This document shows, piece after piece, positions 1 to 64,000 of a DNA stretch of 64,000 nt; positions within the stretch are counted from its first letter, which is position 1, and the number at the start of each line of letters is the position of its first letter. Under the pieces are notes generated by a model, which was not told the DNA's origin, searched no databases, and saw only the letters and a program-made list of their open reading frames with translations. Origin of the DNA: Sycon ciliatum (Eukaryota; Porifera; Calcarea; Leucosolenida; Sycettidae); contig NC_088647.1 in NCBI RefSeq assembly GCF_964019385.1, forward strand, positions 18,469,533 through 18,533,532, written 5' to 3'. Both the position numbers and the translations under genes were made by a program.

Positions 1-45
1 TACGTTTTTTTTTAATCAGTTTCGACGCATCTTTTGTTCTTTATG

Positions 46-342
46 GCACAGTGGGTTGGTCAAGGACCATGATTGAGATACGAGAGGTACCTGGTTCAAG
101 TCCTGCCTGGGAGCGGTTTTTCCAGCCGTGCTGCTACCCACAGTCAACTGGGAACTTGTGGCCTGGCACAAGGGGTACATGGATGCGGCTAATGGGGTCT
201 TTCTCGGCAATTGTGCCAGTGGTTGTGAGACTTATCCACTCACCCCCACCGTTAGGCGCTGCATCTGCCGCTAGGGTTTACCGGGTGTTAGCGGCCATCG
301 TGAGTTCCCTTCGGGAACGGACACGATAATTTACTTCTTCTT
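46..342 (+). mobile_element. SINE with tRNA-like head, nearly full copy
   Basis: The 5' part carries a good pol III B-box (GGTTCAAGTCC at about 92-102), and a region resembling a tRNA D-arm (AGTGGGTTGGTCAAGGACC) lies about 40 bp before it. The 3' half ends in a hairpin-prone stretch (TTCCCTTCGGGAACGG) followed by a pyrimidine-rich tail. The same sequence recurs at 4107-4175 (3' end only) and, reversed and split, at 38049-38080 plus 47513-47780. Shared structure across three loci supports a dispersed SINE. The tRNA origin is inferred from the boxes. A piggyBac-like MITE has inserted in its tail at TTAA. Confidence 0.7.
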
Positions 343-829
343 TTAACCCATTGAACGCTGATGACGTCTATAGACGTCATTGAAAATGCCCCCCATGCGC
401 GGGATGACGTCTATAGACGTCATGGGATATATAGTGATTTCTGGCACTGTCTGGTGTGTAAAAGCACTGTTAGTCAGTTGGATCATGATCCTGCCTCTTG
501 TACGATAGGTTGTTGGTACGAATCCCGCTCGGAAACACTACGCGTCTTTTTTCTTCTCTTTTCAGCGATCTTTCAGCTGCAATTTCACGCATTTGGCGTA
601 TTTCACGCAATTTGAGCAAACTTGCGTCCCCTATTGTGATGCATTATTCTTTTTGGGGACTGTATCGATTCTGTCACCCTGTGGTTGATAGTCTTGGCAA
701 TCATTTCCAAAATATTTGAGGACCCCAGTTGCCAGAACCCTGGAGTTTTAGAACTTGCTATTGGCCCTGTTTTTAGCATTTTATATGCAGAGTACCATAG
801 GCAAGGCCCAGTAGCGCTGAATGGGTTAA
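343..829. mobile_element. piggyBac-like MITE with TTAA target duplication
   Basis: TTAA at 343-346 and 826-829 flank a 479-bp element (347-825) with inverted ends CCCATTGAACGCT and CCCATTCAGCGCT. A TTAA target and CCC-initial termini are the hallmark of piggyBac. Near the left end a perfect 20-bp palindrome (core TGACGTCTATAGACGTCA) occurs twice, at 361-380 and 404-423. No transposase is encoded, so it is non-autonomous. Confidence 0.75.
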
Positions 830-2074
830 AATACCGGTATGATGTATACGTGTACACAGGTGTCATGCCGGACATACACAATACCGATCTCAAGGCTACA
901 ACATCTACATTTGCATTGCCGTAGTAACCCCACCAGGTCATCAACCAATATAGTTGATCCAAGTATCCATTCAGCCACACACGCTCACCTTGGTCATTCG
1001 AAGAAGGTTGAGAGTAACTGTGATTTCAAGCTCGATTCAAGATTGAAGGTCGAAGGAAGGTTGGCACTTTTGATCAGAAGCAGCAGGAGTTATATGATAA
1101 CAAAAAGGATTGAGTTAGACAAAGGCGGGAAAAACCAACCAATCAGACCATAGAGAGCTTGTTGCTATGCAGAATTGACCAATGGGAGAAGACAAGGAGA
1201 AATGCGTATTATTTATGAATTAACTAAACAGCCAGCGTATACGATAAGACAGTTAGCAGATACAACATCCCGTGGCACATGCATTGATAAACGTGACAAG
1301 TAGATACAAAAGACAACTGCCGTACAAACGCGCGCTCATGAGGGGAACACGTTCACCCAACATGTAAACTAGTACCGGCAGAGTAGTTAGTTCGTCGTAC
1401 AACCCGGGGAAGTTTGTCGTACAGCCCGGGAGAACCTGTCAGCTGCCGTGGCCGATATGACACAGGGACTGTGTGCTTTAACCTGCTACAGTGCTCAATT
1501 CCTGTGATGGGCAGAGCCCATCTATTCGGTGTATTCTTTCCCGCCACCTAAACGTGGGGCATGTGTGTGTATGAAATGTTTCATTTCCAACCATACAAGA
1601 TGCACTTCGAAAAATCAGGCTGGGCCGTGCAAGACTGCCCCCATCCTCCACGAGATCAAGAGAGGTCGTTAGTTACAGGTTTTACTGTGCACTATTTTCC
1701 GCTATCTGAATGTGTGGCGTATGTGTACGTTATTCCCAACCAGACAGGGAGAACTTAAAAAAAGGTCCGTTCCATGGGAACCTGTACCCATCCCCCAAGA
1801 GGTTGTACCCCCCCCCCCACCCTACCTATGTGATTGTTGCGGCACCACAACTGTCGGGACGAGCACGAAAGCATTATTTTCGCTGTTTGGGTACATCTTC
1901 CTAGAAAATCTTTTCAACAGGCATGATGACATACCCAACTTTCGAATTTGAATTTTGCTTCTGGAATATTTGAAATCCGTCAGTTTGAGGGAGTTGAGAT
2001 AAAATCGAATAGTCAATAGTTTAGAATCACATCCCTAACCTTTATCCTGCCTGCTTTGTTACTCTATGCTGCAG
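830..2074. other. No gene recognised; probable intron of the glycoside-hydrolase gene
   Basis: No coding similarity was recognised. The next feature begins at a splice acceptor, so this stretch is most likely intron. It ends in a pyrimidine-containing tract and CAG at 2072-2074. The equivalent intron of the paralogue is 2.1 kb, so the preceding exon probably lies left of the window. There is a poly-C run at 1809-1819. Confidence 0.5.
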
Positions 2075-2774
2075 CCCAGAGCCGGCTATTCCGTGGGACG
2101 CTCATCTATTTCCCGACGGCACACCAGTGTCGCTTACCGAAGCCGCGGCCCTGCGTAACCTGACAACGGGGAAGGATGAGTTTCTCTACTACAACACGTC
2201 GCTGCCTGTGTCTGCAATGCTGACGCAGGACTCCTTTCTCAACATCACCGGCAAGGACCAGTTCATCCCGTGGATTGCCGGCTTGAAGACGCCGATGACC
2301 GACGCCGTGGCGGAGGCAGCTATCTGGGTTGGAGAGCAGGCGGACACGGCCGGTATGCTGGTTCGGCAGCAGTGGACGGTGAAGAGCTCGCAGGCAGGCT
2401 ATTATGTAGGCGTCGATGTTCCGAGCAGGACGCTGAGCGTGGCTCGCTGGACACCAAACATGAGCCCAGTGCTCGGCACGTATGACTTGTCCAAGAGAGA
2501 GAACGGGCTGATCGTGAACGGCTGGAACTTGCTCAGGGTTGCCATAGTGGGAAACAAAACGTCGGTGTGGTTCAACCCGGCGCATTCGGATGCTACAGGC
2601 GAAGACGGCACGCCTCAGCCAATCAAACCGCTAATCGTTGCCGTTGACGACAATCCCGATGACCCAGAGCAGATTGCGTCCGGCGACCTGGCACTGGTGA
2701 CGCTGGATGATAACATGAAAGTCGACTACATCAGCCTGCTGCCAATATCCGTCTTGCCATCTTCAGTGCTGTAG
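2075..2774 (+). CDS. Glycoside hydrolase, terminal exon (gene continues left of window)
   Basis: The exon opens after a splice acceptor (CAG at 2072-2074) with one base completing a split codon, then reads PEPAIPWDAHLFPDGTPVSL and runs 232 codons to a TAG. It aligns almost without gaps to the last exon of the complete paralogue at 11682-12393. It holds the end of the TIM-barrel catalytic region (the PEPAIPW...DGTPVSLTEA stretch that closes this cellulase-like family) and then a beta-rich concanavalin-like domain (about residues 60-230; YYVGVDVPSRTLSVARW, GWNLLRVAIVG). The catalytic residues would be on missing upstream exons. An ATG at 2127 could give a 215-aa ORF, but the homology and splice site show it is internal. 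The two paralogues are convergent, about 9 kb apart at their 3' ends. Substrate is unknown. Confidence 0.75.
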
Positions 2775-2950
2775 CTTCAACGGCAAGCCACGGCTGGCAC
2801 ACACCTGGACTCGAAATTCCAGCACAGCTCTAGACCAACCCACAGTACAGCTACGTTCGTAATGATAGGATGAGTGGATCCGAATGACAGCCATTGTTCT
2901 TGACAAACAGTTAATATCTGCAACTGCATGAGAGCACAACATAATAATTA

Positions 2951-3146
2951 CTGTAAATATACAAATTTTCGGCAGCTATTTAATTTCGGCTATATTCGGC
3001 ACCGACCCAAAACGCCTAAATTAAAACGCCGATGAAATTTTTCACAGCATCTGTCGCACTATACCATGCCCTCTACCCCACGCCGAAAATAAATCGCCGC
3101 CGAAATGTCAAAAATCGTGAAGTGCCGAAATTTTGTATATTTACAG
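2951..3146. mobile_element. TA-flanked MITE (CTGTAAATATAC termini)
   Basis: Inverted ends CTGTAAATATACAAATTTTC (left) and its near-exact complement on the right are each flanked by TA (2949-2950, 3147-3148). This is the insertion signature of Tc1/mariner-type elements. The interior is AT-rich with repeated CGGC/GCCG words and no ORF. The termini resemble the CTGTATAAGTACAAATTTTC family found at 10226, 25329, 30403, 37352 and 49516. Confidence 0.65.
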
Positions 3147-3340
3147 TATACAGTTTTCAAATCTTTTTTGGAAAAGGAGAGTGCACGCCCATGGCAAAGT
3201 AACCCATCTAGACGTGAGCCTTGTACATACAGCAGTGGGCACTGTACAAGTACAAATTTCGGTCCAACCAACCAACATGGGTCAGCAGACCAACCGGTTT
3301 ATTTTTCCAGGATCGCAGTATATGTTTGGTCCTGTGTGTG

Positions 3341-3342
<2 letters not shown>

Positions 3343-3398
<56 letters not shown>

Positions 3399-3443
3399 TG
3401 TGTGGTGTGCGTGCGCATGTGTGTGAAAGAGAGAGAGAGAGAG
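3343..3443. repeat. (TG)n followed by (GA)n microsatellite
   Basis: A TG-dinucleotide tract of about 25 units (to about 3395) passes through a CG-containing alternating purine-pyrimidine stretch into a short (GA)9 tract. Long ORFs called here on either strand are artefacts of the repeat. Confidence 0.9.
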
Positions 3444-4106
3444 AGGATGGAACCATGGCTCCATCGTCTCCGATGACTCGATGACAGATGACGGTCTTGA
3501 TGGAACCAGCTTATCACGACGTGTTTGCCATGCGTGGAGCACACTAAACCACCACTTGACACGTACACTGTACGTGCACACAACTACAGGAGGCAAGAGG
3601 CTGGTTTGCTGTAACTTGAATTTCACTTACTGGGTGATAATCAGAAGACAGTACTAATTGAACACTGTATTGGTCCTGATTAGGACACACATACATATAC
3701 TACATATACTCTGATTTTCTGCAGAGCTCACTGACTTGTCAGTTTGAGCACTCTGGCAAGGTACGTTCGGGCCTGATTGGAAATTTTTATTTCCATTGCT
3801 ATCAGGTTCGGCCTAATTTCCTCTGTGCTGCGCTGACGAGTCCACAAAGGACGGAACAATTCTGTCCGCAGACTGAGTATACTCTGATTTACTAATTTAG
3901 CGATGAATAATATCAAATGCACAATCCTAACACAAACATTTCAACCAAAGTAGTTATGCGTCTAGAGCATTTTCTTGTCACAAACATTAGTGGCATATCG
4001 TTTCATTAATTGCCTGCAAATTTGCTGGTCATAGCACAAGAAAATGTCACTTGAGGAACATGACTCCAACATGAACAACTCCAATAAATAATAAATATTG
4101 AAAGAA

Positions 4107-4175
4107 AGGTAGGGTTTATCGGGTGTTAGCAGCCGTCGTGAGTTCCCTTCGGGAACGGACACGATAATTTCCTTT
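4107..4175 (+). mobile_element. SINE fragment, 3' end only
   Basis: Matches the last about 65 bp of the SINE at 46-342, including GGGTTTATCGGGTGTTAGC and the TTCCCTTCGGGAACGG hairpin, then a T-rich tail. The tRNA-like head is absent, so it is 5'-truncated. Confidence 0.7.
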
Positions 4176-5091
4176 TTTTACTTTAAAGGAACTGCTGTAA
4201 ATTCTTGATTTCTTTAACTGCTTTGGAAAAACAATAATGCTCGAAATTGAGATCTTCAATATCCACTCGGGTCAAAATAAGGAGGCGATACGTATGGGAA
4301 TATCAAGGATAATAGATTAAATGAAGTAAATTTTAATATTCATCAGATTGAGGGAAAGATGCAAAAAATAACTAAAAAGATTATATCATTGCGTAGTATC
4401 CAAATTGAATACCACGTTCCGCCCTTAATGCTATTTGTGTATAGTAATACCAAAAATGGTAATACTTGTAGGATAAGGATAGACAACTTTTAAAGCTCAG
4501 CATGCAATGAATTTCTGTCTTACTACTCAAATTGGCATTACTATGGCTGGTGGGGTGATACATGTCGTTCTGTATATACATGTACAATCGGTGATGGTGA
4601 ATGAAATCAGACGACGTGAGTCAAGTCTGCGTCCTGCGCCTCTTCCCATCCCAGGATTCCCAGATCTGGGGCTGCACGGCGCCCGGCCCATACTTCACTC
4701 ATACGATCATTACAACTTCATTGAGCTGCCCACACCGGTACATACCCAGTGTTTCAAGTAGCCGCCTGAGAAGCTTCACGCCGTGCTGTGATGAGGCGGC
4801 GCTATATAGATTGCCGCAGTATCATCTCCAGTGCGATGAGTAGCACAGAGCAAGCGCGGCACGCTGATGCAAACTTCCTGCGAGTAGCAATGTACCAGTA
4901 AGTACCGGTACCGGTAAGTACCGGTAAGTATTTTACTACTCCTGGTTTGCATGCCACATCCACAATTGACTGCTTTGGTGAGGTTCCTGCACCGGTGATG
5001 ATACGGCTGGCATCACATGCACAATCTTGCCAGTCGTAACTAGAATATCTCAAGTGCATGTGCAACAACAGCACTCAACCCAGAACCATGA

Positions 5092-6411
5092 TCAGACATA
5101 GAATGTCTTGATAGCGTAGAGCAGCTGCACGATGGCCCTCTCCTCATTGTCCGCGATGTCCTCCGGCGTGCAGATCGTGCGCACGTGCTCCAGCTGCGGC
5201 GAGCCAGACTCCTGGAGCAGTGTCAGGGCCATGTCGGCATTGTGTAATGATTCACCGTGGCTGAACGGCACCGCGAAGAAGCTGTCCAGGCGCACGAAGA
5301 ACGACCCCAGCATGCCGGCAAGCAGTATGAACAGCACACCACTGGCAAAGTCGCCGATGGACTCCGCCGGCTTCGTGATCACGCCGAGGTGATTGTTGAC
5401 GAACTCGAGCAGCGAGTCCACCAGCACGTGCCGCTGCCCGCTCTGGTAGAGGCAGCGCACGCACGTCACCGCGTTCTGCAGCTCCAAAATCTCGTTCTGG
5501 TTGTGCCAGAAGATGTCGACTTCGGCGGTAAGGCGCACGGATAGCGGGACTGTCACCATTGTATTCATGTGACGCGTTGCCCGCACAAAGTCCAGCGTGA
5601 TGTTGACGGGCAGCTTTGGGTAGCCGCCACTGCGATGGTACAGCGCCAGCTGCGTAGCCACCTGCAGCAGTGCCAGCGGGTTGCGGTCCAGCAACTCTTC
5701 CAGCAGCGAACTGTGCACGCCCAGCTCATAGTCTGCCGCCGACGTGTCGTCGCACTCCTCGTGTCCCCACTGCCCGCACGCGGCGCCCAGCTGCTCCACG
5801 CCTAAATCGTGCTCGATCTCGCGCAGTACTGCTTCCCATTTCTCGCGTACCGCCGAGCTGCTGACGGAAATGTGGATGTTGGGTCCGATACCCAGCTGAA
5901 CGCCTCTAAGAATTTCCAACAGCTCCACAAGCACGCTTCCATCCCAGAGATCGGCAAAGAACGACCTGACCACGATGGAGCGCTTTCGGACGGTATCGTT
6001 GATCCAGTCCAGGAGGCTTTCGGTCAGCTTGCTCAGTTGCTCTTGATTGTTTTCGCTGGAAGCGAGCACCAAATGGGATTTGAAATCGCACCTCCAAGTA
6101 CGTTTCGCCATGTCCATGACTTCCACTCGCTTTTCGGCCACTCCAGCTTCCGCACGCAGAGACAGAGCGCTCCAACTGGGCTCTCGTTGACCGAGTACAG
6201 TCGGTTTTGCAATCTTGGAAACACTTTGTTGTGCGATGACTTCAACACAAACTCCGAGGACAGCAAGGGACAGGACGGGAATGCAGCAGTTCGGCAACTG
6301 ACGACGATGCAGAGACCGGGCGGCTGATGTTGTGATGGACAAAACGTCCGCTTCGCTGAGGTCACCATAATTTATTTTACTCACTGCGGTCCGACTCTCT
6401 CTCGGACTCAT
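5092..6411 (-). CDS. Parvin-like protein with two calponin-homology domains
   Basis: A single uninterrupted 439-codon frame. CH1 spans about residues 126-262 (TESLLDWINDTVRKRSIVVR, then DLWDGSVLVELLEILRG, the core CH actin-binding-type helices). CH2 spans about 332-438 (VDSLLEFVNNHLG, FASGVLFILLAGMLGSFFV, HNADMALTLLQESG, CTPEDIADNEERAIVQLLYA). The order CH1-linker-CH2, the ending of CH2 at the extreme C-terminus, and the 'DGVxLxxLxGxL..FFVPL' type wording match alpha/beta-parvin, an adaptor of the ILK-PINCH-parvin complex at integrin adhesions. Length is slightly above vertebrate parvins (about 365-370 aa). The extra is an N-terminal stretch of about 100 residues with no recognisable motif and a longer loop in CH1 (about 205-232), so a start at Met100 or Met101 (MDMAKRTW) cannot be excluded. 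No intron is visible. Function is inferred from the family. Confidence 0.8.
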   Translation of the reverse strand: MSPRESRTAVSKINYGDLSEADVLSITTSAARSLHRRQLPNCCIPVLSLAVLGVCVEVIAQQSVSKIAKPTVLGQREPSWSALSLRAEAGVAEKRVEVMDMAKRTWRCDFKSHLVLASSENNQEQLSKLTESLLDWINDTVRKRSIVVRSFFADLWDGSVLVELLEILRGVQLGIGPNIHISVSSSAVREKWEAVLREIEHDLGVEQLGAACGQWGHEECDDTSAADYELGVHSSLLEELLDRNPLALLQVATQLALYHRSGGYPKLPVNITLDFVRATRHMNTMVTVPLSVRLTAEVDIFWHNQNEILELQNAVTCVRCLYQSGQRHVLVDSLLEFVNNHLGVITKPAESIGDFASGVLFILLAGMLGSFFVRLDSFFAVPFSHGESLHNADMALTLLQESGSPQLEHVRTICTPEDIADNEERAIVQLLYAIKTFYV

Positions 6412-9400
6412 GTGAGGATCTGTATCGCTGTAGTTGTGTTACCTCAGTCGATATCACGTGTGCATGGCTTGATCAGCGTATTCATTGCTCAATGATCAGT
6501 TTCTGATGCATAATAAGTATGCGTAGCTACCGCGTAGACTACTGTGGCGGTAGCTAGAGCCGAGTGCATGCGAGATGCAGCCCGACGTGTAAATCCGAAG
6601 CAGGAATGCTAGAACTTAGTAGAAGTAGAACCGAGAGCTCCGGTCTCCGGACCAACGACGTTACTAGTAATATTGTGGTCAAGTGAGGTCATGCGTTTCC
6701 ACTGCTTCACTTTCACTCTTCACAGTCACTGTAAGTAGCGAGGAAACCTCGTAGTTTTGAGACCAGACTGATGTCTGTGATGAGTGGTGGCGCTGCAGTG
6801 TCACCGCTCCACTGCTGCATACCTGGACGAGAGCTCGGACCTAACAGCAAAGAGCGATCCAACAGCCGATGACTGCCGCCGGTAAACCATGATGAACTAA
6901 CTATTCATGTAGCATGCTGCAGCTAAAAAAGACAAGTCTACAATGTACGTCTCTGCTACGGAGCACTCGATGACCCATATTCAGTCTCTACGTGAAGAAG
7001 ACTACCGGTAGTCTACATCAGTGGTCTTGCAATGACTGTACTGTTATCATGGTTATGCATGGACCGGTTTGATAACTGCACTCGGACAGTACAGCAGGCC
7101 CAGGTCCACCGGTCTTGACGCGGCTGGCCTGTTGCTAATGTCATCAAATGAGAAAATATTGGTCACTTCCAAAACGTGTAGATCTACCACTGCAGTACTC
7201 AATATGGACGTACATGTACGTAAACCGGTGAACTGCAGCTGAGGCAAGGCAAGTCTCCGCTACGCGCATACGTATCGGAACACTCACTGACTCAAGTCTC
7301 TAGCTCTACATGAAGACTAAGTAGTCTACATCACTACACTTATCACTGCGACATCTGTGCAATGACTGTACGTACTGTTGCAGTGTTGCCCGTTGCATTG
7401 CATGGACCGGTTTGATACCTGCACTCCTACTCCTGGTCCTAATCCGAAGGCCCAGGTCCACCGGTCCTGGCGCTGGCCTGTTGCTAATGCCAAGAATGGT
7501 CACTTCCAAAACGTGTACAGCTGTAGAGTCTACCAGTAGACCTACATGTACGTACTGAAGGTCACAATAATCATAATGTACATTATACCGGTACATGTAC
7601 ATGCATGCACATCTACATGACATTGGTTACACATGACATGTGTATTTTGACGTAAAAACGTGGTTGCAGTTGGCTACTTCGTCCTTAACCCTTCGATATA
7701 GTTTGATATAGTCGCTTCTCTGGGCCTGAGTTCATCACGACGTGACGTAGTTCGGTGGATAACGCCAGCCACGATCGGCGAGTTTGTTTCTCACGGTTCA
7801 CAAGTTCACAATACACCGATAATGACACCGGCAACATCGACGATCAGGAATCTTAGGAATATGGGAGCGTAGACGGTTGTCTACACAAGGAAATAGTTTG
7901 CCAAGGAACAAGGCCATGCCACAATGACATTGTTGTCTGATGATTAACCACATGGCAAGGAAGCTAGCTGTATATGCAGACGAAAATGAAAAAGAAAGGA
8001 CCAAAAGTTCTACATCATTTTATCACGGTAGATGTCCGACACTTACGAACAGTTACATGTACATGTACATGTATAATGTATAAGCAAGATTCTGGTGAGT
8101 CGCAACGTGCAACACTCAGCACAATAATGACTGACATGGTACTGGCACAAAGGTTTAGCGGACCTGATGTAACAGCTCTATCACATCTCGAATGTGCAAA
8201 CCAACAGCCGTCCAACTTGGAAGGTTCGCGTTCTCGTCCTCGTCCTCGTTCTCGAAGTGAGCCGTGGCAGTCCTGTGCCGTGAACCCTTCGTCTTTCGTC
8301 ATCATTTTGTCATAGCTAGCCTGACATTCTTAGTTCGCAGTGATGTTTAGCTTTTTTTCGCCTTGAGTGCGCTCACCTTCCCCTTTCTCACCTCACTCCA
8401 TGACTTCGAACCTTCCAACTGCAAGTAGTGGGGAGGCTGTTGGTACAAGTACATGTAGTTGGGAGGCTGTTGGTTTGCGCATTCGAGACGTGATGGGGCT
8501 AAACATCGACGATCGTGTGAGGTATTGGACTGTATTCAGAGCCATTTATCTCCTTTCTTCCTGTTGTATAATACTTACTATCCGGTGCGTATTTACCGCC
8601 ATATTACCAGGTGCGTGTTTACCACCATAATTATGAATAAAATCCTCAGGAACCCATCGTGCTAACTGCTGCACGTTCTGAATAGTTTTTTGTACTTTCT
8701 TTTTGATTGCCTTGGCTTTCCATCCGAGCCTAAAATGGCAATATAGCCTTAAAAAGTGTTGCATTGCAAACTTGTGTCATTTGGCTATGTCCTCACAGCA
8801 TATTACAAGTAATTTATAGCAACTTAAGCTTGGGAGTTAACTAGCCTTAAACTAGGGCATGACTGTAAAGTCACTTACATGTACTTCGAGTACGTAGTAC
8901 GTACATGTACATGTACGTGTTATGGTCGCATTGTGTGCGACCATATATTTTACCTTTCATGGCAATTGGTATCTCAATTTTTTCACGTCTACATGACTTT
9001 ATCTTGCCCGTAAAAGAGGCCGTTACCCCGCAAAAAAAATTGTGTGCAATAGATGTACATGTACAATGCATCATGTACATTTGATTTTAACTACATTGTA
9101 GATGGTTTGGTAGAAAAACTTGGGCGGAAACCAAGGACATGATTGTACTATGATATAATCTAACACTAGATAGACCATGTTATAGTTCACGCAATTGCAC
9201 TGTCAATCTAACAATTATGATTGTACTACATGTAGAAGCAGATCTACTACGATAGCTTGTCTCAGCCTCCGCCTCACGGACCTGCAGCATGCTACAAAGT
9301 CAGAGCCTGAGCTGAGGCGAAGTGCAGGAATATCGACTGCTTCCCACCGAACCGTTACCTTCCGAAGTGCCGGTACGTACAATGTCAATGAGATAGCTAG

Positions 9401-10225
9401 GGATTATAGCAGCTCTAATTGTACCACTAAATCATACCGTAATTTCACAAATTTTCCTTGTACATGTACTTTTTACATGTTCAGTACCTTCTGTGCTTCC
9501 GTTTCATACCTAAAATGTCATAACCGAACAAACACAAAGCACATAATCCAAGAGGAGACTGTCTCTCTGTACCTGAATTTTCTGTTCACCTAACCTGGTA
9601 GTACTATTATTATCACGCAGGCTGCAATATTCAATGACATAATTAAAGACATATTCATAAATGACATATCTTCAATACCCATGAGCTACATTGTATATGA
9701 TAATTATATCATTGTATCATCGTTCTAGCTCAATTTCTTTCCCCTGTCATAGTCCTGTTTATCATGTTCAGCATAAGCGAAGTTGTGGATCATGCTTGCA
9801 TGGTTGACTCCAACGCCGCTACATGCAAGTAATAATAATAATAATAATAACCTGGTCCTTTGCCCTCATACCCCGAAAGAAAGATTTGGACCACCTACCT
9901 GTACATGTAAAACTTACTTCTGAAATCAGTACTTTACCTTTCATGGTATCTCAAATTTTTTCACGTCTACATGACTTTATCTTGCCCATAAAAGAGGCCG
10001 TTACCCCGCCAAAAAAAAGTACAGTCATGTTACTTCATCAGTTTGTGTGGCGGACCTGGAGTAAAATGATCAAAGAGTTGTACGACTGCCTGACAAATCA
10101 CATCTCCTTGCACCAGACTTTATTGTAGGAAGAGTAGGCTCTGGGTCTGGGGACCCGGGAGGTTATAGCTATACTCTTGATACTAGCAAGAGTACATAGT
10201 ATTCCTGGGAGCTTGTTGACTTGTA
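6412..10225. other. Intergenic, repeat-bearing, no gene recognised
   Basis: 6412-6914 shows nothing recognisable and presumably contains the parvin-like promoter. 6915-7560 is a diverged tandem duplication. About 8182-8230 and 8398-8495 are inverted copies of a short sequence (CGAACCTTCCAAC, GGTTTGCGCATTCGAG). 8940-9030 and 9935-10015 are direct copies of a roughly 85-bp sequence (TTTTTTCACGTCTACATGAC ... AGAGGCCGTTACCCCGC). 8545-8632 reappears inverted at about 10525-10620 (GGTGGTAAACACGCACCTGG). An (AAT)n tract lies at about 9831-9850. Many ACATGTACATGT runs occur. Confidence 0.5.
6915..7560. repeat. Diverged tandem duplication, unit about 320 bp
   Basis: 6915-7235 and 7237-7560 share, in the same order, CAAGTCT...TAGTCTACATCA, TGCAATGACTGTAC, GCATGGACCGGTTTGATA, GGCCCAGGTCCACCGGTC, GGCCTGTTGCTAATG and GGTCACTTCCAAAACGTGTA. 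The copies differ by many small indels, so the duplication is old. No ORF is conserved between them. Confidence 0.7.
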
Positions 10226-10441
10226 CTGGATAGGTACAAATCTTCCTTTATGAAATCTTTCGTTAGATCACTCCACCAGCAGGTTCGTTACGTACAACAT
10301 TTCGTTTTTGGTCGAGGTCTGTCACCCCGAACGATCAGAAAAATTACTTTGGTACAGACTTTAGTTACTAAGTTTCGTGCTCCCTAACGAAAAAAAGCGA
10401 AAGTTAATTCCAAACCAAACTTTCTACTTACATGTATACAG
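10226..10441. mobile_element. TA-flanked MITE, CTGTATAAG family, short copy
   Basis: TA at 10224-10225 and 10442-10443 flank a 216-bp element starting CTGGATAGGTACAAATC and ending in GTATACAG. The inside shares AAATCTTTCGTTA, CACTCCACCAGC, TTTCGTTTTTGGTCGAGGTC and TTTCGTGCTCCCTAACGA with the copies at 25329, 30403, 37352 and 49516. It serves as the reference for the uninterrupted interior of this family. Confidence 0.6.
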
Positions 10442-11673
<1,232 letters not shown>

Positions 11674-11681
11674 TCTGACCC

Positions 11682-14600
11682 CTAACTGTTGGTTCGTGCT
11701 AGGACAGATGGCGGCAGAGCCGAAATGGGGAGAACACTGACATAATCCACTTTCATATTTTCATCGAGCGTGATGAGTCCCAGATCACCGGATGGAATGT
11801 ATTCCGGGTCATCTGGGACATCACCGGCAACAATGAGCGGTTTGATTGGCTGCGGCGAGCCATCTTCGCTTACAGCATCAGAATGCGCCGGGTTGAACCA
11901 TACGGACGTTATGTTTCCCACAATAGCAACCCTGAGCAGGTTCCAGCCGTTCAGGATCAGCCCGTTCTCTCTCTTGGACAAGTCATACGTGCCGAGCAGG
12001 GGGCTGTGGTTTGGAGTCCAGCGTGCTACACTCAATGTCTTGCTGCCCACGTTGACACCGACATAGTAGCCCGCCTGGGTGCTCTTGACTGTCCAGCGCT
12101 GGCGCATGATCAGTCCGGCCGTGTTGGCCTTCTCTCCGACCCAGATGGCCGCCTCCGCCACGGCGTCGGTCATCGGTGCTTTCAAGCCGGCAATCCATGG
12201 TATGTACTCGTACTTCACCGTCATGTTGAGATAGGAGTCCTGCGTGAGCATTGCAGACACGGGCAGCGACGTGTTGTAGTAGAGAAACTCATCCTGCTCC
12301 GTTGTCAGGTTCCGCAGGGCCGCGGCTTCGGTAAGCGATACTGGCGTGCCGTCGGGAAATAGATGAGCGTCCCACGGAATAGCTGGCTCTGGGCTGCAGT
12401 GCAAAGTCAGAGAGAGAGAGAGTAGAGCAGGTCAAACCATGATCAGAACAAAGCTCCATAGTCCATAGTCAGGTCAACTTTGTAGCAAGGCAGAACAGTT
12501 GATCATAAGTACATCGAATAGGTTCAGCCTGGATCCAACTGAGGTTGTTCCTGGCTACAGTCAGACCTCAATAAGCCGCACACATCCGTTTTCCACAAAA
12601 TATCCGAGTAGGCGAGGGAAGCGGATAATCGAACACACATGCTGTATGTATGCATGGCAAATGCTGTAAATCGGTAACCAACGATTTTCTTCCGGATGAC
12701 GAGAAATCTGGATAAAAGAGGACCGGGTAAGCGAGGTCCGACTGTACCTCGATTTAGCATGCTTAGTTTCAGTTTACAGTAGCAAAACTTTGCTTTGCAA
12801 TGGATAAAATACTGTTTTGCAGTAGTAAACACTTTGGGAACACTTTTCTGTGACAAAACTAGAGGAATTCCCTGGTCCCTGGACATGCTATGAACTACAG
12901 TTGAACATTGATTATCCGAAATAATCAGACCATTCGAATTTCCGGGACGGGTTTTCGAACCACACGTGACTCAGGCTGCGCATTTTTGTATGGGAGCATG
13001 CACAAAAAGTTAGTTGCTGCAGTGTGCACTCGCTTCCTGCACCACTGCGTACAGGCTGTAAAGTCAGAAACTTACAAAAACTAACACGAAAACGACTGTT
13101 GTTGCGGGTACTGTGATATACCGAACACAGGTATCGGCCTGTGGTGAGATTTTCCTTATCCGGAACACTTTCATTACCTGAACACCTTCCCAGGGCTCGC
13201 TGCCCAGAGGTGGTCGGATAATCGATGTTCAACTGTTACTGCAGTCAGTATACAGACTCTTCACTCCTGCATAAACATGTGGGCCCAAACATTTGGGAGG
13301 TGAATTTCGAAAGGTCCGAAGACAAAATTGAGTTTCATCTGCAGGATTTAACCCAGGGATCTTTGTACAAGTTTACTTCCTTTTTTCATATACGCTCTGC
13401 GCAATGTATTAATGTGGCAGCAGCAAACATACCACATGAACGTATTCACAAAACTTAGGTTCACATGACCCGCGAGTAGGGACCGGCGGATTATGCTCGA
13501 AAAGGTGGCAGATTCTGCTCGAAAAGCAGTGAAATTGGCAGAACCATACAAACCTTATGGCGGGCAATTCCTCGAATTCTGCTCCATTTCTTTATCCACA
13601 TAGTGGTGAAACGAATGTCAAAACCTAGTAGCCGAATATTCTTTGGCTTAACGAACGAACGTACGAATATTCTTTTGGTAACACGGATGACATCACATGC
13701 CCTCCTCTCAGTCATTTGATGGATATTGTCATTACTATTAGGTATGACAAACGGTAGTGCCACATAAAATGCACTGCCACATAAGGCTACTTCGAAGTTC
13801 ATACATGTTATGTGCACCATTGGCAGTCCAGTATGCACATACATGTGCAAGCATGCAGTGCAAAGTCACAGGCAGGCTGTACTCGCTGTCTGTACTGTGT
13901 TTGGCGTGCATGCACGTACATGCACTACATTCGAAGTGACGTCACGAATACTCGAATGCGACTTAAAGAATATTCGAATGTGACCAACCGAACGAATGTT
14001 CGAATATTCGTTTCACCACTACGGCACATACCAAACATGCATGAAACTTACCAGAAAAAGTACCGAATTCTGACATTTTTTGCCGGCATAATCCGCCGGT
14101 GCCTACCCGCGAGGGTTCTGAATAGTGGATACGCAAAGTGCAGCTTTCAAAAAAAGGTGACTATGGATGTCAGAAAATATAATTAATTTTATTTTGGTTG
14201 TTACTACTTGCCATGTCACTCTGAACACCCCAACCAAAATCAGGTTCCCATTCTTGTCAACGCATACAATAAATGTTCAGTAAAACCTGTGACTAACGAC
14301 CACCCACACGAAAGCGGTCTTTACTGGCAGGTGGTCCTTAGTTAGAGGTTTGCACCGCGCAACCATACATGAATGTGAGACCGTCTGTACCTGGCGGAGT
14401 GGTCTGCAGTACCAGGCTGGCTGCTAGTCACGGTGGTCTGTAGTTACAGGTTTTACTGTATTCCCAGTGATATTTTAGTGTTGCCCGCTCACCTGCCATC
14501 TTTAGTGTTCCAGTGCCAACGTGTATTACTGTTGCCAACCATCAGCTCCCAGCTTATCATTGCTCCCGGTACAAACGTCACATTGTGCCCGGCCACTGAG

Positions 14601-17600
14601 CACGGCTCCTTGCCCGCAAGCCAGTTGGCATGCAGCTGCCTGAGTGCTTGCAGCCACGTGACCACCATCAGTGTTGATCCACTGTCGCTGGGATAGCCCT
14701 GGTACCACCGAGAACCAGCCTCGGTCACTACAGCACCCTTGTCGGGATTGGAGTACACCGCACTGGTCCAGCCGGTAAAGTCTGATGAGTAGTGGTGTGT
14801 ATCGACAATGTCCGTGTCGTTGTTGTCATCCCAGCAGCTGAGTACAGGCTGTGACACATTGCTCTTCTTCAGCCAGGTGTATGCCGCTTGTCGTAGTGCA
14901 ATCGAGTAGCCCTTGGGAGCAAGTGTGGTGTGAGGTTCGTTGTATACTGATACAAATCAACAAGACAACACCACATCAATAGTAATGAATACCATGCCAA
15001 AAAACACAGAAAGTCATGTACAAAATCTTGTTATCGATTTTTTTCTTGTGAAGGAACTACATGTAGGGGGGGGGGGGAGGGGATACGACTGTATGAGCCT
15101 GTACAAGATACGACCCATTAGATAAACCTTGTTTTGTTGAAAAATGTTGTTGGTTGATAGCATGTAAGAAGGCGGAGACCACTAGACCTTTCCCAAATCG
15201 GCCATTCATTTTGGCCTATTCGGCTTTTCGATCGGCTGAAAAATCGCCAGAATCGGCTGAAAATTTCTGTAAAAGGTGGAAATTCGGCTCTAAAGTCGCA
15301 GCCACCTTTTGCAGATGATGGCTACAGAAATTGTATTTGCATGCTATTGAGGCACTAAAACATCAATTTTCGGCGAATTCAGTGCGAAAATTGCGTATTC
15401 GGCTAAAAGATCGGTGATTTCTTCAAAACCACTATTTTCGGCCAATGTTTCAGCCGGCCGATTTGGGAAATGCCCACGGGCCGTGACGCAGGCGCGCACG
15501 AGCGGTCATGCCCAGTTGCCCACGACCCTGCAAAACATGTATATTCAGCGATTTCTTGCCGGGTAAAATCTCAGAATTCGGCCAAAAACCGGTGATTTTC
15601 TGAAAAGGCTACTTTTCGGCGAATTTTTCGGCCGGCCGATTTGGGAAAGGCCTAGAGACCACCGTGTTCGGAAACAGTGACCTTTCTATCACCATACACG
15701 GTTGGTGGAGCATCGGTCTTTACGGCCATCTGAACCGTATGGGTGTTAGACCCGGTTCTGACCCTCTCTATTCTAGGGGGAGTTGTCTTAGTTTTCTTGT
15801 TGTTGTACCGTCAGTCGTGCATTCGTGGTTCGCTCCTGGATGTCTTCTTGATACTCAGTCCTCATAAAATGTGTAGCTTCTGTTGTGAATTGTTCTTCTT
15901 CCGTCTCTTTTTATACTCGTTTTCAAACTTCTGTCCATAGCGTCCATCTCTCAGCTCGCCAGCTGGCAACAGTTACTGTCACCACCATGGCAGTGTCATG
16001 AGACCGGGGCTCGACCAACCGTGGATAGTTGTAGTAAGGTCACTGTTTCCGAACACGGTGGTCTCCGCCTTGCTACATGCTGTCAACCAACAACAATATA
16101 CGATTTTTTTCTCCTCCCCTCCCCATTACTATTATTATTTAAAAATTTGTCATGTCGCTCGCATGTATAAAAGGGGGTGCTATTGCCTGTTTGTGTTGCG
16201 ACTTTAAATAAAATTCAACAACAACAAGACACTACCCGCACAGGCAGTGTCCACCCAATATGTACTTACTTTCCCACCACAGCACTCTCTTGTCATCTTT
16301 GAACTTGCTGGCAACGTTGCTCACATACGGCTGGTATCTATCCACTGTTGTGCGATCCTTTGCTTGTGGGGAGGTCTTCCAACAGCCGTTGTGACGACCT
16401 TTCACCGGCTGACATGGGCTGGACAGATTTGCTCCCGACGTGGACCAGCAGTCGTCAAAGAAAACAAAACCCACGCCAATATTGTTTGAATCTGCAACCA
16501 GGAGAAACCTGGCAGTTGGGAAAGAGTGCAATATAGTGAAGAAAGATGGAAAAAGAGAAGTATGGCGGAAATAGAGGTGGAGAGGAGAGAAGAAATAATG
16601 TAGATAGAGAGTCGCTGAGAGGGGGGTCTCTGCATCCACGGTTAGTTTCAAACCTGAGGAAGATGTTGCTACTCCGTGATCGACACCAGACTGTCCAACC
16701 TAGTCCATCGGCCAAGTCTCAAAATCGAAAGTGGTGATGCACTGAGCTTCCAACTAAACGCGACCATACCCAGCACGTAGAGAATATATCAGAGAACACT
16801 ATTCCGTTTGTTGGACGTGCCGAATTCAGTCCAGGGCGTCGATACGAAGCGTTCTTCGTCGCCGAGTTTTTTACTGTGCGCTCCATTTGAGAGTGCGCAG
16901 AGTTCTGATCGAGAGTTTTTTGAGCAGATTTTCAAATTTTTGAGGCTGTCAGCTGACAGCTGTCAACCCTAAATGGCACTTAGTATGTGACAGGCAATAG
17001 GTTTTGGTGCCTCCGTATGCCTTCTAATAAGTTCTATCTTCCTTCGTTTCACTTCGCTGCTTCGCCCACTACCTCAGGAGATGACAGCGTACCTGCACTA
17101 GTCAGCTCTCGCTAACCCTGTCTCTCTTTCTCCGTCTTAGCGCTCGTCATTCGTGTCCTTCTGCTGGGGCGAGCTTGATACTGTTGTGTCGTAGTTTTTA
17201 GGCAATAGTGGCTGTTGTTCGCGTGACGATCAGGATTTAGGGAGAAAGACGACGACTCGCCAAGTTCCCATGCAGCCACAGACGGCGTAGCAATTCTTAC
17301 CGCCAACCCTTCGAGCAACGGAACCGGCCTGAGTTGGAAATCGTGTCTGTGTAATTGTGCCACGATACGGATGAAACACACAGGCTCACATGTGACGAGA
17401 TGAAGATAATCTCAACAGGCTGACGGAAATCCAACAGGCTCACGGGAACGCTGCAGTTATGGTCGGAGACGCGGAGTTATTTAGTCACTGGTAAATGTTG
17501 CATCGAGTGCTGTGTGCTCTAACACAATTGTAAAAATCATGAAAAAGCGAAAATAATGCAATGGTGGGGCTGAGTGGTGTTCTGTGGAGGAGACGTCGCT

Positions 17601-20232
17601 GTCTCAGTATTCAACGCCGGACCCTGTATTTCAAGTCTGTGGTCATGCTCGATCATAAGATCCTGTATGGCTCCAGTGCCTTCTCAGCATTGTTGGCGGG
17701 TAAGCACCTGGATCGTGTCCAAGTACTGCGGCTCTGTTGGCTTGAGGGACGTACGGGTGCTCGCCGTGCACCCCTGCCGGCAATCTGCTAGTGAAGCTTG
17801 GTACCTACTGAGTCCGGGAGATTTTCATCCAGAAGCTGATCTTCCTAGGCTGGAGCTGCTGCTACTCCTGTGCTAGCCCTCAACCACTGGCGCTCCTACT
17901 CAGCTCCAGTGTGGGCCATTAACCACCCTGCCCGATTTCGCACTGTTGCTATTCCACACCGTCAGTATTTAACTCTGAGGTCAGACCTTGATCCCTCCCA
18001 CCATATGCTATCTGTCTGTCTGCCTCTCTCTCACACACAGATGTGCGCGCATACACACATGCACACACAGTGGCACAAACATACACATAGCCAAATTCTC
18101 TGTGTTTGGTGATCATCATCTGTTTTCTGGTGTGCAAGCTCACCTCTGATGCCGATTACTTCCTTGCTTAGACCCGGTCTGCTATTAGACCAGTCTGCTC
18201 TCCCTTCACTCGCTTGTAAATCCTACTTGGAGCAGTAAGGTTGTGTCACTGCTCCTACTGATGTCATTGTTGTGAAAGCAATATCATCGCCATTGGTGGT
18301 AATTTTCCACCGTGCATGAATCATTAACAATCATCATCTATGTGTCACGGCCTAACCATCCTCGTAACTCCCCTCGTCGTGACTAGTGCTGTACCGTTGA
18401 AACCTACTTTGCTTCAGTGTATATTCGCTCCAAAGCTCTTGTTTTGTTGCATAGTGATCTGACGCAGTGTGCTATAGCCTGTCGGGTAATATGGATAAGA
18501 TTAGTACAGTCGGCATCGCCTATCGAGTGACCAGGTACATGTATAAGGATACTAGTACATGTATACCGGCTTAACGATATCGGAACACAAATAGCACTAT
18601 GTGTGCAATATTCCTTTCTAAGCTCACGCTGTGCGGTGCAGATAGGTCATTTGTCGTTGCCAACTTGCCGCATGTGCATGTGCAGCAGGAAGGCACCACA
18701 TGTCGACTACTACTTATACTGTACAGCATTGTGTGCTTACATGCATCTACGGCCTTGTGGATGCAATTGAGTCTCACATACATGTACATGAAATATTGCG
18801 TGTAGTGCGGCATCAGGTGTTAACATAGAGTGGCAAATATTTTTCTCGCAATAATGACCGTATTCACCACAAGTGTGTTTATGTCCAGAGCCAACTCAAG
18901 TCCAGTATTATTTATGACCATGACAACAAGACTTCCAGGCTGAAATTCTTCTAGGACAGGCATGAACACTTGCCTTACAATTGTTCGTGATTGTACGAAG
19001 TACATATTCGCTGTTGCATCAATTTTGCACCATTTACATTGTAGTGCCACAAGTGGTATCACGGACACCTGCATGCGTATTGAGTCAAACAAGGTTACCT
19101 CTGTATAATTATGCTTATCGTGGCTATCAAGAGCTTCGATGCGAATTCCCAGCTGACGAATGGTGTCCAGCTTGTGTTCAGCTCAGCTGGCACTCACAAC
19201 TCATAATAATTGCGTTATAGACGCCAGATGAGATATAAGATGTTTCAGCTACAATGTAGACACAACGTCCGTGTTCAAGAAAGCCGTCACTTCATCTTCT
19301 GTCCATCCTCAATAGCACGTTCAAGCAAATACGTCTGAAACACAGTAGCGACAATCCGACAGCGGCGACACGCCGTCTTCTCCGAATGAGCTTCTACCGT
19401 TCTAATTCAGATTCCCCAAAAAATGTCAAAATAAATAATAGATTTCCACCAAGCTCGCTAGAATCTTGCGAACCGTCAACATGCAGGCATTTCAAGTGTT
19501 CGAGCGTGCGTAGATTCTGCTCAGCGGCTCAAGAACATTCGCCAAGCGAAAAAAAGTCGATGAGAAAGATGTAATGGTGGACGAAATTACAAAAATCGGA
19601 AGAAGGTATTCGACCCAGTTCGACTATCCTGGACTGGATTGGCAACGTCCAACAATCGGATTCGTATTCTATGGGGTCTCATGAGCTAGTGTGCCAAAGG
19701 GCGTTTATTTGGAGCTTCAGTGCATCACCTTCGTCGAAAGAGGCCCTTTCTGAGATTTGGCCGATGGACTAACCGTCCTGCTTTGAGCAGGACAGTCCTG
19801 CTTTGGACCAAAACATTCGTATACATTTACATGGGACACGATTGCCTTTGTATACATTGTATATGGGTGTCCTGCTTTGGAATGGTGGCAAGGTTGGACA
19901 GACTGCGACACTCACCTGCTGATGGCCTCGATCAGAGTTGTGCCGTTATCACCTTCATACACCATACTGTGCAGAAACATACGCAGTGCAGTGAAACCAA
20001 ACTGCTGACGTGCCCAGCTCAGCTCTCTCTTCACCTCGTCTTCGTGATGAGAATAGTTCCACCACCACAATGAGTTGCTAGCCGATGAAGGAGTGTACGA
20101 GGCACCAATCCATTCGCTCGTATCATGTTTAGGTATCGCTTCTGCTCCGCTTCCAGAGACGCTAATCGTAGAGATGACTAAAGCGCAGAATGAAAATTGC
20201 ACGCCTACCCGAACGGCGGTTGGGAGACTCAT
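11682..20232 (-). CDS. Secreted cellulase-like glycoside hydrolase (clan-A type), 4 exons
   Basis: Exons (minus strand): 20232-19916, 16508-16270, 14946-14493, 12393-11682, total 1722 nt, 573 aa. All three introns have GT donors (GTGAGT, GTAAGT, GTGAGC) and AG acceptors, and the split codons rejoin in frame. Residues 1 to about 30 are a signal peptide (FSFCALVISTISVSG core). The catalytic region follows: WIGASYTPSSASNSLWWW, ELSWARQQFGFTALRMFLH, FVFFDDCW, then WWEIYNEPH formed across the exon 2/3 junction (acid/base Glu about 189), VVTEAGSRW (nucleophile Glu about 261) and SWELMVGNSNTRWHW. This order is the (beta/alpha)8 cellulase-like family with an NEP motif that is common in bacteria. The C-terminal part (about 400-573) is a concanavalin-like, DUF1080-like domain. 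An upstream in-frame Met at 20346 would hide the signal peptide, so Met at 20232 was chosen. Substrate is unknown; a secreted role in polysaccharide breakdown is inferred. The introns are packed with small transposons. Confidence 0.85.
12558..12744. mobile_element. pogo/Tigger-like MITE in GH intron 3
   Basis: TA-flanked 187-bp element with ends CAGTCAGACCTCAATAAGCC and, reversed, CAGTCGGACCTCGCTTACCC. TA duplication plus CAGT-initial ends fit Tc1/mariner-pogo. No ORF. Confidence 0.65.
12898..13235. mobile_element. pogo/Tigger-like MITE in GH intron 3
   Basis: 338 bp with inverted ends CAGTTGAACATTGATTATCC and CAGTTGAACATCGATTATCC. The left end follows TA; the right flank is TT, so the duplication is decayed. 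Inside are words such as TATCCGGAACACTTTCATTA, typical of non-autonomous relatives of pogo-type elements. Confidence 0.6.
13477..14105. mobile_element. hAT-like MITE (TAGGGACCGGCGG family) hosting a second TIR element
   Basis: An exact 8-bp target duplication CCCGCGAG (13469-13476 and 14106-14113) and inverted ends TAGGGACCGGCGGATTATGC / TAGGCACCGGCGGATTATGC define a hAT-type insertion in GH intron 3. Its core is the same as 20775-20965 and 22137-22340. It is enlarged by the TIR element at 13601-14021. Confidence 0.75.
13601..14021. mobile_element. TIR element nested in the hAT-like MITE
   Basis: Inverted ends TAGTGGTGAAACGAAT on both sides enclose 421 bp that contains several forward and reverse CGAATATTC words. 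The flanking hAT sequence continues on both sides (TTATCCACA on the left, CACATACCAAACATGC on the right), as in the uninterrupted copy at 22137-22340. An exact target duplication could not be fixed. Confidence 0.6.
14278..14458. mobile_element. pogo/Tigger-like MITE in GH intron 3
   Basis: 181 bp with inverted ends CAGTAAAACCTGTGACTAAC and CAGTAAAACCTGTAACTACA, followed on the right by TA. It ends 35 bp before the splice donor of exon 3. Confidence 0.6.
15145..16095. mobile_element. Fold-back element in GH intron 2
   Basis: The two ends are inverted copies over about 60 bp (TTGGTTGATAGCATGTAAGA, GGCGGAGACCACCGTGTTCG, GAAACAGTGACC). The left arm is split by a hAT-like element (15183-15654). 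The interior between the arms has no recognisable ORF. Confidence 0.65.
15183..15654. mobile_element. hAT-like MITE inserted in the fold-back arm
   Basis: An exact 8-bp duplication GAGACCAC at 15175-15182 and 15655-15662. Removing the 472-bp insert restores GGAGACCACCGTGTTCGG, which is what the opposite arm (about 16036-16070, reversed) reads. Inverted ends are TAGACCTTTCCCAAATCGGC and TAGGCCTTTCCCAAATCGGC. Both the TSD length and the TAG-initial termini match hAT elements. Confidence 0.8.
16509..19915. other. Intron 1 of the glycoside hydrolase
   Basis: 3.4 kb. I see no intact element or convincing coding sequence. A short (CA)n-like tract lies at about 18032-18090. The 17560-17880 stretch has open frames on the + strand without recognisable motifs. 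Confidence 0.5.
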
Positions 20233-20540
20233 CACGATGTATCCCGTAGGCAGAGGATGGAAATGTGGAAGCCAGATGGCCAAATCAAGCTTTCGCGAGG
20301 GATTACGAATACATCTTCCGGGGTGAATTTTGGACTCCTGATCCAAAATTCTTCTTGCTTTCCCCTCAGCTCACCTTCGACCCACTTCAAAAATCCAAGC
20401 CAAGGTTTGTTTCTGCAGTCAGATCACAGTGCAGTGACTGGTCTCTACTCGGAACTGTGCATGTGGGCAAGGTGAGCGGGCTAGGCACAATACAAAGAAC
20501 GACCATTCATTCTAGAAATGTTTTTTTTTATTCCCTGGCC

Positions 20541-20589
20541 TATGCCTATCGGCTATGCATTATTATGATATGCATAGCCGATAGGCATA
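20541..20589. repeat. Perfect 20-bp-stem hairpin with 9-nt loop
   Basis: TATGCCTATCGGCTATGCAT is followed, after TATTATGAT, by its exact reverse complement. It lies 309 bp upstream of the glycoside-hydrolase start codon. Role unknown; it could be a residual transposon end or a structured RNA. Confidence 0.7.
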
Positions 20590-20774
20590 CCATGGTATGG
20601 CTGTGTGCTGCGCATTTTGTGGGTTGGCGTTTCGGTCTTCCAGATCGCGAAACTTCCTAGCTTTTAATACGTTACGTCGTCCGAAGGCTGAACCGGGCCA
20701 GCACTATTTTTTAGTCATAACAAGAGCATACCGGTATCATAGTACACTGTATACATACACGTCATGTACAGTAG

Positions 20775-20965
20775 ATCTACCGGCAGAAAAATTGGCAGAA
20801 TTCGGTACTTTTTCTGATAAGTTTCATGCATGTTTGGTATGTGGATAAAAAATGGAGCAGAATTCGAGGAATTGCCCGCCATAAGGTTTGTATGGTTCTG
20901 CCAATTTCACTGCTTTTCGAGCAGAATTTGCCACCTTTTCGAGCAGAATCCGCCGGTCCCTACTA
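20775..20965. mobile_element. hAT-like MITE, TAGGGACCGGCGG family, left end trimmed
   Basis: Nearly identical to 22137-22340 from the GGCAGAA box onward (AATTGCCCGCCATAAGG, GTTTGTATGGTTCTGCC) and ending CCGCCGGTCCCTA. The left end lacks about 10 bp of the TIR and no target duplication is seen. Confidence 0.65.
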
Positions 20966-21146
20966 TTTTGGTGATGATGTAGGGTTTTCTGTGTTCTCAG
21001 CAATCACCATTATAAATAAGTTTGAAAAAGCATTGCGGAAGCGCCATGCATACCATCTCAGTTCCGTATTCTCCACCGAAGAGCAGAACGGGAGAATTGC
21101 AATTCTGGAATTAAATTGTACTTTTTTAAAACTACATGTACATGTA

Positions 21147-21293
21147 CAGTGCTGGCATTTGGCAACTGAAATCCGACACCTGAGCGGTGCGCTCACATCG
21201 CAAAGACCCAACACGGGATAGTGAAACTACTATGTAGAGACCTTTAGAATGTGAACGCGTCGCTAGGGGGTCGGATTTCAGTTGCCAGCACTG
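21147..21293. mobile_element. Tc1-like MITE (CAGTGCTGGC ends)
   Basis: TA (21145-21146 and 21294-21295) flanks 147 bp with inverted ends CAGTGCTGGC. The inner inverted block AACTGAAATCCGAC is also present at 26325-26419 and 37469-37575. CAGTGCTGGC is also how the classical Tc1 inverted repeat begins. Confidence 0.65.
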
Positions 21294-22136
21294 TACATGT
21301 ACATGTACATGTACATCCGGTGTTATGGTGATTGGTGATGTCTGGATCCTTTGCCACTTTGTTACTCCGTATCTATGACCATGATGACTGTTTGGGATAC
21401 TGAATATTCATTTCCAGTATTTTGACCTCGGATATACATGTAGATTGTGATGTATCTCAGCTACATGTATAAAGTGATACTGAAGCTTCACTGCAGCAGG
21501 GACATGGTCACGTGGGGATCTGAAAGTTACAATGTAGGAAGTAAACTGCATCATTTTACTTGAACGGACTGGAGGCACGCATTTCCGAGTGTTCAAAGTT
21601 GCTCCCAAGCACGAACAATGACAATCATGTCCTCCGAGGTTTTCGTTATTTCCGCAGGAAAAGGACTCGGAAATTTCCACAAGTTCAGCATTGCACAAGT
21701 TTCCCGAAGCAGAAAGCTCAAGACTGCAAGAACCACAAATGCACTGAATGAGTCATAGCTCCTCTTTCACTACGGTAGAGTCGCACGCTGAAGAACGTTG
21801 AGCCCAAGAACGTCCAGCCTGAAATGCTAAGAATGCCACAGCCTCAAGAAGACCGGCGGTGTTGATTTTCCGGCAGGTTATGGGATAGATATGATCCAGC
21901 ACAAATTGTGTCTAGGAACGTGCTATGAGAACGCAGCCAGACTGCCCAACAAAATAGGAACGCCCCAAGCTAACCTCTTGGAAACAACGTTCTTGGACGC
22001 GCGACCCTACTGTATGCATTATCGCATCAGAAGATACTGTTGATAGCGAAACGCACCAACAGTGCAGTACTATGTCCCCCCCCCCCCCATCAGGCATCAC
22101 TACCGAAGCACAGTGTGACAGTGAAACAAGGCCAAG

Positions 22137-22340
22137 TAGGGTCCGGCGGATTCTGCCGGCAGAAAACTTGGCGGAATTCGGTACTTTTTCTGGTAAGTTT
22201 CATGCATGTTTGGTATGTGGATAAAAAAAATGGAGCAGAATTCGAGGAATTGCCCGCCATAAGGTTTGTATGGTTCTGCCAATTTCACTGCTTTTCGAGC
22301 AGAATCTGCCCCCTTTTCGAGCAGAATCCGCCGGTCCCTA
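22137..22340. mobile_element. hAT-like MITE, reference copy
   Basis: Exact 8-bp target duplication AGGCCAAG at 22129-22136 and 22341-22348; inverted ends TAGGGTCCGGCGGATTCTGC and TAGGGACCGGCGGATTCTGC; 204 bp; no ORF. Confidence 0.8.
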
Positions 22341-22918
22341 AGGCCAAGCCAGACAAGTAGTAGTGAATGGAGAATTCAGCAATAGGGAAAGTCTGTCCCA
22401 CACGTCGTTCAAGAAACTAGGTGCGGAGCACAGCTGACACATGTATGAATGAAGCATGTAAAAGTAGAGTGGAAGAGAAAGCATAGAATGATCAACCAAC
22501 AACAAAATAATACCACACGACGTCAGAACTCAAAACAATCCAAAATCAGACAGAATCAGATACTCAGCGTCACCCTTACTGGACATTCACCTGGTATGAA
22601 CAGTGAGAAGTTCCAGGCAGGCCGGATCACAGTAGTGCATGTAACATCAGCTGTACAATTGCCCGACGACATGCCTCGTGTCACTTTGCCTTCCAACAGA
22701 ATCACACAAATCCTAGCAGTAGTACACTGATGAAAACTGGTGCGAAAATATCCTCCCCGGAGAGATATACAAGTAGGTACATGGAGGAATGATTTTCCTT
22801 TAGGCAGCCGGGAGGGCTCAACACACTACCATGGAGAACTATTACCCACAAAGGGCACAAAAAGAGATTTACAGAGTTTTGGGGATTCGGCCCATATAAA
22901 GCAAGTAAGCAAGTAGGT

Positions 22919-23112
22919 ACATGTACATGAACATGAACATGAACATGAACATGAACATGAACATGAACATGTACATGAACATGAACATGGACATGAACAT
23001 GAACATGTACATGAACATGAACATGAACATGGACATGAACATGAACATGTACATGAACATGGACATGAACATGAACATGGACATGAACATGAACATGAAC
23101 ATGAACATGGAC
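22919..23112. repeat. Hexanucleotide array (ATGAAC with ATGTAC/ATGGAC variants), about 32 units
   Basis: Pure six-base periodicity with two variant units interspersed. It gives open frames such as (MN)n and (HV)n in several phases, which are not genes. It lies about 310 bp beyond the stop codon of TRIM copy 1. The other TRIM copies have no such array here. Confidence 0.9.
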
Positions 23113-23300
23113 AAACAAGAGGTGGAGGGATGGGGGGGGGGGGGGTACTACCCTATACGTGTACCTGTTAGTGTACTGAAGAGCCGCACTCTTTGATGTA
23201 TTACATAACAGATCAAATCACTGGGAAAATACACACATCTAAGAAGTCAAGACACTACTACCTGACAATATTAAACCCAAGGCAATCTGAAGTGTGGACC

Positions 23301-23414
23301 AAGCGTCCTCTACACCAAAGTGATTGCATCACCACCGTCACAGAGTGACACAATCCAGTACAGGTTTCCTGTGACGTTCCGGATGGTTTCCGTAACGCCC
23401 GTTCTCTCGTGTCC
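23301..23414 (-). pseudogene. Tandemly duplicated 3' end of TRIM copy 1
   Basis: This 114-bp stretch repeats the last about 38 codons of TRIM copy 1 plus its end (compare 23415-23531): the HERTG...TETI..VTGNLYWIV..C..GDAITLV stretch is legible on the - strand. It lies downstream of the functional stop and is therefore untranslated. Confidence 0.75.
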
Positions 23415-23426
23415 AAGCGTCCTCTA

Positions 23427-25265
23427 CTAGTACACCAGAGTGATTCCATCACCGTTGTTGTGGAGTGACACAATCCAGTACAGGTTACCTGTGACGTTCG
23501 GGATGGTTTCTGTGGCGCCCGTTCTCTCGTGTCTACCAGTAAGAGTGTGACGATCGTGATCAACTGTTAGAAGAATGATGTCACCAGTTTGCCACGGTTG
23601 ACCAAGGGCTGTGCCGGTGTGGTATTTACCAGCACTATGGCCGAACCAACCAAAACACTGTGCCTTGTCCTGTTGGTATAGTTCAAGCTGTGGATTACTG
23701 GACGAACAGGCAGAGACGAAGATGTAACCTTTGGAGATCTTGTCAATCCTCACCTTCAGTGTACTGCTACCAGTATCAGTGACCATAGGTGTGGTACATG
23801 CTGATCTATAACCATCACTGGTCATTTTCAGTGTGCGACCATCATTGGTGATATCCAACTGACTGCCACAGCGATTTCCATCAAACCTCGGGGTTGCCGA
23901 CACCACCAGCTTCTGTGGACTACCCTTCAGATGGACACAACCAATCTTGGCTAAGATGTTGTAGTGGCCAGTTTGCAATGGAGTATGTCGGGCCTGTATT
24001 TGTCCGGTAGCAGGGGTAAGTTGTGTGCACATGGTGGTTGTGTCCTCATCGAGATCGGATATTGATATCTCCAGTCCAATGTTTTCCAGTTGCTCTTGCT
24101 CCACGATACTTGGGACAGCACTGTCTGGTAGCACTATAGAGATCTTCAAATGATCGTTAAGAAGGGCATTGTCAGGACTCTTCAGTGTGCCATCAGCAAC
24201 ATCCAGCACTGCTCCTGTTTTGCTGATGTCCTTGAGTAGGGATGTGGTGTCCGTCGTGCCAAACACAATACCACTGGTGACACATGGCTCTTTCTCGTCC
24301 TCCGCAGTTTTCATGGTTTTCACGATAGACGCATCCACCCAGGACCACACACGGAGAAGCTCAACATCGTCCTCAAACGACTGCAGAATGCTGGCAGCAC
24401 TCTCTCCTTTCGACACACACTCCTGAAGTTGGTGTAGTTGCTTCTCCAGAGGTTCCAGTTTCTGCAACCTCAGCTGATCCAGCTCGGATAGAAGAGAGGC
24501 CTCTCGCTTCTTCACAGCCTCCATCAGTGGCTTGAAGAAGTTGGATACCTTCTCTGAAGCATACTCGGTTTGACTGTGTACCATTCGAATGTTCTTCTCC
24601 ACGGTCTCTATGGCACTGCTGACAACACCATCACATTCTGATGTACAACTGCTCAGCTTAGTGGAAAGTGTGTCACGAGTGTTTTGTGCAGCACTGGCAA
24701 TATCCATCACCTTGTGTTCATCATGTCTGTGTGCTCCAGAGTGCATGCAATGTGCACACAATAGCTGATTGCACTCCAAGCAAAACTGTTTCAGCACTTC
24801 ATTCGTGTGTAGAGCGCATCTGTGCTGGACCACTCTGCCACTGCTGCTGCCACTGCTTGTTGACCCTGTGGAGGATGCAGATAGCGCCTTCACTGTGTGA
24901 CCTTTGCCAGATCTGGACATGGGATGGCCAGTACCGTGGTGCTCACAGAATTTGAGGCTACAGTTCTCACAACCCACTGTAGCTGGCTTTCCATTCCAGC
25001 ATTCGTCACAGGTTTGAAAGACCTGATCTCGGCCTGCAGCCGCTCCAGTCATCGTATCGCTTGCTTGAACGACATTCGGTAGCGATCGTAACGGCTCTGT
25101 ACCAACAGGCAATTGCGTAGCGGACAAACACCGCGGACACTTTATGCTTCCATCGAATCCCAAGCTGTTCTGCAGGCACGGCACACATAGTGCGTGCAAA
25201 CACGAAACAAACTTTAGAGTGGTCGTGGACGACCCACAACCACCGCACTGCACTACGGACGACAT
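23427..25265 (-). CDS. TRIM-like RING E3 ligase, copy 1 (RING, 2 B-boxes, coiled coil, filamin-like, SPRY-like)
   Basis: 612 aa in one exon. RING C3HC4 is perfect: Cys7, Cys10, Cys22, His24, Cys27, Cys30, Cys43, Cys46. B-box 1 is at about 86-128 (CDECWNGKPATVGCENC, CEHHGTGH). B-box 2 is at about 153-193 (CALHTNEVLKQFCLECN, CAHCMHSGAHRHDEHK). A long coiled coil follows (about 200-310; KKREASLLSELDQLRLQKLE). A filamin-type immunoglobulin repeat comes next (about 380-470; GHYNILAKIGCVHLKGSPQK). The C-terminal about 140 residues are SPRY/B30.2-like (GDIILLTVDHDRHTLTGRHE, LYWIVSL). TRIM proteins with a filamin repeat (TRIM45, TRIM2/3/71) normally end there or in NHL repeats, so the SPRY-like end is unusual. 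Expected role: ubiquitin ligase whose C-terminus binds targets. Paralogues at 35447, 54058 and 62546 are very similar in protein sequence. Start: first Met immediately before the RING. Confidence 0.85.
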   Translation of the reverse strand: MSSVVQCGGCGSSTTTLKFVSCLHALCVPCLQNSLGFDGSIKCPRCLSATQLPVGTEPLRSLPNVVQASDTMTGAAAGRDQVFQTCDECWNGKPATVGCENCSLKFCEHHGTGHPMSRSGKGHTVKALSASSTGSTSSGSSSGRVVQHRCALHTNEVLKQFCLECNQLLCAHCMHSGAHRHDEHKVMDIASAAQNTRDTLSTKLSSCTSECDGVVSSAIETVEKNIRMVHSQTEYASEKVSNFFKPLMEAVKKREASLLSELDQLRLQKLEPLEKQLHQLQECVSKGESAASILQSFEDDVELLRVWSWVDASIVKTMKTAEDEKEPCVTSGIVFGTTDTTSLLKDISKTGAVLDVADGTLKSPDNALLNDHLKISIVLPDSAVPSIVEQEQLENIGLEISISDLDEDTTTMCTQLTPATGQIQARHTPLQTGHYNILAKIGCVHLKGSPQKLVVSATPRFDGNRCGSQLDITNDGRTLKMTSDGYRSACTTPMVTDTGSSTLKVRIDKISKGYIFVSACSSSNPQLELYQQDKAQCFGWFGHSAGKYHTGTALGQPWQTGDIILLTVDHDRHTLTGRHERTGATETIPNVTGNLYWIVSLHNNGDGITLVY

Positions 25266-25412
25266 TATTTTGCACTCCTGAAGCCAGTGAAGCTACTGAA
25301 GGAGCTCAATCTTCGGACAATCTGAATACTGTATAACTACAAATTTTCGTTCACGAAATCTTTCGTTATCACTCCACCAGCGCAGCAGGCTTGTTACGTA
25401 TGTGTACAGTCA

Positions 25413-26272
25413 AAATCCGTTGATCCCCGAGCTGCAGAGAGTGCTCAATGTCAGAGACAGAGCTTAGTACATAGCAGACTCAGCGGAGGACGTTCAGGTT
25501 GGTTGTAACTCTGAGTTTCATGCCGCTAGGCAATCATCAGACAACTGATACTCTGGTCTACCCAACAGTATGCTTATAAACACATAGGGCCACAAGCATA
25601 AACAAATTTAGCGCTAAATCTGGTGTGAGGTATGGGGAGAAAGCTGGCGCGGGCCAAGGCGCGACAGTGGAAGTGCCAGGAGGGTGGCGGGCAACAGGCA
25701 GGTGTGAGCATGAAAGCGCGGAAAGAGGCGATGGGGAGGCAGTGTACAGCAGATGTGTGGGGGGTGCCAGGAGGGTGGCGGGCAGTGGCCCAGTGAGATC
25801 ACTACAAGTAGGGAGTCGTTTGGTGACGGGCAGGCGTGAGCAGAGTGGCATCGCCAACAACAGGCCAAGGTTGTTGTTGTTGGCGATGCCACTCTGCTCA
25901 CGCCTGCCCGTCACCAAACGACTCCCTACTTGTAGTGATCTCACTGGGCCACTGCCCGCCACCCTCCTGGCAACCCCCACACATCTGCTGTACACTGCCT
26001 CCCCATCGCCTCTTTCCGCGCTTTCATGCTCACACCTGCCTGTTGCCCGCCACCCTCCTGGCACTTCCACTGTCGCGCCTTGGCCCGCGCCAGCTTTCTC
26101 CCCATACCTCACACCAGATTTAGCGCTAAATTTGTTTATGCTTGTGGCCCTATGTGTTTATAAGCATACTGTTGGGTAGACCAGAGTATCAGTTGTCTGA
26201 TGATTGCCTAGCGGCATGAAACTCAGAGTTACAACCAACCTGAACGTCCTCCGCTGAGTCTGCTAGTGCTAT
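25413..26272. mobile_element. Insertion containing a 389-bp-arm near-perfect palindrome
   Basis: Arms 25472-25860 and 25877-26265 are almost exact reverse complements around a 16-bp spacer. The same 184-aa frame therefore appears on both strands and is not evidence for a gene. The whole 860-bp block lies between two copies of the 15-bp sequence GTATGTGTACAGTCA (25398-25412, 26273-26287), which occurs once, uninterrupted, at the corresponding place in unit 2 (37431-37445). That is an insertion with target duplication. It cannot be assigned to a family. Confidence 0.8.
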
Positions 26273-26324
26273 GTATGTGTACAGTCATGTACTTATCTAC
26301 TAGTATACTAGTACTACAGGCAGT

Positions 26325-26419
26325 CAGTGCTGGCAACTGAAATCCGAGCCCCTAGTATAGCGTCTCGTACGAATCGCTAGCGCACCGCGAGGGGGGTCGG
26401 ATTTCAGATGCCAGCACTG
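26325..26419. mobile_element. Tc1-like MITE (CAGTGCTGGC ends), short copy
   Basis: 95-bp element with inverted ends CAGTGCTGGCAACTGAAATC / CAGTGCTGGCATCTGAAATC, nested inside the CTGTATAAG element. Its counterpart in unit 2 is 37469-37575, so it predates the duplication. Confidence 0.65.
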
Positions 26420-26635
26420 TAGATCTACTAAATTTCTATTCGTGGTCTGTCTGTCACTGTCAGTGCAGTGTCACCCTGAACGTTCAGAAAGAAAGAAAAA
26501 CTTTAGTTTGGTCACGTACAAACTTTATTTCGTGCCCCCTATGGCCTATACGAATAATTATAGCGGAAGTTACATACATGTACATTAATTTATTGATTAA
26601 TTCCAAACGAAAATTTGTACTTATACAGTAGCCTA

Positions 26636-27042
26636 CAAAAAAAGTCCATTCAGAAAAAGATGGACTTCTAGCTTTTGGCCATAAATGGGTCAAACTTTGA
26701 GTTTTTTTAGAATTTTTTCTGCAATCCCCTATGGAATCCTCTTCCAATTATGTTTCTGAAGTCTATTTGTCCAAAAAGCAAGCCATAACAAGAATAAGAT
26801 ATCGGCCAGGTTTTGCCCCAGAAGCATTGAATTGGAAAAAAAACATCAAAATCCAGGCCGTTTGACCCTGCCTGCAACAGTGCATTGTGGGGTTCGAACC
26901 CCAGTTCAGGTACCCTTTTTGGACTCTTTTTCAAAGTTCAAATTTCGCAGCACTGCACTGTGTACAATGAAATCACGAAAAATCGCCAAATACGGGAGCT
27001 CGCCAGAGCCAGAGCCCATCTTTTTCTGAATGGACTGTAGTG
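26636..27042. mobile_element. mariner-like MITE, unit 1 only
   Basis: TA at 26634-26635 and 27043-27044; inverted ends CAAAAAAAGTCCATTCAG and CACTACAGTCCATTCAG, both continuing AAAAAGATGG. 407 bp, absent at the matching position in unit 2 (about 37792). No ORF. Confidence 0.7.
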
Positions 27043-27055
27043 TAGTCCGTAGAGC

Positions 27056-27057
<2 letters not shown>

Positions 27058-27104
<47 letters not shown>

Positions 27105-27575
27105 AGCTTTTATTTTACTAGGGTGTTTCCCACAGACCTATGGTCTTCTTACGGGAGCCCCTAGGAAGGTTATGCATGAGCGAATAAATGAGCGGTAATC
27201 GGTACAATTACGAACAGTGGAAGGCAGCATATTCCACCGGTCAGCAGCGAGATAGCCAATCCGAGAAAAGCCAGCCGTACTCTGTGCTGGGGGTAATGCC
27301 AAAGAAAAAGACACCTGGGATCTCGTAGTGGCAGTGGTGTGAGAGCTACAGCAGCGGCTGGTAAAGATTTCTTGAAGCAAAGAGCTGCATGTTCCGCTAT
27401 GGATGCACCGGAACAAAAGAATGAACAATTTCAAATTGACGCGCACCGAAATATGATAAAGGCTGTAAAGGCTAAGAATGTGTGAAGCACTGGTAAACTT
27501 ATCAAAACCAAATACTATTCTGAGGGATCTATTGAACAAACGGACATACTTATCAGCTACATTTAGTTGCAGTTC
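27058..27575 (-). mobile_element. 5'-truncated non-LTR retrotransposon, (AAT)n tail, unit 1 only
   Basis: On the - strand a frame reads ELQLNVADKYVRLFNRSLRI ... HILSLYSLYHISVRVNLKLF ... RIGYLAADRWNMLPSTVRNC. This is the C-terminal region downstream of reverse transcriptase in CR1/Jockey-like LINEs, with the typical WN-LP motif. It then ends in about 15 AAT units (27058-27103). Unit 2 has the empty site at about 37827-37832. The protein is too short to be functional. Confidence 0.7.
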
Positions 27576-27583
27576 ATCAAGTA

Positions 27584-28219
27584 CAGTCAACTTCGCTAAT
27601 AACGACTGCGGACAATTCGCGAATAACGACAGAATTTCCATGCCCAGAGCAAAGTCCCATCCAACTGGAATACAATAATAATGGGCGCTTTCGATTACAC
27701 GCATTTCGGTCAATTCTAGAATTAGTTATTGTTGATGCACAGTTCGATTACACAAAAAGTGACAAAATCCGTCGTTAGAATTGATTTTATCCAATTCCGT
27801 CGAATCCATCAATTCTGAAGAGAAGGCGGAATTTCTCTAATTCTGGCGCCAGAATTCCACTGTCGGTGTGTTACCGGTTTGGTTATGATCTGCGCGAAGA
27901 GCCTCCCTGGCCGGCGTGTGCGCGATGCTAGGTCCACGTGCGCGCGATTGATCGCGAGGGTGTACGTGATCTCTTTTTGCGATTCATCAATTTCATTTGT
28001 GACATGACATGAATAAAATGCGTTGTGAATTCAAGTCGTTCGTTTACAAGGCCGGAATACGTTCATTCTGGCCATTCCAGAATTTTAAAAAAAACAGTTC
28101 CAGAATTGTGTAAACGTGTAATCGAAAGCGCCCACTGAGACTTCGGGTATAACGACACTTCGCGAATAAGGACACTTTTCTGATTCCCCGCCGAGTGTCG
28201 TTATAAGCGAAGTTGACTG
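27584..28219. mobile_element. pogo/Tigger-like TIR element (unit 1) with a nested TIR element
   Basis: TA-flanked; inverted ends CAGTCAACTTCGCTAATAAC and CAGTCAACTTCGCTTATAAC. The corresponding element in unit 2 (37852-48257) is enormously expanded by nested insertions. It hosts the GGGCGC-TIR element at 27683-28133. Confidence 0.7.
27683..28133. mobile_element. GGGCGCTTTCGATTACAC-TIR element, uninterrupted copy
   Basis: 451 bp with exact inverted ends GGGCGCTTTCGATTACAC. It contains many internal GAATT words and a CG-rich centre (GTGCGCGCGATTGATCGCG). No ORF. Its counterpart at 37954-48171 is split by a SINE carrying the 9.4-kb element. Class unknown. Confidence 0.7.
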
Positions 28220-28306
28220 TAACAGTTTTGTCAACTAATACTTCGCGTACAACGACACTCGGCCCGGCGGGGCATCAGAAAGGTGTAGCGAAGTGTCCTT
28301 ATACCC

Positions 28307-28352
28307 GTTATTTTTACAACGTTTCGGCACTTGGCCATCGTCAGGTAATAAC
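28307..28352 (-). ncRNA. Hammerhead-ribozyme-like motif of a Penelope-like element
   Basis: On the - strand: core CTGACGA (28344-28338), then GGC-CAAGT-GCC as a short stem II, then GAAAC (28325-28321), then a minimal stem III closed by C-G with loop GTT, then TA as the cleavage dinucleotide (cleavage predicted after 28315). The stem I strands GTTATT and AATAAC (28352-28347, 28312-28307) are complementary over 6 bp, with two mismatched positions at the junction. Short-stem-III hammerheads of this kind are known in terminal repeats of Penelope-like retroelements. Activity is unproven. Confidence 0.6.
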
Positions 28353-28392
28353 AATGAATACCGTGGAAGCCACACAAGAGCAGTATATACGC
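28308..28392 (-). mobile_element. 85-bp Penelope-like end fragment with 7-bp target duplication
   Basis: The stretch is flanked by ATACCCG (28301-28307 and 28393-28399). Unit 2 has a single ATACCCG and no insert at the matching place (about 48345). It contains the hammerhead-like motif. It is unusually short for a retroelement copy, so it may be an extreme 5' truncation. Confidence 0.6.
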
Positions 28393-28504
28393 ATACCCGA
28401 AGTCTCAATAATATTATGTACATGTACATGGCTTACAGTTACTAGTACTCAATCTGCGGACAGAACTGTTTCGTCCTTTGTGGACTCATCAGCGCAGCAT
28501 AGAG

Positions 28505-29383
28505 TTCTCAGCAAGCAAGACATCCGTGCTGTGCCATAGAGCTATCAATGATACACCACCTGCAGGAATCCAATACCAAATGTACAATGAGCCATTAACG
28601 GTGGTTTCTGAACTGCAACATCTTGGCATCACCTTGACCGACAACCTGGATTTCCGCAAACATGTCGCCTCAATAACTTCGAAGTTCAGATATCGAGTGC
28701 ACCTACTGTCAATTATGTCCCAGCAACTTACGCCTTCGGCAATGATCATACTGTACAAAGGGTTTGTAAGACCTGTGATCGAATATAGCTGTACGGTGTG
28801 GTCGTTTGGATCTAATAAGAAACCCATGACCACTCTTGATCAATTACAGGCAAGGTTTGCTAGAGCTCTACTGAAAAAGAAAAAAATTGCATTTGATTAC
28901 ACTTCTTCCAAATCTGTCTTAAATTCTAAATGCTCCCTAGAGTCACTAGCCTATCGTCGTCAAATCATCAGTCTCACTACTTTTCACAGATATGTTTTCC
29001 ATCATCGTGATTACCTTGCTGATTTCCATTTCAAGATTACGAATAGTGAGCGACGACCAAATAAAATCATTCTTCCCAAATTTAAATCATTGTCTAAGTC
29101 TCTCTTCATGTTCCGAACTGCTATTCTATGGAACTGTTTACCCCCCAGTCTAACATCGGAAGCCTCGCTCTATAAGTTCAAAGCTGCCCTCAGGAAATTT
29201 ACAGCTGACTATGCTTATGCAATCAACGGAATTCCGCCACCTTGCAGTTGATTTTCCCCATTTCTCTCCTCATCAATCCCTACTTCTCTTTGTACATACA
29301 TCTACATCTACTGTTCTTTCAATCAAATGAACCCCTCGATAGGCACATTGCCTTTGGGTCATTTCATAATAATAATAATAATA
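28505..29383 (+). mobile_element. 5'-truncated non-LTR retrotransposon, unit 1 only, exact empty site in unit 2
   Basis: 879 bp between duplicated ATAGAG (28499-28504, 29384-29389). Unit 2 reads straight through (CAGCATAGAGATTCGAGAAA near 48450). The + frame to 29251 encodes about 245 aa of the region C-terminal to reverse transcriptase (LQHLGITLTDNLDFRKHV, IEYSCTVWSF, RTAILWNCLPPSLTSEASLY). It ends in an (AAT)n tail. The element at 58057-58679 belongs to a closely related family. Non-autonomous fragment. Confidence 0.8.
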
Positions 29384-29389
29384 ATAGAG

Positions 29390-30402
29390 ATTCGAGAAAC
29401 GTACCTTGCGGCAAGTATTATTAGTTGCCAGAGTGCTCAAACTGACAAGTCAGTGATTGTGTTCGATTATGCACGCGAATCGATTCGCGCTATTCACATT
29501 GTAATAGGTAGCCGAGTGGTATCAGGAGGCACACACAAGAAGACTGACTAATATTATGTTATTCGGCTCAATCTGCCTGAAGTTATGTATACAACTGCTC
29601 CGGCTCAATCTGCCAGGAGGGACTCTGTTCTGTTCTGAAGAAATGAGTAAAGCATGGCAGCTTTTAAAAGGAAGGAGATCATCATAGAGTCTGCATGAGC
29701 CAGGAGTCATGAAAAAGGGCAAAAGTCTGTTGTGTCAGTCCAAACAGAACTTGGGAAGGCATAGCAACAGTATCTACATGTATAAGGATGAAAGAAGCAA
29801 ACCGAACTTTGGAGGAGAACAGAGGCCAGGGAGGGCATTAGCAAATGGATGCAAACAGGATCTAGAAAGGGTCATGACTGTCCGCATGACCTCAGTCAGG
29901 GTCAGGGAGGTACGATAATGTAGTATGCAATCCAGCAAGCGCAAGAGAAACAAGTGCCAAGTGGTGAGAAGTGATTATAATTAGCTTTGCAGGCTTGTCA
30001 GCAAAGGAGTGACAAGAGTCATGCAGTGTGTGTACGTGTACATGTGACATGATTAGAGGTCAGTAGATGTACATAGATGTAGTACTAGTAGTCAGCTACA
30101 GTTCAGTACTACTACTAGGGAGGCAGGAATACTACAACATCACCCCATCCGGCCCATGGGTGAATCGAATCGTGGGTCATCATGACGTGAAAATCGAACG
30201 ACTTGAAATGCATGCGAATGGATTCATGAATCAATAATTCAAGTGCATAATCGAACGCAGTCAGTGAGCTCTGCATACTGTTAGATGGGACTTTGCTCTG
30301 GGCATGGAAATAATTCTGTCGTTATATCCGCAGTTGTTATTTAGCGAAGTAAAGTATTAGTTTAGTTGACTGTAGAGAGTGTAGTCTGTACTCCTACCGG
30401 TA
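29390..30402. other. Spacer, shared by units 1 and 2; no gene recognised
   Basis: Matches 48456-49515 throughout. At 30270-30380 a reversed end of the pogo-like family is legible (GGGACTTTGCTCTGGGCATG ... TTAGTTGACTGTAG). No coding signal was recognised. Confidence 0.5.
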
Positions 30403-31163
30403 CTGTATAACTATAAGTACAAATTTCACGAAATCTTTCGTTTACTAGTACCACTCCACCGGCGGGCTTGTTACGTACTAAATTTCGTTTTTGGTCGAGG
30501 TCTGTTGTTGTTGTTGATTATTTATTTTACATCGCATGTCAAACGGGCAATTCTGCCCAATATTATGAAAGCGATGACAACCAGTAAGAAGAGTCAGATA
30601 TGAAAAGAAAAATAAATAAAAATACGAAAATGGAAGTAGCAATGAGGGGAGGCAGGGTCAAGACGAGCAGAACAATGGATCTCAAATTTACAAGTCGGGT
30701 CATCGTGGCATGATTCTATCGAGCCTCATCAGCAGGTTACGAAAGCCATTACATTTAACCAAAGTAAAATACGCGTAGCATGCGTTTGAATTCACGGACA
30801 GATACTATGGACTTCATACAGTCGGGCAGGACATTCCAGAGTCGGCAGCTGGCTGGAAGCGGTCGGCATGCGCCAGAAGCACTGTGGGCCAGGGGGAGGA
30901 GAAGGTTGCGTCCCAACTGACCTCGAGTGGTCATGCCTGTCGGCGGGCCTTGCAATACAATTCGGGACGACAACAGCTCACTGACGATTCCAGAACGGAT
31001 TCTAAATGTCAGGAGTCGGAGCTTGCATTCCCCTCGTTCCTGCACTGGGCAGACACCCAGCCTGGTGTACAGGGGAAGAGTGTGGGCCAATGGGTGACTG
31101 ACATGTCATAGTTATTTCGTGCCCCCTAACGAATATACCGAAAACGAAAATTTGTACTTACTG
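30403..31163. mobile_element. CTGTATAAG-family element split by a retrotransposon fragment (unit 1)
   Basis: The left end CTGTATAACTATAAGTACAA follows TA. The right part (TTTCGTGCCCCCTAACGA ... CGAAAATTTGTACTTA) is slightly degraded. Between GAGGTCTG and TTATTTCGTGCC a retrotransposon fragment (30499 to about 31105) interrupts it. Unit 2 carries the same composite at 49516-50285. Confidence 0.6.
30499..31105 (-). mobile_element. Non-LTR retrotransposon fragment with (CAA)n tail
   Basis: On the - strand, about 111 aa (to 30755) show LRLLTFRIRSGIVSELLSSR and LWNVLPDCMKSIVSVREFKR, the C-terminal LINE ORF2 signature. The tail is CAACAACAACAA (30499-30512). The same copy at about 49617-50230 shows that it inserted before the segmental duplication. 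Confidence 0.65.
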
Positions 31164-31189
31164 ATTCGGAAATGCGCATTGAGCAACAT

Positions 31190-31540
31190 GTAACAGCATC
31201 TCAAGAGTTCCCCCTTTTCTCTTTATTTCGGGAAGAAAAGTGACTCGGAATTGCGTAACAGCATTGCACGATTTCCACCTTTTCTCTTTATTTCCGCAAG
31301 AAAAGTGACTCGGAAATGCGTACAGCATTGCACGATTTCCACCTTTTCTCTTTATTTCCGCAAGAAAAGTGACTCGGAAATGCGTAACAGCATTGCACGA
31401 TTTCCACCTTTTCTCTTTATTTCCGCAAGAAAAGTGACTTGGAACTTTCCACAACAGCATTGCACGAGTTCCCCCTTTTCTCTTTTATCTCCGCAAGAAA
31501 AATGAATCGGAAAATTCCACAACAGCATTGCACGAGCTCC
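31190..31540. repeat. Tandem repeat, unit about 65 bp, 5 copies (unit 1 only)
   Basis: Units begin ACAGCATTGCACGA, continue TTTCCACCTTTTCTCTTTAT and end in AAGAAAAGTGACTCGGAA (starts at about 31190, 31258, 31322, 31387, 31453). The last unit is the most diverged. Unit 2 lacks the array. A related single unit lies near 21640. Confidence 0.75.
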
Positions 31541-33244
31541 CCAAAGCGACCGAATGTGTCCATGGCTCCTCATCCATTGAGCATTATCACGCCACATGAT
31601 GGAGTTTATAGTGTAGCTCACCAACAAGTACTATGACCCCCAATCATACATGTATGTCTAGGCTTTGGCGGATAATTATAAAAAAATAAAATAAAAACTC
31701 GACGGGTTCGCGTACCGGGCAGGTCAAAAATAAGATAATTCTAATTATAAGTAGCTTTTAAAGTGTTTGATTTGGGATGAGCATAATGCTAGCATAATAA
31801 CACTGCATTTTCCACTAAAGTAGCCGTGATTGATTATCAAAATGGAAGTGTTCGCAGTCTCTACAGTACATGGTGCAGTGCAGTGGTGAGCTCCTCGTTT
31901 TCCCAGGGAAAGCAAACACACTTGCCCTACCACTCAAGCGATAAGGCCGAAGCTTCTTCAAGACTACAAGACTTGTGACGTTCTTTCCTGATCGCACCTC
32001 TCGGTTGGGGATGTGCGTTGAAGCGCACCATACTAACGATCTATACTGTCCTCTCTTGGTCACTCTCCCTATTACCAAGAGTCCATAACCCAAGAGTATG
32101 CAACTGTGATTATGGGTGCATGCGCGGCGCGCTGCCTTCATTACGTAACTTGCCTTCATCACGCTCTGAAAGCATGCATTCAAACTCGCAATTTCTCGCA
32201 CGAGCCCATCCGTTTTTGCTCGATTCGTTCCAGTACCTACACAATCTCTGAATTCTGGCGCGTGAACTCCAGTTCCGCACGAAAGAGGGAAAGTGCGGTG
32301 TTTGATTTTCCGCAGTGCGCGGACTGCAGCTGAATGATGTAATGAAGGCAGCGCGCCGCGCGGTATCGGGGGGTCTCTCTCTCTCTTTCTCTCTCTCTAT
32401 TTCTCTTTCTCTCTCTCTCTTTTATCTGTTTTGTCTTACTCTTTTTCTTTGTCCGCTTTCCTGGTGGTTATGTGCTTTTCAAGTAAATAAAAAAAGTGGC
32501 ATAAGATTTTGCAGACGGGGAATAGTTCCACGTGGAAAGCGAGCTTTCAGGCGAAACAGATTTGGAGAAGTGTCGCATCCGGCAAGAAACACTAGTGTAG
32601 ATGTAGTCATCAGCTAGGTGAAACACAAGAAGAATCCTACTGCTGAACTTATGGGCACTGCCGTGTCTTCTGTTGTCCCTGACGATAATTATAATCGAGC
32701 GTCGGGAAGACATGCGATGCGGAGGACATAGTGGAAGCGTTCCGCAAGCCTGGCATTATGGAGCAGTAACAGCACGAAAACTAGCTCTAATCTCTATGAC
32801 TCCGATTTGTTCAGTATTTCCTGGGCCATTTTACCCATGTACAAAAAACTGCAAAACGTGCATACGTGCATAAGGCTTTACAAACCAAGCCATTTTTTAC
32901 ATACAAAGTGTCTTGCTGGCGAATTGCTGGCATTATGGAGCAACAGCAGTTCCGCTGTACATCCTGTTCTTATGAGTCCGTGGCTTTTGTTGTGTGATGG
33001 TATAGGTACTTGGAAATACGTGGCAAATGTCAAGCGAAAGCACCAAAAGCAAACTTGAGCTAAATACACACACCGTGACATATTATGTACAATCATGTTG
33101 TTAGTTTGACAGCATGAAACAAGGTGGAGGACATTGTGTTCGGAAACAAGGTTTATCTAATACTGGTATTGTAATAGTATTGTAGGGTTATATAATATGT
33201 ACATGACTGTACAATTATGTACAGTACGTACATGACACTGAACT
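31541..33244. other. Spacer, no gene recognised
   Basis: 31866-32060 matches 50990-51180. About 32366-32424 is a (CT)n-rich tract. 32460-33240 matches 51640-52425 closely. The 32100-32370 part is not found in unit 2, which has different sequence there (about 51185-51390). Confidence 0.5.
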
Positions 33245-34404
33245 CACTGTATGCTGGGGTGTTCAGGTGGACCCACTGCCTGCTGGGGTGTTCAGGTGGA
33301 CCCACTGTATGCTGGGGTGTTCAGGTGGACCCACTGTATGTTGGGGTGTTCAGGTGGACCCACTGCATGCTGGTGTGTTCAGGTGGACCCACTGTATGCT
33401 GGGGTGTTCAGGTGGACCCACTACATGCTGGGGTATTCAGGTGGACCCACTGCATGCTGGGGTGTTCAGGTGGACCCACTGCATGCTGGGGTGTTCAGGT
33501 GGACCCACTGTATGCTGGGGTGTTCAGGTGGACCCACTGTATGCTGGGGTGTTCAGGTGGACCCACTGTATGCTGGGGTGTTCAGGTGGACCCACTGCAT
33601 GCTGGGGTGTTCAGGTGGACCCACTGCATGCTGGGGTGTTCAGGTGCACCCACTGCATGCTGGGGTGTTCAGGTGGACCCACTGCATGCTGGGGTGTGCA
33701 GGTGGACCCACTGCATGCTGGGGTGTTCAGGTGGACCCACTGCATGCTGGGGTGTTCAGGTGGACCCACTGCATGCTGGGGTGTTCAGGTGGACCCACTG
33801 CATGCTGGGGTGTTCAGGTGGACCCACTACATGCTGGGGTATTCAGGTGGACCCACTGCATGCTGGGGTGTTCAGGTGGACCCACTGCATGCTGGGGTGT
33901 TCAGGTGGACCCACTGTATGCTGGGGTGTTCAGGTGGACCCACTGTATGCTGGGGTGTTCAGGTGGACCCACTGTATGCTGGGGTGTTCAGGTGGACCCA
34001 CTGTATGCTGGGGTGTTCAGGTGGACCCACTGCATGCTGGGGTGTTCAGGTGGACCCACTGCATGCTGGGGTGTTCAGGTGCACCCACTGCATGCTGGGG
34101 TGTTCAGGTGGACCCACTGCATGCTGGGGTGTGCAGGTGGACCCACTGCATGCTGGGGTGTTCAGGTGGACCCACTGCATGGTGGGGTGTTCAGGTGGAC
34201 CCACTGCATGCTGGGGTGTTCAGGTGGACCCACTGCATGCTGGGGTGTTCAGGTGGACACACTGTATGCTGGGGTGTTCAGGTGGACCCACTGCATGCTG
34301 GGGTGTTCAGGTGGACCCACTGTATGCTGGGGTGTTCAGGTGGACCCACGGTATGCTGGGGTGTTCAGGTGGACCCACTGCATGCTGGGGTGTTCAGGTG
34401 GACC
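33245..34404. repeat. 29-bp minisatellite, exactly 40 units
   Basis: 1160 bp of head-to-tail 29-bp units with core GCTGGGGTGTTCAGGTGG. Most variation is a GCATGC/GTATGC switch plus rare substitutions (GGTGCACC, GTGTGCAGG, CTACATGC). A block of about 15 units appears twice in the same variant order (about 33400-33800 and 33820-34210), showing large-step duplication. The unit has no stop codon in any forward frame, so all three + frames stay open for about 420 codons. I do not regard these as genes. Confidence 0.95.
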
Positions 34405-35446
34405 CACTGTATGGTATCATACTTTACACAATCATCACCGAAGCACAGCGACTCAATGCCAAGTCAAAATGTATAGTATTGAGCAAGGCGAGTCTCCCAT
34501 ACATCCTAGAAACTAGGTCGTGGCAGACGTACAACTGATATGAATGAAGTATGAATGAAGAACATGTATGTAAAAGTAGATTGGAAGGCGAAGCTTGGAA
34601 CAAAAAATCAAAAACAACAAAATAGTAATGCCACATGAGTTCAAAACAATCCAAATCAGACGATATCAGATAGACTCAGTGTCACCCACCCTGGGCAATA
34701 AGCGTGAACATTGACAAGTTCCAGGAAGGTCGGATCACAGCAGTACATGTAACATCAGCTATACAATTGCCTGACGACATGCCTCATGTCGCCTTGCCTT
34801 CCAACAGAATCACAAAAATCCTAGCAGTAGTACACTGATGAAAACTGGTGTGAAAATATCCTCCCCGGATAGATATACAAGTAGGAACATGAATGTGTGG
34901 AAACAAGAGGTGGAAGGATGGTTTGGGGTGGTGGTGGAGGTGGGGAGAGGGGAGGTGGTACTACCCTGTACAGGTACAGGCGTCGCCAAAAGAACTCCGG
35001 TCGATGCCATGGTTACAGTGGTATGGTAGATCTGTACGTGTTCACCGGCGATACTGCACCGTGGCATGCATGCACGTCAGTAGCAGCACAGCACTGAACA
35101 GTCTGCGCTGCACTCTGCTGCCTGCTGCAGTCGGGTCGAGCACTGCATAGCTGAGTGTATCAGGTGTACGCAGGGCTGGCAGCGGGGCATGTGCCGTGTG
35201 CTAGGCTAGTAACAGTGGCAGTACATGCGGCCCATGCACCGTACAGCTACCGGTAGCTAGCATAGCATTGGCCGGATTTTCTCGGCGACGGCTGTACCTA
35301 TCAATACGTTGGTGCACTCGTGGATGTACATTGTACTAAATAACAGTTCAAATCGCTGGGAAACATCCATTAAAGAAGTCAGGACACTACCACCTGATAG
35401 CAATAGCTGTAGCCAAGGCAACGTAAACTGTTCGCCCCGTAATGCC
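34405..35446. other. 3' flank of TRIM copy 2
   Basis: Conserved with 22440-23300 (in part), 52987-54057 and 61813-62545. It contains a G-rich purine stretch (about 34923-34961) whose length differs in each copy. No gene recognised. Confidence 0.55.
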
Positions 35447-37288
35447 CTACACAAGAGTAATTTCATCTCCCGCATTGCTGAGTGCGACAATCCAGTACAG
35501 GTCACCTGTGACGTTGGGGATGGTTTCTGTGACGCCCGTTCTCTCGTGTCTACCAGTGAGAGTGTGACGATCGTGATCAACTGTGAGATGAATGATGTCA
35601 CCAGTTTGCCACGGTTGACCAAGGGCAAGGCCGGTGTGGTAGTTACCAGCACTATGGCCATACCAACCAAAACATTGTGCCTCGTCCTGTTGGTATTGTT
35701 CAAGCTCTGGATTACTGGATGAACAGGCAGAGAGGAAGAGGTTACCACCGGTGGTCTTGTCAATCCTCACCTTCAGTGTACTGCTACCAATATCAGTGAC
35801 TATAGGTGTGGTACATGCTGATCTATATCCACCACTGGCACTGGCCTTATTCAGTGAGCGACCATCATTGGTGATATTCAATTGACTGCTACAGCGATTT
35901 CCATCAAACCTCGGAGTCGCCGACACCACCAGCTTCTGTGGACTACCCTTCAGATGGACGCAACCAATCTTGGCTGAGATGTTGTAGTGGCCAGTTTGCA
36001 ATAGAGTATGTCGGGCCTGTATTTGTCCGGTAGCAGGTGTAAGCTGTGTGCACATGGTGGTTGTGTCCTCATCGAGACCGGATATTGATATCTCCAGTCC
36101 AATGTTTTTCAGTTGCTCTTGCTCCACGATACTTGGGACAGCACTGTCTGGTAGCACTATAGAGATGTTCAAATGATCGTTAAGAAGGGCATTGTCGGGA
36201 CTCTTCAATGTGCCATCAGCAACATCCAGCACTGCTCCTGTTTCGCTGATGTCATTGAGTAGGGATGTGGTGTCCGTCGTGCCAAACACAATGCCACTGG
36301 TGACACATGGCTCTTTCTCGTCCTCCGCAGTTTTCATGGTTTTCACGATAGACGCATCCACCCAGGACCACACACGGAGAAGCTCAACATCGTCCTCAAA
36401 CGACTGCAGAATGCTGGCAGCACTCTCTCCTTTCGACACACACTCATGAAGTTGGTGTAGTTGCTTCTCCAGAGGTTCCAGTTTCTGCAACCTCAGCTGA
36501 TCCAGCTCGGATAGAAGAGAGGCCTCTCGCTTCTTCACAGCCTCCATCAGTGGCTTGAAGAAGGTAGATACCTTCTCTGAAGCATACTCGGTTTGACTGT
36601 GGACCATTCGAATGTTCTTCTCCACGGTCTCTATGGCACTGCTGACAACACCATCACATTCTGATGTACAACTGCTCAGCTTAGTGGAAAGTGTGTCACG
36701 AGTGTTTTGTGCAGCACTGGCAATATCCATCACCTTGTGTTCATCATGTCTGTGTGCTCCAGTATGTATGCACTGTGTGCACAGTAGCTGATTGCACTCC
36801 AAGCAAAACTGTTGCAACACTTCATTCGTGTGTAGAGCACATCTATGCTGCACCACTCTGCCACTGCTGCTGCCACTGCTTGTTGACTCTGTGGAGGATA
36901 CAGATAGCGCCTTCACTGTGTGTCCTTTGCCAGATTTACACATGGGATGGCCAGTACCGTGGTACTCACAGAATTTGAGGCTGCAGTCCTCACAACCCAC
37001 TGCAGCTGGCTTTCCATCCCAGCATTCGTCACAGGTTTGAATGACCTGATCTAGGCCTGCAGCCGCTCCAGTCATCGTATCGCTTGCTTGAACGACATTC
37101 GGTAGCGATCGTAACGGCTCTGTACCAACAGGCAATTGCGTAGCGGACAAACACCGCGGACACTTTATGCTTCCATCGAATCCCAAGCTGTTCTGCAGGC
37201 ACGGCACACACAGTGCGTGCAAACACGAAACAAACTTTAGAGTGGTCGTGGACGACCCACAACCACCGCACTGCACTACGGACGACAT
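35447..37288 (-). CDS. TRIM-like RING E3 ligase, copy 2
   Basis: 613 aa, single exon, same architecture as copy 1. The RING is identical in all eight zinc ligands (Cys7 to Cys46). B-box 1 reads CDECWDGKPAAVGCEDC. B-box 2 reads CALHTNEVLQQFCLECN ... CTQCIHTGAHRHDEHK with all ligands kept. The coiled coil is almost identical to copy 1, followed by the filamin-like repeat (GHYNISAKIGCVHLKGSPQK) and the SPRY-like end (GDIIHLTVDHDRHTLTGRHE). Differences from copy 1 concentrate in the C-terminal domain (for example TTGGNLFLSACSSSNPELEQ against ISKGYIFVSACSSSNPQLEL), as expected if that domain binds varying targets. Likely functional. Confidence 0.85.
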   Translation of the reverse strand: MSSVVQCGGCGSSTTTLKFVSCLHALCVPCLQNSLGFDGSIKCPRCLSATQLPVGTEPLRSLPNVVQASDTMTGAAAGLDQVIQTCDECWDGKPAAVGCEDCSLKFCEYHGTGHPMCKSGKGHTVKALSVSSTESTSSGSSSGRVVQHRCALHTNEVLQQFCLECNQLLCTQCIHTGAHRHDEHKVMDIASAAQNTRDTLSTKLSSCTSECDGVVSSAIETVEKNIRMVHSQTEYASEKVSTFFKPLMEAVKKREASLLSELDQLRLQKLEPLEKQLHQLHECVSKGESAASILQSFEDDVELLRVWSWVDASIVKTMKTAEDEKEPCVTSGIVFGTTDTTSLLNDISETGAVLDVADGTLKSPDNALLNDHLNISIVLPDSAVPSIVEQEQLKNIGLEISISGLDEDTTTMCTQLTPATGQIQARHTLLQTGHYNISAKIGCVHLKGSPQKLVVSATPRFDGNRCSSQLNITNDGRSLNKASASGGYRSACTTPIVTDIGSSTLKVRIDKTTGGNLFLSACSSSNPELEQYQQDEAQCFGWYGHSAGNYHTGLALGQPWQTGDIIHLTVDHDRHTLTGRHERTGVTETIPNVTGDLYWIVALSNAGDEITLV

Positions 37289-37351
37289 TATTTTGCACCC
37301 CTGAAGCCAGTGAAGCTACTGAAGGAGCTCAATCTTCCGACAATCTGAATA

Positions 37352-37791
37352 CCGTATAACTATAAGTACAAATTTTCGTTCACGAAATCTTTCGTTATCA
37401 CTCCACCAGCGCAGCTAGCAGGCTTGTTACGTATGTGTACAGTCATGTACTTATCTACTACAGACAGTCAGTGCTGGCAACTGAAATCCGACCCCCTAGA
37501 CTAGTATCGTCTCGTACGAATCGCTAGCGCGGCTAGCGCACCGCGAGGGGGGTCGGATTTCAGATGCCAGCACTGTAGATCTACTAAATATTTTCTATTC
37601 GTGGTCTGTCTGTCACTGTCAGTGCAGTGTCACCCTGAACGTTCAGAAAGAAAGAACAACTTTAGTTTGGTCACGTACAAACTTTATTTATTTCGTGCCC
37701 CCTATGGCCTATACGAATAATTATAGAGGAAGTTACATACATGTACATTAATTTATTGATTAATTCCAAACGAAAATTTGTACTTATACAG
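37352..37791. mobile_element. CTGTATAAG-family TIR element (unit 2)
   Basis: TA at 37350-37351 and 37792-37793; 440 bp; left end CCGTATAACTATAAGTACAA, right end (reversed) CTGTATAAGTACAAATTTTC. It contains a nested Tc1-like MITE (37469-37575) and begins about 63 bp 5' of the TRIM copy 2 start codon. Confidence 0.7.
37469..37575. mobile_element. Tc1-like MITE (CAGTGCTGGC ends)
   Basis: 107 bp; ends CAGTGCTGGCAACTGAAATC and CAGTGCTGGCATCTGAAATC; interior differs from the unit 1 copy by a 12-bp GCTAGCGC repeat. Confidence 0.65.
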
Positions 37792-38167
37792 TAGCGTAGT
37801 GTAGTCCGTAGAGCTAGTTGGAGTTCATCAAGTACATTGTACAGTCAACTTCGCTAATAACGACTGCGGATATAACGACAATTCGCGAATAACGACAGAA
37901 TTTCCATGCCCAGAGCAAAGTCCCATCCAACTGGAATACAATACAATGCCAATGGGCGCTTTCGATTACACGCATTTCGGTCAATTCTAGAATTAGTTAT
38001 TGTTGATGCACAGTTCGATTACACAAAAAGTGACAAAATCCGTCGTTAAAAAAAGTAAAAGTAAATTATCGTATCCGTTCTAGTCCGTGAGCCAAATCTC
38101 AGAATCGGCTGTTTTAGCATCGACCGTTGCACCCAGAGAGGGACAAATCGTCCTTCAGCACACCGAT

Positions 38168-38688
38168 TCAGGATGGTATCCTGAAGCGATTTCCACTTGT
38201 TGGACAATTCGAAACTGATCCAGGGAGGTCACAGAAGACGCCAAACATCCAACTTTGCTCTCTGACAGCAGCGGCCATTTTCGCCTTCTTCACTTGATTT
38301 TTTTGCGCTTGTTCACGGATTCTCATTTTTTGAAGCCATGAGCAGATTCCACGAGTGCACATAACGCGGAAACCAGTGCACAAAACTAGATTTGAATTTT
38401 TTTTACCGCTGAGAATTATCAATCCGGATCATGCATGCAAACTGCAGCAAAGTTACAATGCATTCGTTCAGAACTAAACTGACTTCAAAGAATGTCCTAA
38501 ATACCTCTCGAGATATTTGTTCACCACTTCCTAGGCGTAGAAGACTGTAGTGAGTAACCTTCTGGAGCGAATGGCGGACTCTGCCCCGAGCATGAACTTC
38601 TTTTCATCCTGTTCAAGGTCAAATATTACTCAGTTTGCGTTGAAGAATAACAATTACATGAAAAGGCGACGAGGAGACAATAACTTTA
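38168..38688. other. Left inner part of the 9.4-kb element, no gene recognised
   Basis: AT-rich, short frames only; subterminal region of the TIR element up to the fold-back arm at 38689. Confidence 0.4.
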
Positions 38689-39548
38689 TTAATGCGATTA
38701 ATAGTATAAGTGAAGCGGACATTACAAAAATGATGAATGAGAATACATGTATCTAAAATGGTTGTTCCTAATCGATTTTCTTGAGACTATCATCAGGGAA
38801 AATCGTCTCACAATAGAGGCTATACGGAGAAACAAACTACTTATAGGTTAATGGATTGTGGGAAGTATACAAGGTGAGGTGTGAAAAAAAACTAAAGTGG
38901 GAGAGAAGACGAAAGAAATTAGAAGAAAAGATGTGAGAGTGTTCTGACGGTGTGAGCTACTACAAAAGGTGAGTGAAATGAAGGCGTGGAAGCAGGTGAA
39001 TGTGATAGAGTGAGGAACTGTGAGGTGTAGGTGTATGCAAATGAATACGTGTGTGAATGCTAGGTGAAGAGTCTCAGTTTTGTGACATTTTCTTTTTGAA
39101 TGCATAGGTTAGGATTGTGTTTACGGATGAAAACAGCTTCTAATACCTTAACCCTTTGTGGGTCTTACTCAATGTATGTGAGGGGTGGTCACGCAAACAC
39201 GCGCACAAACAACCAGCCATAACTCAAGTTCTGTGGGTTGTAGGTATGGGTAAACTATATATATTCAAAATCTGTATGCCTGGACGAGTCCAGAAAACAC
39301 AAATATGACTATGTCCAGGCAAGGGTATGACCCGTGGTAGCCCTTCAAGTTGAGAGAAAATACAATTGCGAACAAAAAACACAAAAATCACAGCACGAAG
39401 TGCATACCAAGTTCGTGATGGAGCTGAAGTCCTATGATAAACAATCAGGTAAGCGCTACATCTTGGTGAAGAATATATGCTCCTAATTCCGTCCTGGAAC
39501 TCCAACACGTCGCCATCGGCGAGGCACCAGCAGCAACAGTTCCATCAC

Positions 39549-42494
39549 AATAGACCGATCCCCTTATTATTGTCTGGGTTCGAGCAAGGGGGCAACTCCG
39601 CAGTCGCGTGGGATCCTGCTGCACACACGCGACCAACCTCACCTCGCGCCGAGCTCGGCTTTGCGTGACTTCTCGCATGCGAAGTGCAGAGCACGCGAAA
39701 TCTACACGCAGTGCAAGCCTGTCTACAAAAAATGCCACAAGGACTTTTGATTTGAGCTGTTTTGTTTTTGTTTAGACGTCTTCCTTTTTACGACTTCAGG
39801 ATGCCTTCTCAGGATCATTGCTGCGTTCCTCACTGTCAGAACAGGAGGACGAAGCAAGCAAGTCATTTCACTCCTTTCGTCGTGTGGAGCCACAGCGGCC
39901 TGGAGCAAGCGGATCCAGGCTATTCCCCGTGAGGAAGGACGTAGTTTTAGGGTCACTCTGAATATTTGAGATGCAGCGATCATTTCGATCCCGAAGTCGA
40001 AATCGTTTTGCCCAGCTCTACAAGGGCAGGATGCGTCCAGGAAACCAAACAGCTGTCCTACGGTACCAGGTTTGCTTTTCGCAAGAGAGTGGAGTCTGGA
40101 CGCTCTGCTCCCTATGCTCGCAAAACAGTATTTGCTGAGCCTAGTGCAGTTTGGTCATGGAAGTGCAGCGTCTGCATCACGAGCTCCCCATGCTCGCAAA
40201 CCAGTATTTTGCTGAGAGGCAACGGCATTTTGAGTTGGAAAGGAACCTGGCTTAGTGCAGTTTGGTCCTGTAATGGAAGTGCAGCATCTGCATCAGGAGT
40301 TGGCAGCAAGTAGAGCTCGTGTACAGAGTCTCGTGGAGCAGTTGGACGATGGGGTGAAGAAAGCCGAAAAACAGCTTACGTACAATAACATAAAGAAAGA
40401 CTCTGAGCCGCGCCAGTTTCAGACTGGTTTGCCTTCAGGTGTTTGGACCGCTCTGTGGGACTTCTTTGAGCCTAGCCGAGAAAATGTACTGCGCCGAGCC
40501 AGATCTGTGAAGACGGAAGCTGAGGGACGGCGGATACAGTTGGAGGTGGCCGTAAATCGCCAATGAGCATGTAATGGAGGATCAGCTGCTATTGGCATTG
40601 ATGTGTCTAAGCCTGGGCCGAATGGGACAGAAGCTGTCATGCGTGGCACAAGTTAATCATCCGTTTCACGGTATATACTATATAGCTAGCTGAGCTGGAA
40701 AGACGTCTTGTTCCTCCGTTTGGGCATGATCCCCATTTGGGCGAGCTGGCGAGATGTTCAGTCATCAATGCCATGTACCGCAAGACATTCTGCATTGTGG
40801 ATGAAACAGTTCTATTTTGCCATGCACTTAGGGTTCTCGCACCGGCACAAAAAGACCCAACAGATCCTTGCGCTCTTATTTTCTCCCATGGTAACATTGC
40901 TGATCACAACACCCGGTAGCCAGTCGCAGATGCAACCAAATCAACCAGGTTCTCTTACTCTTTTTTTCCAATACTGAAACCAAAGGTATACCAATATTTG
41001 CATCGAATGCAGTGATGATTTCAATACTGTCCACTAGTACAACGCATTACCAGACTGGCATATAATCATGATAATATTATCCATTTCGCAATCACTGTCA
41101 TTGCTTTCTTAGATCTTCAATCATCAATATCGGACCATAAACCGTCTATCATCTTCTATTATATCATCATTAGTATCCTGCTACTATCCTCCTCTAACGA
41201 TGAGCTCGAAGAAAAGAAACAGCGGTCTAGAGGCGTAAACACTATCTGTCAACGGAAGTGTCCTTGCTGTGCTGGTGTGTTTATGCTTCGTGCATTAGTT
41301 CGGCCAAGAGCGCATGGTGGTGGCGGGTTGAGGATGTTAAATATACTAGAAAATAGTTCACTCTGAACGTGCAGGCGGTATATTCATAGGTTCGAAAGAA
41401 CCGCACACACACTTTGCTGCAGACAGCGGCAAGCTTTGGCCCTCGTGCTTCGAAGGGGGAGCAATCCACTGTGCTACGCTTGCGATTAACAGCAAGCTTC
41501 GACTTTTCAAAGGTACGACTCATCATTGGCTCTGGGGTAATGTTCCTGGAACAAATGCCCCATAGCCAACTGAGGGCCAGGGAGCACGCAATCTGCCTTC
41601 CTGGGCGAGAAGTGTTCCAGCACAAGAAGCAGCACGAATACATGCTGACAAAGACCACCATCACCACCAGCCGGCACACAGCACACTGTTCTTCAAACAC
41701 CATCCACCCCGTCCATGTGTTTGCACTGTCCTTCTCTAGCTCTTCACGCTCAACAAATAACACGCACTGCTCATCGTTTTTTTTATGCTTCCTCTGGGTT
41801 GGCTAGCCCTTCGACTTGACAAAACAGCGATCACCACTGCACTGCTATCGTCAGCTCATAGCAGTCGCTTCCACCAGTGGCTTTTCCTGTCTTTGCAAGG
41901 TGTCCAAGGATGGCTGCTGTTGTCACTACAGGCAAATCAGAAGTACTTTAGTGGCTGATGTCCAACCAGATCGTTGGAAAATCGATTTTTCCACTTCAGG
42001 GCTGCTGATCGCGACTTGGTGACTTGGCAGCACCACGGTTACCTTCATAGAAGATGGCTCTGGAGAGGAAAAGACAGACCAGAAAAAGGTTACTATTATC
42101 TTCAGCACCGATCGCAAGGAGAAAGAAATATGGTCTGCTGTAGCCTAGGCACAAAATAAATCTCACAACACGATTCGCGATTCGAATATTTCAACAACAA
42201 AAAAACTCACCTCTGGAGTAACTCCTGTTTGTGGCCCGAGATCGTTCCCTCCCGCGCCTTGAAAAAATCCTGCAGCGGCATCACAGTCCATGTCTCTCTC
42301 GGAGACTCTGCTCCTACCAGCAGGAGGTTTAGCACCGCTCGAAGCCATCGCAAACTACTTGAACTAAGCAGAAGACATTCCAAAACAAACCTGAAACACA
42401 CTGTCAAAGATGCTGTCACGTTCAAAAACTAGCTCGATCGCGAGTGAGGTTGCCCCCGTGCTCGAACCCAGTATAATAAGGGGATCGGTCTATT
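39549..42494. mobile_element. TIR element carrying a THAP-type transposase relic, nest level 7
   Basis: Inverted ends of about 45 bp: AATAGACCGATCCCCTTATT, then CTGGGTTCGAGCANGGGGGCAAC, on both sides. The relic at 39801-40566 suggests a PIF/Harbinger-like (for example ISL2EU-type) transposon. Target duplication not resolved (flanks CAC and TTG). Confidence 0.65.
39801..40566 (+). pseudogene. THAP-domain transposase relic (Harbinger-like)
   Basis: The frame from ATG 39801 reads MPSQDHCCVPHCQNRRTKQ ... W then hits a stop at 39932. The remaining THAP pieces (RIQAIPREEGRSFRV, then RCSDHFDPEVE) follow in shifted frames, giving the C2CH pattern C-x3-C ... C-x2-H. After a gap, 40270-40566 encodes a coiled coil (LHQELAASRARVQSLVEQLD) followed by FQTGLPSGVWTALWDFFEPS, the helix-turn-helix entry segment typical of THAP plus DDE_4 transposases. 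The DDE catalytic core itself is not recognisable. Multiple frameshifts make it non-functional. Confidence 0.6.
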
Positions 42495-42929
42495 TTGGTT
42501 CGTTCAGCTCAGCGCCGCTCGCGTCAGATTCGCTCGCTCAGATGAGTACGAGACTCGTACTCAGGCGCGATGTCACGCATGCCGTGATTCTCACGGCCAG
42601 GCGAATCAGCTGATCGCACCTGACAAGTCCTTGTAAGAGTTGCTGTTGCTGTGCTTCCTCGCTGGTTGGTAAATTTGATTTCTTCATTCGGGGACGATTT
42701 ATTTGAGCTTGGAGGACTCAACGGAGCTCTCTTTCTCACCACATTACACTGGAAATCCTCCAGGGACATCCAGCCTAGACTGGTGCCGTCAGTGTCCTCA
42801 GAAAGCTTTTCTGACACTGCCTCAAGAGATGCACTCCCATTCTCGAAATGCGCGCATGGCGGATGTTCGTCTTTTCCAATTTCACCAGACTTCAGTGGAT
42901 CAATACTGCAAAAATTTGTATGGTAAGTA
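42495..42929. other. Interior of the piggyBac-type element, no gene recognised
   Basis: Short frames only; leads into a retrotransposon fragment. Confidence 0.4.
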
Positions 42930-43576
42930 TGGTTGAAGATAACCTAATGTTAAATATTCAGAAAACACAATATATTACAGTAACTAAAGCCGACTCCTCT
43001 TGGCGATCTGTCAAGCTGCTTGGCTCTTTGTTGGGGTCCGCAGAGGATATTCAGGCAAGAATAGGTGCTGCGAATAGAGCGTTCGGCTCCATTTCGTGGA
43101 AGCGTCATAAACTGAGCTCCAGACTTTGTATGTTCTCTGCCCTCATTTTGCCTATCCTGTTGTATAACTGCGGACTGTGGGCCCTGACACAGCAACTCAG
43201 TAATCGGCTGGACGCATGGCACCGCAGAAAATTGCGGTACCTGCTTGGTGTGGTGTACCCTCACCACATGTCGAATGCCAAGGTGTACGCCTCAACGCGA
43301 CAAGGCCCAGTCAGCACTACCTGTCGCAGACGTCGGCTGCTCTGGCTGGGCCATGTTGTTCGCGAAGGACGTAACTCAGCGTCCTACCAAGCACTGGAGA
43401 TGGCAATTAATACCCGGGACATCAAGCGCCCACGTGGCCGACCCCATCTCAGATGGATTGACAATATTAAAAGTGATCTAAAGCACGCCAATATTGATAT
43501 TTCTGACTGTTTTGAACTGGCTCTAGACAAGAAAGAATGGCTGATGCTTATGGAAAAATGTGCTGCGCTTGCGTAG
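42930..43576 (+). mobile_element. Non-LTR retrotransposon fragment, RT C-terminal region
   Basis: The frame shows NIQKTQYITVTKADSSW, VKLLGSLLGSAEDIQARIGA, LCMFSALILPILLYNCGLWA, RRRRLLWLGHVVREG and RPRGRPHLRWIDNIKSDLKH. This is the thumb/C-terminal segment of LINE-type endonuclease-reverse transcriptases. Only the last about 210 residues are present; no RT catalytic motif. Upstream Met at 42848 is coincidental. Confidence 0.75.
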
Positions 43577-43868
43577 TTGTTCTTACTGCGATACGTTCTA
43601 ACAATAATGAGATGCCTTTTGTCGGCTCTTCTGCCTGGATTTCGTTGACAGATGCGTTAAGCCCATGGATCCTTCCATGAGTGACATGCGAACTGTAACT
43701 ATTATCATTATTATGGTTGTTTTTTACACCGTTGGAAAGCCTTGGACCTCAGCTACACGTAGAGCACCATTTTAGTTGTCTCCTAGCAACAAAACTCACC
43801 GAAAATACGATTTTGCTGTAAGGGTCACATACGACCCTTACGCTTATGTGAGACCCATAAAGGGTTAA
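43577..43868. other. Right end of the piggyBac-type element
   Basis: Non-coding; contains the inverted AAGGGTCACATACGACCCTT and the terminal inverted repeat. Confidence 0.5.
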
Positions 43869-44131
43869 GTTCACGAAACCTACGAGCACGACACAAAACA
43901 GTGAAGCATGAATCATCATACACTGAGCGGCATTGGCTACTAGACAAGAGGTGTTTCTTAATGGCTGACCCTTTCGTTGTGGTCTCACCTTCAGTCCGGT
44001 CATCGTCATCTTGGTTGTCCAACTCACTCTCTTCATCACTGCTCTCACCTTCCTCATCCTCCTCCGCTTCCATCCCGTCCTCTGCACCCAACGACAATCC
44101 CACGCTACTGCTCGCTGCTAGTCCATGTCCG

Positions 44132-44463
44132 GTAGCGTGGGATTGTCGTTGGGTGCAGAGGACGGGATGGAAGCGGAGGAGGATGAGGAAGGTGAGAGCA
44201 GTGATGAAGAGAGTGAGTTGGACAACCAAGATGACGATGACCGGACTGAAGGTGAGACCACAACGAAAGGGTCAGCCATTAAGAAACACCTCTTGTCTAG
44301 TAGCCAATGCCGCTCAGTGTATGATGATTCATGCTTCACTGTTTTGTGTCGTGCTCGTAGGTTTCGTGAACTTAAGGTATTAGAAGCTGTTTTCATCCGT
44401 AAACACAATCCTAACCTATGCATTCAGAAAGAAAATGTCACAAAACTGAGACTCTTCACCTAG
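44132..44463 (+). pseudogene. Acidic ORF with GIY-YIG-like C-terminus (Penelope-like relic)
   Basis: An open frame inside the palindrome arm, running from its spacer: an acidic stretch (EAEEDEEGESSDEESELDNQ) then HLLSSSQCRSVYDDSCFTVL and VLEAVFIRKHNPNLCIQKEN, ending TKLRLFT and stop. The last about 45 residues look like the conserved end of Penelope-like GIY-YIG endonucleases (LEA..I....P.L..Q). Neither the reverse transcriptase nor the GIY-YIG catalytic start is present. The mirror copy on the other arm is broken by the piggyBac-type element. Confidence 0.45.
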
Positions 44464-45427
44464 CATTCACACACGTATTCATTTGCATACACCTACACCT
44501 CACAGTTCCTCACTCTATCACATTCACCTGCTTCCACGCCTTCATTTCACTCACCTTTTGTAGTAGCTCACACCGTCAGAACACTCTCACATCTTTTCTT
44601 CTAATTTCTTTCGTCTTCTCTCCCACTTTAGTTTTTTTTCACACCTCACCTTGTATACTTCCCACTATCCATTAACCTATAAGTAGTTTGTTTCTCCGTA
44701 TAGCCTCTATTGTGAGACGATTTTCCCTGATGATAGTCTCAAGAAAATCGATTAGGAACAACCATTTTAGATACATGTATTCTCATTCATCATTTTTGTA
44801 ATGTCCGCTTCACTTATACTATTAATCGCATTAATAACAATTACATTCGTGAATGGCTGAACTGAGAATACCCTAATGATTTCTCTTGGATTTCGTATCC
44901 CAAGTTCCTCTACTTGGCTGGATAAATCGCCTCTTGACTTCATCATACTGGAATTGGACTTGTAGATAATAGCGAGCAATGAATTGGTGAGTGAAGTATA
45001 TTTATAATAACCACTCCATTACTGAATACATGTACGTAGAATACTCCAGTATAGAATGATATGAACACTGAAGCTAATGTGACATTACGGTAGTACCGTT
45101 GAATAGGAAGTACGTCACCACTGTTGTAAATGCACGCGCTGATCCTATCCAACCTGAATTGGCTATTGATTGCCTAACACACTCATACAGTACCAAAAAC
45201 TATCTGTCATTGCTCATTTTCCACTCAACATAACACAGTTGGAAATCGCCAGCTAGGTGCACATCTTGGCACATAATGTGTGCTATCGCAGTCCACCGCA
45301 GTACACAGTAATACACAGATAACTACCGATATAAGATGATGCCACATACATACATACACGCATACGCGCGCACCCACACCCACACGCGTGCGCATGCGCG
45401 CGCGCGCACACACACACACACACACAC

Positions 45428-45680
45428 ATGAAGCAGCTGCCGAATCCGACTATGCAGTCTCCCAGACACGCGTGCACGGGCACACACACAAACCAGCAGC
45501 CGAATCCAACTATACATTCTCTCAGGCATGCGTGCACATCCACACACGCGCGCGTGCGCACATACACATGAACCAGCTGCCGAATCCGTTTATGCAGTCT
45601 CCCAGGCACGCGCACACACACACACACACACATGGACCAGCTGCCGAATCCGACTATGCAGTCTCCCAGGCACGCAACCC
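45428..45680. repeat. CA-linked minisatellite, 4 diverged units of about 60-80 bp
   Basis: Each unit has CAGCTGCCGAATCCGACTAT or a variant, then CAGTCTCCCAGGCACGCG, and then a (CA)n/(CG)n spacer of variable length. Unit starts at about 45430, 45491, 45570 and 45636. Confidence 0.75.
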
Positions 45681-46324
45681 CAATGGCAATGGGAGAAGAA
45701 CAGACTCCAGGAGGACGCCGGATCAGGAGGAGGACCCACCTCAGTGAGTGCAAAATGACCGATGCCCGTTGTCTGTTGTGGTCCTGCTGCCGTCAGTTAT
45801 AAATTGATCTCTCTTCACAAGACGGACAGCGACCGAACGAAGGAAAAGCAGATGTCCCTGGTGCCTGCCTGATCACCGAGGCAGAGTCCAGTAGCGGATG
45901 GGAGTGAAGGCAATCTAGGGATGCACGTGTGGTCGGCCAAAGCTCCTCTGCTGCGAAACCAGCAACAGCATGTCCCGCGGCCGGAACACACTTCCTGTCT
46001 TGTCCTGAACATTGCCGTTTCCGGTTACATGTCCCCTCGTGTGAGGGGCCGACAGACATGGAGAGTTTGGCTGAGGCGCTGCTCGCATCAACGTCCTAGC
46101 GAGATCTAGACTTTCTTGAATCCATTTGTTGCAGTTGTGCAGCTGGAACCCTCGGGTTGACTTGCAACATGATCGCTTTGGCTGCAGTGAGCTAAAACCC
46201 ACCACTGACCTGAAACACGGATCACACTGACCACAGTGATTGTGGCAACACCGTGCCCCGACACCCACCATCCGGCCCGCAGTTGTAGCCTGGGGTGGTG
46301 TCACCAACAAAGGAAAGCGCCTAG

Positions 46325-46490
46325 CACGCACACACATGCACCAGCGCGCGCACACACAAACATGCACGCGCGCGCGCACACACACACATGTACGCTCGAG
46401 CACACACACATGCACGCGCGCGCGCACACGCACACGCACACACAGAAACGTGCACGCACACACGCATGCACACACTGGCACACATACACA
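46325..46490. repeat. Alternating CA/CG tract
   Basis: Runs of (CA)n with embedded (GCGCGC), strictly alternating purine-pyrimidine over many stretches; Z-DNA-prone composition. Cys/Val-rich and Thr/His-rich ORFs here are artefacts. Confidence 0.85.
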
Positions 46491-48257
46491 GACAATGGTA
46501 TAGTATGTTCCTCGTCAAGCAGCCAGGTGCTCTGGCTTGGACCTCCAGCAGCGCTGGTTTCGCCCTCGCTACTTGTCGTCTTGCCCTCGCCAGTGCTGCC
46601 TGCAACAAAACATTCCCTTCCGTAAACTCTGGGTGGACCAGTTCTCGGTGTTGTGTTGACACCGTGCTCTGCTTTCATGGCATTCGTTGTTCGTATCAGC
46701 CACTAAGCTCCTGGTAGGTAGCCCCTTGTTGGCCTTAGGATGTGGCTCTGGGTTCACTACTACATGCACATCACTGTCAGTAAGTATAGATAAAGCAAAA
46801 TCAGAGGCACTGGTCTTCTCCAGTGTTGCAAATGCTCAGGATCACATGCGTGCAATTGGTGTAGCACTTTCCATGATACCAGCCACACCATTTGCTCTTC
46901 CCTGAGCCCTTGTGCTGGCAAAGAAAATCCCAGACATGGTCGTCCTTCTCTCGAACAGCGCTGACGATGCGACGCCAACTTGTAGTCTCGATATTACTCG
47001 CTGCAGGCTTCTCGTTTCTACTAAATTGGGTGCTGTCACACAGACATAAATTCCAGCAATATTACTCCGCTGGGCTGTCGTTTGCCACTTCGTTGCCGTC
47101 AGCTGCCCCATCTGGCACCTCGCTGCCACTAGAAACGTCTTCCTCCTCTTCCATTGTTGTCAAACAACATCAATGTACACGAAAGGAATAAACTTCAATA
47201 AAGTGATCTCAAAACCCCAAATCCATATTGTCGTCAACGTCGTTATCTTCTAAAAAATAAATTATTTTTCCTCATTCCACCCGAAATCGTACTTTTGTGC
47301 TTACTCGTCCGATGCACACCTCACCACTCGCGTAAAAATATTTGTTCTCACGGTGGAATTTGGTCGAGAAAAGAAGCCCTCCCGAAGGTCTCTGGATCAG
47401 TTCTGGAACGTCCAACAAGCGAAAACGTATCCTTGACCAACACTGTAAGCGGTGACTTGTCCCTCCGAGAGTGCAACGGCACTTGTGATTTTGAGTTTTG
47501 GCTCACGGACTATTCCCGAAGGGAACTCACGACGGCCGCTAACACCCGATAAACCCTAGCGGCAGATGCAGCGCCTAACGGTGGGGGTGAGTGGGTAAGT
47601 CTCACAACCACTGGCACAAGTGCCGAAAGCGACCCCATTAGCTGCATCCATGTACCCCTTGTGCCTGGCCACAAGTGGGTAGCAGCACGGCTGGAAAAAC
47701 CGCTCCCAGGCAGGACTTGAACCAGGTACCTCTCGTATCTCAATCATGGTCTTTGACCAACCCACTGTGCCTGCCTGGTGAATCCGTCGTTAGAATTGAT
47801 TTTATCCAATTCCGTCGAATCCATCAATTCTGAAGAGAAGGCGGAATTTCTCTAATTCTGGCGCCAGAATTGCACTGTCGGTGCGTTACCGGTTTGCTCA
47901 TGTCTCAAGCGCGCGAAGAGCTAGAGCCTCCCTGGCGGCGTGTGCGCGATGCTACATGTAGGTCCACGTGCGCGCGATTGATCGCGAGGGTGTACATGGT
48001 GTACGTGATCTCTTTTTGCGATTCATCAATTTCGTTTGTGACATGACATGAATAAAATGCGTTGTGAATTCCAGTCGTTCGTTTACAAGGCCGGACTACG
48101 TTCATTCTGGCCATTCCAGAATTTAAAAAAAACAGTTCCAGAATTGTGTAAACGTGTAATCGAAAGCGCCCACTGAGACTTCGGGTATAACGACACTTCG
48201 CGAATAAGGACACTTTTCTGATTCCCCGCCGAGTGTCGTTATAAGCGAAGTTGACTG

Positions 48258-49515
48258 TAACAGTTTTGTCAACTAATACTTCGCGTACAACGACACTCGG
48301 CCCGGCGGGGCATCAGAAAGGTGTAGCGAAGTGTCCTTATAATTATACCCGAAGTCTCAATAATATTATGTACATGTACATGGCTTACAGTTACTAGTAC
48401 TCAATCTGCGGACAGAACTGTTTCGTCCTTTGTGGACTCATTAGCGCAGCATAGAGATTCGAGAAACGTACCTTGCGGCAAGTATTATTAGTTGCCAGAG
48501 TGCTCAAACTGACAAGTCAGTGATTGTGTTCGATTATGCACGCGAATCGATTCGCGCTATTCACATTGTAATAGGTAGCCGAGTGGTATCAGGAGGCACA
48601 CACAAGAAGACTGACTAATATTATGTTATTCGGCTCAATCTGCCTGAAGTTATGTATACAACTTCTCCGGCTCAATCTGCCTGGAGGGACTCTGAAAGGA
48701 ATACAACTGCTCCGGCTCAATCTGTCTGTTCTGTTCTGAAGAAATGAGTAAAGCATGGCAGCTTTTATAGGGCGAAAAGGAAGGAGATCATCATAGAGTC
48801 TGCATGAGCCAGGAGTCATGAAAAAGGGCAAAAGTCTGTTGTGTCAGTCCAAACAGAACTTGGGAAGGCATAGCAACAGTATCTAAATGTATAAGGATGA
48901 AAGAAGCAAACGGAACTTTGGAGGAGAACAGAGGCCAGGGAGGGCATTGGCAAATGGATGCAAACAGGATCTAGAAAGGGTCGTGACTGTCCGCATGACC
49001 TCAGTCAGGGTCAGGGAGGTACGATATGTAGTATGCAATCCAGCAAGCGCAAGAGAAACAAGTGGTGAGAGGTGATATAATTAGCTTTGCAGGCTTGTCA
49101 GCAAAGGAGTGACAAGAGTCATGCCGTGCGTGTACGTGTACATGTACATGTGACATGATTAGAGGTCAGTAGATGTACATAGATGTATGATGTAGTACTA
49201 GTAGTCAGCTACAGTTCAGTACTAGGGAGGCAGGAATACTACAAGACTTACAACATCACCCCGTCCGGCCCATGGGTGAATCGAATCGTGGATCATCATG
49301 ACATGAAAATCGAACGACTTGAAATGCATGCGAATGGATTCATGAATCGATTCAAGTGCACAATCGAACGCAGCCAGTGAGCTCTGCATACGGTTAGATG
49401 GGACTTTGCTCTGGGCATGGAAATAATTCTGTCGTTATATCCGCAGTTGTTATTTAGCGAAGTAAAGTAATAGTTTAGTTGACTGTAGAGAGTGTAGTCT
49501 GTACTCCTACCGGTA
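48258..49515. other. Spacer shared with unit 1, no gene recognised
   Basis: Matches 28220-30402 minus the Penelope-like and LINE insertions of unit 1. It has a short duplication of CAACTNCTCCGGCTCAATCT near 48660-48720 that unit 1 lacks. Confidence 0.5.
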
Positions 49516-50285
49516 CTGTATAACTATAAGTACAAATTTCACGAAATCTTTCGTTTACTAGTACCACTCCACCGGTGGGCTTGTTACGTACTAAATTTCG
49601 TTTTTGGTCGAGGTCTGTTGTTGTTGTTGTTGATTATTTATTTTACATCGCATGTCAAACGGGCAGTTCTGCCCAATATTATGAAAGCGATGACAACCAG
49701 TAAGAAGAGTCAGATATGAAGAGAAAAATAAATAAAAATACAAAATACGAAAATGGAAGTAGCAATGAGGGGAGGCAGGGTCAAGACGAGCAGAACAATG
49801 GATCTCAAATTTACAAGTCGGGTCATCGTGGCATGATTCTATCGAGCCTCATCAGCAGGTTACGAAAGCCATTACATTTAACCAAAGTAAAATACGCGTA
49901 GCATGCGTTTGAATTCACGGACAGATACTATGGACTTCATACAGTCGGGCAGGCCATTCCAGAGTCGGCAGCTGGCTGGAAGCGGTCGGCATGCGCCAGA
50001 AGCACTGTGGGCCAGGGGGAGGGGAAGGTTGCGTCCCAACTGACCTCGAGTGGGCATGCCTTTCGGCGGGCCTTGCAATACAATTCGGGACGACAACAGC
50101 TCACTGACGATTCCAGAACGGATTCTAAATGTCAGGAGTCGGAGCTTGCATTCCCCTCGTTCCAGCACTGGGCAGACACCCAGCCTGGTGTACAGGGGAA
50201 GAGTGTGGGCCAATGGGTGACTGTCATGTCAAAGTTATTTCGTGCCCCCTAACGAATATACCGAAAACGAAAATTTGTACTTTAA
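49516..50285. mobile_element. CTGTATAAG-family element split by a retrotransposon fragment (unit 2)
   Basis: Same composite as 30403-31163, preceded by TA (49514-49515). The inserted LINE fragment is at about 49617-50230, - strand, with CAACAACAACAACA tail and LWNGLPDCMKSIVSVREFKR. Confidence 0.6.
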
Positions 50286-52425
<2,140 letters not shown>

Positions 52426-52986
52426 CACTGTATGCTGGGGTGTTCAGGTGGACCCACTGCCTGCTGGGGTGTTCAGGTGGACCCACTGCCTGCTGGGGTG
52501 TTCAGGTGGACCCACAGTATGCTGGGGTGTTCAGGTGGACCCACTGTATGCTGGGGTGTTCAGGTGGACCCACTAGTTATAGTAGTATGCTGGGGTGTTC
52601 AGGTGGACCCACTGCATGCTGGGGTGTTCAGGTGGACCCACTGCATGCTGGGGTGTTCAGGTGGACCCACTGTTTGCTGGGGTGTTCAGGTGGACCCACT
52701 GCATGCTGGGGTGTTCAGGTGGACCCACTGCATGCTGGGGTGTTCAGGTGGACCCACTGCATGCTGGGGTGTTCAGGTGGACCCACTGCATGCTGGGGTG
52801 TTCAGGTGGACCCACTGTATGCTGGGGTGTTCAGGTGGACCCACTGCATGCTGGGGTGTTCAGGTGGACCCACTGTATGCTGGGGTGTTCAGGTGGACCC
52901 ACTGCATGCTGGGGTGTTCAGGTGGACCCACTGTATGCTGGGGTGTTCAGGTGGACCCACTGCATGCTGGGGTGTTCAAGTGGACC
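52426..52986. repeat. 29-bp minisatellite, exactly 19 units plus a 10-bp insert
   Basis: Same unit as 33245-34404 (core GCTGGGGTGTTCAGGTGG), same position relative to the TRIM gene. One unit is interrupted by AGTTATAGTA at about 52575; removing it leaves 551 bp = 19 x 29. Confidence 0.95.
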
Positions 52987-54057
52987 CACTGTATGGTATC
53001 ATACTTTACACAATCATCACCGAAGCACAGCGACTCAATGCCAAGTCAAAATTTATAGTATTGAGCAAGGCGAGTCTCCCATACATCCTAGAAACTAGGT
53101 CGTGGCAGACGCACAACTGATATGAATGAAGTATGAATGAAGTACATGTATGTAAAATTAGAGTGGAAGGTGAAGCTTGGAACAAAAAATCAAAAACAAC
53201 AAAATAGTAATGCCACATGAGTTCAAAACAATCCAAATCAGACGATATCAGATAGACTCAGTGTCACCCACCCTGGGCAATAAGCGTGAACAGTGACAAG
53301 TTCCAGGAAGGCCGGATCACAGTAGTACATGTAACATCAGCTGTACAATTGCCCGCCGACATGCCTCATGTCACTTTGCCTTCCAACAGAATCACACAAA
53401 TCCTAGCAGTAGTACACTGATGAAAACTGGTGTGAAAATATCCTCCCCGGATAGATATACAAGTAGGTACATGAATGTGTGGAAACAGGAGGTGGAAGGA
53501 TGGTTTGGGGTGGGGGGTCGGTGGGTGGAAATGGGGGAGGGGAGGGGGGTTCTGTACTACCCTGTACAGGTACAGGCGTCGCCAAAAGAACTCCGGTCGA
53601 TGCCATGGTTACAGTGGTATGGTAGATCTGTACGTGTTCACCGGCGATACTGCACCGTGGCATGCATGCACGTCAGTAGCAGCACAGCACTGAGCAGTCT
53701 GCGCTGCACTCTGCTGCCTGCTGCAGTCGGGTCGAGCACTGCATAGCTGAGTGTATCAGGTGTACGCAGGCCTGGCAGCTGGGCATTTGCCGTGTGCTAG
53801 GCTAGTAGTGCTAGCACTAGTAGCAGTGGCAGTACATGCGGCCCATGCACCGTACAGCTACCGGTAGCTGGCATAGCATTGGCCGGATTCTTTCGGCGAC
53901 GGCTGTACCTATCAATACGTTGGTGCACGCGTGGATGTACATTGTACTACATAAGAGTTCAAATCGCTGGGAAACATCCATCCAAGAAGTCAGAACACTA
54001 CCACCTGATAGCAATAGCTGTAGCCAAGGCAACGTAAACTGTTTACCACGTAATGCC
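52987..54057. other. 3' flank of TRIM copy 3
   Basis: Highly similar to 34405-35446; length differences lie in the G-rich tract (about 53508-53552) and near 53805. No gene recognised. Confidence 0.55.
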
Positions 54058-55899
54058 CTACACAAGAGTAATTTCATCTCCCGCACTGTGGAGTGCGACA
54101 ATCCAGTACAGGTTACCTGTGACGTTGGGGATGGTTTCTGTGACACCCGTCCTCTCGTGTCTACCAGTGAGAGTGTGACGATCGTGATCAACTGTGAGAT
54201 GAATGATGTCACCAGTTTGCCACGGTTGACCAAGGGCTGTTCCGGTGTGGTAGTTACCTGTAGTACGGCCATACCAACCAAAACACTGTGTCTTGTCTTG
54301 TTGGTAACATTCCAGCGTTGGATTAATGGACGAACAGGTAGAGAGGAAGAGGTCACCACTGGAGGTCTTGTCAATCCTCACCTTCTGTGTACTGCTACCA
54401 GTATCAGTGACCATCAGTGTGGTACATGCTGATCTATATCCACCACTGGCACCGGTCCTATTCAGTGTGCGACCATCATTGGTGATATTCAACTGACTGC
54501 CACAGCGATTTCCATCAAACCTCGGAGTCGCCGACACCACCAGCTTCTGTGGACTACCCTTCAGATGGACACAACCAATCTTGGCTGACATGTTGTAGTG
54601 GCCAGTTTGCAATGGAGTATGTCGGACCTGTATTTGTCCGGTAGCAGGTGTAAGCTGTGTGCACATGGTGGTTGTGTCCTCATCGAGACCGGATATTGAT
54701 ATCTCCAGTCCAATGTTTTCCAGTTGCTCTTGCTCCACGATACTTGGGACTGCACTGTCTGGTAGCTCTATAGAGATGTTAAAATGGTCGTTAAGATAGG
54801 CATCGTCGGGACTCTTCAGTGTGCCATCAGCAACATCCAGCACTGCTCCTGTTTTGCTGATGTCATTGAGTAGGGATGTGGTGTCCGTCGTGCCAAACAC
54901 AATGCCACTGGTGATACATGGCTCTTTCTCGTCCTCCGCAGTTTTCATGGTTTTCACGATAGACGCATCCACCCAGGACCACACACGGAGAAGCTCAACA
55001 TCGTCCTCAAACGACTGTAGAATGCTGGCAGCACTCTCTCCTTTCGACACACACTCCTGAAGTTGGTGTAGTTGCTTCTCCAGAGGTTCCAGTTTCTGCA
55101 ACCTCAGTTGATCGAGCTCGGATAGAAGAGAGGCCTCTCGCTTCTTTACAGCCTCCATCAGTGGCTTGAAGAAGTTAGATACCTTCTCTGAAGCATACTC
55201 GGTTTGACTGTGTACCATTCGAATGTTCTTCTCCACGGTCTCTATGGCACTGCTGACAACACCATCACATTCTGATGTACAACTGCTCAGCTTAGTGGAA
55301 AGTGTGTCACGAGTGTTTTGTGCAGCACTGGCAATATCCATCACCTTGTGTTCATCTTGTCTGTGTGCTCCAGTGTGCATGCAATGTGTACACAATAGCT
55401 GATTGCACTCCAAGCAAAACTGTTTCAGCACTTCATTCGTGTGTAGAGCACATCTATGCTGGACCACTCTGCCACTGCTGCTGCCACTGCTTGTTGATTC
55501 TGTGGAGGATGCAGATAGCGACTTCACTGTGTGACCTTTGCCAGATCTGGACATAGAATGGGCAGTAGCGTGGTGCTCACAGAATTTGATGTTGCAGTTC
55601 TCACAACCCACTGTAGCTGGCTTTCCATCCCAGCATTCGTCACAGGTTTGAATGACCTGATCTCGGCCTGCAGCCGCTCCAGTCATCGTATCGCTTGCTT
55701 GAACGACATTCGGTAGCGATCGTAACGGCTCTGTACCAACAGGCAATTGCGTAGCGGAAAAACACCGCGGACACTTTATGCAGCCATCAAATCCCAAGCT
55801 TTTCTGCAGGCACGGCACACACAGTGCGTGCAAACACGAAACAAACTTTAGAGTGGTCGTGGACGACCCACAACCACCGCACTGCACTACAGACGACAT
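54058..55899 (-). CDS. TRIM-like RING E3 ligase, copy 3
   Basis: 613 aa, single exon. The RING keeps all eight ligands (LQKSLGFDGCIKCPRCFSAT, with an extra Cys before Cys43). B-box 1 is CDECWDGKPATVGCENCNIK with CEHHATAHSM. B-box 2 reads CTHCMHTGAHRQDEHK: the His that is present as HRHDEH in copies 1, 2 and 4 is Gln here, so one candidate zinc ligand is lost. Coiled coil and filamin-like repeat (GHYNMSAKIGCVHLKGSPQK) are intact. The SPRY-like end is the most diverged of the set (SSGDLFLSTCSSINPTLECY, WYGRTTGNYHTG). The frame is fully open, so probably expressed and possibly with altered B-box 2 folding. Confidence 0.85.
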   Translation of the reverse strand: MSSVVQCGGCGSSTTTLKFVSCLHALCVPCLQKSLGFDGCIKCPRCFSATQLPVGTEPLRSLPNVVQASDTMTGAAAGRDQVIQTCDECWDGKPATVGCENCNIKFCEHHATAHSMSRSGKGHTVKSLSASSTESTSSGSSSGRVVQHRCALHTNEVLKQFCLECNQLLCTHCMHTGAHRQDEHKVMDIASAAQNTRDTLSTKLSSCTSECDGVVSSAIETVEKNIRMVHSQTEYASEKVSNFFKPLMEAVKKREASLLSELDQLRLQKLEPLEKQLHQLQECVSKGESAASILQSFEDDVELLRVWSWVDASIVKTMKTAEDEKEPCITSGIVFGTTDTTSLLNDISKTGAVLDVADGTLKSPDDAYLNDHFNISIELPDSAVPSIVEQEQLENIGLEISISGLDEDTTTMCTQLTPATGQIQVRHTPLQTGHYNMSAKIGCVHLKGSPQKLVVSATPRFDGNRCGSQLNITNDGRTLNRTGASGGYRSACTTLMVTDTGSSTQKVRIDKTSSGDLFLSTCSSINPTLECYQQDKTQCFGWYGRTTGNYHTGTALGQPWQTGDIIHLTVDHDRHTLTGRHERTGVTETIPNVTGNLYWIVALHSAGDEITLV

Positions 55900-56035
55900 T
55901 ATTAATTTTACGCTCCTGAAGTCAGTGCACTAGTGAAGGAGCTCAACCTTCGGACAATCTGAAGGGCCCAGTGTAGTCAATAGATCTGCGGGTTCCAGTT
56001 CATCAACATAACTTCATAAGACAATAATCAAGTAA

Positions 56036-56244
56036 CAGTTTTGTCTTCGCGTATAACGACACTCGGCGACTGTTTCCTCCTTTGTAGTGTGTGTAAATGA
56101 GGCCGCGCCTCAAACTGATAAGTCAGTGATCGTGAGCTCTGCATACAGCTCAGTTAGATGGGATTTTGCATGCTCTGGGCATGGAAATTCTGTCGTTATT
56201 CGCGTTTTGTCGTTATATCCGCAGTCGTTGTAGCGAAGTTGACT
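56036..56244. mobile_element. pogo/Tigger-like MITE, compact copy
   Basis: Left end CAGTTTTGTCTTCGCGTATA and right end, reversed, CAGTCAACTTCGCTACAACG, followed by TA (56245-56246). The interior contains GGGCATGGAAATTCTGTCGT and TATAACGACACTCGG words shared with 27584-28300 and 30270-30380. Confidence 0.55.
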
Positions 56245-56281
56245 GTAGTCTGTACTACTTAGTAACCTTGGTAACTAACTA

Positions 56282-56674
56282 CCGTACTCGCGCGATCAGT
56301 GCCCCTGGGGCACTATTTTTTTCAATGTCCATCACAGATAGGGCACAATTTTTTCATTGCTGGTACATTTGCGTCATCCAGCATAAAACAAAGAAAAACA
56401 GAGCCTAAATTTATAAAGTGTACTGTATACGCTCACGACTCCACAGAAACAGGAACAAGACCTGCGATTTTGCTCCTGAAAACACCAGTGCAAAGCAATG
56501 GTCAAGAACATTAGAAAAAGAACACCAAACTTGCACATGGGCTTGGTTACAAGACCGGGGTGGGGGGGGGGCACTATTCAAGAGAGGGCTTTATTTTTCA
56601 CTGGCTCTTGGAGACTAGGGCACTATTCGAGATAGGGCACTATTCGAAAAAGGGCTCTAATCGCGCGAGTACGG
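56282..56674. mobile_element. TA-flanked TIR element (CCGTACTCGCGCGAT ends)
   Basis: TA at 56280-56281 and 56675-56676; inverted ends CCGTACTCGCGCGAT on both sides; 393 bp. The inside repeats the word GGGCACTATT with CGAGATA/CGAAAAA variants several times near the right end. No transposase. Confidence 0.7.
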
Positions 56675-57555
56675 TACTACTAGTATGCGAAGGACTAAAG
56701 CCTAAAGGCTAAACTAGTACAGGGCAAGGCCTTTCCTTCACGTTAGGGTAGCGATCCTTCCTAGATGCTATCGCCATTCATTGTTACTTTTTACTACAAT
56801 GAGTCGTGTTTCTCCGAAAATAAAGTCAGCTGCCATTAGGCATTACTTAGTACAGAGTCAGTACTCTCACAACAGTCAGTAGCGGCTCGCCTAGCTAGGC
56901 CTAGGCGCCTAGCGCCTGGACTTGTAAAAATTAATTATTTTGCAAGTCTTCAATCATGTTTGCATGTACGCGCTATCCAGCCATGTGGCGTGAACAGATT
57001 GCTTGATCAATTGACGTGAAAGGTAGCGAGTCGTAGACCCGGGTGCTCGAATCAGAAACGATTTGACAGGTGTGAAATTTCTCATTTGTAAATCTCAACA
57101 ATGTCAGAATATACTTTTGGAGAGGCGATGGAACAGGGAAGGGAGTCTGGCTTGACCCACCCAGCAGGAATTCAGAACCTGGGTGCGCTACAACACAATT
57201 ACAAGCTACAGTACGCAGTAAAATGGTCGTATTTCCTTCGGATTTTTTATTTGAAAATTGGGTGCTCGAATCAGAAACAGCAAACTCGTCAGATCGTCTC
57301 CGATTCAAGCACACGGGTCTACCATCGTCTACGCTTGGTGTGGCATTCGAGGGCAGGTAGCAGTAACTTACTACTTCGTTTTTGAGAGCAAGAAGGTCAT
57401 TTCGACAAGTACTCTGCCTCTGATGTCTGTGATGATACCACAGAAACCACAGCATGTGACGACACGCAAGCAAACTCTGCATCCCTTTCGGAAGAGGAAA
57501 CAAATGTGCACGCGCCCTCAGTCAGCGATGGCTCTGAAATCAACCATGCCTGCTG

Positions 57556-58056
57556 ATGACCATGCTGCACATTGCCTTCTTGAATGTATGTAGTATCAGG
57601 CGCAAGACAGCCGAAGTGCAAAAGTTCTTGTCAAACAGAGGCATTCATGTCTTTGGTATGGCTGAGACTTGGCTCACTCCAGATATCTTGGACAGTGAAC
57701 TTACTATCCCACATTTCAAGCTACATCGGAAGGATAGATTGCAGCAACGTGGTGGTGGTGTTGGCATATACTGCCATGAATCTGTTCTTGCGCGAAGACG
57801 AACTGACTTGGAGACTGACTTAGAGCTGCTGTGGATAGAAGTTAGCGTTTCCAGTGGCATAGTGCTGGTTGGATGCTGTTATCGTCCACCAGACAAACCT
57901 GTAGCATTCTGGACCTCCCTGGAGTCCAACCTAGACGCATCAGTTCATGCACCAGGAAAGAAGGTTCTGGCAACTGTCATGCTGGGTGATTTCAACGTTG
58001 ATATGAAAATGAACCAGTCACCCATGGCCATACGAGTAACTGACTTGTTTAACAAG
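57556..58056 (+). pseudogene. Retrotransposon endonuclease domain (5' part of ORF2)
   Basis: The frame starts MTMLHIAFLNVCSIRRKTAE and contains AETWLTP, GGGVGIYCHES, LLWIEVSVSSGIVLVGCCYR-PPDK and VMLGDFNVDM, the ordered motifs of AP-endonuclease-like LINE nucleases. It is cut at LFNK by the nested insert. The frame resumes at 58688 with FGMTNYVSSPTRATTLTESI, so insertion did not shift the reading frame at the site itself. Confidence 0.8.
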
Positions 58057-58679
58057 CTAAGGTTTGCCGGCGACTCCTGAAGTCTGCAAAAATAACCTTT
58101 GATATCTATGAATCAAAATCCAATTTGAATAAATTGTGTCACTTAGAATCTCTGCAATTTCGCCGTATCTTTATTTCTCTTGCGGTTTTATTTAAGTACA
58201 TCAAATTTCACCCAGAATATCTCTCTCGCTTTGCGATAACCATATCACGTAGTGCCCGTAGGCCCAAAAAGCTCGTTTTTAACTCACATGGTCGTATTTT
58301 TTCATCCCTTTTCCTACAGAAAACTGGTTCTCTTTGGAATTGTCTTCCACCCCGATTGACAACTTTAGATTCCCTATCTGAATTCAAGCGTCATTTACGT
58401 ATTCACATTGCTAAGTATCAGTTCGACTGCACTGGTACACCTTTGATGTGCAATCATTGATTTACATGCTTGTTCTTTTCTTTTCTGTCTTACTTTCTTT
58501 CCTTGTGTTTCTTATTATTCCTTTTTAAAACCAACATTTCACACTCACTTTGCACACTTTCTCCCGCATCCATAACTATGTTACTAGTACATACACAAAT
58601 AGGAGATCCCCCAGATAGGCGTTAGCCTTTGGGTAATCCTGAAATAAAGATTATTATTATTATTACTGAAGTATTATTA
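58057..58679 (+). mobile_element. Second LINE fragment nested in the endonuclease ORF
   Basis: 623 bp between duplicated TTAACAAG (58049-58056 and 58680-58687). The frame QAKVCRRLLKSAKITFDIYE ... GSLWNCLPPRLTTLDSLSEF aligns with the element at 28505-29383. It ends with (ATT)n after an AATAAAG signal. It therefore belongs to the same family but is shorter. Confidence 0.8.
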
Positions 58680-58687
58680 TTAACAAG

Positions 58688-60238
58688 TTTGGTATGACAA
58701 ATTATGTGTCTTCACCAACACGTGCCACCACCCTTACTGAGTCAATCATTGATCTCTTCCTATCAACTTGCCCGCTGACGGGACCTTGTGAGATAGCCTA
58801 CCTAGACATTAGTGACCACTTTGCAGTACTTGGGAATCTCTCTGTGGCAGGGTTTGCACCAGGCCGTACTTCCAGCTACAGACCTACACGCCGCATCCAT
58901 AAGATAAACTGGGACACCTTCAACAGCGATCTCAGTGTAGAGCAGGCCTCTCTGCTCGCCATAGATGATGTCAACACCCTTGCATCATCTTTCATCGCCT
59001 CCATAGTGTCAACATTGGATAAGCATGCACCCGTGCGGATGAGGCGAAATCGGGATAGACGTCCCTGCCCGTGGGTATATGATGATGAACTTGTGGCCTG
59101 CGTACGGGAGCGAGACAGACTCCATCGACTGCTCATGAAGAACCGCTGCAATGATGATCTCCACAGTCAACACCGCACTGCTCGTGCCAAGACCAGGAAG
59201 CTGGACAGGAGCCTGAAGAACACGTATTTCATCCAGCAGTGCCAGACTTCTGACCAACGTAAACTTTGGTCAGTCATCAATACTGTGGTTGGCCGGAAGA
59301 AACAATCGCACACTGCTCAAGTACCCATATCGGATCTTAGCAAGCTGTTTGGTGACGTTGTCCATGATCCCCAGCGTCCTCCTCAGCTCTGTTCTCCCTC
59401 TGGTCCAATGGCGGAAGGGGCATTTACCGACTTCAGTGTAGTGACAGTCGAGGATGTGGCAAGCAGTTTGAAATCTGTCAACCCTTTCAAGGCAACAGGC
59501 AGTGACCAAGTTCCAAGCATCATCCTGCAAAAGTGTTATCCAACCATTGCCCCCAAACTTACACGCATCATTAATATATCCCTGTCCTCCGGTGAGTTCC
59601 CCCTGTCCTTCAAGTTGTCCCACATCAGTCCGCTCTTCAAGAGTGGAGACCCAAATTTGCCAAAGAACTACCGCCCTGTGTCACTGCTCCCAGTTATCTC
59701 CCGCATCACAGAAGTATTTGTAAAAAATCAGATCACGCAGTACTTGGACTCCAAGCAACTTCTTCCGCCTACTCAGTTCGCCTACCGAAAGCTTCACTCC
59801 ACAGAAGATGCCTTAACGTATGCTGTTGATCGATGGCAAATGGCACGGGCAGAGCGCAAGTATACCGGCATCGTGTTTGTCGACATGTCAAAGGCCTTTG
59901 ACCGCGTCAGGCATGAGCGACTCGTTACTGAACTGTTTAAGCTAGGCATCTCGGGAACTGCACTCAACTGGTTCTGCAGTTACCTGTCTGGCCGGACACA
60001 GCAGATCAAATTGCAGGATCAGTTGTCAGGGACTGTTCCTTGCTCTCGCGGTGTTCCGCAGGGCAGTGTCTTAGGCCCACTCCTGTTTGTAATTTACACT
60101 GCTGACGTCAAGTCAACGATGCCTCCGGATGTGGCAGATCAGGAATTCGCTGATGACATCGCTCTCGATTGCTCCAACGCGTGTCCCAAGCAAGTCTGCG
60201 CGTCTCTGTCGTCTGCAGTGACCAACCTCGCCAAGTGA
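58688..60238 (+). pseudogene. Reverse transcriptase domain of the retrotransposon
   Basis: After the endonuclease tail (TTLTESIIDLFLSTCPLTGP, ISDHFAVLG) comes the RT: SVNPFKATGSDQVPSIILQK, NYRPVSLLPVISRITE, QFAYRKLHSTEDAL, FVDMSKAFDRVRHERLV, PCSRGVPQGSVLGPLLFVIY and the catalytic FADD (ADQEFADDIAL). All main motifs are intact. The frame stops at 60236-60238 (NLAK then stop), but the next frame continues IGLLLNAQKTQVLFVKPRGG and AKYLGVVIDNDLSW, so a small indel has broken the ORF. Confidence 0.85.
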
Positions 60239-60988
60239 CATCGGCCTACTTCTGAATGCCCAGAAAACCCAAGTTCTGTTTGTAAAGCCAAGAGGCGGTG
60301 CTGATGTTCAAGAACATGTACGTTGTCGAGGACAACCCCTGGAAGCAACAACATCTGCGAAATACCTGGGTGTTGTAATCGACAATGACCTCTCCTGGCA
60401 GCCACATATCAGCCATGTAACACGCAAGATCGGGCCAGTAATTGGACAGCTATGGCGACACGGCAGGTCCCTGAGCCTAAGAGCCCGCCAAGTCTGGTAT
60501 GTCAGCATGATACAGGCTAATCTGTCCTATGGATCCAACTGTTTCTTCTCCAGTCTTTCAAAGCAGCTCCTGGATAAACTCCACCGCCTGTCAAAATCCG
60601 GTGTCAGAGCGACCCTGCAGCAAAGGACTCTGGTCCCGACTGCCCCCTTCTCGAGCTACTGGGTGTGCCAAGCTTGCCACAGCTTCTCTTCCAGAAGCTT
60701 GCCATCTTCGTTTTCAAATGTTTAAATGACAAGACAAGTCCCCTGTTAAAGAATCTGTTCGTGCCGATCAACGACCCTGCCACACCTCAGCTGAGGACGA
60801 CACGGGGTCAAGTGTCAAGCCTGCTGAGAGTTCCGTTCCTCCCTGGTCCTGCTGGACGTCGTTCAATTCAGTTTGTTAGCAGCATTCTGTGGAATGCTCT
60901 CCCAGTTGCAGTCCGTACGGAAGGTGATTGGCAGACATTTAAAGCTCTAGCCACGGCTCTCGACTTGCCCAGCCTTTACCCATATTAA
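60239..60988 (+). pseudogene. C-terminal region of the retrotransposon, frameshifted
   Basis: First frame: IGLLLNAQKTQVLF ... VWYVSMIQANLSYGSNCFFS, thumb region. After about 60650 the sense shifts: VPSLPQLLFQKLAIFVFKCL ... RRSIQFVSSILWNALPVAVR to the natural end YPY. Not translatable as one protein. Confidence 0.75.
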
Positions 60989-61104
60989 CATTCTGTGTAC
61001 CTAACTTCATGTCGAAATCCATTTTAACAATCCGCATATCTCTCCTCCCCCCCCCTCTCTCTCTCTGTGTCTCTGACACACACACACACACACACACACT
61101 CTTC

Positions 61105-61173
<69 letters not shown>

Positions 61174-61302
61174 CCTCTATCTATCTATCCATCTCTCTCT
61201 CTCTCTGTTGTTATTATTGTTGTTGTTGTTGTTGTGTTTGTTTGAAGAAGGGGTTGTGTTTGTTGTTGTTTGAATTTGAATTCTTTATTCTCACGATGGC
61301 AC

Positions 61303-61342
<40 letters not shown>

Positions 61343-61451
61343 GCTGCTGCTGCTGCTGTCGTTGTTGTTGCTGTTGCTGTTGGTCATTTTGTAACAGCTT
61401 GTACAATTCCCTGTCCAGGTAGTAAAGCCGTCTCTCTCCTCTCTCTCTCTT

Positions 61452-61482
<31 letters not shown>

Positions 61483-61696
61483 TTTTTTACATACAAAGTG
61501 TCTTGCTGGCGAATTGCTGGCATTATGGAGCAACAGAAGTTCCGCTGTAGATACTGTTCTACTGAGGCGGTGGCTTTTGTTGTGTGATGACATAGATACT
61601 TCGAAGTACGTGGCAAAAGCCAAGCTGAAACACCAAAAGCAAAATTGAGTTAAATACACACACAACACATGTACAGTACCAACAAGACAATGAACT
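60989..61696. repeat. Microsatellite cluster (TC)n, (CA)n, (GTT)n between retrotransposon and unit 3
   Basis: (CA)n at about 61077-61100, (TC)n at about 61107-61168 and 61432-61482, (GTT)n/(GCT)n at about 61207-61235 and 61303-61380. From about 61485 the sequence becomes homologous to 32890 and 52077 (TACATACAAAGTGTCTTGCT), which marks the left edge of the duplicated block holding TRIM copy 4. Confidence 0.85.
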
Positions 61697-61812
61697 CACT
61701 GCATGCTGGGGTGTTCAGGTGAACCCACTGCATGCTGGGGTGTTCAGGTGGACCCACTGCATGCTGGGGTGTTCAGGTGGACTCACTGCATGCTGGGGTG
61801 TCCAGGTGCACC
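61697..61812. repeat. 29-bp minisatellite, exactly 4 units
   Basis: Same unit and same position as 33245-34404 and 52426-52986; 116 bp = 4 x 29. The units carry private variants (GTGAACC, GTGGACTC, GTCCAGGTGC). Confidence 0.9.
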
Positions 61813-62545
61813 CACTGTATGGTATCATACTTTACACAATCATCACCGAAGCACAGCGATTCAATGCCAAGTCAAATAGCATTGAGCAAGACAAGTCTCC
61901 CATACATCAGTCCAAGAAGCTAGGTTGTGGCAGACGCACAGCTGACATGAATGAAGTACATGTATGTAAAAGTAGAGTGGAAGGTGGGAAGCTTGGAACA
62001 ATAAATCAACCACAAAATTGTAATGCCACATGAGTTCCAAACAATCCAAATCAGACGATACCAGATAGACTCAGTGTCACCCACCCTGGGCAATAAGCGT
62101 GAACAGTGAGAAGTTCCAGGCAGGCCGAATCACAGCAGTACATGTAACATCAACTATACAATTGCCCAACGACATGCCTCATGTCACTTTGCCTTCCAAC
62201 AGAATCACATAAATCCTAGCAGTGGTACACTGATGAAAACTGGTGTGAAAATATCCTCCCCGGATAGATATACAAGTAGGTACATGAATGTGTGGAAACA
62301 GGAGGTGGAAGGATGGTTTGAAGTGGGGAGAGGGGGTGGGGAGAGGGGGGGGGAGGGGGGGGTACTACCCTGTACAGGTACAGGCGTCGCCAAAAGAACT
62401 CCGACCGATACCATGGTTACAGTGGTATGGTAGATCTGTACGTGTTCACCGGCGATACTGCACCGTGGCATGCATGCACGTCAGTAGCAGCACAGCACTG
62501 AACAGTTATAGCCAAGGCAGCGTAAACTGTTTACCACGTAATGCC
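61813..62545. other. 3' flank of TRIM copy 4
   Basis: Homologous to 34405-35446 and 52987-54057 but lacks about 330 bp (the part equivalent to 35096-35400 is missing after GCACTGAACAG). No gene recognised. Confidence 0.55.
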
Positions 62546-64000
62546 CTACACAAGAGTAATTTCATCTCCCGCATTGTTGAGTGCGACAATCCAGTACAGG
62601 TCACCTGTGACGTTCGGGATGGTTTCTGTGACGCCCGTTCTCTCGTGTCTACCAGTGAGAGTGTGACGATCGTGATCAACTGTTAGAAGAATGATGTCAC
62701 CAGTTTGCCACGGTTGACCAAGGGCTGTGCCGGTGTGGTAGTTACCAGCACTATGGCCGAACCAACCAAAACACTGTGCCGTGTCCTGTTGGTATTGTTC
62801 AAGCTTTGGATTACTGGACGAACAGGCAGAGAGGAAGATGTAACCACCGGCGGTCTTGTCAATCCTCACCTTCAGTGTACTGCTGCCAGTATCAGTGACC
62901 ATAGGTGTGGTACATGCTGATCTATAACCACCACTGGTCCTTTTCAGTGTGCGACCAACATTGGTGATATTCAACTGACTGCCACAGCGATTTCCATCAA
63001 ACCTCGGAGTCGCCGACACCACCAGCTTCTGTGGACTACCCTTCAGATGGACACAACCAATCTTGGCTGAGATGTTGTAGTGGCCAGTTTGCAATGGAGT
63101 ATGTCGGGCCTGTATTTTTCCGGTAGCAGGTGTAAGCTGTGTACACATGGTGGTTGTGTCCTCATCGAGACCGGATATTGATATCTCCAGTCCAATGTTT
63201 TCCACTTGCTCTTGCTCCACGATACTTGGGACAGCACTGTCTGGTAGCTCTATAGAGATGTTCAAATGGTAGTTAAGATGGGCATCGTCGGGACTCTTCA
63301 GTGTGCCATCAGCAACATCCAGCACTGCTCCTGTTTTGCTGATGTCATTGAGTAGGGATGTGGTGTCCGTCGTGCCAAACACAATGCCACTGGTGACACA
63401 TGGCTCTTTCTCGTCCTCCGCAGTTTTCATGGATTTCACGATAGACGCATCCACCCAGGACCACACACGGAGAAGCTCAACATCGTCCTCAAATGACTGA
63501 AGAATGCTGGCAGCACTCTCTCCTTTCGACACACACTCATGAAGTTGGTGTAGTTGCTTCTCCAGAGGTTCCAGTTTCTGCAACCTCAGCTGATCGAGCT
63601 CGGATAGAAGAGAGGCCTCTCGCTTCTTCACAGTCTCCATCAGTGGCTTGAAGAAGTTAGATACCTTCTCTGAAGTAAACTCGGTTTGACTGTGTACCAT
63701 TCGAATGTTCTTCTCCACGGTCTCTATGACACTGCTGACAACACCATCACATTCTGATGTACAACTGCTCAGCTTAGTGGAAAGTGTGTCACGAGTGTTT
63801 TGTGCAGCACTGGCAATATCCATCACACTGGTGTCTTCATCATGTCTATGTGCTCCAGTGTGCATGCAATGTGCACACAATAGCTGATTGCACTCCAAGC
63901 AAAACTGTTTCAACACTTCATTCGTGTGTAGAGCACATCTATGCTGGACCACTGTGCCACTGCTGTTGCCACTGCTTGTTGACTCTGTGGAGGATGCAGA
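62546..64000 (-). CDS. TRIM-like RING E3 ligase, copy 4 (5' part beyond window)
   Basis: The frame is open to the right edge and matches copies 1-3 from the Ser-rich linker (ASSTESTSSG) onward. The RING and B-box 1 therefore lie outside the window and the internal GTG at 63952 is not the start. B-box 2 begins normally (CALHTNEVLKQFCLECN, CAHCMHTGAHRHDE), but where the others have EHKVMD this copy has EDTSVMD. A 3-base-longer variant has replaced the last His ligand. The coiled coil, filamin-like repeat (GHYNISAKIGCVHLKGSPQK) and SPRY-like end (GGYIFLSACSSSNPKLEQYQ) are intact to the stop at 62546-62548. Probably a functional ligase with altered B-box 2. Confidence 0.8.
   Translation of the reverse strand, partial: SASSTESTSSGNSSGTVVQHRCALHTNEVLKQFCLECNQLLCAHCMHTGAHRHDEDTSVMDIASAAQNTRDTLSTKLSSCTSECDGVVSSVIETVEKNIRMVHSQTEFTSEKVSNFFKPLMETVKKREASLLSELDQLRLQKLEPLEKQLHQLHECVSKGESAASILQSFEDDVELLRVWSWVDASIVKSMKTAEDEKEPCVTSGIVFGTTDTTSLLNDISKTGAVLDVADGTLKSPDDAHLNYHLNISIELPDSAVPSIVEQEQVENIGLEISISGLDEDTTTMCTQLTPATGKIQARHTPLQTGHYNISAKIGCVHLKGSPQKLVVSATPRFDGNRCGSQLNITNVGRTLKRTSGGYRSACTTPMVTDTGSSTLKVRIDKTAGGYIFLSACSSSNPKLEQYQQDTAQCFGWFGHSAGNYHTGTALGQPWQTGDIILLTVDHDRHTLTGRHERTGVTETIPNVTGDLYWIVALNNAGDEITLV

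Follow-up and report, generated by a model that had tools for sequence, protein, structure and literature searches.

The window analysed here, a stretch of 64,000 nucleotides (G000:C5:18469533-18533532), contains a 10.4-kb nest of eight mobile elements stacked seven levels deep, with the innermost elements sitting inside six others. From the outside in, the nest comprises a pogo-like MITE, a GGGCGC-TIR MITE, a SINE, a TIR element, a Penelope-like inverted pair of 3′ ends, a piggyBac-type MITE and, side by side within the latter, a THAP-remnant TIR element and a 5′-truncated LINE, with own lengths of 195, 474, 297, 3,245, 1,456, about 987, 2,940 and 776 bp, respectively. Exact ends were located for all eight elements, and the flanking duplications are identical at seven of them, the eighth being AAT/ACT. 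The SINE and the LINE are given with a strand below, while the other six elements are listed without one. An earlier note, made from the letters of this region, had described a linear chain of seven nested elements. All seven are present with exact ends and duplications, and the seven levels stand, but the total is eight, the LINE having been overlooked; the LINE and the THAP element are siblings inside the piggyBac-type MITE.

We read the region, ran a self-comparison of the window and queried the genome it belongs to (an assembly of 538 Mb in 313 contigs) with each family and with three further junctions; out of 122 to 2,987 candidates per search, the best 40 were scored, and the copy numbers are lower bounds. 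Whether the elements occur as independent repeats elsewhere, on which the earlier note had staked the nest, was answered by these searches, in which 8/8 element families were found dispersed in the genome. In addition, uninterrupted sites are present in the same genome for 7/7 nested insertions (levels 2 to 7b).

The outermost element (level 1; 37842 to 48257, 195 bp of its own) has 23-bp TIRs and is flanked by TA at 37840-37841 and 48258-48259. A CAGT-type TIR is a criterion for pogo, and both this TIR and a TA duplication are found at level 1, which resembles pogo (Tc1/mariner) MITEs in its TA duplication and TIRs and is a short non-autonomous copy; from the TIR and TA we take it to be pogo-like (Tc1/mariner). 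Six of the seven fetched copies have TA at both recognisable ends, with the right end of L113 deviating, and the GGGCGC element is absent from all seven, which provides the empty site for level 2. Among the best 40 places scored with the left part, matches extend to query position 110 in the window and a single sister unit, and the remaining places end at position 101-108 of 110, where the GGGCGC element starts in the nest.

Level 2, the GGGCGC-TIR MITE (37954 to 48171, 474 bp of its own), is flanked by AAT at 37951-37953 and ACT at 48172-48174, with one mismatch, and belongs to a family dispersed in the genome. Identical 3-nt ANT flanks were found at 25 of 26 other GGGCGC loci (the window's own locus excluded), and the remaining one reads ATT/AAT; shared flanks reduce these 26 loci to 16 keys, two of which are one base apart, leaving about 15 independent sites. 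The available text of PMC4482050 gives an ANT target duplication for the Pangu group of PHIS transposons. This duplication is present in the GGGCGC family, here called Pangu-like, which is represented here by a short MITE.

The same MITE pair occurs without the SINE in unit 1 (27584 to 28219, plus strand), which serves as a control. Among the 40 places scored with unit 1, full-length matches numbered three, all on C5 at 18.497-18.634 Mb, and the nest-bearing unit 2 appeared through its right part. At least four duplicated units (L039, L040, L041 and the window's unit 2) lie inside about 137 kb of C5:18497115-18633945. Their similarity extends past the MITE pair on both flanks, in pieces, indicating that the units are duplicated segments. 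In the MITE pair, unit 2 differs from the others by 7/633, 7/638 and 4/655 substitutions (0.6-1.1%), and the bases immediately left of the level 2 duplication vary between units. Across the four units as a set, substitutions in the pair range from 0.3 to 1.4%. To the right of the nest, positions 48394-48462 match Hammerhead_HH9 weakly (21.2 bits; gathering score, 52); this sequence is common to unit 1 and resembles 3821-3879.

Level 3 is a SINE on the minus strand (38049 to 47780, 297 bp of its own) with a 12-bp duplication, AATCCGTCGTTA, at 38037-38048 and 47781-47792. Unit 1, L040 and L041 each carry a single AATCCGTCGTTA and no SINE, so that the SINE-free site previously pointed out in unit 1 holds in 3/3 other units found. 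Given that these three are SINE-free, the six inner insertions reached the locus after its unit split off, which agrees with the earlier proposal that most insertions are later than the segmental duplication, six of them lying at the SINE site that is unoccupied in the other units found. The SINE search returned 39 other copies among the best 40 scored of 2,987 candidates. A second copy in the window (45 to 317, minus strand) has CCGTTCCCG uninterrupted, and CCGTTCCCG is likewise intact in 10/10 copies fetched from the 39 others listed, bearing out the claim that other SINE copies keep this site; the SINE in the nest reads CCGTTC, the TIR element and TTCCCG where other copies keep it. A tRNA-derived SINE would have a tRNA-like head with a Pol III promoter; ARAGORN found no tRNA anywhere in the window, and a B-box-like stretch, GGTTCAAGTCC, was spotted by eye.

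The TIR element that interrupts the SINE (level 4; 38081 to 47512, opening with TAGTCCGTGAGCC) is flanked by TTC at 38078-38080 and 47513-47515. It had been taken for a 9.4-kb element, but its own sequence amounts to only 3,245 bp, the remainder being inserts. Six copies were fetched at both ends: four have both ends with matching 3-bp duplications (TAC, ATA, CTA and CTA), and in the other two the right end is absent from the examined stretch. L069 is alignable to the element up to 47406 and divergent beyond, with the expected right end likewise absent from the stretch examined. A Pfam scan of one short ORF recognised no transposase in this element. CA-rich simple repeats and a minisatellite-like repeat lie within it at 45360-45680 and 46320-46490 and are partly common to L069.

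Inside the TIR element lies a Penelope-like inverted pair of 3′ ends (level 5; 38660 to 44832, 1,456 bp of its own), with a 14-bp duplication, AATAACAATTACAT, at 38646-38659 and 44833-44846. The Penelope-like fold-back of the earlier note is present; its extent is refined to 38660-44832, and it has a tail, about 25 nt long, on its left side alone. The outer part of the left palindrome arm (38686 to 39151, plus strand) is identical to its partner at 44372-44837 at 464/466 positions. The right arm (44132 to 44837, minus strand) is uninterrupted at TTAA, and its inner part pairs with 43865-44108 at 244/244 positions. The two arms differ at 2/710 positions around a 23-nt spacer, and one of them is split by 4.7 kb. 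One difference is confined to the left arm, as the right-arm base is found in 30/30 other occurrences, and the second has no flank match and hence no polarity. The insert may have stabilised the palindrome, and the split arm is a natural setting in which to study whether an insertion can preserve an inverted repeat that otherwise disappears.

The site without the fold-back is preserved in other copies of the TIR element. In 39/39 other places scored, the match to the left part of the TIR element stops at or before query position 579 (window 38659), the point at which the fold-back follows in the nest. With two short second pieces set aside, 39 places were available for the left half and 39 for the right, and in 25 copies the halves abut, overlapping by 9 nt in 23 and by 1 nt in two; abutting halves represent the uninterrupted site, the sequence of which was read directly in L069.

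The fold-back family has 755 candidates in the genome. Arms in both orientations were found in 24 of 30 fetched loci and a tail on the examined arm in 17 of 30, the window's own two counted in both cases, and the break points between arms vary among copies. Inverted or tandem pLTR-like repeats, a one-sided tail and a short target duplication mark Penelope-like elements, and the family shows inverted repeats, the tail and, in the window, a 14-bp duplication. An ORF in a relative (L021) matches RVT_1 (E 0.001) and GIY-YIG (E 0.0031), both below the Pfam curated cut-offs, and the window copy retains the C-terminal end only, without the RT region. Rfam gave no hammerhead match in the palindrome arms up to E 1; a CTGATGA...GAAA stretch seen by eye near 44730 may correspond to the hammerhead motif. 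Among the 24 Rfam matches up to E 1, none was at the gathering score, and the strongest, microRNA models on the palindrome and CA repeats, were taken as spurious; a LigXa_C Pfam match at E 0.041, among nine proteins scanned, was disregarded. According to the available text, Penelope-like elements of Adineta vaga have inverted pLTRs, an optional tail and short duplications (PMC3846280), and the tail in Anolis is ascribed to internal initiation of reverse transcription (PMC11167929). As far as these accounts go, the family in the sponge resembles both in its inverted 3′-end repeats, one-sided optional tail and short target duplication, as well as in the AT-rich targets and in the ORF of longer copies, with its putative RT and GIY-YIG domains. 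By contrast, the window copy is a 5′-truncated inverted pair without the RT region, and its 14-bp duplication exceeds the 8-10 bp described in the portions available (PMC3846280, PMC11167929).

The split arm is interrupted by a piggyBac-type MITE (level 6; 39152 to 43864, about 987 bp of its own), with TTAA at 39148-39151 and 43865-43868. TTAA flanks this MITE in the window, L070 and L071, which is the duplication expected of piggyBac, and level 6 shares the TTAA duplication and TIRs of piggyBac MITEs as a short non-autonomous copy. The earlier observation that the right palindrome arm keeps the uninterrupted TTAA was confirmed and extended, as ATACCTTAAGTTC is uninterrupted in 28/28 other fetched Penelope-like loci, several of these loci being the paired arms of a single element. 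The window alone, among the best 40 places scored, gave a full-length match to the MITE/Penelope junction query; MITE matches stop at query positions 69-71 and Penelope matches start at 66, an overlap corresponding to TTAA.

Two elements occupy the piggyBac-type MITE separately. Level 7a is a TIR element with a THAP remnant (39552 to 42491, 2,940 bp), flanked by AT at 39550-39551 and 42492-42493; level 7b is a 5′-truncated LINE on the plus strand (42936 to 43711, 776 bp) with an ATT-type tail and an 8-bp duplication, TATGGTTG, at 42928-42935 and 43712-43719. The MITE copies L070, L071 and C8:28612442 are without both inserts. The last of these has a 5-bp deletion in common with the window copy, not seen in L070 and L071, and reads TTCCATCACAATTTTGG, the empty site of the THAP element. 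P elements make an 8-bp target duplication, and a P-element reading of level 7a was ruled out, given that the empty site shows AT alone to be duplicated. With the empty site CACAATTTTGG in the C8 copy, the duplication follows the ISL2EU rule of AT within A|AT|T. The available text of PMC4482050 states this rule for ISL2EU, another group of PHIS transposons, and a TIR that usually begins GG; the AT duplication and THAP remnant of level 7a agree with ISL2EU, and its TIR opens AGACC instead of GG, a difference that the word "usually" in that source makes non-decisive. The THAP remnant is weak (13.6 bits, E 0.12, below cut-off), and the three plus-strand frames of 39760-41000 gave no match to DDE or YqaJ, where an ISL2EU element would encode a DDE plus THAP transposase and a YqaJ ORF. 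Of the THAP-transposase TIR element proposed earlier, the TIR element with exact ends thus stands, with THAP as a weak remnant only and an ISL2EU-type target duplication. The places listed for this element among the best 40 scored are 99-100% identical over 301 bases.

Apart from the window, 39 of the best 40 places scored match the LINE with 98-100% identity over 769-779 bases, and this scarce divergence between copies suggests a recently active family. In six copies examined, the flanks differ, the tails are of the ATT type and the sequence extends further 5′. Reverse transcriptase is encoded by a longer copy (RVT_1, 71.7 bits), so that reverse transcriptase, 5′ truncation and target duplication are all found in this family; the window fragment itself gave no Pfam and no PDB match. 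For the THAP-element and LINE junction queries too, the window is the sole full-length match within the best 40 places scored. Seam overlaps are ATT for the THAP element, TTAA for the piggyBac-type MITE and one base for the LINE.

These observations confirm that the nest is real and consists of mobile-element insertions, as exact duplications combined with single-copy empty sites are not expected from chance or misassembly. We consider it very likely that a chain of separate transposition events built it. In the proposed history, a pogo-like MITE would have taken in the Pangu-like MITE, and the pair with its surroundings would then have undergone duplication, giving at least four units along about 137 kb of a single chromosome. 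The SINE would have entered one unit next, followed by the 3.2-kb TIR element into the SINE, and the Penelope-like element would have retrotransposed into the TIR element as an inverted pair of 3′ ends. A piggyBac-type MITE would have inserted into one Penelope arm at TTAA, and the ISL2EU-like element and the 5′-truncated LINE would each have entered that MITE, in a mutual order that the nest does not fix. The enzymes involved would be transposases for the TIR elements and target-primed reverse transcription for the SINE, LINE and Penelope. Ends, duplications, uninterrupted sites, dispersed families and SINE-free units were observed directly, and we infer that every step took place at this locus.

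The explicit insertion order of the earlier note is confirmed by the uninterrupted sites as far as layers and their order are concerned, but not as a strict order of arrival at the locus, since nesting gives the order of host and guest and a cut-and-paste host can carry inserts with it. Some inner elements could accordingly have entered their host elsewhere and travelled inside it to this locus: the piggyBac-type MITE might have brought both of its inserts, or the TIR element the Penelope-like element. The anatomy is compatible with such carriage, and cut-and-paste excision need leave no second copy. PiggyBac cargo over 9 kb is described and cut-and-paste elements carry kilobases, according to the available text of PMC2874221. 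Against such carriage, none of the four inner junctions recurred elsewhere among the best 40 places scored in each search, which would favour insertion in place, and the C8:28612442 MITE has the window copy's 5-bp deletion yet lacks both inserts. Moreover, a SINE is incapable of cut and paste, and the TIR element must therefore have entered the SINE at this locus. Taking these observations together, we regard joint arrival of host and guest as unlikely.

The Penelope arms (2/710) are less diverged than the units (4/655 to 7/633), matching the required order, with too few changes to separate the two values and with gene conversion possible in both, which could lower them. If the low divergence does not stem from gene conversion, six insertions are dated after a very recent duplication. 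Six families (SINE, TIR element, Penelope-like, piggyBac-type, ISL2EU-like and LINE) using at least four mechanisms reached one 10-kb spot after a duplication diverged by only 0.6-1.1%, and we tentatively raise the possibility of a very recent cross-superfamily burst or an attracting locus. Seven levels packed into 10.4 kb could mean that elements did not land at random but were drawn to the spot by open chromatin, by AT-rich targets or by the palindrome, or because transposons are safe places to land, and palindromes are reportedly preferred targets of plant LTR elements (PMC6911290). However, a random-insertion model without deletion, in which the nesting depth of a base drawn at random follows a Poisson distribution of mean -ln(1 - transposon fraction), already expects depth 7 or more at a transposon fraction of 0.5 upward, giving 0.6, 4.5, 26 and 138 kb at this depth in 538 Mb at assumed fractions of 0.4, 0.5, 0.6 and 0.7, and the nest contributes 3.7 kb. 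Under this model, a 538-Mb genome should contain some sequence at such depth if transposons make up half or more of it, and we consider attraction rather improbable. That unrelated repeat copies were misjoined in assembly is very improbable, for although the region is repeat-rich and palindromic, it contains no N, lies inside a 39-Mb contig, and misjoins would not yield family-specific target duplications at eight elements together with single-copy sites elsewhere.

The nest is a well-documented example of an ordinary process, of a kind already known; its merit lies in the completeness of its internal controls, and this single locus establishes in which order seven kinds of element were active relative to one another. 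The available literature text states no record depth, and deeper nests may well be published; a plant example with three layers is given in the accessible part of PMC1560396. In the maize adh1 and wheat 5Am clusters, as described in the available text of PMC2672092, elements lie in at most three others, mostly LTR elements, over 160-215 kb. The present nest resembles them in that nesting reveals the order of insertion and sequence divergence serves to check it; unlike in those clusters as described there, no LTR element was recognised and the innermost elements lie in six others within 10.4 kb (PMC2672092).
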